Positions 1 through 64,000 of a stretch of 64,000 nt of DNA are shown piece after piece. How positions within the stretch are numbered: the stretch's first letter is position 1; every line of letters begins with the position of its first letter. The stretch comes from an uncultured Hyphomicrobiaceae bacterium (lineage in GTDB: Bacteria > Pseudomonadota > Alphaproteobacteria > Rhizobiales > CAMYJA01). The notes beneath the pieces were generated by a model. That model was not told the DNA's origin. It did not search any database and saw only the letters and a list, made by a program, of their open reading frames with translations. The position numbers and the translations under genes are program-made. The stretch lies in NCBI GenBank assembly GCA_947258705.1, contig CAMYJA010000002.1:122478-186477 (forward strand). The letters are read 5' to 3'.

Positions 1-1
1 T

Positions 2-205
2 CCGCGTGACCGGATCGCTCTCTCTGAGGATGCAACCTATAATGGATACCGCCATTCCGTCCTCGAATTTCTCTATGCACGCCATAGAAATCCGCAATAT
101 GTAAATGAGCGGGAGAAGGAAGATACAGGCGATTCGGGTGATAATAATGCGCCCGACAAAAGCCCTCAGCTCTCTGTCGTGGAGGGATCTGAGCAAGCTG
201 CCTGA
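2..205 (+). CDS. 3' end of an unidentified gene (partial)
   Basis: An open reading frame enters from the left edge and stays open for 67 codons to a TGA at 203-205. The visible part reads as a plausible protein C-terminus: an aromatic and basic helix-like stretch (YNGYRHSVLEFLYARHR) followed by an acidic, Asp/Asn/Glu-rich tail ending in EQAA. I do not recognise the family. It points toward the gph end of the CBB operon, so the two are convergent. It is called a gene because of its composition and because no other frame here is convincing. The start lies outside the window. Confidence 0.5.
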   Translation, partial: PRDRIALSEDATYNGYRHSVLEFLYARHRNPQYVNEREKEDTGDSGDNNAPDKSPQLSVVEGSEQAA

Positions 206-530
206 TCGTCATGAATGCGAAAACAGAAAGAAAAGATTACGGACAAAAACTTGCGCAGTTGACCATTCAGAACAGCTCGATTGCTAAACAAATGTACGTG
301 CAGATTAGTCCAAATTTCAACATCCAATATGGATGACAGAACGGAAACAATCTACTCCATAAAGCGAGACGGCTCCGGGCCGGAAGTGTAAGTGGTCAGG
401 GAATCTTTGTGCTGCCGGTTCACTCTCGATTGCGGAAGTTGAGCGCGCACCGCTCGTGCAGCCCGGGAGTCGTCAAGGTCTGGCAATCGCGGATTTCGGA
501 TCTATGAAGGCATGACGCCGGGCTGTGGGC
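206..530. other. Gap between two convergent genes
   Basis: About 325 bases between the end of the partial gene and the end of gph. No convincing ORF, RNA gene or strong terminator hairpin was seen. It is AT-richer on the left side. Confidence 0.5.
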
Positions 531-1244
531 TCACGTGCGCGCTTCGGCACCCGCGTCCCGCCCCTCGGCGCTGTCCTGGCTCATGAGGCTCACGAGTTCG
601 TCGAAACTGTCGAAAACGAGATCGGCGCCGAGCTCCTGGGCCGGGGTCTTGGTATAGCCGTAGCTCATCACCGCAACCTTTTTGAGACCGGCATTGCGCG
701 CCGATTCGACATCGTGGCCGCTGTCACCCACCATGCCCGTGCGTTCCGGCGTGGTGCCGAGCTCGCTCATAATGCTGAGGAGCGATGCCGGGTCGGGTTT
801 TTTCGGAAAACCGCTGGTGCCGCCGATGACAATATCGAAATAATCCTCGACGCCGAGATTGTGCAAAATTACCTTTGTCACTTCAGTGGGCTTGTTGGTG
901 CAAAGCGCCACCGCGATGCCCCTGCCCTTTAAAAAGCGCAGGAGGTTTTCGGCGCCTGGATAGAGATTGGTCTCGTTGGTGGCGTTGTCCGTGTAGTAAG
1001 CGAGCATGTCGGGCAGCAGACTCTCCACCACCTCGGGCGATGAGTCGGCGCCATGGGCGCGCAGGCCGCGCTCGATGAGTTTGGGCACGCCGGCGCCGAT
1101 CATGTTGCGCACGGCACTGACGGAATGCGCCGGGTGGCCGCCATGCTTTTCGAGGATTGTGTTGAGCGCATGGGCGAGGTCGGGCGCGCTGTCAACCAGC
1201 GTGCCGTCGAGGTCGAGCACGATTGTGTCCAGATTTTCCAGCAT
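531..1244 (-). CDS. gph: Phosphoglycolate phosphatase, HAD family
   Basis: Predicted to dephosphorylate 2-phosphoglycolate, the product of RuBisCO oxygenation, to glycolate in the cytoplasm. About 237 residues, normal for the family. HAD motif I is DLDGTLVDS near the N-terminus, motif II is the T of ALCTNKP, the motif III lysine lies in FPKKPDP, and motif IV is MVGDSGHD. The ATG at 1244 is chosen because it sits 8 bases after the rpe stop and directly precedes the HAD core; the longer frame only adds a translation of rpe in the wrong frame. It is the last gene of the CBB operon, which fits CbbZ. The specific substrate is inferred from context; other HAD sugar-phosphatase activities are possible. 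Confidence 0.88.
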   Translation of the reverse strand: MLENLDTIVLDLDGTLVDSAPDLAHALNTILEKHGGHPAHSVSAVRNMIGAGVPKLIERGLRAHGADSSPEVVESLLPDMLAYYTDNATNETNLYPGAENLLRFLKGRGIAVALCTNKPTEVTKVILHNLGVEDYFDIVIGGTSGFPKKPDPASLLSIMSELGTTPERTGMVGDSGHDVESARNAGLKKVAVMSYGYTKTPAQELGADLVFDSFDELVSLMSQDSAEGRDAGAEART

Positions 1245-1252
1245 GAGTGCGC

Positions 1253-1924
1253 TCAGGCCGCTTTTGCCTGGACGGCGTTGGCTCTGATCGCGGAAATATT
1301 CTCGGCGTAAGGCGCGCCTTTGAATATGCCCGATCCGGCCACGATCACGTCGGCGCCGGCGCCGGTGACCTTGTGGATCGTATCCGCGTTGACGCCACCA
1401 TCGACTTCCAGATAAATCGGCCGGTCGCCGATCATCTTCCTGATATTGGCGATCTTGTCGCACTGGCTTTCGATAAAGCTCTGGCCGCCAAAACCCGGAT
1501 TGACCGTCATGACCAGAATGAGATCGACCTTGTCCATGACATATTCAATGGCGCTTTCGGGCGTGGAAGGATTGAGCGATACGCCGGCCTTCTTGCCCAG
1601 TGAGCGGATGAATTGCAGGGACCTGTCGAGGTGAGGGCCGGCTTCGGCATGAACCGTGATGATGTCGGCGCCGGCCTTTGCATAATCCTCGAGGTAAGGG
1701 TCGGCGGGCGCGATCATCAGATGCACGTCGAAGATTTTCTTGGTGTGCGGCCTGATGCATTCGATTACGGGCGGGCCGAACGTCAGATTGGGCACGAAAT
1801 GACCGTCCATGACATCGATATGGATCCAGTCGCAGCCCGCCTCGTCGACAGCGCGCACTTCCTCGCCGAGTTTGGCGAAGTCCGCCGACAATATGGACGG
1901 CGCGATAATAAGGTCGTTGCTCAT
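1253..1924 (-). CDS. rpe: Ribulose-phosphate 3-epimerase
   Basis: Interconverts ribulose 5-phosphate and xylulose 5-phosphate in the regenerative phase of the CBB cycle and in the pentose phosphate pathway. 223 residues, the typical size. Visible signatures are [16 protein letters not shown] at the N-terminus, the metal/catalytic stretch [17 protein letters not shown], the [10 protein letters not shown] loop, and [11 protein letters not shown] with the VAGSGIF phosphate-binding end of the TIM barrel. It lies 22 bases downstream of the unknown 121-residue gene and 8 bases before gph, so it is almost certainly cotranscribed with both. The cbb-operon name would be cbbE. Confidence 0.95.
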
Positions 1925-1946
1925 GTGTTTTTGCTCTCGTCTTTTC

Positions 1947-2312
1947 TCAGTTTTCGTTCAATTGTAAATCGACCGCCTGCCGTTGCAGCCTGTCCGCGAC
2001 AATGTCGCTTAATTCGTCGAGCACGGATCCCATAACCAGACCGGCGTGCATGTGATAAATACTGAGTTCGCAGCCGACGGGTTCATGTAGCGCCCTTCTC
2101 ATATCGGCCTTGAACGACTGCCAGATCATGATCGTCCGGCCCCCGCTTGTGCTGTCGACGCAGCGCCATAATTGCCGGTTCAGAATCATGATCAGGCCGC
2201 GATGTGTTGTCAGCTCGAACTGCGACGGCGTCCCTATGCGCAGGAGAGCCAGCCTGACGTGATTGTAAACCGTCGCCGGAATCGTCTTTGGCATGACGCG
2301 AATCGGTTCCAT
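1947..2312 (-). CDS. Unknown 121-residue protein inside the CBB operon
   Basis: No family recognised. The protein is predicted soluble, with no signal peptide or membrane helix. It has a mixed basic N-terminal half ([21 protein letters not shown]) and a His/Met-containing helix-like C-terminal half ([28 protein letters not shown]). The ATG at 2312 has a GAGGA ribosome binding site about 10 bases upstream. It is codirectional with cbbX (108 bases before it) and rpe (22 bases after it), so it should be expressed with the CBB enzymes. A regulatory or RuBisCO-maintenance role is only a guess from position. Confidence 0.7.
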
Positions 2313-2420
2313 TGCGGGCTTGTCCTCAATTTTCGCGAATCTCCAAGCATTCTAGCATGGAAAGTGCTTATTGAATGACGAAAGCCCCCGGGTGTTTATA
2401 ATCCGGTTTGTATGCGTCTC

Positions 2421-3404
2421 CTAATCAGTTTTATCCATTGAAACCGGGTTTAAAATTCCATCGGCCGGATCGCCGTCGAGCTTGCCCTCCACGAAAACAC
2501 GGCTGACCAGGAAATCTTCGGCGTCCAGCGTCGTCAGGTCGGATTTGCTCAGGGACTTGTTCCTGTCCGCGAAAAGACGGTTCGCCTGACGCAGACGGGC
2601 GCGGTCGAGAGCGTTGCGGATCGACCGGGCGTTGGCGAAATGCGGCAGTTTCATGCGCAGAGGAATATAGTCGTGCAAGGCTTTTTTGGCGTCGGCACTG
2701 AGCTGGTAATTGAGGTCGGACAGCATCAGTTCCGCAATTGCTTCGAGCTCCTCCGATGAGTAATCCGGGAAATCGAGGTGATGGGCGATACGCGAGCGCA
2801 TGCCCGGATTGCTCTCGAAAAAGCGGTCCATCTTGTCCTTGTAGCCGGCCAGAATGACAACCAGATCGTCGCGGTTGTTTTCCATGACCTGCAGCAGGAT
2901 CTCGATCGATTCGCCGCCGTAGTCCCGTTCGTTTTCGGGCTTGTACAGGTAATAGGCCTCGTCGATGAACAGAACCCCGCCCATTGCCTTTTTAATGACC
3001 GCCTTGGTCTTTGGCGCGGTATGGCCGATATATTGTCCGACGAGATCGTCGCGGGTTACCGAAACGAGGTGGCCCTCGCGTACGTAACCGAGGCGATGCA
3101 GAATCTCGGCCATGCGGAGTGCAACCGTGGTCTTTCCGGTGCCGGGATTGCCGGTGAAATTCATGTGCAGCGTCGGTGTCTCGGACGTCAGATCAAACTG
3201 ACGGCGCAGACGGTCAACGAGCAGCAGTGCCGCGATTTCCTTGATGCGGGTTTTAACGGGCACCAGCCCGACCAGTTCGCGGTCCAGTTTGTCGAGGACC
3301 TCCTGAACCTGCGATTGTTCGAATTCTTCCTGCAAATTAACCGAGGCTCCCTCCGGGAGGATCTCGGTATTTTGTTCAGCGGTGGCATTTTCGGTGTCGC
3401 TCAT
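2421..3404 (-). CDS. cbbX: Red-type RuBisCO activase CbbX
   Basis: AAA+ ATPase that removes inhibitory sugar phosphates from red-type form I RuBisCO by pulling on the large-subunit C-terminus. 327 residues. Walker A is GNPGTGKTT (Lys91), the pore-loop region YIGHT is at about 125-129, Walker B is GGVLFIDEA (Asp148-Glu149), followed by an arginine-finger region in GMRSRI and the C-terminal AAA lid. It is the third member of the cbbLSX block, 148 bases after cbbS across two strong hairpins that may set its expression below that of cbbLS. The family assignment is firm. No strong ribosome binding site is seen in front of the ATG at 3404. Confidence 0.96.
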
Positions 3405-3449
3405 TTCGATATCACGCTTGTTATCTGATTGATTGGGGGTGTTGCGAGG

Positions 3450-3470
3450 CGGAAGATATCTTATCTTCCG
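3450..3470. other. Perfect hairpin in the cbbS-cbbX gap (proximal to cbbX)
   Basis: Arms CGGAAGATA (3450-3458) and TATCTTCCG (3462-3470) form a 9-bp perfect stem with a 3-base loop. There is no T-tract on the transcribed (minus) strand after it, so it is better read as an mRNA processing or stability element, or a protein site, than as a simple terminator. Confidence 0.5.
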
Positions 3471-3497
3471 AATTTAATTCTGTAATTTATGTGGTTG

Positions 3498-3524
3498 CCG
3501 GCGGCGGAACACGTCCGCCGCCGG
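3498..3524. other. Strong GC-rich hairpin just after cbbS
   Basis: Arms CCGGCGGCGGA (3498-3508) and TCCGCCGCCGG (3514-3524) form an 11-bp perfect stem with a 5-base loop, 28 bases downstream of the cbbS stop. No U-tract follows on the minus strand. Stem-loops behind cbbS are known in other cbb operons as attenuators or RNA-stabilising ends; the same role is inferred here. Confidence 0.6.
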
Positions 3525-3552
3525 AACTATTATTGTAAAGTTCGACCGCAGC

Positions 3553-3990
3553 CTATGCGCGCTCGCCTTCGGGCTTGTCGGCCGCATAAGATGTGATCGT
3601 GTAGCCCATCGAACGGCCGTCGCGCTCGGTTCTTTGGAGCTTGAAGCCTGGCTCGTTAGGCGGCCGATTGACGATATAGGACATGCGCGGCGCTTCCCAG
3701 CCATGTGTATTGTCAAAGGCTGTTACGCGGATATACATGTTCGGGAAGGTCTTCCGGCAATCGTTGATTTCCATCAAGATGCCGGCCGGGTCCTTCAGAT
3801 CGAACATCGGCATGCCGAACATATCCCAATATGTGTTCCGCGGATGCGGATCATCGGTGTATTCGATATTGACCGCCCAGCCATTATCAAGGGCGTATTT
3901 GATCTGAGCCGTGATTTGCTCGTCTGTGAGTTCGGGCAGGAAAGAAAACTGCCCCTGTGTAACCCGGTTTCCGGGATTGGACATTGCCAT
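3553..3990 (-). CDS. cbbS: RuBisCO small subunit, red type
   Basis: Small subunit of form I RuBisCO, eight copies of which cap the large-subunit octamer. 145 residues. It has the red-type features: the short N-terminus with GQFSFLPELTDEQI, the WxMFGMPMFDL core strand, the CRKTFPNMYIRVTAFDNTHGWE region, and the C-terminal extension with RPPNEPGFKLQRTERDGR that forms the central-pore hairpin in red-type enzymes. A strong ribosome binding site (AAAAAGGAG) lies 9 bases before the ATG at 3990. It is 50 bases downstream of cbbL and in the same operon. Confidence 0.97.
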   Translation of the reverse strand: MAMSNPGNRVTQGQFSFLPELTDEQITAQIKYALDNGWAVNIEYTDDPHPRNTYWDMFGMPMFDLKDPAGILMEINDCRKTFPNMYIRVTAFDNTHGWEAPRMSYIVNRPPNEPGFKLQRTERDGRSMGYTITSYAADKPEGERA

Positions 3991-4040
3991 AGCATGTCAC
4001 TCCTTTTTTTCTGTCGTTTTTAACTGGTTAACTCGTTGGT

Positions 4041-5534
<1,494 letters not shown>

Positions 5535-5601
5535 TCAAAGTTTGATGTAGTCGTGCTTAAAGAACTGCCCCATGAAATCGGGGTGTTTGCTTGAAGTTTT
5601 T

Positions 5602-5631
5602 GGCGCGGCCACCCGGTATGGCGGCCGTGCC
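5602..5631. other. Hairpin between fba and cbbL
   Basis: Arms GGCGCGGCC (5602-5610) and GGCCGTGCC (5623-5631) pair over 9 positions with one G-T wobble. It lies just after the aldolase stop and about 80 bases before cbbL. With no T-tract on the minus strand, a processing or mRNA-stabilising role upstream of the highly expressed cbbLS is more likely than termination. Confidence 0.4.
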
Positions 5632-5639
5632 TGTTTAGG

Positions 5640-6722
5640 TTATTCTGCTGCTTTGGCCGCTCCTACGACTGGATCGAGCGAACCGGCTGCATAGCGCTTG
5701 GCCATTTCCGCAATTGGTATGACCTTGATCTTGTGCGCCTGTCCGGACGTGCCGAAGGCTTCAAACCGGTCGTGACAGACTTTTGCCATGGCATCGGTTG
5801 CCGGCTTGAGGAACTTGCGCGGGTCGAATTGCGATTTGTCTTCCATCGCGACCTTGCGCATCTGGCCCGTTGCCGCCATACGCAGGTCGGTATCGATATT
5901 GACCTTGCGGACGCCGGTCTTGATGCCGCGTGCGATTTCCTCGACCGGTACGCCATAAGTCTGCGGCATTTCTCCGCCGAACTCGTTGATGACGTCCTGG
6001 AGCTCCTGGGGAACGGATGACGAGCCATGCATAACGATATGCGTGTTCGGCAGACGTTTGTGGATTTCCGCGATGACGGTCATGTCGAGAATGTCACCCG
6101 TCGGCGGGCGGGTGAATTTATACGCACCGTGCGAGGTGCCGATGGCGACGGCGAGGGCGTCGCACTTGGTTTGCGTGACAAAGTCCAGCGCTTCATCGGG
6201 ATCGGTCAAAAGCATGTCTTTCGACAATGCGCCTTCGAAGCCATGGCCGTCTTCCGCCTCGCCCTTGCCGGTTTCGAGCGAGCCGAGGCAACCCAGTTCA
6301 CCTTCGACCGATGCGCCGACCATATGCGCCATGTCGGTCACGGTCTTGGTGACATTGACGTTGTAATCGTAAGAGGCGGGGGTTTTGGCATCCTCTTCGA
6401 GCGAGCCATCCATCATGACGGAAGTGAAACCGTGCTGGATCGCGCTCAGGCAGGTGGCGGCGTTGTTGCCGTGATCCTGATGCATGCAGATCGGAATTTC
6501 GGGATAGATCAGCGTCAGGGCCTCTATCATTTTCGCAAGCATGATGTCGTTGGCGTATTCACGGGCGCCCCGGCTGGCCTGAATGATGACCGGTGCGTCG
6601 CATTTGCGCGCCGCCTCCATGATGGCGATGCCCTGTTCCATATTGTTGATGTTATAGGCGGGAACGCCGTAATCGTTTTCAGCAGCGTGATCGAGAAGCT
6701 GTCTTAATGTGATGAGTGCCAT
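5640..6722 (-). CDS. cbbA: Class II fructose-bisphosphate aldolase, Calvin-cycle subtype
   Basis: Zn-dependent aldolase joining triose phosphates to fructose 1,6-bisphosphate and, in CBB bacteria, also making sedoheptulose 1,7-bisphosphate. 360 residues. Metal-site signatures are [11 protein letters not shown] (class II HxDH motif), [23 protein letters not shown] and [11 protein letters not shown], with the NIDTDLRMA phosphate-binding end. The start ATG has ATAAAGGAG-like purines just upstream (rc of TTTATTCTCCTTG). It lies 41 bases after pgk and before cbbL. It would supply both bisphosphates that need dephosphorylation, yet no bisphosphatase is present here (see pfp). Confidence 0.96.
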
Positions 6723-6763
6723 TTTATTCTCCTTGGGTGATCTTGATTTCTCACTTGATGCCT

Positions 6764-7978
6764 CTAATAGGATGTCAGCGCGACAATGCCCGGTAATTGC
6801 CGGCCTTCAAGCCACTCCAGAAATGCCCCGCCAGCCGTGGATATATATGTGAATTGATCCGAGACATTTGCTGCGTTTAGTGCCGCGACGGTATCGCCGC
6901 CGCCTGCGATCGTTGCCAGCTGGCCGCTTGATGTGAGTTCAGCCGCTTTTTTCGCGAGGCCGAACGTGCCTTCGCCAAAGGGTTCGATTTCGAACGCGCC
7001 CAATGGTCCGTTCCAGAGCAGTGTACGGCAATCCGAGATTTCATCGTTCAGATTTGCCAAAGTGGCATGTCCCACATCGAGGATCATACCATCATCAGGT
7101 ATATTTGCGACATCAAAGGTCCCAATGTCGGCGCCCGCCTTGAATTCGGATGCGACCCGTGCGTCCGTGGGGAGAAGAATCTTGCAATTCATTTCAGCGG
7201 CGCGGCTCAGGATTTCCTCGACCGTATCGGCAAAGTCGGGTTCGCAAAGCGAGTTACCAACTCCGATGCCCTGGGCGTGCAGAAATGTATTGGCCATGCC
7301 GCCGCCGATGATGAGCTTGTCGACCTTGGCGACCATGTTGGTCAGAACGGGAATTTTCGTCGATACCTTGGCGCCGCCGACGACGGCGGCTACGGGCCGT
7401 GCGGGGTTGTCGAGGGCCGATCTGAGCGCACTGACTTCCAGCATCAGGGACCGGCCGGCATAGGCGGGCAGAATTTCGGCAATTGCGGCGGTGGATGCGT
7501 GGGCCCGGTGCGAACAGGAAAAGGCGTCATTGACATAAATGTCGCCAAGCCTGGCCAGGCTTTGGGCAAACCCGCCGTCGTTTTTCTCCTCGCCTTCATG
7601 GAAGCGCAGATTTTCGAGCAGCACAACCTGGCCGTTTTCAAGCGCGGCCACAGCGCTTTCCGCCGCTTCGCCAATGCAGTCATCGGCGAAACCAACCGGC
7701 GTTCCGTCCATCAGACCGCGCATTTTGTCAGCGACGGGTTTCAAGGTCATTTCAGGAACACGAGCACCTTTCGGGCGGCCGAAATGCGACAATATGACGA
7801 CCTTCGCCCCGCGCCGGGCAAAGTCCTCAACAGTCGGCAGAAAGCGCTCGATGCGGGTCGCATCGGTTACCTGCCCATCCGCCGTGGGGACGTTGAGATC
7901 CGCCCTCACGAGGATGCGCTTGCCGGCAATGTCGAGGCCGTCAGTCGATCGCAGTTTATCGAGCGCCATTTCGGTCAT
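6764..7978 (-). CDS. pgk: Phosphoglycerate kinase
   Basis: Phosphorylates 3-phosphoglycerate with ATP in the reductive direction of the CBB cycle. About 404 residues from the chosen start. Visible motifs are [11 protein letters not shown], the substrate-binding [59 protein letters not shown] and the C-terminal GGGDTVAAL nucleotide site. The ATG at 7978 overlaps the gap stop as ATGA, the normal translational coupling; a second in-frame ATG at 7969 is also possible. The longer frame up to 8032 would intrude into gap and is rejected. Confidence 0.96.
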
Positions 7979-8985
7979 ATGAGCTTGCCCATAGCAACGG
8001 CTGTGTCGCTCATGCGGTTGGAGAAGCCCCATTCATTGTCATACCAGGAGACGACCCGGCAGAACGTGCCGTCGACGACCTGCGTGCTGCCCGAGTCGAA
8101 TGTCGAGCTTGCGGATGAATGGTTGAAGTCGGAGGACACGAGTTTCCGGTCGTTGACTTCAAGGACGCCTTGCACGCCGTTCGAAGCCGCGTTCGAGACG
8201 GCCTGGTTGATCTCATCGACCGTGGTCGGACGGGCCGATGTAAACGTAAGGTCGATGAGGCTGACATTCGGCGTCGGTACGCGAATGGCTGCGCCGTCGA
8301 GCTTGCCCTGCATTTCAGGCAGGACGAGGCCGACCGCGCGGGCGGCGCCCGTCGAAGTCGGGATCAGGTTCGATGCTGCGCCGCGGGCGCGGTAGAAGTC
8401 GGAGTGGAAGGTGTCCACGGTCCTTTGGTCGCCGGTGTAGGAATGGATGGTCGTCATGTATCCGCGCTCGATGCCGATCGAGTTGTTGAGCGCCTGCGCC
8501 ACTGGTGCGAGGCAGTTGGTGGTGCATGACGCGTTCGAAACGACGTGATGGCCGGATTCCAGCTTTTCGTGATTGACGCCGTAAACTACCGTCAGATCGG
8601 CTTCGCCGCAAGGCGCTGAAACGAGAACGCGCTTGGCGCCGCCATCGATGTGGCGGGAGGCCGACTTCTTGTCGGTGAAGATGCCCGTGCATTCCATCAC
8701 GATGTCGACATTGAGGTCGTTCCAGGGAAGGTCTTCAGGATTTCTTTCGGAGCAGAATTTAATGCTCTGGCCGCCGACATTCATATTGCCGTCAGACAGG
8801 TTGATATCGCCGTTATAGCGGCCATGCACGCTATCGAATTCAAGCAGGTGAGCGTTCATTTCGGCCGGCGCCAGATCGTTGATGGCGACGAATTCAAGGT
8901 CGTCGCGGCCCGATTCCAGATAGGATCTCAGAACCAGGCGACCGATACGGCCGAATCCATTGATGGCTACGCGTTTTTTCGACAT
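7975..8985 (-). CDS. gap: Glyceraldehyde-3-phosphate dehydrogenase, type I
   Basis: Reduces 1,3-bisphosphoglycerate to glyceraldehyde 3-phosphate. 336 residues, standard length. The Rossmann start is VAINGFGRIGRLVLRS, the catalytic Cys lies in SNASCTTNCLAP, the catalytic His in TTIHSYTGDQ, and the C-terminal SWYDNEWGFSNRM is canonical. NDLAPAEM after the second beta strand leaves the cofactor preference (NAD versus NADP) undecided by eye. It overlaps pgk by 4 bases and follows tkt by 48 bases. The cbb name would be cbbG. Confidence 0.97.
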   Translation of the reverse strand: MSKKRVAINGFGRIGRLVLRSYLESGRDDLEFVAINDLAPAEMNAHLLEFDSVHGRYNGDINLSDGNMNVGGQSIKFCSERNPEDLPWNDLNVDIVMECTGIFTDKKSASRHIDGGAKRVLVSAPCGEADLTVVYGVNHEKLESGHHVVSNASCTTNCLAPVAQALNNSIGIERGYMTTIHSYTGDQRTVDTFHSDFYRARGAASNLIPTSTGAARAVGLVLPEMQGKLDGAAIRVPTPNVSLIDLTFTSARPTTVDEINQAVSNAASNGVQGVLEVNDRKLVSSDFNHSSASSTFDSGSTQVVDGTFCRVVSWYDNEWGFSNRMSDTAVAMGKLI

Positions 8986-9033
8986 TTATATTTCCTTCGC
9001 TTTTCGGGGTTTTTTGATTTTGCGATTTCTTGT

Positions 9034-11064
9034 TCAGGCGCTGGCTATTTTTTCCCGTGCCATTTCGGCGACATGTTTGGCCGTGATGCCGAAGTGCTCG
9101 TAAAGCGCATCGCCCGGGCCGGAGGCGCCGAAGCCCTTCATGCCGACGAAGCCGCCATGATCGCCGAGCCAGCGGTCCCAGCCGAATCGGACGGCGGCCT
9201 CGATGCCGATGCGCGGCGCGTCGCCGAGAACTTCATGGCGGTATTTGTGATCCTGGGCGGCAAAGAGTTCCCAGCATGGCATGGACACGACCGCAGCCTT
9301 GACGCCGTTGTCGGCCAGGATGTCGGCCGCGGCAATTGCGATCTCGACTTCCGATCCGGTCGCGAGCAATGTGACATCACGTCCTCCATCGGCTTCGCGA
9401 AGCACATAGGCGCCCTTGGCCGAAAGGTTTTCGTCGGTATGTTCGGTCCTGACGGTCGAGAGTTTCTGACGGGTCATCGACATGATCGAAGGCGTATTCG
9501 GGGTCGACAGGGCCATTTCCCAGCATTCCGCCGATTCCACCGTATCTGCCGGGCGGAAAACATTGAGGTTTGGTATGGCGCGCAGGCTGGCAAGGGTTTC
9601 GACCGGTTGATGGGTGGGTCCGTCTTCGCCAACCCCGATGCTGTCATGGGTCATGACGTGGATGACACGGGCTCCCATTAACGCGCCGAGGCGGATTGCG
9701 CCGCGGGAGTAATCGGCAAAGACCAGGAAGGTTCCGCTATAGGGTACGGCGCCGCCATGCAGGGCGAGGCCGTTCATCGCTGCCGCCATGCCGAATTCGC
9801 GCACGCCATAATGCATGTAATTGCCCGACGCGTCGTCCGGCGTGATGGGTTTATACTGGCTCGTTTTGCAGCCATTGGAACCCGTGAGGTCGGCCGAACC
9901 GCCAACGATGCCCGGTACCAGCGGCAACAGCGCTTCCGCAACCATGGCGTTCGACTGGCGGGTGGCCACGGCGCCCGGATTAGCACCACCGGCGGAAACT
10001 TCCGCCTTCAGGCTCTTCACGGCATCTTTGATATTGGCCATCACAGCTTCGCTGACCGGATTGGCGAGAGATGTGCGTTCCGCATCGCTCAATTTCGTTG
10101 CGCGGCCGGTCCAGGCGTCATATGCGCCACGGCCGCGGCTGCCGGCAGCCTGCCAGCTTGCCATGATGTGGTCGGGCACGACGAAGGGCGGGTGATCCCA
10201 GCCAAGCTCGACGCGCGCGGCGGCAATTTCTTCTTCGCCGAGTTTCTCGCCATGAGTGGCTGCCGTTCCTTGCTTGTTCGGCGCGCCAAAGCCGATGATT
10301 GTCTTGCAGGCGATCAATGAAGGCTTGTCCGATTTCTGGGCGGCCTCGATTGCGCTCGCGACGGCTTCCGGATCATGTCCGTCGACACGGACGGCATCCC
10401 AGCCCGATGCCTCGAAACGTTTCAGCTGATCGTCGGAGCACGACATGTCGAGGGTGCCGTCGATGGAGATATTGTTGTCGTCCCAGAGCAGGATGAGCTT
10501 GTTCAGCTTGTAATGGCCGGCCATGGAGATCGCTTCATGGCTGACGCCTTCCATCAGGCAGCCATCGCCTGAAATAACATAGGTATAGTGATCGGAAATA
10601 TCGCTTCCCAGCCGGTCCGCCACCATTCTCTCGGCCAGCGCCATGCCGACGGATGTGGCGAGCCCCTGACCCAATGGTCCGGTGGTCGTCTCGACGCCAA
10701 CCATATGGCCGTATTCCGGGTGGCCGGCGGTCTTGGAACCCAATTGGCGGAAATTCTTGATGTCGTCGATCGTCACGCCGGGATAGCCGGTGAGATAAAG
10801 CAGGGAATAAATCAGCATGGAGCCGTGGCCCGCGGACAAAACGAAGCGGTCCCGGTCATACCAATCGGGATTTGCGGCATCATATTTAAGGAAGCGGGTG
10901 AACAACACGGTGGCGACATCGGCCATACCCATCGGCATGCCCGGATGGCCGCAGGCTGCCTTTTCGACGGCATCCATGGACAATGCGCGGATGGCGTTGG
11001 CCATTTCCTTGTGGGTGGCGGTCTCGGTGTCTGTTCCGCCAGAGACTGCTGCGGCCTCAGTCAT
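9034..11064 (-). CDS. tkt: Transketolase
   Basis: Thiamine diphosphate enzyme that moves two-carbon units between sugar phosphates in CBB regeneration. 676 residues, typical. Visible are CGHPGMPMG near the N-terminus, the ThDP/metal motif [13 protein letters not shown] ... [14 protein letters not shown], the second domain with [35 protein letters not shown], and the C-terminal domain with [16 protein letters not shown] precedes the ATG at 11064. It is second in the operon, 23 bases after the first phosphoribulokinase gene. Confidence 0.97.
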
Positions 11065-11087
11065 ATGCTTATCTCCTAAATTGATCC

Positions 11088-12023
11088 TTACAGGGCGTGT
11101 TCGCCGAGTGCGGCTTTAACCATGTGATATGCAACGAGCAGCTGGGTCAGCGCCAATGGATGGCTGACGGTTACTCCATTGCTGTTTTCTATTGCGCCTA
11201 CATTCTCGCGTAGGTGTCCCGCTTCCGGGATCAGTTTCCAGAGGGAATCCTCTATTCTTTCGGCTCTTGCGTCGCTGAGGTTGCCATTGATTTCGAGCAC
11301 ATCGACCGGCTTGCCGTCATAGCGGGTCAGCTCCAGATTGATGTGGCTGTCGCCGACGGCGTTCAAAATCGGGGCAAAATCGGGATGGGGAAGCGTCGGG
11401 CGCAGGATTTGACGCACGTCCAGATGCCTGTCCGCCTGTTCCTTATCGGTCGGCGGGGGCTGAAAACGAATGATGATGTCGGTGAATTCCCGTTGCGGGT
11501 CAATGAAACGGGGGCTGTCGTCACGTCTTTTCTCAAGAGAGGCGCGGACTTCCTCCTCGGAATATCCACGCTTCAGGGTATCGCGCTGGATTTTCCAGCG
11601 AATGCGCAGATCCTCGTCCGGATGGAGGAATATTTTCACATCGTAGCAATCGCGCATGGCTCGGGTCGAGTAGCCGAGAAGCCCCTCGGCGATGACGTAA
11701 TCCTTGGGAACGATATATTCCGGGCGGTCAAGCGTGCCTTTATCGTGATTATAGACGGGCTTGAGTATGGGCTGGCCGGCGCGCAGCTGGCGCAGATGCT
11801 GCTCGAGTATGTCGATGTAGTTGCCGCGCGGATCCAGCGCCGAAATGCCGTTTTCGGCGCGCTCATTGCGGTCATATGAATGATAGTCGTCGGTGCAGAT
11901 GACCGTGCACCGATCCTGACCGAGAATTTTGGCAACGCCGGCGGACAATGTCGTCTTGCCCGTCGCACTGTCTCCAACAATTCCCAAAATGACAGGACGA
12001 TCGACTTTTTTAGGCATATTCAA
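11088..12023 (-). CDS. Phosphoribulokinase, class II-like (cyanobacterial/plant-like)
   Basis: Predicted to phosphorylate ribulose 5-phosphate to ribulose 1,5-bisphosphate. About 311 residues with the P-loop GDSATGKTT (Lys23). Its landmarks match cyanobacterial and plant enzymes, not the usual proteobacterial Cbb[66 protein letters not shown] and ADRHLDVRQ-type late motifs. The first codon of the frame is TTG at 12023 with GAGGAGC 8 bases upstream; an ATG at 12017 is the alternative. It is first in the long minus-strand CBB operon. A second, non-orthologous PRK lies 320 bases upstream. A uridine-kinase-like activity cannot be excluded without assay. Confidence 0.82.
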
Positions 12024-12072
12024 ACCAGATCGCTCCTCGGACTTCTCCCAATGGCTTATGCTTTAGCGCCGA

Positions 12073-12123
12073 ATTTCCCTGCCGGGCCTATTTCCCTGCC
12101 GGGTCTATTTCCCTGCTGGAATG
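12073..12123. repeat. Three tandem copies of a 17-bp repeat
   Basis: Units ATTTCCCTGCCGGGCCT (12073-12089), ATTTCCCTGCCGGGTCT (12090-12106) and a diverged third copy (12107-12123). They lie 50 bases upstream of the class II-like PRK gene, in what should be its 5' region, so copy-number change could alter the leader or promoter of the operon. Confidence 0.75.
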
Positions 12124-12303
12124 TCAGCGTTCTGCAAAAACCGGTAATTTTGCATCATTTTCATGCAACGCGCCTCGGGGCGGATCATTCTTGATCTCTG
12201 GACTTGCCGAGCGACTTGCCGCTTCAACAATTTGTGAGGCACGGGATTGTCTTAAACATTCCTTAAGGCGCGCGAAACAGTCTCAAGGGTAGGTCTTTCA
12301 TAT

Positions 12304-12333
12304 CTATTGGGTAGGTTTTTACCTACCCAATAG
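12304..12333. promoter_or_regulatory. Perfect 13-bp inverted repeat between the two PRK genes
   Basis: Arms CTATTGGGTAGGT (12304-12316) and ACCTACCCAATAG (12321-12333) with a TTTT loop. It begins 9 bases beyond the cbbP stop (minus strand) and sits upstream of the long CBB operon. There is no T-tract on the minus strand after the stem. It could be a terminator of cbbP transcripts, an RNA processing site or a dyad operator; the sequence alone does not decide. Confidence 0.55.
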
Positions 12334-12342
12334 GATGGTATT

Positions 12343-13248
12343 TTATGAGTTTTTCATTTTCCGGCTATTTTCAACCAGATTATGGATGATCGGCGTCAGC
12401 AGGAGCTCGATGGCAAAGCCCATCTTGCCGCCTGGCACGACGATATCGTTGCGCCGTGACATGAAGCTGCCATGAAGCATGCTGAGCAGATGCGGGAAAT
12501 CCGTTTCGAACTTCTTCGGATCCCTGAACCTTATGATGACCATGCTCTCGTCGGCGGTGGGTATGTCGCGGGCGATAAAGGGATTGGAGGTATCGACCAG
12601 GGGCACGCGCTGGAAATTGATATCGGTTCGCGAAAATTGCGGCGTGATGTAGTGAACATAGTCGTACATGCGGCGGAGAATCGTATCAACGATCGCTTCC
12701 TCGGAATAGCCGCGCATGTTCTTGTCCCGGTGGATCTTCTGGATCCATTCAAGGTTCACGATCGGCACGACGCCGATGAGAAGGTCGACCCATTGCGCGA
12801 CATTGCAATCGGCGCAGACGACGCCACCGTGAAGGCCTTCGTAGAAGAGAAGATCGGATCCCTCCGGCAAATCCTCCAATGGCGTGAACTGGCCTGGATT
12901 CAAATTCGTGCCCAGCCGGGCGTTATGCTCGTCGCACTCCTCGTCATTGTGAAGGTAGTAGCGTCTTTTGCCGGTACCGGACGCGCCATAGGAGCTGAAC
13001 AATCTTTCCAGCGCCTCGAAATCATTGGCGCGGGGGCCGAAATGGCTGAAGTTCAGGTTTCCCTTTTCTTCTTCGGACTTCATCGCGGCCTTCATTTCGG
13101 CGCGATCATAGCGGTGAAAGCTGTCGCCCTCGACGACCGAGGCATTTACTTTTTCACGAAAAAAGACATGCTCAAACGCTGTTTTGACGGTTGATGTTCC
13201 AGCGCCCGACGAGCCAGTCACCGCAATAACCGGATGTTTTGCCGACAT
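12343..13248 (-). CDS. cbbP: Phosphoribulokinase, class I (proteobacterial CbbP)
   Basis: The standard proteobacterial phosphoribulokinase, making RuBP from ribulose 5-phosphate with ATP. 301 residues. Signatures are the class I P-loop VTGSSGAGTSTVK, EGDSFHRYDRAEMK, FSHFGPRANDF, LLFYEGLHGGVV, the strongly conserved VVPIVNLEWIQKIHRDK and TDINFQRVPLVDTSNPFIARDIPTADES (split over about residues 205-232). Class I enzymes are usually allosterically controlled by NADH and AMP. It is codirectional with the main CBB operon but separated from it by about 320 bases with tandem repeats and a large dyad, so it may be a separate unit. Its upstream region is shared with divergent pfp. Confidence 0.95.
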   Translation of the reverse strand: MSAKHPVIAVTGSSGAGTSTVKTAFEHVFFREKVNASVVEGDSFHRYDRAEMKAAMKSEEEKGNLNFSHFGPRANDFEALERLFSSYGASGTGKRRYYLHNDEECDEHNARLGTNLNPGQFTPLEDLPEGSDLLFYEGLHGGVVCADCNVAQWVDLLIGVVPIVNLEWIQKIHRDKNMRGYSEEAIVDTILRRMYDYVHYITPQFSRTDINFQRVPLVDTSNPFIARDIPTADESMVIIRFRDPKKFETDFPHLLSMLHGSFMSRRNDIVVPGGKMGFAIELLLTPIIHNLVENSRKMKNS

Positions 13249-13464
13249 GAATATTCCTCTCTAAAATCTCGCATGTTTTTGGCGCGCCCTCGAAAAGGCC
13301 CGCGATAATGTTTTCCTAAAAGAACTAAAATGGAAATTAATGCAAGGGTGTGCGCTCAATTGCCACGCATATTTTTTTGCCCGAAACGGCGTTCGTGTTT
13401 TTTTCGCAACCCCGAAAAAACTTTGTCGGGTATTCATCATGAGGGGGGCTTTTTTTCAAAAGCA

Positions 13465-13493
13465 TTGCGTAAAGGATGAACTGCGGATATTCA
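13465..13493 (+). promoter_or_regulatory. Possible sigma70-like promoter for pfp
   Basis: TTGCGT (13465-13470), a 17-base spacer, then TATTCA (13488-13493), placed 65 bases before the pfp ATG in the AT-rich 309-base region between divergent cbbP and pfp. The region also holds several T-runs and a CCCGA/TCGGG dyad (13411-13430). The match is only moderate; no CbbR-type site could be identified with confidence. Confidence 0.3.
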
Positions 13494-13557
13494 CTGTCGC
13501 GATGGATGTCCGGATAATTACGGCGTCTTGAGAAAAAAGCTTTCCAGGGAGAGAAAC

Positions 13558-14814
13558 ATGACAAAGAATGCGTTTTATGCGCAGTCGGGCGGCGTAACGG
13601 CCGTTATCAACGCATCGGCGGCAGGCGTGATTGAGACCGCTCGTCAGCGTGCGGACCTTATAGGCAATGTCTATGCCGGCCGTAACGGGATTATTGGTGC
13701 TCTGACGGAAGATCTTATCGATACGTCGCAGGAAAGCGATGAGGCGATTGCCGCATTGCGCTACACGCCGTCGGGCGCGTTCGGATCATGCCGCTACAAA
13801 CTCAAGAGCCTGGAGGAAAACAGGCGTGAGTATGAGCGCCTGATCGAAGTCTTCAAGGCGCACAATATCGGATATTTTTTCTATAATGGCGGCGGCGATT
13901 CCGCCGATACCTGTTTTAAGGTGTCGCAACTCTCGGAGACGATGGGCTATCCGGTTCAGGCCATTCATGTCCCGAAGACTGTCGATAACGATCTGCCCAT
14001 TACGGATAATTGCCCCGGCTTCGGGTCGGTCGCAAAATATATTGCCGTGTCGACCCGGGAGGCGTCCTATGACGTGCGGTCGATGGCGAAGACCTCGACG
14101 AAGATTTTTGTCATCGAGGTGATGGGGCGCCATGCCGGCTGGATCGCGGCGGCGGGCGGGCTCGTTGCGGATGAGAAAAACGACATCCCTGTCGTGATTC
14201 TCTTTCCCGAGGTCGAGTTCGATCAGGAAAAATTCATGGCCCAGGTGCGGGAGCGAGTCGAAAAATACGATTATTGCACGATCGTCGTCTCGGAGGGCGC
14301 GCATTGGCCCGACGGCAAGTTCCTGGCCGAACAGGGCACCCGCGATGCCTTCGGTCATGCGCAACTGGGCGGCGCCGCGCCGGTGGTCGCAAATATGATC
14401 AAGGACGCGCTCGGGTATAAATTCCATTGGGCCGTGGCCGACTATATGCAGCGCGCGGCACGGCATATCGCTTCGAAAACGGATGTCGAGCAGGCCTATG
14501 CGCTGGGCAAGGCCGGCGTTGAGTTCGCTCTGGCCGGCGAAAATTCGATCATGCCCACGGTGGTGCGGACATCGAACAATCCCTATGAATGGGAGATCGG
14601 CAAGGCGCCATTGTCGGAGGTCGCCAATGTCGAGAAGATGATGCCGACCGAATATATCTCCGATGACGGATTCGGCATTACGGACGCGTGCCGGGAATAT
14701 CTGGTGCCGCTTATTCAGGGTGAAGACTATCCACCCTACACGAAGGGCATGCCGGATTATGTGACGCTGAAAAACATGCCGGTCGAACGGAAGCTCGCCG
14801 CGTTCGAACTCTAG
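13558..14814 (+). CDS. pfp: PPi-type 6-phosphofructokinase
   Basis: Phosphofructokinase-family enzyme of 418 residues predicted to use pyrophosphate reversibly: fructose 6-phosphate + PPi to fructose 1,6-bisphosphate + Pi. The PPi type is read from two positions: GGGD at 111-114 places Asp114 where ATP enzymes have a Gly (E. coli Gly104), and PKTVDND at 139-145 has Lys140 where ATP enzymes have Gly124. Catalytic Asp143/Asp145, the VEVMGRHAGW-type substrate loop (IEVMGRHAGW) and VSEGAHW are present. The ATG at 13558 is preceded by GGGAGAG; an upstream in-frame codon at 13528 is unlikely. It is divergent from cbbP. Related methanotroph and symbiont enzymes act on sedoheptulose phosphates and can stand in for CBB bisphosphatases; that role is inferred here. 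Confidence 0.9.
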   Translation: MTKNAFYAQSGGVTAVINASAAGVIETARQRADLIGNVYAGRNGIIGALTEDLIDTSQESDEAIAALRYTPSGAFGSCRYKLKSLEENRREYERLIEVFKAHNIGYFFYNGGGDSADTCFKVSQLSETMGYPVQAIHVPKTVDNDLPITDNCPGFGSVAKYIAVSTREASYDVRSMAKTSTKIFVIEVMGRHAGWIAAAGGLVADEKNDIPVVILFPEVEFDQEKFMAQVRERVEKYDYCTIVVSEGAHWPDGKFLAEQGTRDAFGHAQLGGAAPVVANMIKDALGYKFHWAVADYMQRAARHIASKTDVEQAYALGKAGVEFALAGENSIMPTVVRTSNNPYEWEIGKAPLSEVANVEKMMPTEYISDDGFGITDACREYLVPLIQGEDYPPYTKGMPDYVTLKNMPVERKLAAFEL

Positions 14815-14840
14815 GCTGGCGCGCACATGTGTCGATTGCA

Positions 14841-14912
14841 CCTTCTCCTGGAACGCTCACTCCCTGGGTGATGAGCATGTTCTAGGGCGTGTTCGAGCGC
14901 TCCAGGAGAAGG
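14841..14912. terminator. 18-bp inverted repeat between convergent pfp and the regulator
   Basis: CCTTCTCCTGGAACGCTC (14841-14858) pairs with the sequence at 14895-14912 over 17 of 18 positions with a 36-base spacer. The right arm encodes the last residues of the regulator (LLLERS). The stem would form at the 3' end of both transcripts, but there is no clear U-tract. It may be a bidirectional termination or stabilising structure, or a duplication scar. Confidence 0.5.
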
Positions 14913-15520
14913 CCGACCGCCTGGGCGCGATTGCGGACGCCGAGTTTGTCGTAAAGATTTCGGAGATGAAACTTGACGGTATTGGTGGAGACCGAAAACT
15001 TGTCCGCGAGCTCGATATTGGTCGAGCCTTCGGATAGCCCCTTGAGCATTTGCTGTTCGCGCTTGGTCAGCTCGTCAAGGGGATTGGAGGTCAATTCGCG
15101 CGCGTCGAAATAGGGGAAGATCATGCGGCCGGACGCGACTTCCGCCGCGGCGTTGAGAAGATTCTCGGGCGGTTCGGTCTTGGAGACGAAGGCGGCCGCG
15201 CCCAGGCCCATGGCCCGCGCCGGGGCATCCTGTCCGTGATAACCCGTATAGATGATGATCTTCGGTGGATTGGCTAGCGCCTGCATGGCTTCGAGCACGA
15301 AGGCACCATCGCCGGGCTCCATGACCCAGCCGACTATACCGACATCGAATTGGATGCGGCCGACCGCATCGAGGAAACGCTGGCCGTCAGAGGCGGAAAA
15401 AGCCACCGACAGGCGGTCGTCCTCGGCGACAAGCGACTTTAGGCCGCGCCGGATCAGAGGATTCTTGTCGGCTATGCCGACTGAGACGAGCGTATGCTCG
15501 ATTGTAGGATTTTCCGACAA
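14882..15520 (-). CDS. LuxR-type response regulator without phospho-acceptor Asp
   Basis: 212 residues: an N-terminal receiver-like domain (about 10-130) and a C-terminal LuxR/FixJ helix-turn-helix (about 145-205) with LTKREQQMLKGLSEGSTN and STNTVKFHLRNLYDKLGV. In the receiver, the acidic D18 and the late Lys114 (FVSKTE) are kept, but the segment FDVGIVGWVMEPGDG puts Gly64 where the phosphorylated Asp belongs. It is therefore likely to be phosphorylation-independent, perhaps ligand- or dimer-controlled. It is convergent with pfp and no histidine kinase is near. A role in controlling the CBB/pfp genes is an inference from position; no CbbR is visible in the window. Confidence 0.85.
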   Translation of the reverse strand: MSENPTIEHTLVSVGIADKNPLIRRGLKSLVAEDDRLSVAFSASDGQRFLDAVGRIQFDVGIVGWVMEPGDGAFVLEAMQALANPPKIIIYTGYHGQDAPARAMGLGAAAFVSKTEPPENLLNAAAEVASGRMIFPYFDARELTSNPLDELTKREQQMLKGLSEGSTNIELADKFSVSTNTVKFHLRNLYDKLGVRNRAQAVGLLLERSNTP

Positions 15521-15682
15521 ATTCTGTCAGTTCTCCGAATGATTGAAATTTTGGTAGTTTGCCTCTCTTCGTCGCCGGCATTGTAGGGCAATATTCATCA
15601 GGAAACAATCAATGTGAGTCTATAGAAGCCTAATTTTTTATCAGGCTTTATGCGTGCATGGCGACAGGCTGGCGACTGTGCT

Positions 15683-15720
15683 CCCGTGGTGTCCCGGCCG
15701 GGATATGTCCCGGCCACGGG
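15683..15720. other. Hairpin downstream of the glycosyltransferase gene
   Basis: CCCGTGG (15683-15689) and CCACGGG (15714-15720) with an inner CCGG-rich pairing segment, 18 bases after the glycosyltransferase stop. It may end that transcript, although no U-tract follows. Confidence 0.4.
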
Positions 15721-15737
15721 CCTTCGATGTTCGCCCT

Positions 15738-17767
15738 TCAGCAGCCCGGATCGCTGGTGCGATAGCGCGATGGCGTGTGTTCGGTTTTCTCCCAGAGAAA
15801 GGGTTTTGAAAAGAGCTGGAACAGGGCCCGGTAAGCGGCCAGAGATATCATGAGCCAGTAGAGCGGCATGGCCAGGGTGTGCGGCAACAGATTTTTCAGG
15901 CCGCGCTTGTAAATGGTGACCCATGCAAGCGCGATCGCGGCGAGATAGCCGCCTGACAGGTTGAGGAGAGCGATATGCCAGAAGCCCTGACCGATCAGAT
16001 CCGAGGGTTTTGCGAGCGGGTGGCCACCGGCCAGTTCGATCGCGAGCCCGAGGTAAAAAAGCGGATGGATGAGCGCCGATAAAATCGCGCCGCCGAGTAT
16101 GGCCTGAAATCCGAAATAGCGCCAATTACCCACCTCGCGCCGGAACCGCGCCGTGTTGCGGGTGTGAACGAGATAGGTCTGCATCCAGCCCTTGAGCCAG
16201 CGAGTGCGCTGTTTGAGCCAGGGCATGACCGAGGTCGGCGCCTCCTCGAAAGTGGTCGATTTCAGAACACGAATTTTCAGGCCACGGCGCATCAGCCTGA
16301 TGCCCAGGTCCGCGTCTTCGGTGACATTATAAGGATCCCAACCGCCGATTTTGCGCAAAACCGACGTGCGGAAATGATTCGATGTGCCGCCCAGGGGTAT
16401 CGGAAGCGAGAGGCTGTCGAATGAAGGCAGCAAGCCGTCGAAAAGCGATGTGTATTCGATGGTGAACTGGCGGGTGAGCCAGGTCTCGCCGGCATTGTAA
16501 ATGTTGAGCTGCGCCTGGATGCATGCCGTATCTGCGCCCGTCGCGCGGAACATATCAAACGCGCGGAGGAGCTGGTCGGGTTCGGGCTCGTCTTCCGCGT
16601 CATAGATGACAACGTATTCCCCCCTGACATATTCAAGAGCATAATTCAGCGCTTTCGGTTTTGTGCGGGGGCCGCCGTCGGGGACAATTACAATATCGAA
16701 ATTTCCCGGCAGATCGAGCGCCCTCGCGGCCTCGACCGTCTCGTGGTCGATGCTTTCGAGAACGATTTTTATGTCGAGTTTGGCTGCCGGGTACCTCAAC
16801 ATTTTAAGGGCATCGACGAGGGCGGGAAGAATTTCCCGTTCCCGGTAAAGCGGTACAAGGACCGAGTAGACGGGCAGGTCGGCCTCCGCCAGCGCCGGCA
16901 GTTTTTCACCAGCACGACGATCATGGAGGTGAGCCGCAGCAGGACGATGGACAGGAATGGCAGTGACAGCAGCGCCGCGATGAAAATCAGGGTCGGCCTG
17001 GGCGCGATGGCGAACGCTCCGGCGAGCGCCCCCATAAGCATGGCGAGCACAAGGGCCTGGGACGGCCACAGGCCGGTAGAAGATGACAGGGCGGGGGCTG
17101 TGTCGGCGAGGTTGTTTACGGCCCGCGCCAGCACCTGGGCTCCATGTTGCCGCCGGTGCGCTTCACGCATGGCTCCCTGGGTGGCGATGGCAATTCCACC
17201 GGCGGGATGGCCCGATGCGGCAATGATTTCGCTTATCCGGCCCGGCCCGACCGCACGCCCGTTGAGCACAATTGTTCTTTGACCGTTTCGCATCAGAACA
17301 GCCAATGCGGGATCGGGCATTGCTGAATTCGGACCTTTGTGTTTGGCCAGGATCGCCCCTGTCATCGTGGTTTGATCCTCAAATCCCACCCCGAGAAGGC
17401 CGGCCAGGGCACGGCAATAGATTGCCTCATCGAGCCAGCCGAGGGAGATGAGGACATCGTGGGGTTCGCTCCGCCATTTGTGCGCCAGATGGCAGGCATA
17501 GTCGAGTATGGCGTCGCTCAAGCCCAGATTCTGGAACAAGCCATATTCAAACGCCTCAATCCGGGACCGCTCATCGTCAATGCCTTCCCAGTCAATGCCT
17601 TCCGATACGCTGCCGCCAAGGTCAGCGCCATCCGGTTGGTCGCGGTCAAACGCCTGGCGGCCTTCCCGGCTCGTACCGGCAAATGTCTCATTTACCGGCG
17701 CCCCGGACAGCCGGGCAAGCGGACCGGATTTGCCCTGACCATGAGACTGTTTCCGGTTGTTTCGCAT
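15738..17767 (-). pseudogene. Family 2 glycosyltransferase, broken by a frameshift
   Basis: The N-terminal part (start tentatively ATG 17767) encodes a MshEN/type II secretion E N-terminal-like domain (SRIEAFEYGLFQNLGLSDAI...) and two hydrophobic helices (PSQALVLAMLMGALAGAFAI, LIFIAALLSLPFLSIVLL). The C-terminal part, in another frame, has a cellulose-synthase-like GT2 domain: VYSVLVPLYRE, IYDAEDEPEPDQL, TEDADLG, QRTRW, then further membrane helices. The frames join cleanly at the T-run 16902-16906: one extra base there gives a continuous LVKKLPALAEADLPVYS. So this is either a single-base deletion (natural or a homopolymer sequencing error) or, less likely, a slippage site. If intact it would be an inner-membrane polysaccharide synthase. 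Confidence 0.75.
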
Positions 17768-18082
17768 TTCCTCTGCACTTGTTCGTGAGGGCGTGCCTCT
17801 GCCGTGAACGCGATTGCGATCGCAATCTTTGCCAACAACACCCCTTGCCATCAAAGGGACCTGGAGCGGTGCTTATGGTTAATACTGGATGCGCTGATGG
17901 CGTTGATTGAGCAATCGGGTAGTTACCTAGCCGGGGCTGGCGTTCGCCATGAATTCATGCAAAATGGCTTTGATTCAATGGCTTAGGCTTGGCTTTGGTT
18001 CAATGAACTGGCCTTGGCGCTGGTGAACCGGTACGGATCGTCTTATGCTGGTTTGGCGCAAAATGGAGAAGAGACCGGACAC

Positions 18083-18943
18083 ATGATGGATATTCGCGCT
18101 GCATGGCTTGGCACGGCCTGTCTGCTTCTGGCCGGATTTTCTGCGGGGATACCACCGTTCGGGTGGTTGTCCGGCCCAGTCATGGCGCAATCCCGCGCGG
18201 ACAGTGAGGCCGGTGCGGCAGAAATTGCGCAACCGCCAAAACGGTCCGTGATCCGTTTTGTCACTTCGGGAGATTATCCGCCTTTCAACTATGAAGACGA
18301 GGACGGCGTGCTGACCGGGTTCAATATCGATATTGCGCGGGCGGTCTGCCTCGAACTCGATGTGACCTGCAATATCGTGGCACGGAAATGGAATGAGCTT
18401 TTGCCTGTGCTCGGCCGGGGCGAGGCGGATGCGATTGTCGCTTCGATCAAGGTGTCGCCCGGATCGCTGAAGGTGGCCGATTTCACGGACCGGTATTATT
18501 TTACTCCGGGACGCTTCGTCGCCCGCAAGAAATTTCGTTCATACGAGATGACGCCGGAAGGGCTCGAAGGACGTTCGGTCGGGGTTGTCAAAGGCACGGC
18601 GCATGAAGCTTTCGTCAACCGCTATTTCAGGGATTGCAAAATTGTATCCTTCGGCCGCAATTACGACGCTAGGCAGGCGCTCAGGGAGGGCCAGGTCGAT
18701 TTTCTGTTCGGCGACGGAATGGGGATGATGTTCTGGATCCACGGGACGCAGTCAGCCGGCTGTTGCGAATTTCGGGGCGGAGCGTTCTCCGATCAACGCT
18801 ATTTCGGCGACGGCATCGGGATCGCCGTGCGCAAGGGCGAAAATGACCTGCGCAGGCAGATGAACAAGGCGCTTGCCGTCATTCGCAGCTCCGGCCGGCT
18901 GGAAGAACTCTTTCTGCGGTACTTCCCCATCAAGATTTACTGA
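18083..18943 (+). CDS. Periplasmic amino-acid-type solute-binding protein
   Basis: Extracellular solute-binding protein family 3 (SBP_bac_3 fold), about 287 residues. The chosen ATG (18083, immediately followed by another ATG) has GGAGAAGAG upstream and starts a signal peptide (AWLGTACLLLAGFSAG) with probable cleavage after VMA. The mature domain shows the family pattern: TSGDYPPFNYEDEDGVLTGF, IDIARAVCLEL, WNELLPVLGRGEADAIVAS, GRSVGVVKGTA and GVGIAVRKG-like (GIGIAVRKGEN). No ABC permease or ATPase gene is adjacent, so it is an orphan binding protein, perhaps feeding a distant transporter or a sensor. The ligand is unknown. Confidence 0.85.
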   Translation: MMDIRAAWLGTACLLLAGFSAGIPPFGWLSGPVMAQSRADSEAGAAEIAQPPKRSVIRFVTSGDYPPFNYEDEDGVLTGFNIDIARAVCLELDVTCNIVARKWNELLPVLGRGEADAIVASIKVSPGSLKVADFTDRYYFTPGRFVARKKFRSYEMTPEGLEGRSVGVVKGTAHEAFVNRYFRDCKIVSFGRNYDARQALREGQVDFLFGDGMGMMFWIHGTQSAGCCEFRGGAFSDQRYFGDGIGIAVRKGENDLRRQMNKALAVIRSSGRLEELFLRYFPIKIY

Positions 18944-18972
18944 CCAATAAAGATTGACCGACATTACCCGGC

Positions 18973-19830
18973 TCAGGCGTTGTCCTCGCCGGGCGGTTTC
19001 GACCGCATTGCGCTGTCTTTGCCGGTGAAGGGGAGCTTCAGGCTCCAGACTATGCCGGTCGGGTTTTCGGACTGGTAATCGGGCAGGCCGATCGTCATGT
19101 CGTCATGCCCCTTTTCCGGCTGATCGTTATAGGTCGAAAAAATACGGTCCCATATGGAAAGGCTGAAACCGTAATTCGAATCCGTCTCGCGAAGGATGAT
19201 CGAATGATGGACACGGTGCATGTCAGGCGTGACAAACACCTGCCGCACGACACGGTCGACGGCGAGGGGCAGTTTGAAATTGGCGTGGTTGAACATGGCC
19301 GTTCCATTGAGCAGGACCTCGAAGATAACGACCGCCTCGGGGCTTGGGCCCAATATCAGGACCAATACAATCTTGTACAGCATCGACAGCGCAATCTCGA
19401 CGGGGTGGAAACGCGCTCCCGTCGTGACATCGAAATCGACATCGGCGTGATGCATTCTGTGAAACAGCCAGAGCATGGAAAATTTATGAGATGCGACATG
19501 CTGGCCGTAAATTGCGAGATCCAGAAGAACGACGGCAATCAGAATTTCCAGCCATATGGGCAAGTCGACGAGATGAAGCAGGCCCCAGGAATTCGCTTCG
19601 GTCCAGAAAGCGGTGCTGACCGCTATCAGCGGAATGACGAAAAGTCCCATCAGCCTGATGACGAGGCTGTTAAAGGCCACAATCGAAATATTGGTGAACC
19701 AGCGATGGGATTTGGAATGTTCGAGTGGACGCCGCGGCATGAGGAATTCAAGAAGCGCCATAACGACAAAGACGCCGATGAAAACGGAAAGCCGCAATTT
19801 GACTTCGCTTAGTCCGAATATGAGTTCCAT
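18973..19830 (-). CDS. Sterol desaturase / fatty acid hydroxylase family membrane protein
   Basis: Integral membrane di-iron oxygenase family, about 285 residues with several hydrophobic helices (LSVFIGVFVVMALLEFL, LVIRLMGLFVIPLIAV, LEILIAVVLLDLAIY). The histidine boxes are complete: HVASH, HRMHH, FNHAN and HRVHHS. The family hydroxylates or desaturates sterols, fatty acids, hopanoid-like or carotenoid lipids; the substrate is not readable here. The ATG at 19830 is preferred; a TTG two codons upstream is also in frame. It is convergent with the binding-protein gene, ending 30 bases from it. Confidence 0.88.
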   Translation of the reverse strand: MELIFGLSEVKLRLSVFIGVFVVMALLEFLMPRRPLEHSKSHRWFTNISIVAFNSLVIRLMGLFVIPLIAVSTAFWTEANSWGLLHLVDLPIWLEILIAVVLLDLAIYGQHVASHKFSMLWLFHRMHHADVDFDVTTGARFHPVEIALSMLYKIVLVLILGPSPEAVVIFEVLLNGTAMFNHANFKLPLAVDRVVRQVFVTPDMHRVHHSIILRETDSNYGFSLSIWDRIFSTYNDQPEKGHDDMTIGLPDYQSENPTGIVWSLKLPFTGKDSAMRSKPPGEDNA

Positions 19831-20072
19831 TGTCAATCTGCCCTTCTGCTCTCTTGACTGCAGGCCGGAAGCGGCCCCTTACGGTTGGGCAACGGGCTAG
19901 CATGGGCCGTCCGCGCCTCACCAGTAACATTTATGCGAGCTTGTCCCTCTACCGAGGCGGTTCTTTGCGGGCGGCAGCGACGGGATGAGGCCGCTCAATT
20001 TGAACGCCCTTTTTTTCCTGTCTTGCTTCCCGGTCTTGTTTCCCGGTCATCAACAACAGTCCGTTGGCGAAC

Positions 20073-20486
20073 CTAAAGCACCTGATGGCGCGCGCGGGCG
20101 CCGCGCTCAATCGCAGCAACGGCCAGCTTGTCGAGATTGAGACGGTCCCGCAGAAGCTGGAGGAAACGAAGCTCTTCCTGCTTAACATCGAGATCGACGG
20201 CCGCAATTTCAACCGCCAGGGCATAAGCGGTTTCCTTGAGGTGTTCGGGCAAAGCATCCGCGATGGCGTTCAAGACGGCTTCCAATCCATTGGGCTCGCT
20301 GACAAGCTCGCCGCATTCCTGCGCCGTCTTGATGAGTAGCTCGGGATCGAAATCGAGGAATATGGGAAGGTGTTTCACCAGGTCGCCGATGCGGGCCAAT
20401 TCCTTGTCCGTGATGCTCCGGTCAACGGCCGACATCGTGACCATGACATGAATAAGTGCGGTATGGGGATCCAGGGGTTTGGACAT
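20073..20486 (-). CDS. TerB-like small helical protein
   Basis: 137 residues, all-helical, cytoplasmic. The pattern resembles TerB/tellurite-resistance-like proteins: an acidic metal-site-like helix (MSAVDRSITDKELARIGDLV) repeated loosely in the second half (EIAAVDLDVKQEELRFLQLLRDRL), each half carrying an EF-hand-like Asp cluster. AAGGAA precedes the ATG at 20486; a longer frame starting at 20528 lacks support. No other ter genes are near, so a tellurite role is not implied. Its function is unknown. Confidence 0.72.
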   Translation of the reverse strand: MSKPLDPHTALIHVMVTMSAVDRSITDKELARIGDLVKHLPIFLDFDPELLIKTAQECGELVSEPNGLEAVLNAIADALPEHLKETAYALAVEIAAVDLDVKQEELRFLQLLRDRLNLDKLAVAAIERGARARHQVL

Positions 20487-20694
20487 TGGCTGTTCCTTCT
20501 CCATTACTTGTGCCGGCGCGGCATTCACAACGTTTTACGCCGTTCAGGGCTGGTCACGCTCGGTTGAGTGGAATAGAAGATTTGGACCTTCCCGGCAATC
20601 AATTTATTGACGGGTCGTGAGCCTCGGCATAATTAGGGGCCTTGCCACGCCTGTCATCCCATGACCCAATGTTCAATGAAAGCCGAGCTTCCGC

Positions 20695-22293
20695 ATGTCC
20701 GAAAGGATCGATACCGAATTGAAAATTGCCGCCGAGACGAGCAAGTCCTGGCCGTTTGAAGAAGCGCGCCGGCTGATCAAACGTGTCGAGAGGATGAAAT
20801 CGCCGCCCGAACAGGTGATGTTTCAAACCGGTTATGGTCCTTCGGGGCTGCCGCATATCGGGACGTTTGGCGAGGTCGCACGCACGGCCATGGTGCGCCA
20901 TGCATTCGAGACCCTGTCGGATGTGCCGACGCGGCTGGTCTGCTTTTCCGACGATATGGACGGGCTGCGCAAGGTTCCGGACAATATACCGAATAAGGAG
21001 CTTCTTGAGCCCCATCTCGGCAAGCCCCTGACCGAGGTTCCCGATCCATTCGGGGAGCATGAGAGTTTTGCCCATCACAACAATGCGCGCCTGCGCGCGT
21101 TCCTCGACCGGTTCGATTTCGAATATGAGTTCTTTTCCGCAACCGATTGCTACAAATCGGGCCGGTTTGACGAGACGCTCCTGAAAATGCTCGGGGTATA
21201 CGACAAGGTCCTCGATATAATCCTGCCGACGCTCGGTGAAGAGCGGCGGAAGACCTATTCGCCGTTTCTACCGGTCTGTCCGCGGGACGGGGTCGTTCTG
21301 CAGGTGCCGCTTGTCGACCGCAACCTGAAGGAAGGCAGCGTCACCTACAAGGATCCTTCGAGCGGTGATCTGGTCGAGGTTCCCGTTACGGGCGGGCATG
21401 TCAAATGCCAATGGAAAGCGGACTGGGCCATGCGCTGGGTGGCGCTTCACACCGATTATGAGATGGCGGGCAAGGATCTCATCGATTCCGTGCGGTTGTC
21501 ATCGCAAATATGCCGCGCCCTTGGCGGGATGCCGCCCGAAGGTTTCAATTACGAACTCTTTCTCGATGAAAACGGCGAGAAGATATCCAAATCGCGGGGC
21601 AACGGACTGACGATCGATGAATGGCTCAAATACGCATCGCCAGAGAGCCTGTCATTGTTCATGTATCAAAAGCCCAAGACAGCCAAGCGGCTCCATTTCG
21701 ATGTCATTCCCAAGACCGTGGATGAATATCTCACATTCTTGAACAATTATGGCGCGCAGGATGCTGCGGCGCGGGTGCAAAATCCGGTCTGGCATATACA
21801 CGAGGGGCATCCACCCGAGGCCGAATTGCCGATCAGCTTCAATCTATTGCTCAATCTCGTCAACGCGTCGAATTCCGAGGACAGGGAGGTTCTCTGGGGC
21901 TTCATTCGGCACACTGCGCCGGGCGCCGATCCTGAGGACCATCCATTGCTCGACCATCTGGTGGATTATGCGATCGTCTATTTCCACGACTTCGTGAAGC
22001 CGTTCAAGACCTACAGGCTGGCCGACGACAAGGAGCGGGCGGCGTTCCTCGAACTGGCGGGCGCGCTCGAGGAAGCGGCGGAGGGCTCGGACGGACAGGA
22101 ATTGCAGGCAATCGTCTATCAGGTGGGCAAGGCCCATGAGTTTGAAAATCTGCGCGACTGGTTCCGTGCGCTATACGAGGTTCTGCTCGGACAATCGCAG
22201 GGACCGCGATTTGGCTCCTTTATCGAGCTATATGGTGTAGATGGCACCATCAAACTGATCCGCGACGCGCTTGAGGGCAAACTGGTCAAGTGA
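20695..22293 (+). CDS. lysK: Lysyl-tRNA synthetase, class I
   Basis: Charges tRNA-Lys with lysine. It is the class I form found in archaea and many alphaproteobacteria, in place of the class II LysS. 532 residues. The HIGH-type motif is PHIGTFGE (53-60) and the KMSKS-type motif is KISKSRGNG (about 300). The N-terminus [13 protein letters not shown] and the [14 protein letters not shown] segment are class-typical, followed by the helical anticodon-binding C-terminal region. The gene stands alone between a minus-strand TerB-like gene and a minus-strand DUF262 gene. Confidence 0.95.
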
Positions 22294-22350
22294 GCGCGGG
22301 CCGGCCTCGGCCACCTCGCATCGGCCGACGCGCACAAGTCATGTGCCTTT

Positions 22351-24147
22351 TTATCGGCCGGTTGCCGCTTTTTTCGGACCTCTTCTTTCCCGGAGCTCGG
22401 CTCCCGAGCGCCCCTCGAGATGCAGTTCCTTTTTCAGTTTGCTCAGGTAAAACTGCTCGTTTTCCATGACCGTTTTGTAATCCCAGTTGTCGATTTTTGC
22501 CAGACGGTTGACCATCGCGAACTCGGTCATCTGCCTCAGCTCACGTTGCTCGTCCCAGGGCAAAAGCAAATCGCGCTTCTCCTGATATTCCCTGTTATTG
22601 ATCATGGGATTGATATCCTGTTTGTTCCCGGTGGCGTGGGGCAGGGGCAGGGGCAGCAAATTGCCCAGACTGGCGCGGCAATCGTCGCGCTCGGTTGCGT
22701 CCGTAAAGATGGAATTGAGCCAGAGTGATTTTCTTCTCGGACGCCGGGGAAAGACATGCTCGACGCTGATGTCGCTCGGTTTCCAACGCAGATCGCCGCC
22801 CTTGGTGAGCAGATCGTTCAACAAAAGGAGAACAAGCTTGGCTGACTGGCCGGAGCCCGAATAGAGGTCATGGGTGAGCTGATAGAGCACGCCCTCCTGC
22901 TCGTCGGCGGTCAGATAAAGGCGGCTTTTTTTCTGGTTCATCACGTCGCCGCTCATAATATCACGGATCAACTGGCGATACCTCGTTTCGCGTTTCGAGC
23001 CGCCAAATCCCAGAATGGAGAGGCCGAACGAAAGGCGCCGCAATTCTCTCAGAAATTCTTCGATCAGTGCATTGTCGCCCTTGTGCTCGCCGATGAACTG
23101 GATTGCCGAAGGTATCCAGGTTTGAAATCGCACCCATTGCAACATGGTCAGATAACGGTGGATCTGACTGTCTTCGGGTAATTCGCGCGTTTCGGGATTA
23201 CGGATGTATAGCAGGCCATCACAGACCGGATTGAAATATTTCTCTATATAGGCCGGCGAGCCGCCCTGCTGCTGGGCAAGGGCGCAATTCTCCGCGAGGA
23301 TCTTGGATTTGGCGCGGCCGTAAATATGGTGGATGATCGAAAACACCTGGTCGAAATCCGGGCCGAGCCGATTTTCTTTCTCGCGCCAGTCGCGCGTCAA
23401 TTCCTCGCGCATGTCCGCGGGGATCGATTGGTCGCCGAGGATGGTGGCGCGTCCGATATCCGCTACCGTAAGGGCGCGGCCGCGCTGATTGATCGACATG
23501 AAGATATTATATGCGGTGTCGATATCTTCCGAGATCGCGTGAATGATCTTGACCCGCTCCAGAATGAATTTTATCAGCCCCGGCCGGAGTTCCTGCGCCA
23601 TTATCGACAGGCGCTTTCTGTAATTGTCGCGGATGTCGAGAATTTTTTCCTGAGACGGTTTCAGATCTTCGTCGTCCGACGCGATCAGCGTCGCCCCCAT
23701 GGGCTGAACGTATTTCTGAAATATTTCCGCGTCATTGTTGAAGAGCGTGAGCTGATAATCATAGGGCGAAGACTCGCCTTCAAACTTGATCAGTTCGTGC
23801 AGGCGTGATCGTTCGTCCTTGTCATCGCTGAGATCGCGCAGGGTGGCCAGCAATAATGTCAGCGTCGCAAAGCGCTGTTGGCCGTCGACAATCTTGTAAA
23901 CGTCATAAGGCAGCGCGCTTATGCCGCCCGTTATCGGCTCCACGAGCAGATCCTGTTGGGCGCAGACGGTCATGCCGAGAAAATAGTCTTCACCCGGGCC
24001 GTCGGCAAACGCAATTGAGAAATCGTCGAGAAGCTGGATTGCCTCGTCTCTTGTCCAGGAGAAGGGTCTTTGGTAGCTGGGGAGGACGTATAGAATTTGT
24101 TCTGAAAAAAGTTTACCGATGCTTTGGGGAGACGCGTTGAAACTCAT
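22351..24147 (-). CDS. DUF262-DUF1524 fusion (GmrSD-like nuclease, putative defence gene)
   Basis: 598 residues. The N-terminal DUF262 (ParB/GmrS-like) domain has the signature YVLPSYQRPFSW, and VDGQQRFATL at about 90, the NTP-binding DGQQR motif. The C-terminal DUF1524 HNH domain has SVEHVFPR, the W/F spacing, and SLGNLLPLP with the following Asn-rich segment. GmrSD proteins cut modified (glucosylated hydroxymethylcytosine) DNA as type IV restriction enzymes, and relatives are anti-phage. Here both halves are in one polypeptide. No methylase, toxin or other defence gene is next to it. Its 5' flank (24148-24432) is AT-rich. The defence role is inferred from the family. Confidence 0.85.
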   Translation of the reverse strand: MSFNASPQSIGKLFSEQILYVLPSYQRPFSWTRDEAIQLLDDFSIAFADGPGEDYFLGMTVCAQQDLLVEPITGGISALPYDVYKIVDGQQRFATLTLLLATLRDLSDDKDERSRLHELIKFEGESSPYDYQLTLFNNDAEIFQKYVQPMGATLIASDDEDLKPSQEKILDIRDNYRKRLSIMAQELRPGLIKFILERVKIIHAISEDIDTAYNIFMSINQRGRALTVADIGRATILGDQSIPADMREELTRDWREKENRLGPDFDQVFSIIHHIYGRAKSKILAENCALAQQQGGSPAYIEKYFNPVCDGLLYIRNPETRELPEDSQIHRYLTMLQWVRFQTWIPSAIQFIGEHKGDNALIEEFLRELRRLSFGLSILGFGGSKRETRYRQLIRDIMSGDVMNQKKSRLYLTADEQEGVLYQLTHDLYSGSGQSAKLVLLLLNDLLTKGGDLRWKPSDISVEHVFPRRPRRKSLWLNSIFTDATERDDCRASLGNLLPLPLPHATGNKQDINPMINNREYQEKRDLLLPWDEQRELRQMTEFAMVNRLAKIDNWDYKTVMENEQFYLSKLKKELHLEGRSGAELRERRGPKKAATGR

Positions 24148-24432
24148 GAAACTGGAAACCTTGTGTCTGAAATATGAAACCTTACTTTGACTGGCAATTT
24201 ATTACATTAAGCGCACAATACAGCGCTTATGCAGGCATTTACTTTTCTGTTATCCCGTTTTTAGATCATCGGAGTGCGTTTATAATCAGATTAAACTTCT
24301 AATAGGGGTGGGGACGCAACGCAATTTAATTTTATTTGACGGATATGCACAGGCGGAAAATCGAAGTTTCAGTTTTTCCGATTAGACAATAATCGCCGGT
24401 GAGACAGGCGGCTTTATTGAGAGAACCAAGGG

Positions 24433-24786
24433 ATGATTTATAAAATCTGCCACAGCGACGAGTGGCACGATGCCGTGGAGAGCGGCTGCTATTCAGGGTC
24501 TCGGGACGATGCGCGGGACGGATTTATTCATTTTTCGACCGCCGATCAACTTGCCGGCACCCTGGCCAGGCATTTTGCCGGCCAGTCCGACCTGGTTCTC
24601 ATTGCCGTCGCCGCCGACCGCCTCGGCAGCGCGCTCAAATGGGAGAAATCGAAAGGCCGCGCCTCAGGGGGCGGCTCGATTTTTCCTCATCTCTATGACG
24701 AACTGGATATTTCGGCTATCGAGTGGTCGCGGCCTCTACCTCATGACGAGGATGGCCGGCATGTCATTCCGGATGGGCTTATTTGA
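24433..24786 (+). CDS. DUF952 family protein
   Basis: 117 residues, soluble. Matches the DUF952 pattern: MIYKICHSDEWHDA, the GFIHFSTADQLAGTLARHF core, LVLIAVAADRLG, LKWEKS and FPHLYDELD. The fold is related to ADP-ribosyltransferase-like enzymes, but no activity is established. Its stop overlaps the pyrD start (TGATG), so the two are translationally coupled, an arrangement common in alphaproteobacteria. Confidence 0.9.
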   Translation: MIYKICHSDEWHDAVESGCYSGSRDDARDGFIHFSTADQLAGTLARHFAGQSDLVLIAVAADRLGSALKWEKSKGRASGGGSIFPHLYDELDISAIEWSRPLPHDEDGRHVIPDGLI

Positions 24787-25865
24787 TGCTGAACGGTTTA
24801 TTTGATCTGGCTCGACCGGCGCTTCTCATGATGGAGCCGGAGCGCGCGCATGAATTGACGCTTCTTTCTCTTGAAAAAGGGCTTTATCCGCGCCGGCAGG
24901 GACCGGATTCCGAGGTTTTGAAGCAGCAGGTCATGGGCCTCGACTTTCCCAATCCCGTCGGCATGGCGGCAGGGTTCGACAAGAACGGGCGGGTGCCTCA
25001 GGCCCTTCGGAACATCGGTTTCGGGTTCGCCGAGGTGGGTACGGTGACGCCATTGCCCCAGCCTGGAAATCTGCGCCCCAGGATTTTCAGGCTCATTCGC
25101 GACCGGGCGGTGATCAACCGTCTCGGCTTCAACAATGAGGGGCATCAGGCGGTTCTTAGCCGTTTGCGCAGCCATGAACATCAGGGGATTGTGGGTGTCA
25201 ATATCGGGGTGAACAAGGATCAGACCGACCAGATCGCCGATTACGAAAGCGGGCTTGCCGCCTTCTCGCAGGTTGCGGACTATTTCATGGTCAATATTTC
25301 TTCGCCCAATACGCCCGGCCTCCGGGACCTTCAGGCTCCCGACAATCTTGATCGCCTGCTTCAGCGCCTGCAAAAAACGCGTGGCGAGATTTATGAGCGT
25401 TCCGGCAGGCGTCCGCCCGTGGCCGTCAAGCTGTCGCCCGATATGTCGGTGGACGATCTGCCTGCAATTGTCGATGTTTTGATGTCGCGATCGGTCGACG
25501 GCATCTGCGTTTCCAACACTACGTTGTCCCGCTACGGTCTTCGTGATCAAGTGACGGCCAGGGAAAGCGGCGGACTTTCGGGTCGTCCGCTTTTCGAGAT
25601 GTCGACGGCCATGCTGGCGCGGGTCTACCTGCTTAGCCAGGGCAAGGTGCCGCTGATCGGCGTCGGGGGCATTTCATCGGGTGAAAACGCGCTTGATAAA
25701 ATCAAGGCGGGCGCCTCGCTTGTGCAGCTCTATACCGGGCTTATATATGAAGGTGCCGGGCTTGTCGGCCGGATCAAATCTCATCTCGAGACATATTGCC
25801 TGAGCCATAAGATCTCATCGATTTCAGAGGTCACCGGATGCGATGCCCGGAAGTGGGCGGCATAA
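24786..25865 (+). CDS. pyrD: Dihydroorotate dehydrogenase, class 2
   Basis: Membrane-associated FMN enzyme oxidising dihydroorotate to orotate with quinone in pyrimidine synthesis. About 359 residues. The N-terminal membrane-docking helices (LFDLARPALLMMEPERAHELTLLSLEKG) mark class 2. FMN and active-site motifs are NPVGMAAGFDKNG, EVGTVTPLPQPGNLRPRIFRL, INRLGFNNEG, VNISSPNTPGLRDLQ (catalytic Ser in the following loop region), VAVKLSPD, SNTT and IGVGGISSG. The ATG at 24786 shares a base with the DUF952 stop. Confidence 0.96.
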   Translation: MLNGLFDLARPALLMMEPERAHELTLLSLEKGLYPRRQGPDSEVLKQQVMGLDFPNPVGMAAGFDKNGRVPQALRNIGFGFAEVGTVTPLPQPGNLRPRIFRLIRDRAVINRLGFNNEGHQAVLSRLRSHEHQGIVGVNIGVNKDQTDQIADYESGLAAFSQVADYFMVNISSPNTPGLRDLQAPDNLDRLLQRLQKTRGEIYERSGRRPPVAVKLSPDMSVDDLPAIVDVLMSRSVDGICVSNTTLSRYGLRDQVTARESGGLSGRPLFEMSTAMLARVYLLSQGKVPLIGVGGISSGENALDKIKAGASLVQLYTGLIYEGAGLVGRIKSHLETYCLSHKISSISEVTGCDARKWAA

Positions 25866-25931
25866 GGGTGCGGGTTGCCTTGTGGGACCGCACGGCCTGG
25901 CCGCCCCGGCATGGAAGGAAAGGACTGAAAA

Positions 25932-26279
25932 TTGACCGCAACCATTTATCATAATCCGCGCTGTTCGAAATCCCGTCAGACCCTGGAGATACTCGAGGAG
26001 AAGGGGGTTTCGCTGAATATCGTCCGTTACCTCGACCAGCCGCCGAGCGAAGAAGAATTGCGGCTTGTGCTCTCGAAGCTCGGCATCGGCCCCCGCGACC
26101 TGATGCGCACGTCCGAAGACATTTATAGCGAGAAGGGGCTTGATGATCCCTCTCTCAGCGATGATGAGCTGATTGCCGCCATGCTGGAAAATCCCATCCT
26201 GATCGAACGGCCGATTGTCGTGAACGGGGACAAGGCCGCTATCGGGCGGCCGCCCTCGCAGGTTCTCGATATCGTATAG
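25932..26279 (+). CDS. arsC: ArsC-family arsenate reductase (glutaredoxin type)
   Basis: 115 residues. Thioredoxin-fold protein with the catalytic Cys in HNPRCSKSRQTL and the family signature DPSLSDDELIAAMLENPILIERPIVV ending in GRPPSQVL; the arginine triad of ArsC is plausible in PRDLMR and IERP. It reduces arsenate to arsenite using glutathione/glutaredoxin. The frame begins with TTG at 25932; no in-frame ATG precedes the conserved start. There is no arsR/arsB nearby, so this looks like the scattered chromosomal paralogue seen in many proteobacteria. The related Spx/YffB-type roles are an alternative. Confidence 0.85.
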   Translation: MTATIYHNPRCSKSRQTLEILEEKGVSLNIVRYLDQPPSEEELRLVLSKLGIGPRDLMRTSEDIYSEKGLDDPSLSDDELIAAMLENPILIERPIVVNGDKAAIGRPPSQVLDIV

Positions 26280-26286
26280 GCCGTCC

Positions 26287-26328
26287 CGTCTGGGCCGGAC
26301 CGTCTGGGCCGGACCGTCTGGGACGGAT
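26287..26328. repeat. Three tandem copies of a 14-bp repeat
   Basis: CGTCTGGGCCGGAC at 26287-26300 and 26301-26314, then a diverged copy at 26315-26328. It fills the 51-base gap between convergent arsC and the DUF6460 gene, and the outer bases CCGTCCC/GGGACGG form a dyad, so it may also act as a bidirectional terminator. Confidence 0.75.
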
Positions 26329-26330
26329 TG

Positions 26331-26606
26331 TCACTTGCCGGGATTGCTTGGACGCCCCATCGTCTTGATCAGCCGCGTGACAACCCAGATCGGGAAGACG
26401 ATTACCGCGCCCAGCAGGAAGTATTGCATGATCCATTCGATGGCGTCCCAGCCGAGATTGTAGATCCGCGTTATCAGGAGCTTGATGTGCTGCACGAGCT
26501 CCAGGGCATCGAGGTTGAGTGCCGCAAGGACGATACCGACGATGAGCGAAATCACCGCCAGCCTGAGAAGCACCATTGCCGGGCTGCCACCAAAAAAACG
26601 CTCCAT
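26331..26606 (-). CDS. Small inner-membrane protein, DUF6460-like
   Basis: 91 residues with two hydrophobic segments (MVLLRLAVISLIVGIVLAAL and WIMQYFLLGAVIVFPIWVV) and a conserved linker IYNLGWDAIEW, which matches the DUF6460 pattern seen in alphaproteobacteria. The ATG at 26606 has a clear AGGAG about 7 bases upstream; the longer frame to 26717 has none. No function is known. It is convergent with arsC. Confidence 0.78.
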   Translation of the reverse strand: MERFFGGSPAMVLLRLAVISLIVGIVLAALNLDALELVQHIKLLITRIYNLGWDAIEWIMQYFLLGAVIVFPIWVVTRLIKTMGRPSNPGK

Positions 26607-26972
26607 AAAAAGAACTCCTGCTTTGCCTGAATGACGGCGGTCCGTGCGAAGGCTCCGCCGCCTGTGTATAAATGTCTGCTTTTTCCCTTTCAAACATATT
26701 CCGGCGTAGGAGCGCAAGCAAGCAGGGTCGTTGGATGATTGCGTCCGGAGTGCCGAAAAATCCGGACTCGATTTTTATGTCATTGAAAAAACTTGAAAAA
26801 AAATGCGAAACATTTGAACGAATCAGTCATAGTTGTCCGTCCAAGCATTAAATGGATCGAGTCGGTGTTTTTTTTACGCCTGTTGAAAAGATGGCACATC
26901 GGTCGATCAAGTTGCGTTCTGTGAGAATGTCCGGGTTTTAACCTGTGTGGATGCATTCAAAAGGGGCGCTCT

Positions 26973-27698
26973 TTGGCTCAACCGCAGCACTATTACGACA
27001 GTTCCGATCCCAGATACCGGGTGTGCCGGGAAATCTCGCTCTGTGGAAAAGAATTTCTTCTCGATCCGTCCGGGGCGCTGTTCTGGCCGGCGGAGGGACT
27101 GCTCGTTGTCGCCGACCTGATGTCGGGTACAATTTCACCTCGGATGAAATTGCGCCGTTTGAAAGCTCACAGGCTGAGCGAAAAAATGACGCTCCTCGAT
27201 GACGTCATTCAGAGATTTAGACCCGACAGGATCGTGGCGCTGGGCGAGCAGCCGGCCCGCCGGCAGGAAATCATGGACCTCAACGGCGCCGCCCGCGAGA
27301 TGTTTCTGACGCATCTGGACGGATATAACTGGCACTGGGTCGGGCCCCGGACCGATGATTGCGAACCCTTTGGCGCCAATGCCGACACCGCCAGCGCGCT
27401 TGTGGTCAACGGCTTCACTCTGCGGCACCGGCCGCACCCGGGCCCCGTCATTCGCGAGATTGCCGGTTATCACAGCCCTGCTGCCTTTGTCAGAACGCAC
27501 CGCTATTCCATCAGGCGGCCGTGCTTCGTCGCCAATGGGCAGCGTTTGGTTCTGCCCAGCTTCGGCCAGTTTTCGGGCGGCAACAATATTCTCGACAAGC
27601 GTTTCAAAACCATCTTCACCAATGATGGTCTCGCGGTCTGGATGCTCGGTTATGACGGCGTGCAACCGGTGGCCTGCCGCCAGCTCAGACCCGATTGA
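26973..27698 (+). CDS. PdeM-like phosphoesterase homologue with lost metal ligands
   Basis: 241 residues. The overall pattern matches PdeM, the calcineurin-like phosphoesterase associated with DNA ligase repair operons: ALFWPAEGLLVVADL near 35-50, IVALG near 87-91, the late RRPCFVANGQRLVLPSFGQFSGG. However, the metal-binding motifs are gone: DxH is DLM (48-50), GDxxH is GEQPAR (91-96), GNHD is GPRTDD (124-129) and GHxHP is GYHSP (165-169). It is probably not a phosphoesterase any more and may have a structural or regulatory role. The start is TTG at 26973 with AAGGGG 7 bases upstream. No ligase or helicase partner gene is adjacent. Confidence 0.72.
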   Translation: MAQPQHYYDSSDPRYRVCREISLCGKEFLLDPSGALFWPAEGLLVVADLMSGTISPRMKLRRLKAHRLSEKMTLLDDVIQRFRPDRIVALGEQPARRQEIMDLNGAAREMFLTHLDGYNWHWVGPRTDDCEPFGANADTASALVVNGFTLRHRPHPGPVIREIAGYHSPAAFVRTHRYSIRRPCFVANGQRLVLPSFGQFSGGNNILDKRFKTIFTNDGLAVWMLGYDGVQPVACRQLRPD

Positions 27699-27938
27699 GG
27701 GACTGCCTCCGTTCCTCGCCATATAGGCTCCGACGCCAATCAGCGTCAGAATTCAACCAAAAGCACGGCTTATAATCGACAGGGACGGATTTCGGTGAGG
27801 AAACTTCACGAAAATCCATTAGTGCTTGTCTGGCCATCTGTGAAATGCTTTTAAAGCGCCTGGCTGGTGGGACAATGGATTGTCATGTATTTCCCGCCGG
27901 ATTACCCAATCGCAAACCGGTATGAGGGAAGGGCTGCA

Positions 27939-29702
27939 ATGAATTTCAAACGTGGTGTTCTGGCTGTGTCGGCAGCGCTCGCAGCGATACTTGCCGGCAG
28001 TACGGCCAGGGCCGAGGTCACAGCTCAGGATATCCTGAACGATCAAAAAACCGTCGAAGACGTCGTGACCCATGGCAGTGGGCCGCGCGGGCAAAGATAC
28101 AGCCCCCTCGCCAATATCGACACCGGAAATGTCGCGCATCTCGTGCCGGCATGGTCGTTTTCGTTTGGCGGCGGTAAACTGCGCGGAGAGCAATCCCAGG
28201 CGGTCATGAGCGACGGCATTGTGTATGTCACGGGTTCCTACAGCCGCATATGGGCCATCGATTCGCAGACCGGCGAAGAGATCTGGCAATATGACGCGCC
28301 ACTGCCCGAAGACATCAAACCCTGCTGCGGCGTGGCCAATCGCGGTGCGGTTCTTTTCAAGGACAAGGTATATTTCGGAACCCTCGATGCCTATCTGGTC
28401 GCACTCGACGCCAAAAACGGCAAACTCGCCTGGCGGAAAAAAATCGGAGATTACAAGGAGGGCTACTCCTACACAGCGGCCCCGTTGATCGTGAACGGCA
28501 TGGTCGTTACGGGTGTTTCGGGCGGCGACTATGGTATTGTCGGCCGGGTCGAGGCACGCAATGCGGATACCGGCGATCTCGTCTGGTCGCGGCCGATTAT
28601 CGAAGGTCATGTGGGCACGCTCAATGGCAAGCCGTCTACCATGACCGGCATGGCGGGCGAAAGCTGGCCCGGCGACACCTGGAAACGGGGTGGCGGCGCG
28701 CCCTCGCTCGGCGGCACTTATGACCCCGATACCAACCTCCTCTATTTCGGCACCGGCCACCCGATGCCCTGGAACAGTCATCAACGTCCGGGCGACAATA
28801 AATGGACGTCCTCGCGTCTCGCCATCAATCCGCAAAATGGCGAAATCGTCTGGGGCTTTCAGACCACGCCGAATGACAGCTGGGGCTATGGCGGCACCAA
28901 CGAGTTCATTCCGTTCGATTACAGGCTCGACGGCAAAACCGTCAAGGCAGGCGCCACGGCCGACGCCAATGGTTTTTTCTTTGTCCTCGACCGTACCGAT
29001 GGCGCGTTCATCCGTGCTTCGCAATATGCGCGGGATGTCACATGGGCGAGGGGTATCGACAGGAGCGGCCGTCCGGTCGTCACGAAAGGCGGCAGGCCGG
29101 GCAATCCCGTAGATTCGGCATCCGGCCAGATCGGCAGCTCCGTGTTTGCGGCTCCGTCGTTCCTCGGCGGCAAGAACCGCAATCCGATGGCCTACAGCCC
29201 GCAGACCGGATTTTTCTATATCCCCTCAAACGAGTGGGGCATGGATTTGTGGAACACCCCCGCAACCTATGTGAAAGGCATGCCCTACAAGGGGGCTGGG
29301 CATACCGTCAAACCGCTATATGAATATATCGGCTCGCTCAAGGCGATGGATCCCACGACCGGAAAAATTGTCTGGGAAGTGCGCAACAAGGCGCCTTTTT
29401 GGGGTGGCGTTCTTGCAACCGCCGGCGGGCTGGTATTCACCGGCACGCCCGAGGGCTATCTCAAGGCATTTGATGCAAAGAACGGCAAGGAGCTTTGGAA
29501 GTTCAATACCGGCTCGGGCATCGTCGCGCCTCCCATTAGCTGGGAGGAGGATGGCGAGCAGTATATCGGCGTCGCATCAGGCTGGGGCGGGGCTCAACAG
29601 CTCTGGGGCAAGGGCGTCGCCAAGGTTCTCAAGCATGTCAATCAGGGCGGCAGTTACTGGGTCTTCAAACTGCAGCGCCACAAGGCCAGGGAACCGCTTT
29701 GA
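27939..29702 (+). CDS. PQQ-dependent alcohol dehydrogenase-like quinoprotein, atypical active site
   Basis: 587 residues. The ATG at 27939 follows GAGGGAAGGG and starts a signal peptide cleaved after ARA (about residue 25), so it is periplasmic. The eight-bladed propeller with Trp-docking repeats is evident, as is the vicinal disulfide Cys129-Cys130. But the residues that define methanol/ethanol dehydrogenases differ: metal-ligand Glu is Asp197 (SGGDYG), ligand Asn is His274 (GTGHP), the PQQ-stacking Trp after GGG is Ser256, and the catalytic-base Asp and the lanthanide-marker Asp are Gly316 and Gly318 (DSWGYGG). No cytochrome domain, mxa/xox partner or pqq synthesis gene is near. It is convergent with the multiheme cytochrome operon. 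Confidence 0.88.
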
Positions 29703-29884
29703 TATAATGCCGGGCAATAGTCCCGGGCCTCTCGTGATCCCCGTTCACCTGGAGCATGGGGTCGGCAAACGCCTAATGTATTGCCTGCCAGGCCATCCGT
29801 CTCATCGCATCCCTGCACCTGCACCTGCACCGGCTCCGATACCGACCGTCAGGTGTGGCGCTGCGCGATTGGGAATTTCGCGAA

Positions 29885-30478
29885 TTATTCTTCTAAGTGA
29901 AATTTCAGGACCGCAAGCAGCTTGTCGATCGTCGTCTTCAACGGCTTGGGATCATCGAACATGAAGATGGCATAGGCATCGGCCTTGTGGTTCTTATGGA
30001 TGGCCAGGAGCAGCGCCGTTCGATAACGGACATGCAGCCTTTGATCGATGTTGAAAAGACCGGCAGCGGCCCAGTCCGCATTGAACAGTAATTTGGCTTT
30101 GCCGGGTTGATAGTCCCGGCTCGAAATGGCGCCATGCGCTGCGAGACGCCCGACCAGCGTATGGAAGACCATCGCATACATATGGTTCGGTTCGGGAGCG
30201 GAATTGTGCGGATCGCTATAATCGATCTTCAGCCGTTGCAGGGGCCGGATGGCGTAATGAACTTCAAGCGGCAGTGTCTTATGTCTGAATCCCTTTTCAA
30301 ACTCATACAGTTCTGTCTTCGACGCCGATATCTCCTCAAGTGCGTCGCTTTGTGCAAATACAAGTCCCCCTTCCGCGAGCAGTGTCTCGAAGCTGGGGGA
30401 TTGAGACGACCATGCAGCAGTTACCGAAACGGCGGCCGCGACGATCAGGGAACAAACAATGATTTGAACGAGCTTCAC
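29885..30478 (-). CDS. Exported protein of unknown function
   Basis: 197 residues with an N-terminal hydrophobic segment (MKLVQIIVCSLIVAAAVSVTAA) that is a signal peptide or anchor, and a mature domain rich in charged and aromatic residues with several His (HYAIRPLQRLKIDYSDPHN, MYAMVFHTLVGRLAAHG, HVRYRTALLLAIHKNHKAD). No CxxCH motif. It is the third gene of the cytochrome operon, only 6 bases after the TPR gene. I do not recognise the family; a periplasmic accessory role to the cytochrome is inferred from the operon only. Confidence 0.72.
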   Translation of the reverse strand: MKLVQIIVCSLIVAAAVSVTAAWSSQSPSFETLLAEGGLVFAQSDALEEISASKTELYEFEKGFRHKTLPLEVHYAIRPLQRLKIDYSDPHNSAPEPNHMYAMVFHTLVGRLAAHGAISSRDYQPGKAKLLFNADWAAAGLFNIDQRLHVRYRTALLLAIHKNHKADAYAIFMFDDPKPLKTTIDKLLAVLKFHLEE

Positions 30479-30484
30479 AACTGA

Positions 30485-31423
30485 TTACCGACCCTTGGGC
30501 GCTGTCGCCGTTTCGGTTCCGGTTCCGGTTCCGGTTTTGGCTGTACCGTCCTTGAGAGGTAACGCAGGACCGGCGGTGGCCGGATCCTTGCGCCAGGCAT
30601 TCAATTGCTGACGTGCGACTTTCGTCCAGGCATCATTCTTGTTGATCTTGATGAACCGTTCCATTTCAGCGACTGCCTCGCTGCGCCGGCCGAGGCCGTC
30701 GAGAGAAATGGCGAGATTGAAGCGCGGGGCGGCGATATGTGGATTGAGGGCGACGCATTGCTCGAAGTCGGCTTTCGCCAGCTTCAGTTTTCTCTGGTTC
30801 AGCAAAACGGCTCCCCTGTTGAAAAGCGCGGCAACAAAATTCGGGTTCAAAGAGATAGCCTTGTCGAGATCCGCGAGAGCGTCTTCGGGACGGTTGAATT
30901 TACGGTAGGCCTGGGCGCGGTTGACAAGCAGGAGCGCGTCATTCGGATTTGCCTTCACGGCAGCTTCGAGATCCCGTAAGGCCCGGGCGATTCGGCCCTT
31001 CTGCAGATGAATGGTGCCGCGAATGCCGAGAAGGCGCGCTGAACCGGGGTGGCGCTGAATACCCTGGTCAAGGGTTTTGAGCGCCTCGACGGTCCGGCCC
31101 TCGGCAATGTGCTGTAGCGCCACCTTGATCAGCCTGTCGGGCCCGAGCTTGACATGCGGATCGGATTTTCCATGTGGCCGCAGGGCGCCTGGCGGCAGTG
31201 GTGTCATCGGGTTGCCCCCGCGCGTACCCGACCCTGCGCCGATACCGGAACCGCGTGGTTGACGGCGTCGGGCCGCATCGAGCTTTTTGACAAAGCTCTC
31301 CAGCGCTGCAACGGGATCATCAGCGTTTTTTTCGGTGTCTCCGGCGCGTGCCGGCTGCGACAACCCGGTCACCACCAGTAATATGCCGCCGGCGAGGGAT
31401 GCAGAGATGGCGTGTCCGTTCAT
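30485..31423 (-). CDS. Exported TPR-repeat protein
   Basis: 312 residues with a signal peptide (SLAGGILLVVTGLSQPARA, cleavage after ARA). The mature part begins with a low-complexity Arg/Gly/Pro region and then about five tetratricopeptide repeats (about 95-265), for example KALDQGIQRHPGSARLLGIRG, ALRDLEAAVKANPNDALLLVNRA and ALADLDKAISLNPNFVAALFNRG. The C-terminus is a Thr/Gly/Glu run encoded by tandem GGTTCC units. It lies 142 bases after the cytochrome gene and is probably an assembly or scaffold protein for the cytochrome in the periplasm. Confidence 0.82.
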   Translation of the reverse strand: MNGHAISASLAGGILLVVTGLSQPARAGDTEKNADDPVAALESFVKKLDAARRRQPRGSGIGAGSGTRGGNPMTPLPPGALRPHGKSDPHVKLGPDRLIKVALQHIAEGRTVEALKTLDQGIQRHPGSARLLGIRGTIHLQKGRIARALRDLEAAVKANPNDALLLVNRAQAYRKFNRPEDALADLDKAISLNPNFVAALFNRGAVLLNQRKLKLAKADFEQCVALNPHIAAPRFNLAISLDGLGRRSEAVAEMERFIKINKNDAWTKVARQQLNAWRKDPATAGPALPLKDGTAKTGTGTGTETATAPKGR

Positions 31424-31565
31424 TTTTTCTCCGTTGCAATGGCACTATTCGTTGGAGCAAGGGGTGGCTCAGATATTCAAGACTTGTGCCTCCCGGTTGC
31501 AAGCGCGGATGCTCAGACGCAATTCCCTGCCTGCGCGCGGTCAAGTCTGAGGCATGACAGCATCG

Positions 31566-33947
31566 CTACTTCTTCTTCAGGGAAGCGGCATAGGCCCTGA
31601 TTATCTTATTCATCAGCTTGATGTGCTGGGCGTCATTCAGGATGCCCTTGGTCGCTACCTTGCTCCAGAGCTGTTCATTGGTCATTTCCCGATGGCATCC
31701 CATGCACAGGCCCGTGCGCTCCATGCCGTCACGCACCTTCTTCGGCAGCGCCTTTGACAACGGCCAGTGCGAACCGACGGTCTGGGTCTGCTGGCCGTCC
31801 TTGATGATCACCGAGAGATCGAAATCCAGCTTGGGAATTTTCGGGATCTGGACCTGGATGTTCCTCGGTATCGGCTTGCCGGTCCTCTGGTCGATCAGAT
31901 CCTCGATGACATCTTCCGTGTGCCGGGTCTGGAATACACCGCCGCCGATACCGTAGCCAAGGGCCTTGGGATTGTTATGGCAGCTCTCGCAGGTGCGGGC
32001 CTTGCGCTGTGCCGAATGCGGCTGAACCGGCGCCATGTCTATAGCCAGCGGAACCCTGGACTGGCCGAGCATTTTTTGTTCATCCTTGGCATCCGCAATG
32101 GCATTGAGCGCTATCGTCTTGCCCTTGCGGTCGATTACGGTCCAGATCACCTGGCAACCCGGCATCAGAGGCGTCACGCGCCCCTCGCCATTGATTCCGA
32201 GAACCGGATCCTCCCACCTCAGATAGGTGCGTGTCTCATATGCCTTGCCCGGGATCTTGGGTCCATGGGTGCCAAGCGCCGACTCCGCCGTCTGCCCGTT
32301 GGCCGATACCTTCGAGCCGCCGGCGACCCAGTCCGTGTCCTTTTTGTCACCGCTATAGTCCATCTTGACATGGCAGCCATAGCATTGCGGCACCCAGGAA
32401 GCGTGGCAGGCGTAACATTCCATACTATCCGTATGCTTTTTGACACTGCTCATCGCGACCAGGGCATCCTGGCTTTTCCAGTTGCCCGATTTCGCGATTG
32501 ATTTCAGCACCGGAACCTTGAAGTCGGCACCCGTGGCCGAGTGCAGTATTACATTGTCGCCATCCTTGACGACGTTGCCGAAGGGATTGCCGCGTGCGGT
32601 TTTGAGGTAGCCGTCGCGCTTCTTGTAAATGGTGGCGAATTGTTCGGTTTCATCCAGCAGACCGTCGGCGAGGCCCCGCGGGGTCTGGGGAAGCTTGCGG
32701 CCGAACTCTTCGGAATAGCCGGTCGGCAGTTCCCAGGGATATTTGGCGACCGTGCCGTGGCAGTCCTGACATTCGATCTCTACCTGGGCCAGCGTCGTAC
32801 CGAAAATATTGCCGTCGCCATGCATATCGATAGACGTGTGGCAGTCCTGGCAGAGCATGCCGCCCTTTGGATTTTCCGGCCGACTCTTGATCTGATGGTG
32901 CAGATCGTCCGAGATGAACAGATATTTTTTCGTATGTAGTTTCGGCTGCTTCTTTCCTTGGGCGTTGAACGGGCTGCCATAGGGGAATTCCATCAACCCC
33001 TGATAGGTGACGCCTATTCGCTTGCCGCGATTATGACAGGAGTTGCACGTCTCAACCGGGATGCCGTTGCCCGCCTTGCGGGTGCCATGCAACCGGTGGG
33101 TCAGCATATGTCCGTGCTCAGACTTGCTGATGGTCGGATCATTGCCTTCGTAAATGCCTTCATTGCCATAGAGCATGTGGCATGAAGAACAGCCCATGCC
33201 GCGGTAGTCACCGCGTTTTTCGCGGCCCTTGACGCCGACATGGCAGCGCTGGCACTGCTGGCGCTGATAGGTGATGCCTGCCAGCTTGGGATCCTTCTCG
33301 ATCTCGTCGACGGTAGGCAATGGTATTTGTTTCAGCTCTTTGGGAAATTGATCGGGGTAGGCGGAAATCATGGCCAGCATGTATTTCTGGTACTCTTCCG
33401 TGCCGACCTCCGGTGTCGGTCCATCCTCGTCCTTGACGTCGTAATTGCCCCACGGAACCTTGTAATTCTGGACTTCCCTGATGCCAAAAGTATGCAGGTT
33501 GCCCTGTATCTTGCCGGCTTCGGTGTTCATCAGCGATTTTTTCACGCGCTCGGCATAGCCGGCATGACACTGACCGCAGGTCCGGTCGGCGATCCAGATG
33601 CTTCCCGGGTCGGGGTAAAAGGTCTTGGGTCCGATGCCTTCTGCAAAGTCAGCCGGCGCGCCGCTGTGCGCGGCCGCCTTTGTCGTCGCCTGAGGGGTGC
33701 CGCCATGGCAGGTGACGCAGCCGCTCGGATCACCGACGCTTTCACCAAACTGTTTTATCTGGGACAGCATTTCGCTGCCCGGTTCGCGGATCGACTTGAT
33801 CCCCTCATGGCAGCTGAGACAGCCCTTTTTCTTGGCCAGTGTCTCGGAAACTTTTTCGAACTTTTTCTCGCCCGTATTCTGGGCGTTGGCTGGTGCGGAT
33901 GCGCACAAAGCAAATAGTACCACGATAATCAGGTTCGATTTCCGCAT
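31566..33947 (-). CDS. Exported dodecaheme cytochrome c
   Basis: 793 residues with a Sec signal peptide (LIIVVLFALCASAPANA, cleavage near 22) and no later membrane helix. Twelve CxxCH heme sites, with first cysteines at about 43, 77, 124, 232, 253, 301, 366, 393, 511, 522, 653 and 748. Several free His residues (for example SEHGHMLTHRLHGT at 277-290 and DLHHQ at 349) can be distal ligands. Sites 9 and 10 form the tight pair CYACHASWVPQCYGCH. The spacing does not match the NrfA, Hao, OTR or MtrA families that I know. It should be a periplasmic or surface electron carrier or oxidoreductase. It leads an operon with a TPR protein and a small exported protein. Confidence 0.9.
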   Translation of the reverse strand: MRKSNLIIVVLFALCASAPANAQNTGEKKFEKVSETLAKKKGCLSCHEGIKSIREPGSEMLSQIKQFGESVGDPSGCVTCHGGTPQATTKAAAHSGAPADFAEGIGPKTFYPDPGSIWIADRTCGQCHAGYAERVKKSLMNTEAGKIQGNLHTFGIREVQNYKVPWGNYDVKDEDGPTPEVGTEEYQKYMLAMISAYPDQFPKELKQIPLPTVDEIEKDPKLAGITYQRQQCQRCHVGVKGREKRGDYRGMGCSSCHMLYGNEGIYEGNDPTISKSEHGHMLTHRLHGTRKAGNGIPVETCNSCHNRGKRIGVTYQGLMEFPYGSPFNAQGKKQPKLHTKKYLFISDDLHHQIKSRPENPKGGMLCQDCHTSIDMHGDGNIFGTTLAQVEIECQDCHGTVAKYPWELPTGYSEEFGRKLPQTPRGLADGLLDETEQFATIYKKRDGYLKTARGNPFGNVVKDGDNVILHSATGADFKVPVLKSIAKSGNWKSQDALVAMSSVKKHTDSMECYACHASWVPQCYGCHVKMDYSGDKKDTDWVAGGSKVSANGQTAESALGTHGPKIPGKAYETRTYLRWEDPVLGINGEGRVTPLMPGCQVIWTVIDRKGKTIALNAIADAKDEQKMLGQSRVPLAIDMAPVQPHSAQRKARTCESCHNNPKALGYGIGGGVFQTRHTEDVIEDLIDQRTGKPIPRNIQVQIPKIPKLDFDLSVIIKDGQQTQTVGSHWPLSKALPKKVRDGMERTGLCMGCHREMTNEQLWSKVATKGILNDAQHIKLMNKIIRAYAASLKKK

Positions 33948-34367
33948 GGCGCCTCATCAACCTCCAGCTCTACCGCAAGCCCAAGATCCAATACTCGATG
34001 ATGCCACCGCTCCAGCCGGAGCTTGAATTACCGTCAACGAACCGATTGAATCATGCACTCGTTAAAAAAACGACGGGTACTTAAAGATCACTATTCAGAT
34101 TGTCCGTGATGAAGTCAAGAGCTAGTCAGTGGCTCACGCTTGGCGAATGGAGCGGCCTCTCCCGGGCGATCCGATTTGATGCATGAAATTTCTCGTCGTC
34201 GGTCGGTAGGAAAAACCGGCAATATTGGCCGTAAGATTGCCGCAAGAATGCAATTGACGCCTGCTTTTGCGCGGTGTGCCGGCAGTTTTCAAAGAAGCGA
34301 AGATGGCCGTCTGGATTCAAAACCCAGTCTTCCCCGGCTTCGCCTCACCGGTCATTCGCATTCGGTA
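33948..34367. other. Upstream region of the cytochrome operon
   Basis: 420 bases between the cytochrome start and the transglutaminase-like stop. No convincing gene was seen; a 64-codon minus-strand frame (34126-34320) has no family signature. The stretch just upstream of the cytochrome is AT-rich (TTAAAAAAACG near 34064) and probably holds its promoter. Confidence 0.45.
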
Positions 34368-35156
34368 TCACGGGGCAGTTTTTTTGTCCGGTCCCGGAGC
34401 CGCCTTTTCAGCTTCGACCTCGTCGTGCAGCGAACGGCCTTCAAGCATGGGCAGGCCGAAGGCGCCGCCATAGATCGTTTTGAAATCCGCCTGGATCCTT
34501 TCCACCGGCGTATCGGGAAAGGTGCCGTGATCGCCGACATATTCCATGAACTTCTCCTCCCTGGCGTTGACGGCCTGGAACAGGGAATCGCACGTTCCGT
34601 TGAAATCGAGCGGAGCCACGGAAAACTTCCCGCACAGATCCTCATCGAATGCCGGCGTTGCCTTGACCCACTTTCCATCGAGATAAAGATCGGTATAGGA
34701 ATGCCAGTGAAAGATATCGGTGCCGATCAGATCGATAAATTTCTGTGACGACATGTGGTTGATGACATCGGCAAAGCCGATGCGCGCCGGGATGCCCATA
34801 ATCCTCGCGGCCGCCGCCAGCAGAGCCGATTTCGACTGGCACATGCCCTTGCCGGTGAGGAGGCAGTGGCTGGCCTTGTAAATTTCCCGATCGTCGAAGT
34901 CCCAATATGGCGTGTAAGCGATCCTGTCGCGGACCGCATAATAAAGCCGCACGGCCTTCGCGCTATCGTCTGTGAGCCCGTCTGCGTGAAAATTTGCGAA
35001 TTCGACCACCTGGGGATGGTCGCTATCGATATATGTTCCGGGCCGGAGATAGGTTTCTGTAGAGGATTCTGTCATGTTAGTGCTTATCCACTCATTGCAC
35101 CGGTTTTGCAATGTTCCGTGCGGCAGTGACCGGACCGCCTTCGGCCCGATATCCAT
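34368..35156 (-). CDS. Transglutaminase-like cysteine peptidase-fold protein
   Basis: About 262 residues, cytoplasmic. It has a transglutaminase-core triad: Cys in GKGMCQSKSALLAAAARIMGI (split around 105-125), His in HWHSYTDLYLDGKW, and Asp in KATPAFDEDLC. The preceding RDRIAYTPYWDFDD matches the family entry strand. These proteins occur in bacteria as putative proteases or peptide-modifying enzymes; the substrate is unknown. The start at 35156 has GGAGG 5 bases upstream; an ATG at 35075 (MTESSTETYL) is an alternative that fits the usual domain start but lacks a good ribosome site. Confidence 0.8.
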   Translation of the reverse strand: MDIGPKAVRSLPHGTLQNRCNEWISTNMTESSTETYLRPGTYIDSDHPQVVEFANFHADGLTDDSAKAVRLYYAVRDRIAYTPYWDFDDREIYKASHCLLTGKGMCQSKSALLAAAARIMGIPARIGFADVINHMSSQKFIDLIGTDIFHWHSYTDLYLDGKWVKATPAFDEDLCGKFSVAPLDFNGTCDSLFQAVNAREEKFMEYVGDHGTFPDTPVERIQADFKTIYGGAFGLPMLEGRSLHDEVEAEKAAPGPDKKTAP

Positions 35157-35212
35157 GCTTGCCTCCATGCCCGAGAGTTGTTAGATCATTCATTGTCTAG
35201 ACACTCAACGGT

Positions 35213-35282
35213 TCCAGACATTTATGTCCAGACATTCATGTCCTGACATTTATGTCCAGACATTCATGTTGAGACTTTCATG
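35213..35282. repeat. Five tandem copies of a 14-bp repeat upstream of tRNA-Val
   Basis: Consensus TCCAGACATTTATG; units at 35213, 35227, 35241, 35255 and 35269, the last most diverged. It ends 38 bases before tRNA-Val. The phase (14 bp) would place copies on drifting helical faces. It is not a CRISPR: there are no spacers. Confidence 0.85.
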
Positions 35283-35320
35283 TTCATTCATAGCTGGCCA
35301 ATCATGGCTGGCCACATGAA

Positions 35321-35395
35321 GGGCGCGTAGCTCAGTGGGAGAGCACTTCGGTGACATCGAAGGGGTCGCTGGTTCAATCCCAGCCGCGCCCACCA
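35321..35395 (+). tRNA. tRNA-Val (anticodon GAC)
   Basis: Full cloverleaf visible: acceptor GGGCGCG paired with CGCGCCC, D-arm GCTC...GAGC, anticodon stem CTTCG/CGAAG with loop GTGACAT (anticodon GAC, U33 present), T-arm GCTGG-TTCAATC-CCAGC, discriminator A and encoded CCA. Confidence 0.95.
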
Positions 35396-35573
35396 TGAAA
35401 TTTGCGGGGTCTGGGACGGAATATTAATAAACGCCGTTCTAATATTGACGGTGTGACGTTTAGGTTATTGACAGTTTGCCACTGCGGCCCTAGTTTGCGG
35501 CCTTTCCAGTAACGTCTTCAAAAACACGCCGGCCTCGGTCGGGGCGCATTTCTGAATTTATCGGTGCAGAACG

Positions 35574-35699
35574 ATGAAAGTCAAAAACTCGATCAAATCA
35601 CTTCGCAGACGCCACAGGGACAACCAGGTTGTGCGTCGGCGCGGGCGGCTTTACGTGATCAACAAAACCAACCGGCGCTTTAAGGCGCGGCAAGGCTGA
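35574..35699 (+). CDS. rpmJ: 50S ribosomal protein L36
   Basis: 41 residues starting [20 protein letters not shown] and ending RFKARQG, which is the 41-residue non-zinc form of L36 (it lacks the Cys/His zinc ligands of the shorter type). Strongly basic, part of the large ribosomal subunit. It stands alone between tRNA-Val and a TPR protein gene, not in the spc operon, as is usual for alphaproteobacterial rpmJ. Confidence 0.96.
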
Positions 35700-35815
35700 A
35701 ACGCGCCCCGGACGCACGTTTTCCAGTCGTTCATAATGGCACAGCCCTTTAAAACATATTGCGGATGACAAGGCTTTTGCTTTGACCTTTCCGTTGCGCG
35801 GCGTATTATGCGTCC

Positions 35816-36496
35816 ATGCGCCGGAATATCAGACATGCGTTTCAATTCACTCTGCCGACAGCTGCGTTCAGCGCGGCGTTAATGATGGCTGCCGCTCCCT
35901 CCGCCTGGAGCGAAACGAGAAACGAACGCGCCGACGGCGCGGGTCCCCAGGCCGGGGCGCCCATTCTCTCGAAGTCGTCCCCTCAGGCACTGATGGGCGC
36001 GCTCGATCCAAAATCAATGCAATTGATGAACAAGTTTTACGACCGGCTGGCACGTGCGAAAGACGCGCAAAGTGCGGGCATGCTCGAAAATGCCATTGAA
36101 ATCATGTGGCAGCGTTCCGGCAGCGACACGGTGGACCTCCTGATGGCGCGTTCGTTGACGGCCCTGAAAGAACAGAATGCAGAGCTGGCGCTGGAACTTC
36201 TCGACTCGGTAACGGACATGGCTCCAAAATATACCGAGGGCTGGAACCGGAAAGCCTATGTGCATTTTTCGCAAAAACAATACACGCTTGCCTTGCATGA
36301 TCTGCGCCATGCCCTGGCGCTCGATCCACGGCATTTCAAGGCGATCGACGGATTGGCGAATGTAATGCGGGAGATCGGCGACAACAAACGCGCGTTGCAG
36401 ATTTACCGGACCTTGCTCAAGGTGCACCCCTTCTGGCATGGCTGCAAGCCCGCCATCGAAGAGCTCGAGCGTGAGGTCGAGGGACAGCCGATCTGA
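35816..36496 (+). CDS. Exported TPR-repeat protein
   Basis: 226 residues. It begins with a basic N-terminus and hydrophobic stretch (FTLPTAAFSAALMMAAAPSAWS) typical of a signal peptide. The mature part has about three to four helix pairs of TPR type (DRLARAKDAQSAGMLENAIE; LALELLDSVTDMAPKYTEGW; ALHDLRHALALDPRHFKAIDG; ALQIYRTLLKVHPF). This family of periplasmic TPR proteins is common in Hyphomicrobiales, with no fixed function. It is codirectional with rpmJ, 116 bases after it. Confidence 0.82.
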   Translation: MRRNIRHAFQFTLPTAAFSAALMMAAAPSAWSETRNERADGAGPQAGAPILSKSSPQALMGALDPKSMQLMNKFYDRLARAKDAQSAGMLENAIEIMWQRSGSDTVDLLMARSLTALKEQNAELALELLDSVTDMAPKYTEGWNRKAYVHFSQKQYTLALHDLRHALALDPRHFKAIDGLANVMREIGDNKRALQIYRTLLKVHPFWHGCKPAIEELEREVEGQPI

Positions 36497-36624
36497 GGCT
36501 GGTATTTAACCCGCAACCGAGAATCCCTACTCCGATTTTCCCGCGAAGGCGGGCACCCAAGCGACCATTGTCCTGGTGAGTGGTATCGACAGGTCACCCA
36601 CTCCGTTCAGCAATACAATAACAA

Positions 36625-36678
36625 CCTCATGGTGAGGTGGTACGGTCACGCAGTGACGAGTACCGTCTCGAACCATGG
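36625..36678. repeat. REP-like palindromic element
   Basis: Starts CCTCATGGTGAGG and ends CGTCTCGAACCATG, with an inner stem GGTAC.GTCAC (36639-36649) paired with GTGAC..GTACC (36653-36664). It resembles the intergenic palindromic elements of Rhizobiales-type genomes that start with CCTCAT and end in a TCGAA-containing arm. Confidence 0.6.
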
Positions 36679-36710
36679 GCAGTATGACAACAGGTTTTCG
36701 GCTTGCCGCC

Positions 36711-36750
36711 CATCCTTCGAGATGCGCCAGGAGCGCTCCTCAGGATGAGG
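36711..36750. repeat. REP-like palindromic element
   Basis: CATCCTTCGAGATGCGCC followed by AGGAGCGCTCCT (perfect 12-bp palindrome) and CAGGATGAGG; the outer CATCCT/AGGATG also pair. It is a near-match to the repeat (CATCCTTCGAGACGC...CTCAGGATGAGG) scattered through many Hyphomicrobiales genomes. It lies 27 bases after the capA-like stop. Confidence 0.75.
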
Positions 36751-36776
36751 TTTAAATTCGCGCCCGGCCAGCCCCT

Positions 36777-38078
36777 TCAATAGCGGCGGTTTTTTCTGCG
36801 CCGTTTCTTTTTCTTGGTTTGCGCGACTTTTCTGGGCTTCTGGATGGTGAGGCCCCAATTCGCGACCGCCCCCTTGTCGCCTTCGGCGCATGATTTTTTC
36901 AGCCGCGGCAAATCATCGGACCTGACGAGATTTCCCGAGGGCAGAACGCGTTTTACGTGATTGAGCGCCCACCGCATCCGGCCGCGATTTTCAACCACCC
37001 TGTGTCCCCGGCCGCCGATCACGACCCAGGTCGGTATGTATCCGGCAGCGGTCAATCTCGCCTTGTTGTCGTCTCCCAGCTGCAGCTCGAGCAAAGCGAT
37101 GATGCCGGTACGCTCGGGCATCCGCCTTTGATTGGATATGAAATTACCCGTCGAGTAGATGATGAGCCCTTCGCGGCCGCTCTCCGTCGCGTGCTTTTCC
37201 CAGGGCTGCAGCACATGGGGGTGCGTGCCGATGACGGCGGTGGCGCCATGCTCAATGGCCTCCCGCGCCAGGGCTTTTTGCCGCCTGATCGGATAATGGC
37301 TGTTTTCGCTGCCCCAGTGCGGCGTCAGAATGACGGCATGGATATTTTCGTCGTCATGGAGGCGCTTTATCTCGGCGAGAACTTCGTCTTTCTGACTGTA
37401 GCAGCCGAGCACCTGCTTGTGGGGATCGGGAATGCCATTTGCCGAATAGGTGCAGGCCAGCCAGGCGACCGAGATACCGTTCGCGGGGGTCACGACGCTC
37501 CATGGACGGTCGTCATCCCTGCTTTTGCGGGTTCCGGTGAAGGGCAGCGCGGCCTTTTCAAAATTCTCTATGGTCCGGTCGACGCCCCGCCAGCCCCGGT
37601 CGAGGGCGTGATTGTTGGCGGTAGAGATGACATCGAAGCCGCTCTCCTTGATGTCGAACACGGCCGAGGGGTGATAATTGAAGGATACGTTCGGCAGCCT
37701 GTAGCCGTAAACGCGGTAGTCGAGCCGCCTGCCCGGATCGCGCACCCGGCGCCCTCCTGCGGCCAGACCCTGGGCGGCCGGGCCCTCGAGATTGCCGTAA
37801 GCCAGGTCGGCGCGCTTTAGAATTTGCGCGACCGGCGACCAGAAGTCCTTGAAATTGCCGTTCTTGCGAAAGGCCTGATAAAGCAGTTGCTTGTGATAGA
37901 GGATGTCGCCCACCGCGGCGATCGTTATGCGCGTGCCCGATTCACAGGCTTTATTGAAGGTAATGGCGCGCGCTTCTGCCGGGATGGCAGGTGTTGCTGT
38001 TGTGGTGAGTGTCGTAAATGCGCCAATAAAGGTTGCCGTGAGAGCATTGGAAAGTAGTCGCGGATGTCGTGCTTGCAT
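36777..38078 (-). CDS. CapA/YwtB-family metallophosphatase-like exported protein
   Basis: 433 residues. The N-terminus carries a signal-like segment (LLSNALTATFIGAFTTLTTT...PAIPAEARA). The CapA fold motifs are IAAVGDILYHKQLL, YGNLEGP, FNYHP, ISTANNHALDRGWRGVDRTI, VILTPHWGSE, IEHGATAVIGTHPHVLQPWEK and IIYSTGNFISNQR, which hold the calcineurin-like metal ligands. The family includes poly-gamma-glutamate capsule proteins, but no other cap genes are near, so the substrate is open. The C-terminus is a very basic Lys/Arg tail (KKKKRRRKNRR). REP-like repeats follow the stop. Confidence 0.85.
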   Translation of the reverse strand: MQARHPRLLSNALTATFIGAFTTLTTTATPAIPAEARAITFNKACESGTRITIAAVGDILYHKQLLYQAFRKNGNFKDFWSPVAQILKRADLAYGNLEGPAAQGLAAGGRRVRDPGRRLDYRVYGYRLPNVSFNYHPSAVFDIKESGFDVISTANNHALDRGWRGVDRTIENFEKAALPFTGTRKSRDDDRPWSVVTPANGISVAWLACTYSANGIPDPHKQVLGCYSQKDEVLAEIKRLHDDENIHAVILTPHWGSENSHYPIRRQKALAREAIEHGATAVIGTHPHVLQPWEKHATESGREGLIIYSTGNFISNQRRMPERTGIIALLELQLGDDNKARLTAAGYIPTWVVIGGRGHRVVENRGRMRWALNHVKRVLPSGNLVRSDDLPRLKKSCAEGDKGAVANWGLTIQKPRKVAQTKKKKRRRKNRRY

Positions 38079-38201
38079 TTGCCAGTTCGGTTTTTCGAGT
38101 TTTGCCGCGCTATTTCACTCATTTTTACACCCCGGGAACCGATTTTCCAAACAAGCTGGCCGGTTTTGCTTAATTTGGATCAGGTGCCGGCTTGATCGGT
38201 C

Positions 38202-39644
38202 TCATATAATCGGGTTCGTTTTGGGGCGTTTTCCGACATAGGCGATACGCACCATATTGGTGGCGCCGGTCAGCCCCAGGGGCACGCCCGCCGTGATGAT
38301 GATGCGTTCGCCCTGTTTGGCGTATCCCTGCTGCTCCGCGATGCGGCTGGCTTTCTGGACCACATCGTCGAGGTCCGTGGGATTGTCGGTAAGGACGCAA
38401 TGCACGCCCCAGACAAGCGTCAGCCGCCTGCTGGTCGCGGTGATCGGTGTCAGTGCCAGAACAACCTGGGTCGGGCGCTCCCTGGCAACGCGAAGGCCGG
38501 TGGAACCGGATGCCGTGTAACAAATGATCGCGGCGAGGTTCAGCGTGTCGGCGATATTGTGGGCGGCGGCGGCGATGGCATCGGCGCCGGTTCGCTCGGG
38601 CTTGGTGGGAATGGCGCGAATGATCGCTTCATAGCCCTTGTCCTTCTCGACTTCGATGGCGATCTTGTTCATTATTCCCACCGCTTCCGCCGGATATTTT
38701 CCAACAGCGGATTCAGCCGACAGCATGACGGCATCGGCGCCATCGAATACGGCGGTTGCAACATCGGAGACCTCGGCGCGGGTCGGGATCGGCGCGCTGA
38801 TCATCGATTCAAGCATCTGCGTGGCGATGACGACAGGTTTGCCGGCCAGGCGCGCCTTGCGGGTTATTTTCTTTTGCAGACCCGGCACCTGCTGCACCGG
38901 CAGTTCCACGCCCAGATCGCCGCGCGCGACCATGATGCCGTCCGAGAGCTCGATGACTTCATCCAGTTCATCGACGGCCGAGGGTTTCTCGATCTTCGAC
39001 ATGACCGCGGCGCGTCCGTCGATCAGTTTTTTCGCATCCGAAATGTCCTTGGCGCGCTGGACAAAAGACAGGGCAATCCAGTCGACATCGGCTTTGACGG
39101 TGAAGTCAAGATCGGCGCGGTCCTTGTCCGTGAGCGCACTGATGGGCAGCAAGGTATCGGGCAGGCTCACGCCTTTGCGGCTGCAAAGTTCACCACCGAC
39201 GATGACTTTGGCGTGAATTTCGTCTTTCGCCGCCTTGCTGGTCTTGAGGACCAGCTTGCCGTCGTCGAGAAGGATTTTATGTCCCTTTTTAATCCCTTTG
39301 AATATCTTGTCATGGGGCAGGCAGACGCGCTTGGCCGTGCCCGGTTCCTTCTTCTTGTCGAAAACGACAGTGCTGCCCTGTTTGAGAAAGGCGCAACCGT
39401 CCGACATTTCCGAAATCCGCAGTTTGGGACCCTGCAAATCCACCAGAATGCCGATCGGACGGGCGTTATTGTTTTCGACGGTCCGGATCGCCTGGTGGAG
39501 CGCCATAAAATCCTCATGGGATGTATGGCTCATATTTATTCTAAAAACATCAGCGCCTGCTTTAAACAGGCGCTGAATGGTTTTGACATCTGATGTGCCG
39601 GGCCCAAGCGTTGCTACAATCTTGAGCCGTCTCTCTCGTTTCAT
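38202..39644 (-). CDS. pyk: Pyruvate kinase
   Basis: Converts phosphoenolpyruvate and ADP to pyruvate and ATP. 480 residues. Signatures are KIVATLGPGTSDV, FRINMSHTSHED, DLQGPKLRI, KADVDWIALSFVQRAKD, VMSKIEKPSAVDELDEVI, the active-site block IMVARGDLGVELP, and VVIATQMLESMISAPIPTRAEVSDVATAVFDGADAVMLSAES (in parts). The ATG at 39644 overlaps the upstream DUF1036 stop as ATGA, so it is the third gene of a coupled glycerate kinase-DUF1036-pyk unit. Confidence 0.95.
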   Translation of the reverse strand: MKRERRLKIVATLGPGTSDVKTIQRLFKAGADVFRINMSHTSHEDFMALHQAIRTVENNNARPIGILVDLQGPKLRISEMSDGCAFLKQGSTVVFDKKKEPGTAKRVCLPHDKIFKGIKKGHKILLDDGKLVLKTSKAAKDEIHAKVIVGGELCSRKGVSLPDTLLPISALTDKDRADLDFTVKADVDWIALSFVQRAKDISDAKKLIDGRAAVMSKIEKPSAVDELDEVIELSDGIMVARGDLGVELPVQQVPGLQKKITRKARLAGKPVVIATQMLESMISAPIPTRAEVSDVATAVFDGADAVMLSAESAVGKYPAEAVGIMNKIAIEVEKDKGYEAIIRAIPTKPERTGADAIAAAAHNIADTLNLAAIICYTASGSTGLRVARERPTQVVLALTPITATSRRLTLVWGVHCVLTDNPTDLDDVVQKASRIAEQQGYAKQGERIIITAGVPLGLTGATNMVRIAYVGKRPKTNPII

Positions 39645-40204
39645 CGGTTCTTCGCCCCGCTTCCGGGATCGGTCAGCCTGACCGTCCACTCATCCGATTC
39701 ATTTGTGTCGACTTCAAAAAAGCCGGTTCTTGTATGGCCACGATCTTTGCAGTCTTCAAGACCGCGAATGGTAAAGGCTTTGTCCTCGGTGCACATGAAG
39801 GCCTTGCCTGCCCAGGCTCCGCCCCTATCATAATCTACCGCGTGAAGATAGTAGTATCGCGCGATCAAATTCCCCTTGAGCAGCGTTTCGCAGGTTTGCG
39901 AGGCCACGTTCCACCACCCTTCCGTCGTCCAGCCCTCATCGTTGCGGTAGCCGATGGCGATGCCGACGCGGCTGGCCGTGGTGTTGCAGAGCTTCAGATC
40001 GGCGCGAACGTCGGTAGCCGTAACAAGCGATAAGCAAAATAGAAGAAGGATATATGACAGCGCCCGGGTCAAATGCCGTCCCGCCGCCATTTGCGAAGCG
40101 GTACAGAATTGAGCCCTTTTCCGGTCCGTCTGTTTTGAATGTCTCTCATCCCGCCCAATACTTCCCCGGCGTGTTTTAACTGTCGTCATCATGTCAATCG
40201 TCAC
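39641..40204 (-). CDS. DUF1036 exported protein
   Basis: DUF1036 pattern: DLKLCNTTASRVGIAIGYRNDEGWTTEGWW, CETLLKGNLIARYYYLHAVDYDRGGAW, FMCTEDKAFTI with conserved Cys. Exported: a signal segment LSYILLLFCLSLVTATDVRA precedes the domain. The start is uncertain: the frame opens with GTG at 40204 overlapping the glycerate kinase stop (GTGA), ATGs follow at 40192/40189, and the signal peptide itself could begin at ATG 40090. It is coupled by a 4-base overlap to pyk. Function unknown; pairing with pyk is common in alphaproteobacteria. Confidence 0.85.
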   Translation of the reverse strand: MTIDMMTTVKTRRGSIGRDERHSKQTDRKRAQFCTASQMAAGRHLTRALSYILLLFCLSLVTATDVRADLKLCNTTASRVGIAIGYRNDEGWTTEGWWNVASQTCETLLKGNLIARYYYLHAVDYDRGGAWAGKAFMCTEDKAFTIRGLEDCKDRGHTRTGFFEVDTNESDEWTVRLTDPGSGAKNR

Positions 40205-41496
40205 GGCCCTGTCAATATTATCCGAATGTCGTTCACATTGGTATGAGTCGGTCCCAGGACTATAAGATCATCTATTGCCCGGAAAAAGGTGCTTGAGTCG
40301 TTATTCTCAAGAAAAATGGCCGGATTTAGATGCGACATTTCAGCCCGGCGAAGCGTATCCGCGGTGATTACGGCCCCGGCGGGATCGTTTTTGCCGCCCC
40401 GTCCACCGTCGGCCCCGTCCGTGTCGGCCGCCAGCGCCGATATTCCGGGCGCGCCATCGAGAGCGATTGCAAGGGCCAGGGCATATTCCTGATTTGGCCC
40501 GCCCGTCCCCCCGCCCTTGACGGTCACGGTGCATTCGCCGCCGCTGATGAGCGCGCATGACCGGCCCTCGCTCTTTATTTCAAGCGCGAGACGGGCGTGC
40601 TCTTTCGCCAGCAGCCGCGCCTCGCCTTCGAGCGCATCGCCGAGGATGACCGGCTCATAGCCCGCCTCCCGAGCGCGGTCGGCGGCGGCATTGACGGCAT
40701 GGGTGGCGGTGGCGATCAACTCGAACCGGCTGTGAAGGAAGATTTCGTCGTCCGGCCCGGGCGTTTCGTTGGCCGGGTCGTGCAATGCGTTATTCAGCCC
40801 GTCCGACAGTTCAATCCCATATTCGGCAATTGCGGCCCGCGCTTCCTCAAGCGTTGTTTCATCGCCGATTGTGGGTCCCGATCCAATGGCCGAGGGAATG
40901 TCGCCCGGCACATCGGAAATGGCCAGGGTCAGAACCGGCGCCTGGTGGGCCGCCCTGACGAGCCTGCCTCCCTTGATGCGGGAGAGATGTTTGCGAACCG
41001 CATTGATGGACCGGATCGGCATGCCCGAGCGGAGCAGCCCGGCGGTCAGGTCCTGCTGCTCTTCAAGCGAGATGCCATCGACGGGTGCGCTCCATATGGC
41101 CGAGGCACCGCCTGATAAAAGCACCAGAACGAGGTCGTCGCTGCCGGCTTTGGACGCCTCATGGAGCGCCGTTTCGGCTGCGGCGACGCTTGCCCGGTCC
41201 GGGATCGGATGTCCGGATTCTGTAACCCCTATGAGATTGGTTTTCAGGCCATATCCATGCCGCGTGGCGACCGTGCCCGCAAGGTGGCCGGAATGCAGGT
41301 TCACGCCCCGTTGTGACAATGTCTCCTCGACGCTTTGCGCCATGGCCGCCGCGGCCTTGCCCGCGCCGAGGACGATCAGCCTGCCCTTGTCGGGGAGCTC
41401 CGGCACATGGGGCGGGACACATGCCCTGGGATGCGTCACGGTCAGGGCTGCCTGAAAAATCTCAAGGAGCGTGCCGCGCTCATTTACATTGCTCAT
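40201..41496 (-). CDS. gckA: Glycerate 2-kinase (GckA/MOFRL family)
   Basis: Phosphorylates D-glycerate to 2-phosphoglycerate. 431 residues: an N-terminal DUF4147 domain (VLGAGKAAAAMAQ, VTESGHPIPDRAS, VLVLLSGGASAIWSAP, INAVRKHLSRIKGGRL, LAISDVPGDIPSAIGSGPT) and a C-terminal MOFRL domain (LISGGECTVTVKGGGTGGPNQEYAL in parts, AADTDGADGG, FLENNDSSTFF, and TNVNDIRIIL). With pyk it would move glycerate to pyruvate (an enolase, not in the window, is needed). In an autotroph this fits salvage of phosphoglycolate carbon. It is first in a coupled three-gene unit. Confidence 0.92.
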   Translation of the reverse strand: MSNVNERGTLLEIFQAALTVTHPRACVPPHVPELPDKGRLIVLGAGKAAAAMAQSVEETLSQRGVNLHSGHLAGTVATRHGYGLKTNLIGVTESGHPIPDRASVAAAETALHEASKAGSDDLVLVLLSGGASAIWSAPVDGISLEEQQDLTAGLLRSGMPIRSINAVRKHLSRIKGGRLVRAAHQAPVLTLAISDVPGDIPSAIGSGPTIGDETTLEEARAAIAEYGIELSDGLNNALHDPANETPGPDDEIFLHSRFELIATATHAVNAAADRAREAGYEPVILGDALEGEARLLAKEHARLALEIKSEGRSCALISGGECTVTVKGGGTGGPNQEYALALAIALDGAPGISALAADTDGADGGRGGKNDPAGAVITADTLRRAEMSHLNPAIFLENNDSSTFFRAIDDLIVLGPTHTNVNDIRIILTGP

Positions 41497-41654
41497 GCGG
41501 AAACAGCTTCATTGCTTATATGATGACTGGATGTGGCGTGGTTCGGAAGAACCCGATCGTTTTGTGTTTCTCATCTCAACCAATGGTATATATCATTGTA
41601 TTTCCAGTTATAATTCCGCTCATGTCAATCCGATTCGCCGGCTGAATATCTCTC

Positions 41655-42473
41655 ATGCTCAAAAAAAACGATAAAGCCTCACAGGACCCCGCCCTGCCCG
41701 ATCATCCGGCCTTTGAATATCTTCCAGGCGCGTTCGATCGCGGCGTCATACTGCTCTGCGACCATGCCCGTGCCGATCTGCCGGGGGATTACGGGGATCT
41801 CGGGCTCGCGGCGGATCAGTTCGAGCGCCATATCGCCTATGATATCGGCGCGCGCGGCGTCACCATGCGCATGCATGAGCTTCTCGGAGTTCCGGCGCTC
41901 TTGTCGCGATATTCGCGGCTTCTCATCGACATCAATCGCGGCCTCGACGATCCCACCCTTGTCATGAAAATTTCAGACGGTGCGGTCGTGCCGGGCAATC
42001 TGGATGTCGACGAGGCAGAGAAGGAAAACCGGGTGGAACGGTTTCACCGACCCTATCATGATGCAATCGACAGGCTGATCGATCTCGGCAGGGCGGAAGA
42101 CCGCCTCCCCTGCCTGATATCCATTCATAGTTTTACGCCGTTCTGGAAGGGGCATGCCCGGCCGTGGCATGCGTCTCTCCTGTGGGACAGGGACGAGCGG
42201 CTTGTCCGGCCGTTTATCGAGCGCCTGTCGCAAGAGAGTTCCCTTGTCATTGGCGACAACGTTCCCTATTCGGGCGAACTCGAGGGGGATACGCTCAACC
42301 GGCACGGAACAGGCAGAGGGATCGCCCACGCCCTGGTAGAAATCAGGCAGGACCTGATAGCGACCGTTGACGGCCAGCTCGAATGGGCAGAGCGTCTGGC
42401 GCGCATCACGGAAGAGATCCTCGGCGATGAAAGCTTCGTACCTCTGTTGCAGAATGAGGCGCATGGACTATGA
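41655..42473 (+). CDS. N-formylglutamate amidohydrolase family protein
   Basis: 272 residues. The family pattern is clear: VILLCDHARADLP, ERHIAYDIGARGVTMRMHELLG, SRYSRLLIDINRGLDDPT, the metal-site block ISIHSFTPFWKG and VIGDNVPYSGE..DTLNRHGTGRGIAHALVEIRQDLI. HutG-type enzymes release glutamate from N-formylglutamate at the end of histidine breakdown, but no other hut genes are here and relatives act on other N-formyl or acyl amino acids. It is divergent from gckA, with a 158-base shared upstream region. Confidence 0.88.
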   Translation: MLKKNDKASQDPALPDHPAFEYLPGAFDRGVILLCDHARADLPGDYGDLGLAADQFERHIAYDIGARGVTMRMHELLGVPALLSRYSRLLIDINRGLDDPTLVMKISDGAVVPGNLDVDEAEKENRVERFHRPYHDAIDRLIDLGRAEDRLPCLISIHSFTPFWKGHARPWHASLLWDRDERLVRPFIERLSQESSLVIGDNVPYSGELEGDTLNRHGTGRGIAHALVEIRQDLIATVDGQLEWAERLARITEEILGDESFVPLLQNEAHGL

Positions 42474-42587
42474 TCGGGGCCCAGGAAGGAATTTCGAAAA
42501 TATATTTCCGAATTATATTTCCAGAAGCAAATGCGAGAAGATAATGTGAGAATCCTGTTCTTACACCCGCCCTGGAGGTAAATGCAT

Positions 42588-42899
42588 ATGACCGAGACCG
42601 ACAAGACATCGCAATTGGAGCTTGAAGCGGCCGTATACAGGCGGCTGGTCGAGTTTTTGCGCGAGCGGCCCGATGTCCAGAACATCGATTTGATGAACCT
42701 TGCGGGATTTTGCCGCAACTGCCTGGCCGACTGGTACCGGGACGCAGCCAAGGAACGTGGTCTCGATCTCAGCAAGGAAGAATCCCGCGAGATCGTTTAC
42801 GGCATGCCATATGACGAATGGAAGGCGAAATATCTCAAAGAGGCCACGCCCGAGCAACTCGCGAAATATGCCGAAATCCATGCGCAGAAAGACCATTAG
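42588..42899 (+). CDS. DUF1244 family protein
   Basis: 103 residues from the preferred ATG at 42588 (another ATG two codons earlier is too close to the GGAGG at 42574-42578). The DUF1244 pattern is strong: VYRRLVEFLRERPDVQNIDLMNLAGFCRNCLADWY, and EIVYGMPYDEWKAKY; a conserved Cys pair CRNC is present. Small, acidic, cytoplasmic; conserved in alpha- and gammaproteobacteria with no established function. Confidence 0.92.
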   Translation: MTETDKTSQLELEAAVYRRLVEFLRERPDVQNIDLMNLAGFCRNCLADWYRDAAKERGLDLSKEESREIVYGMPYDEWKAKYLKEATPEQLAKYAEIHAQKDH

Positions 42900-43015
42900 A
42901 AGGCCCCGCTTCAAAAACATCTGGAAATGATTTAACGGCCACTTGCAGCCGCCGCCGGTCGTCGTCTATAGCCGGTGTCATTGACCGGAAACAATAAAAA
43001 GAGACGGGTGGTGAT

Positions 43016-43273
43016 ATGTCGGACCTTCAGGGAAATGCGCAGCAGCAATTGCGCAGCTTTATCGAACGCATCGAGCGTATGGAAGAGGAAAAAGCGGCGC
43101 TCGCAGCCGATATCCGAGAGATTTATTCAGAGGCCAAGGGCGTCGGATTCGATTCCAAGGTTCTGCGGCAGGTCGTGCGCCTGAGGAAACAGGACGTCAA
43201 TGAGCGTCTCGAGCAGGAGGCCATTCTCGACACCTATCTGCACGCGCTGGGCATGCTTGAGCCGAAAGAATAG
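43016..43273 (+). CDS. gapR: GapR nucleoid-associated protein (DUF2312)
   Basis: 85 residues. Matches Gap[24 protein letters not shown] as a coiled-coil N-terminal helix, [24 protein letters not shown] and the C-terminal [13 protein letters not shown]. In Caulobacter this protein binds overtwisted AT-rich DNA ahead of replication and transcription and stimulates gyrase/topo IV. It follows the DUF1244 gene, a neighbour relation frequent in alphaproteobacteria. Confidence 0.94.
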
Positions 43274-43307
43274 CCGTTTCAATGACTTTCGAAATGTCGA
43301 TGGGCCG

Positions 43308-44690
43308 CTATTGCCGCGCGGTTTGAACGGGGCGGCCCGCGCGGTCGCGCCCGGCGCCCAGGAGATGGCTGACCGCGACGGCGTTGCCGGCAAATTTATC
43401 GGCCCACAAAAGCTCGGCGAATTGCAGTCCGGGCTGGAATTTCAGCGGCAATGGACGGTCGCCTGCCGCAATCGTTCCCATGATGCCTCGATTATCGGGA
43501 TGGGTGAGATAGCTCAGCGTCGGATCGTCGATGTCGGATGTACTCGTCAGCAATGGCGCCACGGCGAACGGGCGGTAGCTCAGCTCATCCGGGTGCTCTT
43601 CGTCGAATTCCGGCGATCCGGCCCAGCCGGTCGGCCAGTTGATCCTGTCGATCCTGTCGATATCGTCCTGAGCCTGATAATTTGCCTTTTGCACCGGCAG
43701 AAGCGGTTTTTCGGGCGCTGGTCTCGCGCGTGTGAATCGCTCGGGAACGGGAATGTTCATGCGCGGATCGAGAGATGCCATTTGCCGCGGCCTGCTTTCC
43801 CTGGCCGCTGCGCGATGCAGGAGTTTCGGTCTGGGGGCTTGCAGCGCCTGGGGGGTCAATTGCCGGCCGCCTAAGCCCATCAGCTTGGGGCTGGACAATA
43901 ATTTCCCGATAGGATCGAGCGATGCCACCAGCGTCGACGGGACGGATGGCGCTGTTTGCGGGCTTGAACGGAATTCATGGAATGCGGCAATTCTCCGGGC
44001 CATTTCGCCATGGCGACGGCGCGCGACCCGGACATCGTTCTTGTTGATCCTGCGGCCGCCCGAGGGGACATGTCTGGAACGGCCATCGGGAAACAGGAGT
44101 GCGAGCTCATAGCGCGGCATGCGCGGCCAGTGACGGACCCGGCCGGTGTCGATATGGACGAACGGGAGAGCCGAATTGGGGTAATAGCCGACGCCGCCGC
44201 GTTCACGCACCATGGCGGAATAGCGGAGGCGCTTGACCGGCACGTCGGGGAAATGGACGTCCATCGCCTTGCCGAGTATGTGGCGGCTGTTTTTCGCCTG
44301 GCCGCCCTTCCGGCGCCTGAGCTTTTCATTGGTCTTGCGCGAGCGGTAACCGGAAATCAGATGGATCGGTTTTTTGGAGCCCAGCTCGGTGTGGATCTCC
44401 CACAGGATATCGAACAGGCGCGGGTCCATTTTCGTGGGCTCGTTTGTGCGCCAGTCGCGCATGAAATAGTTCAGCTTTTCACGGGCCCCGGGGATCAGCT
44501 TGCCGTCCCTTTTGTAGACGATCTCGATCGATTCCTTGTTGTGAATATTATACAGGGAAAGAGACCGTTCACCGTCGCGGGTCGCGAGAATCTGGGATGA
44601 GCCGAGGCCTGTGACGATTGCGGCAAGGCCCGCAAAAAAGGACAGCATTGCCAGCTGACGTTTTGTGCCCCTAAAGGTTCTACGCTTCAT
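43308..44690 (-). CDS. DUF882 / M15-type exported peptidase with long C-terminal tail
   Basis: 460 residues from the ATG at 44690, which has GAGGGA upstream. The N-terminus is a signal-anchor (QLAMLSFFAGLAAIVTGLG). The catalytic domain (about 40-200) is the YcbK/peptidase M15 type: ISGYRSRKTNEKLRR, SRHILGKAMDVHFPD and LPFVHIDTGRVRHWPRM give the zinc His/Asp set. Such enzymes act on peptidoglycan peptides. The remaining 260 residues are Pro/Arg-rich and low-complexity with no domain recognised. It is convergent with gapR, 34 bases apart. Confidence 0.85.
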   Translation of the reverse strand: MKRRTFRGTKRQLAMLSFFAGLAAIVTGLGSSQILATRDGERSLSLYNIHNKESIEIVYKRDGKLIPGAREKLNYFMRDWRTNEPTKMDPRLFDILWEIHTELGSKKPIHLISGYRSRKTNEKLRRRKGGQAKNSRHILGKAMDVHFPDVPVKRLRYSAMVRERGGVGYYPNSALPFVHIDTGRVRHWPRMPRYELALLFPDGRSRHVPSGGRRINKNDVRVARRRHGEMARRIAAFHEFRSSPQTAPSVPSTLVASLDPIGKLLSSPKLMGLGGRQLTPQALQAPRPKLLHRAAARESRPRQMASLDPRMNIPVPERFTRARPAPEKPLLPVQKANYQAQDDIDRIDRINWPTGWAGSPEFDEEHPDELSYRPFAVAPLLTSTSDIDDPTLSYLTHPDNRGIMGTIAAGDRPLPLKFQPGLQFAELLWADKFAGNAVAVSHLLGAGRDRAGRPVQTARQ

Positions 44691-45314
44691 CCATTCCCTC
44701 GATATCCATACCCACGATATCCATACCCTCGATCGACATATCGGCGTTGCGTCCTGCGCGGCTCTTGCCCCATGCCCGTTACCGCGGTCATGAGCATGGG
44801 TTTCTAGATCATTTCCGGGTTCCACGGACCATGATTGCCCGAATTGGTTAATCATCTGTATCCATGTGATGTGAAGAATTGGAGGCCAGTCTTGGGCGAA
44901 AAAAGGGCAAAAAGCGTATTGGGGCGGGGATGGGCTGCAAAAACTCTGCTTTTATCCATGCTCGTCTGGCCGCGTTGTGCACATTGTCAGCTTCGGATTT
45001 GGTTCTGATTAAATCCTGATTAAATCAGGACGGAAACGGACATCAGAGGATTTGCGAGAACGGTGAAAGAATGCCAATTGCAATCATAGCCGCTCATTTC
45101 TGCGATCAGGACCCGAATGTCGGCATGTAGAGGTAGGCAGACCTGCCCTAATCAAAGGATGTGACGAGGTCCTCTTCCGCTTCCACTAGCAGCAGACATC
45201 AGGCCACCAAAGCATAAGCTCACTCTTGACCCGTAGGGGACGTTCACCAACGAGGCCATAGTGTTTTTTTTCATTGGCCCAGCTCTAACTATCGTTGACG
45301 TCGAGTGTCTCGAA
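44691..45314. other. Gene-poor left flank of the accessory segment
   Basis: About 620 bases with no convincing gene on either strand apart from the 15-bp duplication next to the peptidase start. It separates the core-like peptidase/gapR side from the ABC exporter genes and could hold an old junction, but no recognisable mobile-element ends were seen. Confidence 0.5.
44697..44726. repeat. 15-bp tandem duplication just upstream of the M15 peptidase gene
   Basis: CCTCGATATCCATAC (44697-44711) and CCACGATATCCATAC (44712-44726), with a partial third copy to about 44741. It lies directly before the ribosome binding site of the peptidase gene, so it forms part of the leader. Confidence 0.7.
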
Positions 45315-46448
45315 TCAGACCCGACCAATCGTTAGATGTGATCGCAGCCGCATCATTGCGTAGCCGAAGCAGACGCCGCCGATTGCAGCCATTGCCACGA
45401 GTTTCTGCCAAAGCAACGCGATGCCAGCGCCTCGGAAAACGACGGCATTGGCGAATTCGCTGTAATAGGTCAACGGAGAAATAGCCGTCAAAATTTTCAT
45501 CTGTTCGGGCATGGATTCCGCTGGCATCCACGCGCCGGACAGAAAAGCAATCGGTGCAATCACTAAAATGGCAAGAAGCCCGAGCTGCGGGACACTACGC
45601 GTAATCGTCGCGAGCAGGATGCCTATGCCGGCCGTACTGAATTGATAAACGAACGTACCTACCAGAAAGAGCAACAGCGAACCGCGCATTGGCGATCCAA
45701 AATAACCCTGGATGACCAGCACCATCGAGATGCCTGCGCCGGCAAGCAGAACGATGGAGTTGGCCCAGAATTTGGCGAACAGAATCTCAACAGGTCGAAC
45801 CGGCATGGCCAACAAGTGCTCAAGTGTTTTGTGTTCCCGCTCTCTCAACAGCGCCGCACCCGGCAGCAATATTGTCAACATGGTTATGACGATCAAAAGC
45901 TCGACGAGGGCGTCCTGCCACTTGCTGATTAAATTTGGGTTATACCTCACCCGAATTTTTGGTCCGAAAGAAAGACGGTTATCCTCAGGAAGGATATCAA
46001 GCTCTTCGGTAACTTTGCGAAGAACAATCTGCCGGATATAGTTCGTTCCGATAAAGGCCTGACCGACAGCGGTGGCATCTGCGTTTATCTGCACATGGGG
46101 CGTCTCTCCCGCGAGAAGGTCGGCCTGAAATTTTGGTGGGATCACCAAGACGAAATCATTGTCCCGGGTTTCCAGGGCAGCCCCAATCTCATTGAATGTA
46201 CGCGGTTGTGCATAGCTGAAATATGGCGGCCTGAAAGCGCTCGCGATCGAACGGGATAATTGCGTTTTATCCTCATCGACAATTCCAAGGGATGCGTTGC
46301 GGACCTGAAAGCTTAATCCTTCGCCGGCAATTACGATCTGCAGTGTGAGCGCATAAAGTACGAAAATTAGCAGGACGGGATCCCGACGAAGGCTGATCAG
46401 CTCTTTCAAACCCAGCGTGTAGATATGTCCCAGCGACTGCCACATCAT
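45315..46448 (-). CDS. ABC-2 type permease (second of two)
   Basis: 377 residues from the ATG at 46448, which overlaps the upstream permease stop. Topology: a first helix (LLIFVLYALTLQIVIAG), a large periplasmic domain (about 40-190), then a cluster of five helices including LVELLIVITMLTILLPGAALLREREHKTLEHLLAMPVRP, the hallmark coupling segment of ABC-2 permeases, and GLLAILVIAPIAFLSGAWMPAESMP. It resembles YhhJ/YbhR/YbhS-type drug or small-molecule exporters. It is last in a four-gene coupled operon. Confidence 0.88.
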   Translation of the reverse strand: MMWQSLGHIYTLGLKELISLRRDPVLLIFVLYALTLQIVIAGEGLSFQVRNASLGIVDEDKTQLSRSIASAFRPPYFSYAQPRTFNEIGAALETRDNDFVLVIPPKFQADLLAGETPHVQINADATAVGQAFIGTNYIRQIVLRKVTEELDILPEDNRLSFGPKIRVRYNPNLISKWQDALVELLIVITMLTILLPGAALLREREHKTLEHLLAMPVRPVEILFAKFWANSIVLLAGAGISMVLVIQGYFGSPMRGSLLLFLVGTFVYQFSTAGIGILLATITRSVPQLGLLAILVIAPIAFLSGAWMPAESMPEQMKILTAISPLTYYSEFANAVVFRGAGIALLWQKLVAMAAIGGVCFGYAMMRLRSHLTIGRV

Positions 46449-47569
46449 TTTTTCTGCTTTTTCAGGAGTTGAACGCTCGCGGCGAAAAACGCGGCCGAAA
46501 AGCCAGCAAGCATGAGGTAGTCCTTGACGAGATTGGCGACCCCGAATCCCTTGGCGAATGTCCCCACCGATATATTGTGGAAGTACATCGCGGGAAAACC
46601 CTGGGCGACGTATTTCGCAACCCCGGCGATATTCGATACCGGTGCCAGAAGCCCGGAATAGAGAAAGGCTGGCACAAGGGTTATGATGAAGGTCACCAGC
46701 AGAGCGGCCAGTTGACTGCTTGTAAAACACGAGACCATGAGTCCGAGGCCGGTGCCCGCGATTACATATAATATTGCTCCAAGCGTTAGTGCGGTCATGC
46801 TTCCCGTCATTGTTATACCGAACAGATAAATCGCCAGCACGACGTGAAGGACGAAATTGACCATTCCGATGGCCACATAAGGCAGTTGCTTCCCCAGCGT
46901 AAATTCGAGGCGCGATGTTGGGGCGGTATAGAAGTTGGTGATCGTTCCAAGTTCCTTTTCGCGAACGACAGCGAGAGCAGAAGACAGCGCGGAGGAAAAA
47001 AGAAGAATGGCTGCGATCATTCCGGGAACGAACGCCACTTTGCTCTTGAGCCCCTGATTAAACCAGTAGCGAGGTTCGAATCTGACTGGCTCCAGACGGC
47101 ATGGCTCCCCGGTTTCAAACCGGATTGTCGCGCACAGATTCGCAGCATGCGCGGCCTTGACATAACCGCGAAGCGTTTCCGCACGAAACGTCATGGCGCC
47201 GTCGATCGAAATAGCTACTTCGGGTTCCAATCCCAGTGCCAGATCGCGGCCGAATTTCGGCGTAATCTCGATAGCGAATCTCGCCTCACCCGTCTCTATG
47301 CGCCGTGCGAGTTCCGGCCTTGATGACACGTGGCCTATATGTTTGAAAAAGCGCGATTGAGCATATCCATCGAGATAAGTTCTGCTTTGCGGCGTCCGGT
47401 CATCGTTAAGTGTGATATAGGCGATATTTTCCATGTCGAGCGTCAAGCCGAAGCTGAAAATGACGAACAGGATGTTGGGTACGAGAAAGACTGAAACGAG
47501 CCTGAATCGATCACGCGAAATCTCCGTATATTCACGCTGGATAAGCGACCATATGCGTCCGAAATTCAT
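46445..47569 (-). CDS. ABC-2 type permease (first of two)
   Basis: 374 residues. It has the same plan as the following permease: N-terminal helix (FLVPNILFVIFSFGLTLDME), a large extracytoplasmic domain, then ILLFSSALSSALAVVREKELGTITNFYTAPTSRLEF (coupling segment) and four more helices, ending KKQKK. The two permeases probably form a heterodimeric channel. Overlaps both neighbours by about 4 bases, so the operon is translationally coupled. Confidence 0.88.
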   Translation of the reverse strand: MNFGRIWSLIQREYTEISRDRFRLVSVFLVPNILFVIFSFGLTLDMENIAYITLNDDRTPQSRTYLDGYAQSRFFKHIGHVSSRPELARRIETGEARFAIEITPKFGRDLALGLEPEVAISIDGAMTFRAETLRGYVKAAHAANLCATIRFETGEPCRLEPVRFEPRYWFNQGLKSKVAFVPGMIAAILLFSSALSSALAVVREKELGTITNFYTAPTSRLEFTLGKQLPYVAIGMVNFVLHVVLAIYLFGITMTGSMTALTLGAILYVIAGTGLGLMVSCFTSSQLAALLVTFIITLVPAFLYSGLLAPVSNIAGVAKYVAQGFPAMYFHNISVGTFAKGFGVANLVKDYLMLAGFSAAFFAASVQLLKKQKK

Positions 47570-49131
47570 TGCATGGCGCCCCCTGCAAGCTGCGAAGCGC
47601 TGGCCCGGGCGCGATCATCCTCGATGAAAGCTACGAAGGCATCCTCCAGACTGTCTGTTTTGGTGTTCGCAAGCAGCGCATCGGGTGTATCGTCGGCCAG
47701 GAGTCGCCCTTCATTCATCAATGCCACACGGTCGCATCGCTCGGCCTCACCGAGGTAATGCGTAGAGACGAAGATGGTCGTATTTCGATCTTCTGAAAGA
47801 GTACGGAACGACTCCCACAATTTTTCCCGCGCCAGCGGATCTACGCCTGATGTCGGCTCATCAAGAATAAGCAGTTCGGGCTGGTGAATTATCGCAACGG
47901 CCAGTGACAGGCGCTGGCGAATGCCAATGGGCAGCTCAGAAGCGAGTTGATCCATATAGCCGGTTAGCTCGAACTCGTCCGCCAGATCCGCAATGCGCGC
48001 GTCCAAACTGTCGCGCGGCAGATCGAATAGCCGACCGTGCAGTAACAGATTCTGTCTGACAGTCAGTTCTGAATAAAGAGAGAATTGTTGCGACATATAA
48101 CCAAGCCGGTGCAGCCAATGTGTGTCGCCCGCCGAGACGACACGACCGTAAATCCTCGCTGTTCCGGCGCTCGGCTGCAGCAATCCGGTCAGCATTTTCA
48201 TGGTCGTCGTCTTGCCGCAACCATTGGGCCCGATGAAGCCATAAATTTCGCCGCGACGGATCTGGAAGTTCACCTGATCAACGGCGGTAAATTTGCCGAA
48301 CCGGCGGGTCAGATCTTTCGCCTCGATAACGATTTCCCTGTTGCCCCGTGGTTTTCTCGATCGCTGTGCGCGCACCGTGCGAGTCCAGCCGCTCGAGAGG
48401 AGGCTCTCATATGCGTCATCCAGAGTCGCAGCATCGGTCTGTTTTTTGATTTCTGCTGGAGCGCCGGTAGCAAAAATACGGCCCGCATCCATCATCACAA
48501 GCCGGTCGAATTCATCGGCCTCGTCCATATAGGCGGTTGCCACTAGAACAGTTGTATTCGTCTCGCGTCGCATAATATCGCGGACCAGCTGCCAGAAATT
48601 ACGCCGCGAAAGAGGATCGACGCCAGTGGTCGGCTCGTCCAGAACCAGTAAAGAGGGTTCGTGAATCAGGATCGTGCACAGACCCAGCTTCTGCTTCATG
48701 CCGCCGGAAAGATTGGCCGCGCGCCGCTCAGAAAACGCGGCCAGATCCGTCGACTGAAGGAGCTCATTCATGCGGATGTCCGTGAGGTCCTTCGAGATCC
48801 CGAAAAGCGATGAGAAAAATCTGATATTTTCTTCGACTGATAATTCCCCATAGAGATTTTGGCCGAGCCCCTGCGGCATGAAGGCGAGTTGTGGGCGCAC
48901 GCTATCACGGTGAGATTTGCTGGCCATATCACCGCCGAGCACTTTGACGGATCCGTCTTGAATCTTGGTCACTCCAGCAATGATAGAAAGCAGCGTCGAC
49001 TTTCCAACACCGTCGGGTCCAACGAAGCCAATCAATCCTCCTTCAGCCAGGTTGAGATCAATGTCGATCAGCGCTTTGATATCGCCATAGCGGTGATTAA
49101 CCCCTTCGATATTGACAAAATTGGAGGTCAT
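47566..49131 (-). CDS. Double-ATPase ABC transporter subunit (YhiH/RbbA N-terminal type)
   Basis: 521 residues with two full nucleotide-binding domains. Domain 1: Walker A GPDGVGKST, signature LSGGMKQKLGLC, Walker B LLVLDEPTTGVDP. Domain 2: Walker A GPNGCGKTT, signature LPIGIRQRLSLA (the usual SGG is replaced by PIG), Walker B LLILDEPTSGVDP. The Walker A loops differ slightly, with Asp in GPDG. In RbbA (YhiH) these two domains are fused to a permease; here the permeases are separate genes. It powers export with the HlyD-type partner. Confidence 0.9.
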   Translation of the reverse strand: MTSNFVNIEGVNHRYGDIKALIDIDLNLAEGGLIGFVGPDGVGKSTLLSIIAGVTKIQDGSVKVLGGDMASKSHRDSVRPQLAFMPQGLGQNLYGELSVEENIRFFSSLFGISKDLTDIRMNELLQSTDLAAFSERRAANLSGGMKQKLGLCTILIHEPSLLVLDEPTTGVDPLSRRNFWQLVRDIMRRETNTTVLVATAYMDEADEFDRLVMMDAGRIFATGAPAEIKKQTDAATLDDAYESLLSSGWTRTVRAQRSRKPRGNREIVIEAKDLTRRFGKFTAVDQVNFQIRRGEIYGFIGPNGCGKTTTMKMLTGLLQPSAGTARIYGRVVSAGDTHWLHRLGYMSQQFSLYSELTVRQNLLLHGRLFDLPRDSLDARIADLADEFELTGYMDQLASELPIGIRQRLSLAVAIIHQPELLILDEPTSGVDPLAREKLWESFRTLSEDRNTTIFVSTHYLGEAERCDRVALMNEGRLLADDTPDALLANTKTDSLEDAFVAFIEDDRARASASQLAGGAMQ

Positions 49132-50096
49132 TGCCGTGGCGCCGATTTTGGCCAGGGGATGTTGCTGTTGGCTCGGATCAAGCCGACACCGGGCATGCCT
49201 GGCTTCAGTAGCTTTTCATCATTGTTGAGGGCCGTAATCCTGATTTGAAAAACGAGGTTCTGTCGCTCTTCACTGGTCTGGACTTGCTTTGGTGTAAACT
49301 CAGCTTCGCTGGAGATATAGGTGATCTTGGCGGGAAACGGCTTGTCCGGATAGGCGTCCGTCCAGATCAGTGCTTCGTCGCCGACATTGACTTTACCCGC
49401 GGCAATCTCGTCCGCGTAAATTGTCATGTAAAGTCGATCAAGGTTGGCCAGCAGTAGGATATTGGCACCGGCCTGGACAATTTCTCCCGGCTCGGCAATC
49501 CTGAACAAAACGCGCCCCGAGATTGGCGACCTGATTTCCGTCTCGGAAACGATTACACCATAAAGGTCAATCTGAGCTTGCGCGGACTCCAATTGAGCCT
49601 CTGATTGCATCTTAACGGCCTGGGCTGCATCCAATGCCGCCGTCGCGGTCCTCATGGCAGTGTTGTCACGATCCAATTGTTGTTGAGATACTATGCCGCG
49701 TTCGGATAGTTTACGCGTCCGCTCAAGTTGACTTCTCGCATAGGCCAGCTCTCTCGTTCGCCGCTCAATGTCGGCCTTTGCGGAATGCACACTGTGAGAC
49801 ACCCTTTGATATTCAGCCCGCGCCTGCGCTAACCTGGCAAGCGCTTCACGATTGTCGAGGCGGACTATAATTTTGCTCTTTTCGACATCGTCTCCATCTT
49901 TTGGTCGAATCTCGACAATTCTTCCCGGGTTTTTCGCAGCGACTTTGACCTCCGTTGCCTCGACCCGGCCATTGCCCATATAAAGGCCGTCGGGTAATTC
50001 TTTTCTATCCGCTGCTTGCCACACATAAAGCGCAGCCAAAATCCCTGCACTTGCTAGGCCAATAATCACAAACGATTTGTTTTCAATTCCGCTCAT
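49128..50096 (-). CDS. HlyD-family membrane fusion protein
   Basis: 322 residues with one N-terminal membrane anchor (SFVIIGLASAGILAALYVW), a biotinyl-lipoyl-like domain (EVKVAAKNPGRIVEIRPKDGDDVEKSKIIVRLD), an alpha-helical hairpin (about 80-165, QARAEYQRVSHSVHSAKADIERR), and the returning beta domain ending SPISGRVLFRIAEPGEIVQAG. It bridges the inner-membrane ABC exporter to an outer-membrane channel of TolC type, not encoded here. First gene of the operon; it overlaps the ATPase gene by 4 bases. YhiI-like. Confidence 0.9.
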   Translation of the reverse strand: MSGIENKSFVIIGLASAGILAALYVWQAADRKELPDGLYMGNGRVEATEVKVAAKNPGRIVEIRPKDGDDVEKSKIIVRLDNREALARLAQARAEYQRVSHSVHSAKADIERRTRELAYARSQLERTRKLSERGIVSQQQLDRDNTAMRTATAALDAAQAVKMQSEAQLESAQAQIDLYGVIVSETEIRSPISGRVLFRIAEPGEIVQAGANILLLANLDRLYMTIYADEIAAGKVNVGDEALIWTDAYPDKPFPAKITYISSEAEFTPKQVQTSEERQNLVFQIRITALNNDEKLLKPGMPGVGLIRANSNIPWPKSAPRQ

Positions 50097-50764
50097 TTAT
50101 TCACCTCACCCATTTGGAGGCAGTGCACATCATTACGCGGTTTGGAGCCTTTCCCTCGCGTGGGGGGGGGCCGTGTTTGGAGTCTTCAAACCGGGGTCCT
50201 GAATGGGCGCAGAGACCCATCTGATAGAAATCTAGAAGCCTCTAAATAAACGCACCCCTTTATCCAGGGCATCATCGGCGAGGAATGCGTTGAATGTATA
50301 GAGAGTAGCTTGTGTTCTGTAAAATTTCTAGGAGAGCTACACCACTTCCCTACGATTCAGTATCTCATCCAGTGACCGTTGCCTTATTTGAATCGGGTCG
50401 AATTGGGTCTTCCATTCGACCGCAACACGGTACTGTCCGTTTATGGCCCCGAGTACCCGTTATCGCACCGATTCCAACACGGTGAGAATGAGGGGCTAAG
50501 CGGAAAGCCGGCGCGTGGATGTCAGCTGCCACGGGGAAAGCTGTCGTTCAGGTTGAGAACGGCTAAGCAATTTTTGACCCGAAGCCGTCGTGGCTGTTCC
50601 ACGTCAGCAATCATGAGACAGCTTCGAATATCATCAATTATGTGGCCCAGTTATAGGGGGGCAGGACAGTGGGGGCTGGCCGAAAACTAAAGCGAGTGTC
50701 CTATTTTGGGCGTTTTAAGACACTCAAATTCTCTTGAATATTGGTTATTGCGCCGTTTTAAACG
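50097..50764. other. Gene-poor gap between the ABC operon and the MscS gene
   Basis: About 670 bases. A plus-strand frame at 50379-50690 has no domain or good start and is not accepted. It holds a G8-type run near 50161 and, at 50694-50725, the dyad GAGTGTC/GACACTC around one copy of an 18-bp repeat. It may contain decayed accessory DNA, but no transposase remnant could be identified. Confidence 0.5.
50698..50715. repeat. 18-bp direct repeat, copy 1
   Basis: GTCCTATTTTGGGCGTTT. An identical copy lies at 52137-52154 on the other side of the MscS gene. This copy is embedded in a dyad (GAGTGTC 50694-50700 with GACACTC 50719-50725). Confidence 0.85.
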
Positions 50765-52009
50765 CTACCGCACGAGCTTACTAAAGTCGTTGCCCGTTGG
50801 GTTTTGATAGATTCCCAACTCAAACTCTGGGGCAGCGGCGAGGATGTGGTCAAATATATCGGCCATAATCGCTTCATACTCCAACCAGTTGGTTACATTG
50901 GTGAAAACGTAAATTTCAATGGGTAGTCCATGATCTGTCGGCTGTAGCTGGCGGACCAATAAAGTCAGGTCCTTGCTGATTTTCGGATGTTTCCGTAAAT
51001 AAGCTTCCGTATAGGCCCGAAACGTCCCAACATTGGTCATGCGGCGGCCATTCACGAGGGTCGTTGTGTCTGCACCGGCCTCCGCATTAAAGGCGGCCAG
51101 CTCCTTTTCTTTCTCCGCAATATAGTCAGCTATAAATTGGATTTTTGAAAAGCGTTTAAGCATGCCCACATCGCAGAATTTTATCGAAGACATGTCGATA
51201 AACACAGATCGCTTGATCCTTCGACCACCGGTTTCTTGCATCCCGCGCCAATTTTTAAAACTATCATTGATCAGGGATTGTGTAGGTATGGTGGTAATCG
51301 TTTTATCGAAATTACGCAGTTTGACGGTGGTCAGAGCAATTTCAATAATATCCCCATCGACGCCATAACTCGGCATTTCAATCCAATCCCCAACCGCGAC
51401 CATTTTATTAGCCGAGAGTTGAATGCCCGCGACAAAGCCAAGGATCGGGTCTTTGAATACCAACATCAACACAGCTGTTAGCGCCCCGAAACCGGCAAAG
51501 AATATCGTCGGCGACTCGCCCATAATTAAAGACAAGACGGCGACGAACCCCAGAAAATAGAGGATCAATTTCGCTACTTGTACAAAGCTCTTAATCGGGA
51601 AGGTTCTGGAAATTTTGTAAGTGCGATAAATTTCTTCCCCCGCATTCATCAAGCCATCAATAAACAACACACAGATGATGGTCAGATAGACCAGAGAAAA
51701 CGTTGTGATGCCGTCTATAACCGCAGGAAAGCCGTCAAGAAATTGCGGGCCAAGGGCATATATAACCAAGGCTGGGGCAAGGTGAGATAATCGGCTAAAG
51801 ACTTTACGCCGAGCCAGAATGTCATCGCGTGATGTCGCGGTTTTGGCGATGAGTTTACGAATGACCCCAACAATCAAATGTTTAGTGATGATGTTCGCTA
51901 AGATAGCAAGTGCCGCCAGGCAGAAAACGGCCAAAGCTATTGCTAGATACGGGGCGACGCCTGCGAGGAATGGGAATTTTTCAAGCAAGTCAGTGAAATA
52001 TGAGATCAT
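50765..52009 (-). CDS. Mechanosensitive channel, MscS family (YbdG-like)
   Basis: 414 residues. Several N-terminal helices (PYLAIALAVFCLAALAILANI, FSLVYLTIICVLFIDGL, VAKLILYFLGFVAVLSLIM), then the MscS pore and beta domain: FAGFGALTAVLMLVFKDPILGFVAGIQLSANKMVAVGDWIEM (in parts), VDGDIIEIALTTVKLRNFDKTITTIPTQSLINDSFKNW. The C-terminal soluble extension matches YbdG-type large MscS proteins. It should gate on hypo-osmotic shock or membrane tension. Base composition reads AT-richer than the neighbouring core genes. It is flanked by an 18-bp direct repeat, which suggests acquisition or duplication. Confidence 0.9.
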   Translation of the reverse strand: MISYFTDLLEKFPFLAGVAPYLAIALAVFCLAALAILANIITKHLIVGVIRKLIAKTATSRDDILARRKVFSRLSHLAPALVIYALGPQFLDGFPAVIDGITTFSLVYLTIICVLFIDGLMNAGEEIYRTYKISRTFPIKSFVQVAKLILYFLGFVAVLSLIMGESPTIFFAGFGALTAVLMLVFKDPILGFVAGIQLSANKMVAVGDWIEMPSYGVDGDIIEIALTTVKLRNFDKTITTIPTQSLINDSFKNWRGMQETGGRRIKRSVFIDMSSIKFCDVGMLKRFSKIQFIADYIAEKEKELAAFNAEAGADTTTLVNGRRMTNVGTFRAYTEAYLRKHPKISKDLTLLVRQLQPTDHGLPIEIYVFTNVTNWLEYEAIMADIFDHILAAAPEFELGIYQNPTGNDFSKLVR

Positions 52010-52485
52010 GGGAGAACTTTGTATCAGAGATAATCAGTTTGGCAGGGGAGTGACTTTAAGCCGCTCACCTTAACCTGTATTGTTCCTCTGTCTGCATTAT
52101 TCGCGATTTGGACGGATGACCTTGCTTTTTCTGAGCGTCCTATTTTGGGCGTTTAAAGCCATATGTTTCGCTAATCCACCCCATCGATAAATGTCTCAAC
52201 AAACGTTTTAATCTTGCCAATGATGCGTTCAGAGATTGTGCCGCGTTCTTTTAGTCCAGGACGGTCGCACGTAATGCCAATTACATCGTCATGTAAAGCC
52301 CCATTCCTATGTGCCATTTCTTGATAGAGTTTCAGGCACCGGCGGACGCATGTTAAGCGCCTGATGAGGTTGTTACTCAGGAACTGCAAAGGTCTGCTGT
52401 TGGCCCGAAGCCGACGTTACAGGGCAAATCGTCAAATGGTGAGTACGGCTATATAAGCAGACCGATCCCGGCGCGGCAGCGCGAG
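52010..52485. other. Gap between the MscS gene and hemW
   Basis: About 475 bases. A minus-strand frame (52171-52389, possible ATG 52317) is short with no recognised family and is not accepted as a gene. It holds copy 2 of the 18-bp repeat and an 8-bp dyad GGTCTGCT (52391-52398) / AGCAGACC (52456-52463) around a TTGGCCCGAAGCCGACGTT sequence that looks like a known type of intergenic repeat. Confidence 0.5.
52137..52154. repeat. 18-bp direct repeat, copy 2
   Basis: GTCCTATTTTGGGCGTTT, identical and in the same orientation as 50698-50715; the two copies enclose the MscS-family gene and its flanks (about 1.44 kb). Confidence 0.85.
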
Positions 52486-53736
52486 CTAGCTTTCGGCCCG
52501 CAGGCTCTCCGACACGCGCAGCACAAGCTCGTTCAAAATCACGCGGCCTTTTTTTGTGGCGCGGAGGTGTCCGGCGTCGGCGTCGAGTTCAATGAGGTTT
52601 TGATCGATGAGACCTTTGAGTCGGCCCCGGTCGATTGTATATCCGGTCAATGCGTCCAACCGCCTCAAATTGACGCCGGACCTCAAGCGCAGGCCCATCA
52701 GGAGCATCTCGTCGGCCTGTTGGCGCTGCGTGACAATTTCTTCCTCACTGATGCCATGACCGCGGCTTTCGACGCGTTCGAGCCAGTTTTCAGGATTTCG
52801 TTCGATGGACGTGGCATGTCGGCCCCCTGCCATGCCGAGGCGGCCGTGGGCGCCGGGACCGATGCCGGCATAGTCGCCATAGTTCCAGTAAATCAAATTA
52901 TGGCGGCATTCCTCACCGGGCCGTGCGTGGTTCGAAATCTCATAGGCCGGAAGCCCCGCGTCCTCGCACAGGTCTTGCGTGACGCGGTAAAATTCACCGG
53001 CCAGTGCCGGCTCTGGAATCTTCAATTTTCCGGCGCGGTGCAGCGCCCAGAACGGCGTCTCCGGTTCGATGGTCAACTGATAGAGGGAGAGATGACCGGC
53101 CATCTGCTCCAGCGCTTTTGATAATTCCTCTTCCCAGGCTTTGGGCGTCTGCCCGGGCCGGGCGTAGATGAGATCGAATGACACGCGGCCGAAATGGCTT
53201 TTCGCGATGTCGAGCGCGGTCATGGCCTCGCGCACATTGTGAAGCCGGCCAAGCGCTTGCAGATCCGCATCATCGAGCGCCTGCACACCCAGCGACACCC
53301 GGTTGACGCCCGCCGACGCATAGGCTTTGAACCGGCCGGCCTCGACGCTCGACGGGTTTGCTTCAAGCGTGATTTCAACGTCTTCGTGAACGCGCCATTG
53401 GGAGGATATGGCGTCGATGATCGCAGCGACGGTTTCGGGCGCCATGAGGGAGGGCGTTCCACCTCCGAAGAAGATCGAGCGGACTTCTTCTCCCGGGCGC
53501 GCGTCCATGGCGCGAGAAAAATATCCCGTCTCGCAGAGATATGCTTTGAGGAAACGCGGCTCGTCTATACCCGACTGCCTGACATGGCTGTTGAAATCGC
53601 AATAGGGGCATTTGGATGCGCAGAACGGCCAATGGATATAGATGCCCAGCCCCGGGCCCGGGCCAGGGCCCGAGCCTGTGCTTGGGGCCGGGCCTTGTTC
53701 ATCGATATCCAGTTCAGGCGTTACCGTTGTTTTCAA
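52486..53736 (-). CDS. hemW: HemW-type radical SAM heme chaperone
   Basis: 416 residues. The radical SAM cluster motif is CASKCPYC (Cys39, 43, 46), preceded by IYIHWPF. Other HemW marks are [42 protein letters not shown], and the C-terminal HemN domain with [11 protein letters not shown]. It lacks the extra Cys of true HemN, so heme delivery is more likely than coproporphyrinogen oxidation. The N-terminus has a GPGPGPG run from a GGGCCC-type microsatellite. Its start overlaps the end of rdgB by about 23 bases. Confidence 0.93.
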
Positions 53737-54418
53737 AACACGACTCTACGAAGAGTTTAAAAGCGGCGGCGCGATGGGACATATCGTGTTTCGCCTGTGG
53801 CTCCATCTCGGCGAAGGTCAGATCATGCCCGTCAGGCGTAAAGATCGGATCATAGCCAAATCCACGGTCGCCCCTTGGCGGCCAGTTGATATGCCCGAAC
53901 ACCCTGCCCTCGAATATTCTATGGTCACTCATGCCGCGCTCCCCGCCCGGCAAGGCCAGACAAAGCGCGCAGATGAAATTTGCGCGGCGCTCGGCGGGAC
54001 TTGCCGCGCCCTTCTCCTCAAGTGCCTCGTGCACCCTGGTCATAGCGAGGTCAAAGTCCTTTTCCTCGCCGCCCCAGCGCGCGGAAAAAATGCCCGGTTC
54101 GCCGCCCAGGGCCTCGACTTCCAGACCTGAATCGTCCGCCAAGGCAGCGATGCCGGCCTCATTGGCCGCGCTTTCCGCCTTGATGAGGGCATTGGCGGCG
54201 AATGTCGTACCTGTTTCTTCAGGTTCCGGCAGATCGAGTTCGGCAGCCGAAACCGTTTCAATGCCGAAGGGTTCGAGGAGATCGCGGATTTCGCGGACCT
54301 TGCCCTCATTGTGGCTGGCAACCACAAGCCGGTCACCGGTTTTCAACAGCGGTTCAGATCCCTTTCCAGGCTGTCGCCCGGCCCCCTTCCCCGACTGTTG
54401 CCCGGTGACGTCGCTCAT
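53714..54418 (-). CDS. rdgB: dITP/XTP pyrophosphatase (RdgB/HAM1)
   Basis: Removes non-canonical purine nucleotides by hydrolysing dITP, ITP and XTP. About 234 residues from the ATG at 54418, which overlaps the rph stop as ATGA; an N-terminal extension of about 25 residues is low-complexity. Signatures are [54 protein letters not shown] and the C-terminal GFGYDPIF and SHRAAAF. It sits between rph and hemW, a conserved order in alphaproteobacteria. Confidence 0.95.
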
Positions 54419-55128
54419 GAGATCGTCAGTTTTTGCAGGTCGACCAGCTCGGCAATACCCTTTTTTGCCAGGCGCATAAGCTCGTCGAACTTTTCCTGTG
54501 AGAACGGATCGCCTTCCGCCGTACCCTGAACCTCGACAATACCACCCTGACCCGTCATGACGAAATTTGCGTCGGCCTCGGCTTCCGAGTCTTCGGCGTA
54601 ATCGAGATCGAGAACCGGTTCTCCCGTATATATGCCGCATGAAATGCCGGCCACCTGGTCCTTCAATATCTCGCCATTGATCATGTCCCGTGCCCGCATC
54701 CATGCAACGCAATCATGAAGGGCCACCCAGGCGCCGGTAATCGAAGCCGTTCGTGTTCCTCCGTCGGCCTGGATAACATCGCAATCCACGGAAATCTGCC
54801 GCTCACCCAGCGCTTCAAGATCAACCACCGCACGCAGGGAACGTCCGATCAGACGCTGAATTTCCTGGGTGCGGCCAGACTGCTTCCCGGCCGTCGCCTC
54901 GCGTCTCATGCGCTCGCCGGTTGATCGCGGCAGCATGCCATATTCCGCAGTCACCCAGCCACGGCCCTGCCCCCGGAGCCATGGCGGCGTACGCTCGACC
55001 AGGCTGGCCGTGCAATAGACATGGGTTGCGCCGCATTTGATCAGGCACGATCCTTCGGCATGCGGCGAGATCGCGCGCTCTATGCTCACGGGCCTCAACT
55101 CGTCCGGACTGCGTTTCGATGGCCGCAT
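54415..55128 (-). CDS. rph: Ribonuclease PH
   Basis: Phosphorolytic 3' exonuclease that trims tRNA precursors. 237 residues. Signatures are RPDELRPV-type start ([15 protein letters not shown]), [72 protein letters not shown] and the late [11 protein letters not shown]. Normal length, no missing motif. It is divergent from hrcA across a 171-base promoter region, the standard arrangement in the class. Confidence 0.96.
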
Positions 55129-55299
55129 AAATTACATCCCCTTGTTTGAATTATCAGATGGCGAGGCATATCTCATGAATTCATCCTGCACAAGACAGGT
55201 TCACGAAACAGGCGGCTTTGGATAGAATTGACGATCGAAGCCCCGCACCATATGTTCGAGCAAATCATGAAATCGACCTCTCGATCAAAGCAGTAGAGA

Positions 55300-56352
55300 A
55301 TGAGTGACGCTAGAAAAGACCTTGATGAACGGTCACGGGCGATTTTTCAGAAAATCGTAGAGACATATCTATCAACCGGTGAACCGGTGGGATCGCGCAA
55401 TCTTAGCCAGCAATTGCCGATGACGCTTTCGCCTGCATCCGTCAGGAACATCATGTCGGATCTGGAAGCGCTCGACCTGATCTATTCACCGCATACTTCC
55501 GCCGGCCGGTTGCCGACGGAATCGGGGCTGCGGCTGTTTGTCGACGCTCTCCTCGAGGTGGGCGACATATCGCCCGAAGAACGCGGCCAGATCGAGGCGC
55601 AAATTCACGCTCAAGCCGAGGGCAAGTCGATCGAAGACATGCTTTCGGAAGCGGGCGAGATGATTTCCGGGCTGTCCCATTGCGCGGGCGTCGTGCTCAC
55701 GGAAAAGCAGTCCATGTATCTCAAGCAGATCGAGTTCATCCAGCTCGAGCCCGGCAAGGCTCTTGCCGTGATGGTCGGCTCGGACGGGAATGTGGAAAAT
55801 CGAATTCTCGACCTTCCCAAGGGTACCCCGCAATCGGTATTGACGGAAGCTTCGAATTATCTCAATTCCATGATCGATGGCCTGACCATTGTCGAGGCCA
55901 GGGAGAAGATTACCGAGGATTTGAAACAACGACGCGCCGAACTGGACGGGCTGGCCGCGAAAGTGATCGAAGCCGGGCTTGCGACCTGGTCGGGGGGCAG
56001 CGATGAGCAAAAGAATCTCATTGTCCGGGGCCGCTCGAACCTGCTGAAGGATGTATCGGTCGAATCCGACCTCGATCTCATCCGCACTCTTTTTGACGAT
56101 CTCGAGGCCAAGCGCGAACTTGTGCAACTGCTCGGGCTTGCCGATGACGCATCCGGCGTGCGCATATTCATTGGCTCGGAAAGCCAGCTTTTTTCATTGT
56201 CTGGATCGTCGCTCGTCGTTTCGCCTTTTCAGGACGCCGACAAAAAAGTCGTCGGCATGCTGGGCGTCATCGGCCCCACGCGTCTTGACTACGCACGGAT
56301 CATTCCAATGGTTGATTATACGGCTAAACTTGTCGGACGAATTCTTTCTTGA
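55300..56352 (+). CDS. hrcA: Heat-inducible transcription repressor HrcA
   Basis: 350 residues. N-terminal winged helix (ERSRAIFQKIVETYLSTGEPVGSRNLS, SPASVRNIMSDLEALDLIYSPHTSAGRLPTE), then the effector-type domain with LDLIRTLFDDLEAK and IFIGSESQLFSLSGSSLVVSPF, ending in GVIGPTRLDYARIIPMVDYTAKLV. HrcA binds CIRCE dyads upstream of groESL/dnaK-type operons and depends on GroEL for folding. No CIRCE sequence (TTAGCACTC/GAGTGCTAA) was seen in front of hrcA or grpE, so its targets lie elsewhere. It is followed 96 bases later by grpE. Confidence 0.96.
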   Translation: MSDARKDLDERSRAIFQKIVETYLSTGEPVGSRNLSQQLPMTLSPASVRNIMSDLEALDLIYSPHTSAGRLPTESGLRLFVDALLEVGDISPEERGQIEAQIHAQAEGKSIEDMLSEAGEMISGLSHCAGVVLTEKQSMYLKQIEFIQLEPGKALAVMVGSDGNVENRILDLPKGTPQSVLTEASNYLNSMIDGLTIVEAREKITEDLKQRRAELDGLAAKVIEAGLATWSGGSDEQKNLIVRGRSNLLKDVSVESDLDLIRTLFDDLEAKRELVQLLGLADDASGVRIFIGSESQLFSLSGSSLVVSPFQDADKKVVGMLGVIGPTRLDYARIIPMVDYTAKLVGRILS

Positions 56353-56448
56353 TTTTTTTGCCTTTCGACCTGATATGTCGGTGGAAAACAGACTGTTTGC
56401 CGCCTTTCGATTTTACAGTCTGATATGAAATGAAAGAGGTCTTGAATC

Positions 56449-57276
56449 TTGACGAACAATGGAAACAACCGGCCCGAAGCTCCACAGCCCGAAACAGCCG
56501 GTTCTGATGCTCCCGAGAACGGTGCTCAGACCGCTGATGCGGATTTGAGCCAGGTGGAAATGACCCCGAGCGAAGCGTCCGCAGCCCCCTTGACGGAAGA
56601 AGTTACGGATTTGTCGCCGGAGGCCCGGATAGAGGCGCTCAAGGCGGAACTCGCCGAGGCCAAGGACCTTTATCTTCGTTCTCATGCCGAGATGGAGAAC
56701 CTTCGCAAGCGCACGGAGCGGGAACTGGCCAACAAGTCCAAATTCGCCGTGCAGAAATTTGCCGAAAATATCCTGAGTGTCGCCGATAATATTCAACGCG
56801 CCATTCAGTCCGTCTCCGATGAGGAACTGCGTGACAACCAGTCCCTGAAAAACCTGCTCGGCGGCATTACGCTGACGGAACGCGAGCTCATCAACGCGCT
56901 TGAAAAACACGACATCAGGCCCTTTGAGGCGGAAGGTGCGCAACTCGATCCCAATATCCATCTCGCCATGTTTGAAATTGATAATCCCGACGTGCCCGCC
57001 GGAACGATTTTGCAGGTGGTGCAGGCGGGTTACATGATCGGAGACCGCCTGTTGCGTCCGGCGCATGTCGGCGTCGCCAGGGGCGGTCCCAAACCTGGTG
57101 TTGCGCCGGAGAGCGCGGAAGAACCTGGTGACTTGCCGGCCTCGGCGGCCGCCAATGACGATCATTCATCGGGATCCGTGCCCGTCGACGATATGCAGAG
57201 CCCGGTTGCCGACGACGCAACCGCTCCCGGGGGCGAGGATATCACCCCTGACGGCGATCCCACCCAAAACAGCTAG
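56449..57276 (+). CDS. grpE: GrpE nucleotide-exchange factor
   Basis: Releases ADP from DnaK. 275 residues. An acidic, disordered N-terminus, then the long coiled coil (EARIEALKAELAEAKDLYLRSHAEMENLRKRTERELANKSKFA in parts) and the beta domain ending FEIDNPDVPAGTILQVVQAGYMIGDRLLRPAHVGVA (in parts). An unusual acidic C-terminal tail of about 65 residues follows. The frame opens with TTG at 56449 with AAAGAGG 9 bases upstream and no in-frame ATG before the conserved region, so TTG initiation is likely. Confidence 0.93.
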   Translation: MTNNGNNRPEAPQPETAGSDAPENGAQTADADLSQVEMTPSEASAAPLTEEVTDLSPEARIEALKAELAEAKDLYLRSHAEMENLRKRTERELANKSKFAVQKFAENILSVADNIQRAIQSVSDEELRDNQSLKNLLGGITLTERELINALEKHDIRPFEAEGAQLDPNIHLAMFEIDNPDVPAGTILQVVQAGYMIGDRLLRPAHVGVARGGPKPGVAPESAEEPGDLPASAAANDDHSSGSVPVDDMQSPVADDATAPGGEDITPDGDPTQNS

Positions 57277-57312
57277 AGCTGTTATGGCCCCGAGTTTATG
57301 AGAGGAGTTTCG

Positions 57313-58116
57313 ATGGCTGAGGAACCGGTTCTCTATAAACGCGACGGGCATGTTGTCACCATCACACTTAATCGGCCGGATACGCGCAATGCGATCTCAG
57401 AGCTGCCCGTGGTCGACGCCCTGGTTGGCGCGTTTGAACGACTGCAATCAGATGCAGATGCGCGAGTGGGAATTCTTACGGGATCCGGCTCATCCTTTTC
57501 ATCGGGCGGCAATGTCAAAAAATTGCGCGAGGAGATTACCGATTCCGATATGGCAGCGGCGGAGATCGAGGATTTCTACCGCACCGGCATACAGCGTATA
57601 CCGCTCGCACTCCACAAGCTCGATGTGCCCCTGATCGCGGCGGTCAACGGTCCCGCGATCGGTGCCGGGTGCGATCTCGCGGCCATGTGCGATATCCGTA
57701 TCGCGGCTGAAAGCGCGCAATTCGCCGAGAGTTTCGTCAAGCTCGGAATTATACCCGGAGACGGCGGCGCCTGGTTCCTGCCGCGCGTGATCGGCATGTC
57801 GAAAGCGGCGGAAATGACCTTTACCGGCGAGACGCTCGGTGCCGGAGAGGCGCTTGCCTGCGGACTCGTCAGCCGCGTTGTTCCCGATCAGGAACTCGGG
57901 GCGGCCGCCCTTGAGCTGGCAGGCAAAATCGCGGCCAATCCGCCGCGCGCCGTGCGCATGTCGAAGCGGCTGCTCAGGGACGGGCAGTTTCTTCCCCTTG
58001 CGCCGTTTCTCGACATGTCGGCATCCTGTCAGGCGCTGGCGCACCGCACCGGCGAACACCGGCAGGCCATGGCGGCATTGTTCGAAAAATGGTCGGGGAA
58101 ATCCAAGGACTCCTGA
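57313..58116 (+). CDS. Enoyl-CoA hydratase/isomerase family protein
   Basis: 267 residues, crotonase fold. The ATG at 57313 has GAGAGGAG 6 bases upstream; an earlier in-frame ATG (57298) is inside that ribosome site. Motifs are VTITLNRPDTRNAIS, the oxyanion-hole turn SGGNVKKL, VNGPAIGAGCDLAAMCDIRIA, and the catalytic-region segment FAESFVKLGIIPGDGGAWFLPR, where the hydratase Glu is replaced by Pro/Gly-containing IIPGDGG. So the exact reaction (hydration, isomerisation or another CoA chemistry) is open. It follows grpE by about 36 bases. Confidence 0.88.
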   Translation: MAEEPVLYKRDGHVVTITLNRPDTRNAISELPVVDALVGAFERLQSDADARVGILTGSGSSFSSGGNVKKLREEITDSDMAAAEIEDFYRTGIQRIPLALHKLDVPLIAAVNGPAIGAGCDLAAMCDIRIAAESAQFAESFVKLGIIPGDGGAWFLPRVIGMSKAAEMTFTGETLGAGEALACGLVSRVVPDQELGAAALELAGKIAANPPRAVRMSKRLLRDGQFLPLAPFLDMSASCQALAHRTGEHRQAMAALFEKWSGKSKDS

Positions 58117-58165
58117 AGGCCGGCTTCTCCATCAATCCGGTCGACTTAACCAGGCCGCAACGGTC

Positions 58166-58206
58166 TGACTGACCAGTCAGTCTGACTAGTCAGTCTGACT
58201 AGTCAG
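58166..58206. repeat. Tandem palindromes (CTGACTAGTCAG) between convergent genes
   Basis: One imperfect unit (GACTGACCAGTCAG) and two perfect CTGACTAGTCAG palindromes, 13-bp period. They reach the stop codon of the M48-type gene. They resemble TetR-family operator half-sites (GACTGACCAGTCAGT), but they lie between two gene ends, so they may instead form a bidirectional terminator. Confidence 0.7.
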
Positions 58207-59246
58207 GGGCAGAGACCCTTTGTGCAGGGCGCGCAGATATCTGAATAATAAGGCGCGCTGTTGACCCGGTTAATGCGGTCATCAGCCGCGGAGGACGTCC
58301 CTAGTTGGACGATCCTGTTCTTGCTGCTCACACAATGGCTTTTGCCCAGAAGCGCCAGTTCGTAGCGGCAGGCGTCATGAGCGCTTTTGGCGCGCTTGCC
58401 CACGGGATATTGAGGCGCCCTGATCCAATAGACCTTGTCCTCGTTATCGATCAGAAGTTGCTGGCCTTTCAGCCTGCATGTGAATTTCGGCTCAAGACCG
58501 CGTAGATCCTGGGTGAATTGATCGACGGCCAGTTCATCGGTTTGGTAGGATTGCTCGCTCGCACAGGACGGATTGTTCTGGCAAATGCTTTTCCAGCCAT
58601 TTTCGATTATGGCCATGCGGGCATTCCTGGCCGGGTGTGTCGCGGTCGCGGCCGCTGGCAGGACATTTCGGACCGCCCCCGTTGCATCGCTCAATGTGGC
58701 GCCCATTTTTGCCAGAATTCGGCCTGAAAACCAATCGGCCTCAAGTTCCTGGATGAGAACCTGGCCGCGATTGCGCCTGCCTCCCGTGCCCTCTTCGCGA
58801 TAGTTTTTCGGCAGCAAATGAGACTCGACGTGATGGGCGATTTCGTGAGCGAAAACGCCAAGCGGACCCCATTCGGTTCCCGCTTTCTTCATCAGGTCGT
58901 AGTAGAACGCTTCATTGTAGAGAATGTATTTATCGGCGCCGCTGGTCACCGCGGCGGCTGTTCTGACTTTCGTGACCTTGGTCTGGAAATCGACTTTTTC
59001 CTCGAAATAGGCCTTCAATTGCTGGATCTTAACCTGAACATCCGTCAGGCTGCCAAAATCATCCGGAATGCTTGCCAGCTCGACTTTCTTGTCGACACCG
59101 TCAAAAAAACTGCAAAAGGCGTCAACCGTCAGCTCATCGGTTTTGTCATGGTCGCCACCGGCATCAACGCTGATAACAGAGAAAACCGCGACGATACCCA
59201 TGCAGGCCGTGGCCCAGACCGCTTGTTTCAGCGTTTTGTTCGCCAT
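58203..59246 (-). CDS. M48-type exported metalloprotease
   Basis: About 347 residues. The ATG at 59246 has AAGGGA 6 bases upstream and starts a signal peptide (AVWATACMGIVAVFSVISVDA). The zinc site is AHEIAHHVESH, with the third ligand in QELEADWFSGRIL, the M48 pattern. It has eight or more Cys in the C-terminal half (CQNNPSC, CRLKG, CRYEL, CVSS, CAPCTKGLC), so disulfides are likely in the periplasm. Its substrate is unknown; M48 relatives degrade misfolded envelope proteins. It is 180 bases downstream of the small secreted His/Cys protein gene, on the same strand. Confidence 0.85.
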   Translation of the reverse strand: MANKTLKQAVWATACMGIVAVFSVISVDAGGDHDKTDELTVDAFCSFFDGVDKKVELASIPDDFGSLTDVQVKIQQLKAYFEEKVDFQTKVTKVRTAAAVTSGADKYILYNEAFYYDLMKKAGTEWGPLGVFAHEIAHHVESHLLPKNYREEGTGGRRNRGQVLIQELEADWFSGRILAKMGATLSDATGAVRNVLPAAATATHPARNARMAIIENGWKSICQNNPSCASEQSYQTDELAVDQFTQDLRGLEPKFTCRLKGQQLLIDNEDKVYWIRAPQYPVGKRAKSAHDACRYELALLGKSHCVSSKNRIVQLGTSSAADDRINRVNSAPYYSDICAPCTKGLCP

Positions 59247-59305
59247 ATCGCGTCCCTTCATAAAGGCTTCATGCGTTCCCTATGCGCAACTCCGTCTGGG
59301 CAACT

Positions 59306-59347
59306 CTTTCTGCGAAACGCTTTCTGCGAAACTCTTTCCGCGAAATA
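59306..59347. repeat. Three tandem copies of a 14-bp repeat
   Basis: CTTTCTGCGAAACG (59306-59319), CTTTCTGCGAAACT (59320-59333) and CTTTCCGCGAAATA (59334-59347), in the gap between the small secreted protein and the M48-type protease. It is upstream of the protease gene on the minus strand. Confidence 0.8.
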
Positions 59348-59425
59348 GAGAAATCTGCCAAGCCGGCTTCTCCCGTGCTTCAATCAACAGTGGTTACCGC
59401 GCGTGTTTGCCACGCGTGGCTGTCA

Positions 59426-59602
59426 CTAATGGCAGTGGAAACCGGACGGGCCCTGATGACAGCCATTGCCATCGAGAGGCGCTGCATGGTCGACGACATC
59501 CGCTCCATTATGGCTGTGGTCGATATTTATCGACGAAACGGCAATCGCCGTGCCTGCAAAAAGCGCAATGCCCAATACGGTGATCGACAAAATTCGGCTC
59601 AT
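59426..59602 (-). CDS. Small secreted His/Cys-rich protein (58 residues)
   Basis: ATG at 59602 with AGGAGAG 6-7 bases upstream, stop TAG at 59428-59426. MSRILSITVLGIALFAGTAIA is a clear signal peptide. The mature part (about 37 residues) holds HSHNGADVVDH and ends in GCHQGPSGFHCH, matching the C-terminal CHxxxxxGxHCH pattern of small secreted putative metal-binding (YHYH-type) proteins. It is 180 bases upstream of the M48-type protease on the same strand and might be cotranscribed. Function unknown; metal binding or redox is inferred from the His and Cys. Confidence 0.75.
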   Translation of the reverse strand: MSRILSITVLGIALFAGTAIAVSSINIDHSHNGADVVDHAAPLDGNGCHQGPSGFHCH

Positions 59603-59886
59603 TTGATGTCTCTCCTGGTTGAGAAGGCGAGGATTTGGATATTCGACTCACGACATCCAATATCCTTGAAAGCCTAGTCCTCATCCCTGATCCCGTCAAT
59701 CATATTGGATTGACCTATAATGTGGGGCTTCGGGCCGTTTCCCGTTATGCACGTTCCGACTACATCTCAAATCAAGGTCATGACTTAACAAAGTTATTTC
59801 GATCGGGCTTGCTCCGGATGAAGGCCATCGTCTAAGCTTGGTCCTCGAGAGTAAGTCGTGATGTTCAGTAACCGGAGAGCCTGAAC

Positions 59887-62616
59887 GTGGCCAGCCGCAA
59901 GGAATATGATTATTTGCGCCAGCGGCAGGGCGATTTGCTGGAGTCGGTCAATTCAGCCAGCGTCGGCGCGCGGACGAGCTGGATGTTTTTTCTGGCGCTC
60001 ATGGCGTATTTTTTTACTGCCAATGCCGGAATTACTCACCACAATCTTCTGCTCAACACGCCCGTTGAACTGCCGTTTCTCAATATAGGCATCAGCCTGA
60101 CGCAATTTTTCGTTTTCGCTCCGATTGTCTTCCTTCTGGTTCAGCTCGGCATGCTGGTTCAGCATATTTCGCTGCATCGCAAGGTCGGCCGTTTCAGTCA
60201 GAAATTACGCGAAATGGAGACGACTGCCCTGCCCGAGGGAGAAGAATACCTGCGTGACGATGCAGATTGGCTCCGGCATCAGGTGAGCAGCTATTTTTAT
60301 ACCCAGCTCTACGCAGGGCCGATGAAGCGGACGATGTTCCATCTGCTCATCATACTCATGTACAATGTTTCGTTTCTGGTTCTGCCTGTGGTGCTTTTGC
60401 TTTATTTCCAGGCGAAATTCATTCCCTATCACGACGAAACGATCACGATCTGGAACAGATTTTACGTCATATTCGGCGTTCTCATGCTTGTGGGAATGCG
60501 GCTTATCACGCTTAAATATGAATCCCAGACACGCCGCCAGAGCGCCCGCGTGCGGCTGTTGCGCGGATTTTCCCTGACCACCGGTTTCGTGTTTTCTCTG
60601 GTTGCGATATTTGCATCGATATTCGTTTTTACCATACCGGACAGCGCGCTCGACTGCCGGATCAGGCTCTATGGCGGGCAGCTTTATTACGAGGGACAAA
60701 AAGAGCCCGTCGCCGTTTCCCTCGGCAGACTGTTAAAATCGCCTTTCAAGACATTCGCGATCGCAAAAAAAGCCCTGCCCGATTGCCGCGCTGGCAAAAT
60801 GAAACCGCTCAAGTTTTCTGTAGCGGCTCTTCTGACGGGCGCAAGGCTCGATCCGGCACACGCCGGCGGATACGGTTTTTTTGACCGCAATCTCATTGTT
60901 GCGGACCAGGAAGTCGTGAAAACCGGCATTACCATCAAACAATTGGGCGGCGACGATATAATCGGGATCGATAATGACAGCATTTCCCTCAGGGGCCGAA
61001 ATCTGCGTTACGCAAATCTCGACCGATCGATATTGCGCGAGGCCGATTTTACCGCCGCCGATCTCATTAAGGCAAATTTGCGCGGCGCCGATCTCAGAAA
61101 AGCGAAACTGACCTGTGCCAAGCAGGAAAAAATCCCCGGACAGGGTGGCGGACAATATGGCGATCCCGGCGACGCCGATGCGTACAGCTTTTCGAGATGC
61201 GCCCGGCTCAAAGGGGCGAACCTCGAGGGCGCCAACCTGTCCAAGGCGGATCTTCGCGGGGCTGATTTCCGCTCGGCCAAACTCCGCCGCGCCATTTTTT
61301 CAGGCGCCTTCGCCATTTCAACCGATTTCACCCAGGCCGAGCTGTCCTTTGCCACTTTCTATGGAACGAACATGCCCCGGGCCATTTTCAAATATGCCAA
61401 TCTGACGGAAGCCAACATGAACGGCGCAAGGCTCCGCTTCGCGAAGCTGAACGGTGCGATCATGTCGCGGGCCAAGCTACAGGGGGCAAATCTCATTCTC
61501 GCAGATTTGACGGGAACGCTGTTGCGGCGGGCTGACCTCGAGGGCGCCAAACTCAATCACGCCCAACTGCCGGGCGCCAATTTGACCGGTGCAAATCTTG
61601 GCAAGGCGGATCTGAGCTATGCGGCGATGGCCGGTGCGGATCTCAGCCTCGCCAAACTGCACAGTGCGAAGCTCGAGGGAACCGAACTTCAGGGCGTCCG
61701 CATGATTGCCGCGAAATTCCATTGCGCAAACCTTCTGAATGCCGATCTCAGAGGGGCCGACCTCAGAGGGGCCATTTTCTACGGGACCGGGTTCAACGGC
61801 AAAACCGATATCGGCATGAGCGATCTACGTTACGCCCGATATTGGCAGGCGTCGGCGCCACTAGAGGCTCGGATGATCGACCTTGAATCGGCAAGCGCCG
61901 CGGCGCCGGACGACAAGATACGAAGCGAATTGAGACATGAGATATGCCGGCTCCGGGATTATAAAGTAAAGGGTGCAGGTCGGGGCGCAAAGGCACAGGC
62001 GCGCGGGCAGAAAATCGCCAAGTGCCTGAAGATCGCCAAGTCGAAGGTTAAAAGCAGTTTTTCCGATTTCATGAGCGCGGTGCGCGCGCTTGACAGCGGA
62101 GAACTCTATCAGCCCGCATCACCCTATAATTGTGCGCGGCTCGAACAGGGATTGAGCGAAAATGATCCCAGCATCTGGCAATCCTCATATGCCTATCATA
62201 AATGGCAAATGCTCGCCGGTGAACTCGCTGGCGCGCGCAATAGCGAGCTCGCTAGCGAGAACGTTCAGGAGGATAGTGCAAGTTTCGACCCCAAATCCCT
62301 GAGCATGCAATTGATCAAGCTGGTCTGCACGGAAAAGCCCTATGCGCGCTACATCGCTGAGGGGGTGACACGGCGCATTATTCACAGGATCCCCGATACA
62401 TTGGGCGCAAGCGATCCCGCAAATCAAAAATGGCTCAAATTTAAAGGCGACAGCGCAGCGTTTCTGGACGAGATGAAATCCGCGCCCGCCTGCGGGAAGG
62501 CGCGTAAAATGTCCGGCAACCTGCTTTGGCAATTGGAGCTCGCAGTCGAGATCGAGCGGCGCGAGGCGGCGGCCAATACCGTAAGCACGGAGGGCACGCA
62601 GGGGGCTGTGCAATAA
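59887..62616 (+). CDS. Membrane-anchored pentapeptide-repeat protein
   Basis: 909 residues. GTG at 59887 with GGAG upstream. The N-terminal third has about five hydrophobic segments (TSWMFFLALMAYFFTANAG near 30, a long pair near 60-95, MFHLLIILMYNVSFLVLPVVLLLYF near 145, FYVIFGVLMLVGMRLI, and TTGFVFSLVAIFASIFVFT). The middle (about 380-650) is a right-handed beta-helix of A(D/N)LxX pentapeptides such as ADLIKANLRGADLRKAKL and ANLEGANLSKADLRGADF. The C-terminal 250 residues are helical with no recognised domain. Function unknown; similar proteins are widespread in alphaproteobacteria. Confidence 0.85.
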   Translation: MASRKEYDYLRQRQGDLLESVNSASVGARTSWMFFLALMAYFFTANAGITHHNLLLNTPVELPFLNIGISLTQFFVFAPIVFLLVQLGMLVQHISLHRKVGRFSQKLREMETTALPEGEEYLRDDADWLRHQVSSYFYTQLYAGPMKRTMFHLLIILMYNVSFLVLPVVLLLYFQAKFIPYHDETITIWNRFYVIFGVLMLVGMRLITLKYESQTRRQSARVRLLRGFSLTTGFVFSLVAIFASIFVFTIPDSALDCRIRLYGGQLYYEGQKEPVAVSLGRLLKSPFKTFAIAKKALPDCRAGKMKPLKFSVAALLTGARLDPAHAGGYGFFDRNLIVADQEVVKTGITIKQLGGDDIIGIDNDSISLRGRNLRYANLDRSILREADFTAADLIKANLRGADLRKAKLTCAKQEKIPGQGGGQYGDPGDADAYSFSRCARLKGANLEGANLSKADLRGADFRSAKLRRAIFSGAFAISTDFTQAELSFATFYGTNMPRAIFKYANLTEANMNGARLRFAKLNGAIMSRAKLQGANLILADLTGTLLRRADLEGAKLNHAQLPGANLTGANLGKADLSYAAMAGADLSLAKLHSAKLEGTELQGVRMIAAKFHCANLLNADLRGADLRGAIFYGTGFNGKTDIGMSDLRYARYWQASAPLEARMIDLESASAAAPDDKIRSELRHEICRLRDYKVKGAGRGAKAQARGQKIAKCLKIAKSKVKSSFSDFMSAVRALDSGELYQPASPYNCARLEQGLSENDPSIWQSSYAYHKWQMLAGELAGARNSELASENVQEDSASFDPKSLSMQLIKLVCTEKPYARYIAEGVTRRIIHRIPDTLGASDPANQKWLKFKGDSAAFLDEMKSAPACGKARKMSGNLLWQLELAVEIERREAAANTVSTEGTQGAVQ

Positions 62617-62757
62617 CCGAAGCCCTGGCTCAGGAGGAAGCAACTTGTTACTGGCAACGAGTTGTTAGCAACTGGTTGCTGGCGGAGAGTTCCGAACAAA
62701 GTTCGAACTCGGAGCCACGCGCGCAGGGTTGGCGTGGCGGCTGCGCGCAATCAGAAA

Positions 62758-62847
62758 TGGCGGAGAGAGAGGGATTCGAACCCTCGGTACGCTTGCGCGC
62801 ACAACGGTTTTCGAGACCGCCCCATTCAACCACTCTGGCACCTCTCC
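62758..62847 (-). tRNA. tRNA-Ser (anticodon CGA)
   Basis: 90 bases with a long variable arm as expected for serine. Acceptor GGAGAG paired with CTCTCC, anticodon stem CGGT/ACCG with loop CTCGAAA (anticodon CGA, U33 present), T-arm with GTTCGAATC, discriminator G and encoded CCA. It follows the end of the pentapeptide gene region and a GCCACGC/GCGTGGC hairpin (62714-62738) lies just downstream of it. Confidence 0.94.
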
Positions 62848-62901
62848 GCAGCAAGTGTTACGCATGAATGCCGGCGCGGTTCCGGATGGCAGCGCTGCTC
62901 C

Positions 62902-64000
62902 TTATGAAGCGACCTTGATCGCGTTTTCGCTACCGGTAGGTGGATAGAGCTCATCGAGGGGTACGGATTTGCCCGTGTCCTGAACGATGCGGCAATGAAA
63001 ACGCTTTAACGCGCGTGGATGATGAACGCCGCAGGAATGGGCGATAATGCCGACGCCTTTTTTCATGCTCTCCACGTAATTATGCACCCTGACGGCCTTG
63101 TCGGCGGGATCGAGACCGCGCTGCAACCGTCTGTCATGGGTGGTGATGCCGGTCGGACATGTATTCTTGTTGCATTTCAGAGCCTGGATGCAGCCCAGCG
63201 CAAACATGAATCCGCGCGCTGAAACAACCGAGTCGGCGCCGACGCAATAGGCCCAGGCGACCTCTGCCGGCGTGATCAGCTTGCCTGAGGATATGATCTT
63301 GACGTGATCGCGCAAACCATGTCGCGCCAGGATATCGACGACCATGGGGAGCGATTCTTTCAAGGGCAATCCGACATTGTCCATGAGCGGCATCGGCGCC
63401 GCGCCGGTACCGCCGTCGCCGGAATCGACCGTGATGAAATCGGGAGCCCATTCGATGCCGCGCTCACCGATCTCTTTCATCATTGTCTCGAGCCAGCCAT
63501 AAGCCCCGACAACCGCCTTGAAGCCGGTGGGCTTGCCCGTAACGTTTCTGATGCGCGCCATATAGTCCAAAAGCTCACCGACATTGTCGATCTCCGGGTG
63601 GCGGTTGGGTGAAATGGACGCTGTATGGGCGGGTATGCCGCGTATTTTCGATATTTCCCTGGTGACTTTCACGGCCGGTAAAATTCCGCCCTTGCCCGGT
63701 TTGGCGCCCTGGCTCATTTTGAGCTCGAACATTTTGACTTCAGGGTGGGCCGCGACCTCGGCGAGTTTCTTGTCGTTCAGGCTGCCATCTTCATTGCGCA
63801 CGCCATATTTGGCCGTGCCTATCTGGTAAACGATGTCGCAACCGCCTTCCAGATGGGCCGGCGCCAGGCCGCCTTCACCGGTGTTCATCCAGCAGCCCGC
63901 TCTGGCAGCGCCGTTGGAAAGCGCGCGAACCGCCGGCCGCGACAATGCTCCATAGCTCATGCCCGACACGTTGATGATGGACCGCGATTCATATGGCTGG
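62902..64000 (-). CDS. FMN-binding glutamate synthase family protein (5' end cut by window)
   Basis: The frame runs to the right edge with no start; at least 366 residues are visible. Features match the glutamate synthase FMN/central domain: SGMSYGALSRPAVRALSNGA, MNTGEGGL, LKMSQGAKPGKGG, ISPNRHPEI, VDSGDGGTGAAPMPLMDNVGLP, and the 3Fe-4S-type cysteines in ALGCIQALKCNKNTCPTGI. It lacks the glutaminase domain in the visible part, so it belongs to the stand-alone GltB-like (YerD-type) group whose physiological reaction is uncertain. Confidence 0.85.
   Translation of the reverse strand, partial: QPYESRSIINVSGMSYGALSRPAVRALSNGAARAGCWMNTGEGGLAPAHLEGGCDIVYQIGTAKYGVRNEDGSLNDKKLAEVAAHPEVKMFELKMSQGAKPGKGGILPAVKVTREISKIRGIPAHTASISPNRHPEIDNVGELLDYMARIRNVTGKPTGFKAVVGAYGWLETMMKEIGERGIEWAPDFITVDSGDGGTGAAPMPLMDNVGLPLKESLPMVVDILARHGLRDHVKIISSGKLITPAEVAWAYCVGADSVVSARGFMFALGCIQALKCNKNTCPTGITTHDRRLQRGLDPADKAVRVHNYVESMKKGVGIIAHSCGVHHPRALKRFHCRIVQDTGKSVPLDELYPPTGSENAIKVAS

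Follow-up and report, generated by a model that had tools for sequence, protein, structure and literature searches.

According to the accessible portions of a 2023 review, phosphoribulokinases (PRKs) are sorted into archaeal, bacterial and plant types, and the plant-type (class II) enzymes carry two regulatory cysteine pairs, Cys16-Cys55 and Cys243-Cys249 (PMC9978339). Three further structures (PDB 9qko, 9qkp and 9qkn), which come from Hyella/Chroococcidiopsis PCC 6712 and Gloeocapsa PCC 73106, were released on 2026-04-08 under the depositor name "cyanobacteria specific PRK", with "Uridine kinase" as the molecule name of 9qkn. A literature search that covered few subscription journals returned neither a publication describing the PDB 9qk* enzymes nor one on tandem non-orthologous PRKs, and yielded no activity assay for a protein of the type called PRK2 below.

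RuBP is an effector of CbbR. A regulatory PRK, which we take to be of class I, was reportedly described in Methylorubrum extorquens by Ochsner in 2017. In the same species, RuBP is a ligand of QscR, as stated in the available part of the source (PMC8388818). A version of the CBB cycle that makes use of a PPi-dependent phosphofructokinase (PPi-PFK) and of an H+-PPase has also been described for symbionts, at least in the accessible excerpt of that paper (PMC4949241).

A CBB locus with two non-orthologous phosphoribulokinases

The window analyzed here, a stretch of 64,000 nucleotides (G000:C2:122478-186477) from a 2.77 Mb genome rated 100% complete (G000), carries on its minus strand, in this order, PRK1, PRK2, tkt, gap, pgk, fba, cbbL, cbbS, cbbX, rpe and gph, of which the last four were named by reading their sequence and position. 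PRK2 (11088..12023, 311 aa, with a TTG start at 12023 or an ATG start at 12017) begins 320 bp downstream of PRK1 (12343..13248, 301 aa) and heads the tkt-gap-pgk-fba-cbbLSX-rpe-gph operon, with genes for transketolase (9034..11064; TIGR00232, 815 bits), glyceraldehyde-3-phosphate dehydrogenase (7975..8985; TIGR01534), phosphoglycerate kinase (6764..8032; NF010569, below cut-off and for the PGK part only), class II fructose-bisphosphate aldolase (5640..6722; TIGR01521, 638 bits), the RuBisCO large subunit (4041..5522; PF00016, 444.9 bits at G000:C2:126590-127513), the RuBisCO small subunit (3553..3990, an ORF) and CbbX (2421..3404, an ORF). Upstream of PRK1 and divergent from it, a PPi-PFK of the PRK14072 type is found on the plus strand (13528..14814), separated from PRK1 by an intergenic region with presumed promoters (13249..13527) and followed by a minus-strand gene for a NarL/LuxR-type regulator (14882..15520; PF00196/PF00072) whose receiver lacks the phospho-Asp. 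Such regulators are conserved in the vicinity of PRK2 operons, with Gly in 47 cases and Ser in one at the phospho-Asp site (48/48 aligned, from the window and 47 loci), and these CBB operons may be under the control of a response regulator that lacks this Asp.

The sequence-only reading had described two adjacent PRKs, non-orthologous and of different types, within a single CBB locus, each with its P-loop. This description holds: both ORFs lie side by side, a P-loop is present in each, the catalytic residues are intact in both, and the two proteins are only 26.6% identical over 214 aa. It had also called the upstream gene a normal proteobacterial CbbP, which is borne out by the class I family score of PRK1 (NF011997, 483.5 bits for a cut-off of 362), by its full-length match to the Rhodobacter sphaeroides enzyme (best PDB match 1a7j, E 1.7e-110, residues 1-296) and by its residues. 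D42, H45, R49, E131, K165, R168, D169 and R173, which we take to be catalytic in class I, are kept in 11/11 rows of the PRK1 subclade and in 37/37 others, and PRK1 also retains the R. sphaeroides residues R31, R187, R234 and R257, presumably linked to allosteric control; class I enzymes are octamers activated by NADH and inhibited by AMP. PRK1 differs from the R. sphaeroides enzyme in its subclade, where all 15 rows have R258 and E273, 14 have S43 (L246 being the only row with A43), and position 222 is D or E.

The class of PRK2

The sequence-only reading had placed the other kinase in the cyanobacterial/plant class, with redox/CP12 control. PRK2 scores 382.8 bits on the phosphoribulokinase model NF005655 (cut-off 236), and its best PDB matches are 9qko and 9qkn (E about 1e-100; 7e-101), whereas matches to canonical class II entries reach about 1e-51 and cover the N-terminal 200 aa only. 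An AlphaFold2 model of PRK2 built from 27 sequences (pLDDT 88) superposes on 9qko with Z 38.8, TM 0.90 and an rmsd of 1.8 over 296 residues at 54% identity, compared with Z scores of 30.0 for the archaeal 5b3f, 24.5-27.6 for class II (6kev, 6gve and 6h7g) and 20.6 for the class I 1a7j. A 53-row tree grouped PRK2 with its relatives in one clade (SH-aLRT 99; 27 rows, including two PDB chains) and placed class II (99; 3 rows) and class I (100; 16 rows) in clades of their own; this tree came from a quick search and has long inter-group branches, fusion and uridine kinase rows are unsurely placed in it, and the archaeal PRK of M. hungatei, present as a 171-residue fragment only, grouped with class II (94).

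The cyanobacterial/plant-type motifs noticed in PRK2 do occur in class II, and the residues of PRK2 at 22/22 checked sites equal those common to class II and archaeal PRK, but such motifs do not place it in class II, from which its own clade stands apart. PRK2 has the catalytic core of the N-terminal part in common with class II, as well as one cysteine, and differs from it in the C-terminal part, where the stretch bearing the C-terminal cysteine pair is missing. PRK2 thus lacks three of the four cysteines that regulate class II enzymes: the Cys16 site is Thr in the window PRK2 and holds no Cys in 89/89 PRK2 rows, the C-terminal pair is absent in 89/89, and the equivalent of Cys55, which alone remains, is kept in 85/89. 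A search for CP12 (PF02672) gave no match in G000 and none in any of the nine alphaproteobacterial genomes searched (G000 and eight others), while it was positive for the S. elongatus control and for a Spirulina that has both a class II PRK and a PRK2. Given the cysteines, the clade and the CP12 search, we rejected the reading of PRK2 as a redox-regulated class II enzyme, and, on sequence grounds, PRK2 is a further, third-clade type of PRK, distinct from class I and from plant-type class II and probably also from the archaeal type. It belongs with the "cyanobacteria specific PRK" structures, to which it is 53-54% identical over the full length (Z 36.6-38.8), although it is alphaproteobacterial and sits among CBB operon genes.

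Judging from the sequences collected, this clade is not specific to cyanobacteria despite the label of the structure database. The 89 sequences gathered are mostly alphaproteobacterial, and so are the 80 PRK2 loci of a contig scan, together with some from SAR324, Myxococcota and gammaproteobacteria and a single cyanobacterial one. GlpX is next upstream of PRK2 in 61/80 loci, TKT, FBA or RbcL is next downstream in 70/80, and RbcL is found anywhere downstream in 29/80, many contigs being short. Genes that are 43-44% identical also occur among CBB-type genes on plasmids of Allomeiothermus silvanus and Mycobacterium intracellulare, in the former as a PRK2-type gene in the order glpX-rbcLS-cbbX-PRK-rpe-fba. 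One of the 80 loci, contig L020 (NZ_VCCH02000096.1), labeled "Mycobacterium sp. KBS0706", carries an Inquilinus limosus-like CBB operon and is likely mislabeled or from a mixed assembly.

It had also been proposed that one of the two kinases might have another substrate, and for PRK2, this could be uridine or another sugar phosphate, given that uridine kinases belong to the same superfamily, that 9qkn bears the name of one, and that some PRK2 carriers have no RuBisCO (see below). We consider this highly improbable. Uridine kinase models score well below their cut-offs on PRK2 (102.3 for 180 bits and 87.8 for 220.3 bits), unlike the PRK model, the 22 checked residues are those of PRKs, and PRK2 is the sole PRK in many RuBisCO operons. 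Profile searches with family cut-offs in an even sample of 289 genomes of the class found 15 genomes with a class I PRK and five with NF005655 (G000, G007, G084, G130 and G239), with both types in G000 only; the four PRK2-only genomes (4/4) all encode a RuBisCO of full length, and none has a class I PRK above the cut-off. Among 50 PRK2 genomes that we picked from the 80 loci, 38 had no class I PRK over the cut-off and 12 had one. Going by such signatures, both enzymes of the window are probably active phosphoribulokinases.

Recurrence of the tandem and the PPi-PFK cassette

In a sample of 101 genomes of the order, class I PRK was found in 44, PRK2 in 10 and both in six, and PRK1 and PRK2 are adjacent in five (G000, G308, G354, G302 and G338), from four families. 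A class I PRK next to a PRK from a further clade that has been little described is thus a real and recurrent arrangement. The four other tandem loci are L036 (G308), L176 (G354), L054 (G302) and L174, the PRK1-bearing contig of G338, where PRK2 runs off the contig end. The two partial PRK2 ends of G338, on L174 and L175, probably do not belong to a single gene, as their longest common run is 59 bp. G329 was left out of the PRK2 count because its PF00485 match lies in the C-terminal half of a 705-aa protein. Proteins of about 705 aa whose residues 411-600 form a PRK-like kinase domain were also seen at L129:1183-3303 (-), L130:1270-3405 (-) and L181:6980-9094 (-), and the first 400 residues gave no Pfam match in the two that were scanned (L129 and L181).

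The five tandem PRK1s form, with L190, a clade of six rows (support 95/92), which grew to 10 rows (support 96) with four PRK1s of family f170 when more class I rows were added. A clade of the tandem PRK1 rows alone was not rejected (p-AU 0.24), while a single clade of the tandem PRK2s (four rows) was borderline rejected (p-AU 0.047). Taken alone, PRK1 is compatible with a single or a repeated origin. A strict tie of the PRK1 subclade to PRK2 was initially seen in 10/11 cases and then discarded, this sample having been picked for PRK2 carriers; in the order sample, with genome lists coded by hand, PRK2 is present in 5/9 genomes of the subclade vs 1/35 other class I genomes (Fisher p 0.0006, a test that ignores relatedness), so that the tie is an association and not a rule. 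Composition did not point to recent transfer either, as PRK1, PRK2 and PFK have GC values of 0.54-0.57 and GC3 values of 0.65-0.70, near those of their neighbors.

The surroundings of the tandem recur as well. In three of the tandem genomes, G000, G308 and G354, PRK1 forms a divergent pair with a PPi-PFK, and the operon lacks its GlpX; the PPi-PFKs of the two relatives are 88-90% identical to that of the window, which belongs by sequence to the PPi-dependent family (NF010675, 652.7 bits for a cut-off of 273). The whole PFK/PRK1 cassette is visible in only these three tandem loci, L054 showing no PFK within the stretch covered and the contig ending in L174; GlpX was not found beside PRK2 in the window or in the four other tandem loci, within the stretches covered. 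The divergent PFK/PRK1 pair, seen outside the window in L036, L176, L252, L253 and L254, heads tkt-pgk in the f170 genomes G305, G351 and G387, which have no PRK2. Elsewhere, at L186:6289-7500 (+), an intact PPi-PFK of a second type, 35% identical, lies between a LuxR-type regulator and PRK2, in the usual place of GlpX. The simplest story is that GlpX with PRK2 and PPi-PFK with class I PRK would be two interchangeable heads of the regeneration operon, the window having parts of both.

G000 has a single GlpX, encoded elsewhere and 37% identical to an operon GlpX, no class I FBPase and one H+-PPase, in keeping with the PPi version of the cycle. The Methylococcus PPi-PFK can reportedly act on S7P and Ru5P, according to Reshetnikov in 2008. 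The locus resembles the version described for chemoautotrophic symbionts and Methylococcus, as far as the available excerpt goes, in its PPi-PFK beside CBB genes and its genomic H+-PPase (PMC4949241), and differs from it in that the PFK here forms a divergent pair with a class I PRK and stands ahead of a second PRK.

Our preferred explanation, which we hold with moderate confidence, is that a PFK/class I PRK cassette came in and replaced glpX ahead of a PRK2 operon already in place, with two active, separately expressed kinases as the result. PRK2, devoid of the thioredoxin/CP12 cysteine switch, would be the resident kinase, and PRK1 with its divergent PPi-PFK would have been inserted ahead of it, where most PRK2 operons have the GlpX bisphosphatase, so that a reversible PPi-linked substitute for FBPase/SBPase would come to be paired with two Ru5P kinases in one cell.

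Alternatively, the tandem could be a transitional redundancy, a snapshot of non-orthologous displacement without division of labor, in which PRK2 is on its way out. If that was the case, the f170 genomes (PFK/PRK1-tkt-pgk-fba-rpe-gph without PRK2) would illustrate the outcome, and the tandem PRK2 rows do have longish branches. Yet the catalytic set is kept in all tandem PRK2s, the tandem is maintained in four families of the order, and the rate of PRK2 relative to transketolase is not significantly raised in tandem loci (ratios of 0.92-1.09 vs a mean of 0.89; p 0.17, in a small test of n=4 vs 17), and decay of PRK2 was thus not retained. We regard this alternative as doubtful.

Separate expression of the kinases, as assumed in the preferred explanation, was considered from the spacer between them. 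Directly after the PRK1 stop lies a hairpin with a 13-bp perfect stem (12303..12334), the longest perfect hairpin in the window and without a T-run on the operon strand; the remainder of the spacer (12024..12302, minus strand) holds three copies of a CAGGGAAAT-type repeat. A similar hairpin is found at the same place in L036 and L176 and, shorter, in L174, thus in four of the five tandem loci counting the window, and the spacer of the fifth, L054, reads by eye as a classical U-tailed terminator; spacers in tandem loci measure about 190 to 380 bp. The hairpin and the 320-bp spacer suggest separate or unequal/attenuated expression. As the operon strand has no U-run and a promoter scan of the window spacer found no promoter-like site, separate transcription is a guess. 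Differential use or regulation of PRK1 and PRK2 appears plausible; if expression is unequal, RuBP supply could be set by two differently controlled kinases, one tracking the energy/NADH state (class I) and one not.

Carriers without RuBisCO and the meaning of the two kinases

No RuBisCO match (PF00016, E<=1e-3) was obtained in three PRK2 genomes that are 99-100% complete, G366, G336 and G324, the last of which also has a class I PRK; PRK2 need thus not mean CO2 fixation. PRK2 operons without rbcL were seen in Methyloceanibacter-like and other genomes (L178, L179 and L180; also L021, L026, L029 and L032), and G289 (L251), a complete genome of the same order, has a class I PRK over the cut-off and no RuBisCO match, a state that we take to be known for Methylorubrum.

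Since QscR responds to RuBP, at least in the available part of the source (PMC8388818), a signal role for some PRKs is a serious rival explanation. Applied to the tandem, one of the kinases would make RuBP as a signal and not as a RuBisCO substrate, like the class I PRK of RuBisCO-less M. extorquens acting via QscR. Like that regulatory PRK, those of G366, G324 and G336 are kept, with intact catalytic residues, in genomes without a RuBisCO match; they differ from it in being mainly of the third type, and they are seen in relatives, not in the window. In the window genome, RuBisCO is encoded in the same operon, and neither kinase is linked to a regulator by the data. We judge this explanation decidedly unlikely. 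A broader proposal, which we also consider unlikely, would be that the switch-free PRK class, labeled cyanobacterial, serves as the usual CBB kinase in many proteobacteria. In several lineages, it would work together with a class I kinase that came in later, and the RuBP made by one of the pair would act chiefly as a signal in regulation; in some RuBisCO-less carriers (one with both kinases), RuBP would serve for signaling alone. Whether RuBP acts as a signal could be tested directly in the RuBisCO-less PRK2 carriers.

The further PRK clade, now structurally solved, supplies the sole PRK in many RuBisCO operons of proteobacteria and lacks the known redox switch; regulation inferred from a class II-like annotation would therefore be wrong for its carriers, and engineered CO2 fixation may find in this clade a PRK without the switch. 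The tandem loci suggest that regeneration steps of the CBB cycle are traded as whole cassettes, one made up of PPi-PFK and class I PRK and the other of GlpX and PRK2. With two distant enzymes for one step of the Calvin cycle, they would illustrate how cells swap or combine parts of a central pathway.

Follow-up and report, generated by a model that had tools for sequence, protein, structure and literature searches.

A probable cofactor-empty pseudoenzyme of ExaF/PedH descent in a Hyphomicrobiales genome

The stretch of 64,000 nucleotides analysed here (the window) encodes an exported propeller protein which is most likely a pseudoenzyme, because it has other residues where its family holds the metal and, at two positions, PQQ, and because searches of the host genome revealed no genes for PQQ synthesis. 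We favour, with moderate confidence, the view that this periplasmic protein derives from a lanthanide alcohol dehydrogenase, is empty of cofactor and has been kept for a role in binding or as a scaffold. It would leave both PQQ and metal unbound and would not oxidise alcohols, while a binding role would persist. The ancestor would have been an ExaF/PedH-type lanthanide- and PQQ-dependent alcohol dehydrogenase. In a host without PQQ synthesis the cofactor would be missing and the metal/PQQ pocket would be freed of constraint (in this presumed order of events), the exported propeller being kept meanwhile under purifying selection. Its present role may be that of a periplasmic scaffold or a ligand-binding propeller like BamB, rather than alcohol oxidation.

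The reading frame starts with ATG and runs for 587 codons without internal stops (Table 1). Matches to PF01011 and TIGR03075 lie far above the cut-offs, and the TIGR03075 score (698 bits against a curated cut-off of 480) marks the protein as an ExaF/PedH-type PQQ alcohol dehydrogenase (PQQ-ADH) by descent. Among the sequences of solved structures PedH is the best match (E 4e-226), and ExaA also matches (2.5e-190). In the tree the protein falls within the PedH-like clade as the sister of a canonical Hyphomicrobiales copy with the D-x-D motif (97% SH-aLRT). Judged from its sequence, the protein clearly descends from the ExaF/PedH-type clade of lanthanide- and PQQ-dependent alcohol dehydrogenases. 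Codon use is host-like, GC3 matches that of the neighbouring genes, and promoter and terminator scans gave no hits on the + strand at the gene.

Table 1. Features of the propeller gene, with positions in the window
Feature	Position	Strand	Basis
CDS of 587 aa; periplasmic eight-bladed propeller of the PQQ-ADH type and ExaF/PedH lineage, with a lost cofactor site	27939..29702	+	ORF, PF01011/TIGR03075 matches, PedH TM-score 0.90
Sec signal peptide, residues 1-25, ends ARA	27939..28013	+	By eye; low-confidence N-terminal stretch in AlphaFold2 model
Vicinal Cys129-Cys130, retained	28323..28328	+	Alignment to PedH/ExaA
E to D197, metal ligand position (PedH Glu199 / ExaA E179)	28527..28529	+	Alignment to PedH/ExaA
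W to S256, PQQ-stacking Trp position (ExaA W248)	28704..28706	+	Alignment to PedH/ExaA
N to H274, metal ligand position (PedH Asn281 / ExaA N266)	28758..28760	+	Alignment to PedH/ExaA
D to G316, catalytic/metal Asp position (PedH Asp323 / ExaA D316)	28884..28886	+	Alignment to PedH/ExaA
D to G318, lanthanide Asp position (PedH Asp325; Ser318 in ExaA)	28890..28892	+	Alignment to PedH/ExaA
R to A343, PQQ-contacting Arg position (ExaA R344)	28965..28967	+	CGA (sister) to GCC, 3 bases; Arg invariant in 102 relatives
Loop 445-455, changed invariants K445V, A449P, F455H, plus A448M, L451K; probable active-site mouth	29271..29303	+	Column comparison
C-terminal loop, changed invariants V553Q, P554Q, G558K	29595..29612	+	Column comparison

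The changes in the cofactor site come as a set: each of the four metal ligands is replaced, and so are two PQQ contacts. The latter are the stacking Trp and an Arg, now S256 and A343, and we take both positions to contact PQQ as they do in the established MxaF and ExaA structures. The Glu and Asn ligands of the ExaF/PedH enzyme type are absent (D197 and H274), and G316-Y-G318 stands in place of both the D-x-D lanthanide motif and the D-x-S/T/A catalytic Asp motif of the ExaA type. The metal ligands of PedH are Glu199, Asn281, Asp323 and Asp325 (PMC11845868), the lanthanide Asp being reported as essential for lanthanide coordination and activity (PMC8546591). The retained residues are R135, N413, W488, W549 and the Cys pair typical of PQQ-ADH (C129-C130, which may form a disulfide).

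A preliminary description of the gene had listed Asp/His for Glu/Asn, Ser256 for Trp and Gly for both Asp, and the alignment with PedH and ExaA confirms each residue and its number, with no canonical site restored. Alignment slippage is unlikely as the flanking motifs (CC..NRG, GG.YGIVG, GGGAP, GTG.P.PWN, TPNDSW.Y.G.NE and AD.NGF) are gap-free. Sequencing error was rejected because several of the replaced codons differ from those of the sister by two or three bases (three in R343A, F455H, V553Q and G558K); since this is so, the loss is also probably not very recent. The earlier statement that the protein fits neither the MxaF, XoxF nor ExaA type is apt for the active site but not for descent, which places it in the ExaF/PedH clade.

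Two sources supplied the relatives: 397 genomes belonging to the order, and GTDB 220 genomes (the 80 best of 194). The GTDB search may have left out copies in this genome or in a very closely related one. In 102 distinct relatives, order-mates included, the Glu, the Trp, both Asp and the Arg are invariant, and the Asn is replaced by Gln in two. Among the 144 columns invariant in 103 relatives, 15 are changed in the window protein, while leave-one-out treatment of such columns gives at most three changes in any relative and none in the sister. This sister (L038) comes from a Hyphomicrobiales MAG (isolate OFTM156); it is 70% identical and fully canonical in its site. No degenerate clade was met among the 80 best GTDB 220 relatives or the order-level matches examined, and a codon-pattern search for W-G-[YF]-G-G-x-N-E in 385 Alphaproteobacterial genomes returned the window gene and one other match only, a short unrelated frame (G600/L126). 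A clade sharing H274/G316/G318, which the preliminary description had proposed to look for, was thus not found in these three sets. Homologues in the plasmid search reach 66% identity at most among the matches listed. Because the relatives keep the site and the emptied-motif pattern recurs just in the window gene and the unrelated frame, the protein appears, on sequence comparison, to be the lone degenerate copy in the material searched.

The fold is predicted to be intact: the AlphaFold2 model built with 42 sequences has a pLDDT of 78 and a pTM of 0.84, and Foldseek ranks PedH first. Together with the alignment of C129-C130 to PedH and ExaA, the TM-score of 0.90 bears out the earlier observation that the Cys pair and the propeller are preserved. 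A model of the sister built from those 42 loci reaches a pLDDT of 81 and a pTM of 0.85. Loops 197-199, 244-255 and 275-277, those of the lost Glu, Trp and Asn, fall below a pLDDT of 50 in the window protein and not in the sister, which hints at a loosened pocket. Low confidence at 316-319 and 552-554 was dropped as a sign of disorder, the sister being low there as well (319-322 and 554-558).

The host genome (2.77 Mb, 66 contigs, 100% complete) apparently lacks PQQ synthesis, as judged from its gene content. The pqqC profile has no match in it and exceeds the cut-off in 25 of the 30 genomes of the same search. For pqqB there is just a background-like sub-cut-off match of 30 bits, against 375-391 bits in four relatives, and the pqqE profile yields only sub-cut-off matches, of the same kind as in all 14 control genomes. 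The PQQ_2 propeller profile detects two loci, the window gene and one on contig C22; the latter matches the BamB-type profile PF13360. Beyond these two the genome has no PQQ-type propeller locus, and the profile search found no PQQ dehydrogenase in it besides the window gene. Four genomes of the order (G336, G323, G360 and G095) are likewise without a pqqC match and keep canonical sites in their ExaF/PedH-like genes (L019, L027, L031 and L033, respectively); therefore, the absence of pqqC is by itself no predictor that the site is lost. Since G360 is 100% complete and has neither pqqC nor pqqB above the cut-off, this bacterium may scavenge PQQ. The host of the window gene, a member of the order Hyphomicrobiales, is probably an autotroph that uses the Calvin cycle, because positions 2421-12023 of the window carry genes for CbbX, the RuBisCO large subunit, transketolase and phosphoribulokinase; a class II aldolase gene lies there too.

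The gene surroundings also differ from those of the sister. The sister gene adjoins a quinoprotein-associated SoxYZ-like carrier (G167:C16:1022-1675) and, as seen by eye, a response-regulator-like frame; both are absent from the locus of the window gene, which is flanked by genes for a PdeM-like phosphoesterase, TPR proteins and a multihaem cytochrome. Except for weak matches of common families, these neighbours have no homologues at the loci of the relatives.

The main rival to the pseudoenzyme is a slowly decaying relic, whose use went with PQQ synthesis and which drifts functionless, having acquired no stop codon yet; we consider this unlikely, though it deserves serious weight. It would agree with the isolation of the locus from partner genes, with the missing PQQ synthesis genes and with the long end branch of the window protein (0.68 against 0.24 for the sister), and also with 36 lineage-only changes, against five in the sister, at columns in which ten outgroup sequences all agree. 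Conversely, the 587-codon frame and the signal peptide are intact, no disabling mutation accompanies the sites that lie two or three bases from the sister codon, 129 of the 144 invariant columns (and 189 of the 222 highly conserved ones) are kept, and variable columns changed at rates near those of the sister (41% against 38% and 71% against 55%). The pairwise comparison with the sister gives a dN of 0.24, a dS of 1.58, which is near saturation, and a dN/dS of about 0.15. Changes at conserved columns affect seven of 15 in the cofactor site and 26 of 207 elsewhere (Fisher p = 0.0023, a guide only, since the cofactor list was taken from knowledge of the MxaF, XoxF and PedH structures and drawn up when the main changes had already been seen). 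Read from the alignment columns of the one genome that carries the emptied form, this pattern is not one of uniform drift; the 26 changed columns outside the site, a faster pace than in the sister, fit partial decay.

The other alternatives leave the pocket in use. A re-purposed site, in which D197, H274 and H455 together with Q85 or N413 would form a new metal or ligand site with catalytic or sensing function, seems improbable to us. Potential ligands (D197 and H274) do occur among the replacements, new polar or charged residues arose at invariant or nearly invariant positions (L451K, F455H, V553Q, P554Q and G558K), and the Cys pair, N413, W488 and W549 persist; against this, two ligand positions now hold Gly and that of the stacking Trp holds Ser, so that chemistry was removed rather than replaced, and the new residue set is conserved in no clade found. 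Conversion of the cavity into a ligand or metal site built from D197, H274 and H455 with K451, Q553, Q554 and K558 in a PQQ-less autotroph is a doubtful prospect of much the same order; if true, the protein would be a binding protein, a sensor or an enzyme of a new kind in the periplasm. Least probable is altered PQQ binding, that is, a protein which holds scavenged PQQ differently and still oxidises a substrate. The retention of the Cys pair, R135, N413, W488 and W549 and the use of imported PQQ by some bacteria (PMC12124388) speak for it. Against it are the change of all four metal ligands, including the Asp reported as essential (PMC8546591), the lack of the sister's quinoprotein neighbours at the window locus and the report that Alphaproteobacteria largely lack the PQQ importer PqqU (PMC12124388). 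Among the three options offered by the preliminary description, a non-catalytic role is thus preferred, while different PQQ binding and an unusual substrate are less so. Its term “rewired” is less likely to describe the site than “emptied”, given six positions altered together, no PQQ synthesis genes found and missing accessory genes.

With PedH/ExaF, the lanthanide-dependent ethanol dehydrogenase (6ZCV, 6ZCW; PQQ-ADH type 2b), the putative pseudoenzyme shares the clade, the propeller, the Cys pair and the signal peptide, but it lacks the equivalents of the four PedH ligands, the stacking Trp and the PQQ Arg. ExaA, the Ca-dependent quinoprotein ethanol dehydrogenase (1FLG), has the same fold and Cys pair at about 50% identity in the fold alignment, and it keeps E179, W248, N266, D316 and R344, which the window protein does not. 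BamB is a periplasmic eight-bladed propeller of the same superfamily that carries no PQQ and has a scaffold role. It is only remotely related (TM-score of about 0.45 on query length); unlike BamB, the window protein stems from a true dehydrogenase and its signal peptide has no lipobox, as judged by eye. Membership in the BamB equivalog TIGR03300 was rejected (99 bits against a cut-off of 285). The NCBIfam family TIGR04528, “acido-empty-quinoprotein group A”, belongs to the same propeller superfamily, and its name denotes quinoproteins thought to be PQQ-less; the window protein is not a member of it either (357.7 bits against a cut-off of 650, with canonical relatives at 370-387).

Among the papers searched, none dealt with an “empty quinoprotein” or with inactive quinoprotein homologues. 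In an ocean metagenome survey, 26.5% of 6,328 PQQ dehydrogenase homologues had neither lanthanide nor calcium diagnostic residues (PMC11996626); these bulk data are likened to the window protein on metal residues alone. Quinoproteins without metal residues are thus known in bulk, and the novelty lies in a loss that can be placed well within the ExaF/PedH clade, with a canonical sister beside it in the tree. With the whole metal site and key PQQ contacts lost and the fold kept as predicted, the protein would be a clear case for quinoproteins, and its identity of about 70% to a fully canonical sister opens the steps from enzyme to pseudoenzyme to direct study. A profile score such as that for TIGR03075 here can lead to annotation as “PQQ-dependent methanol/ethanol dehydrogenase” that is wrong about function, which matters to metagenome counts of lanthanide metabolism.

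Several other genes of the window, all on the - strand, deserve mention. The secreted protein encoded at 31566-33947 is 793 aa long, and a count by eye gives it twelve CxxCH haem motifs; its best profile is ExtM, a selenite/tellurite reduction cytochrome, at a score far below the cut-off (227 bits against 800). An RbbA-like ribosome-associated ATPase/transporter is present as two frames at 45315-49131, the ATPase half at 47566-49131 (profile positions 2-509) and the permease half at 45315-46730 (profile positions 528-905). The 598-aa product of 22351-24147 has a GmrSD-type nuclease N-terminal domain (PF03235) and may represent an anti-phage defence gene.
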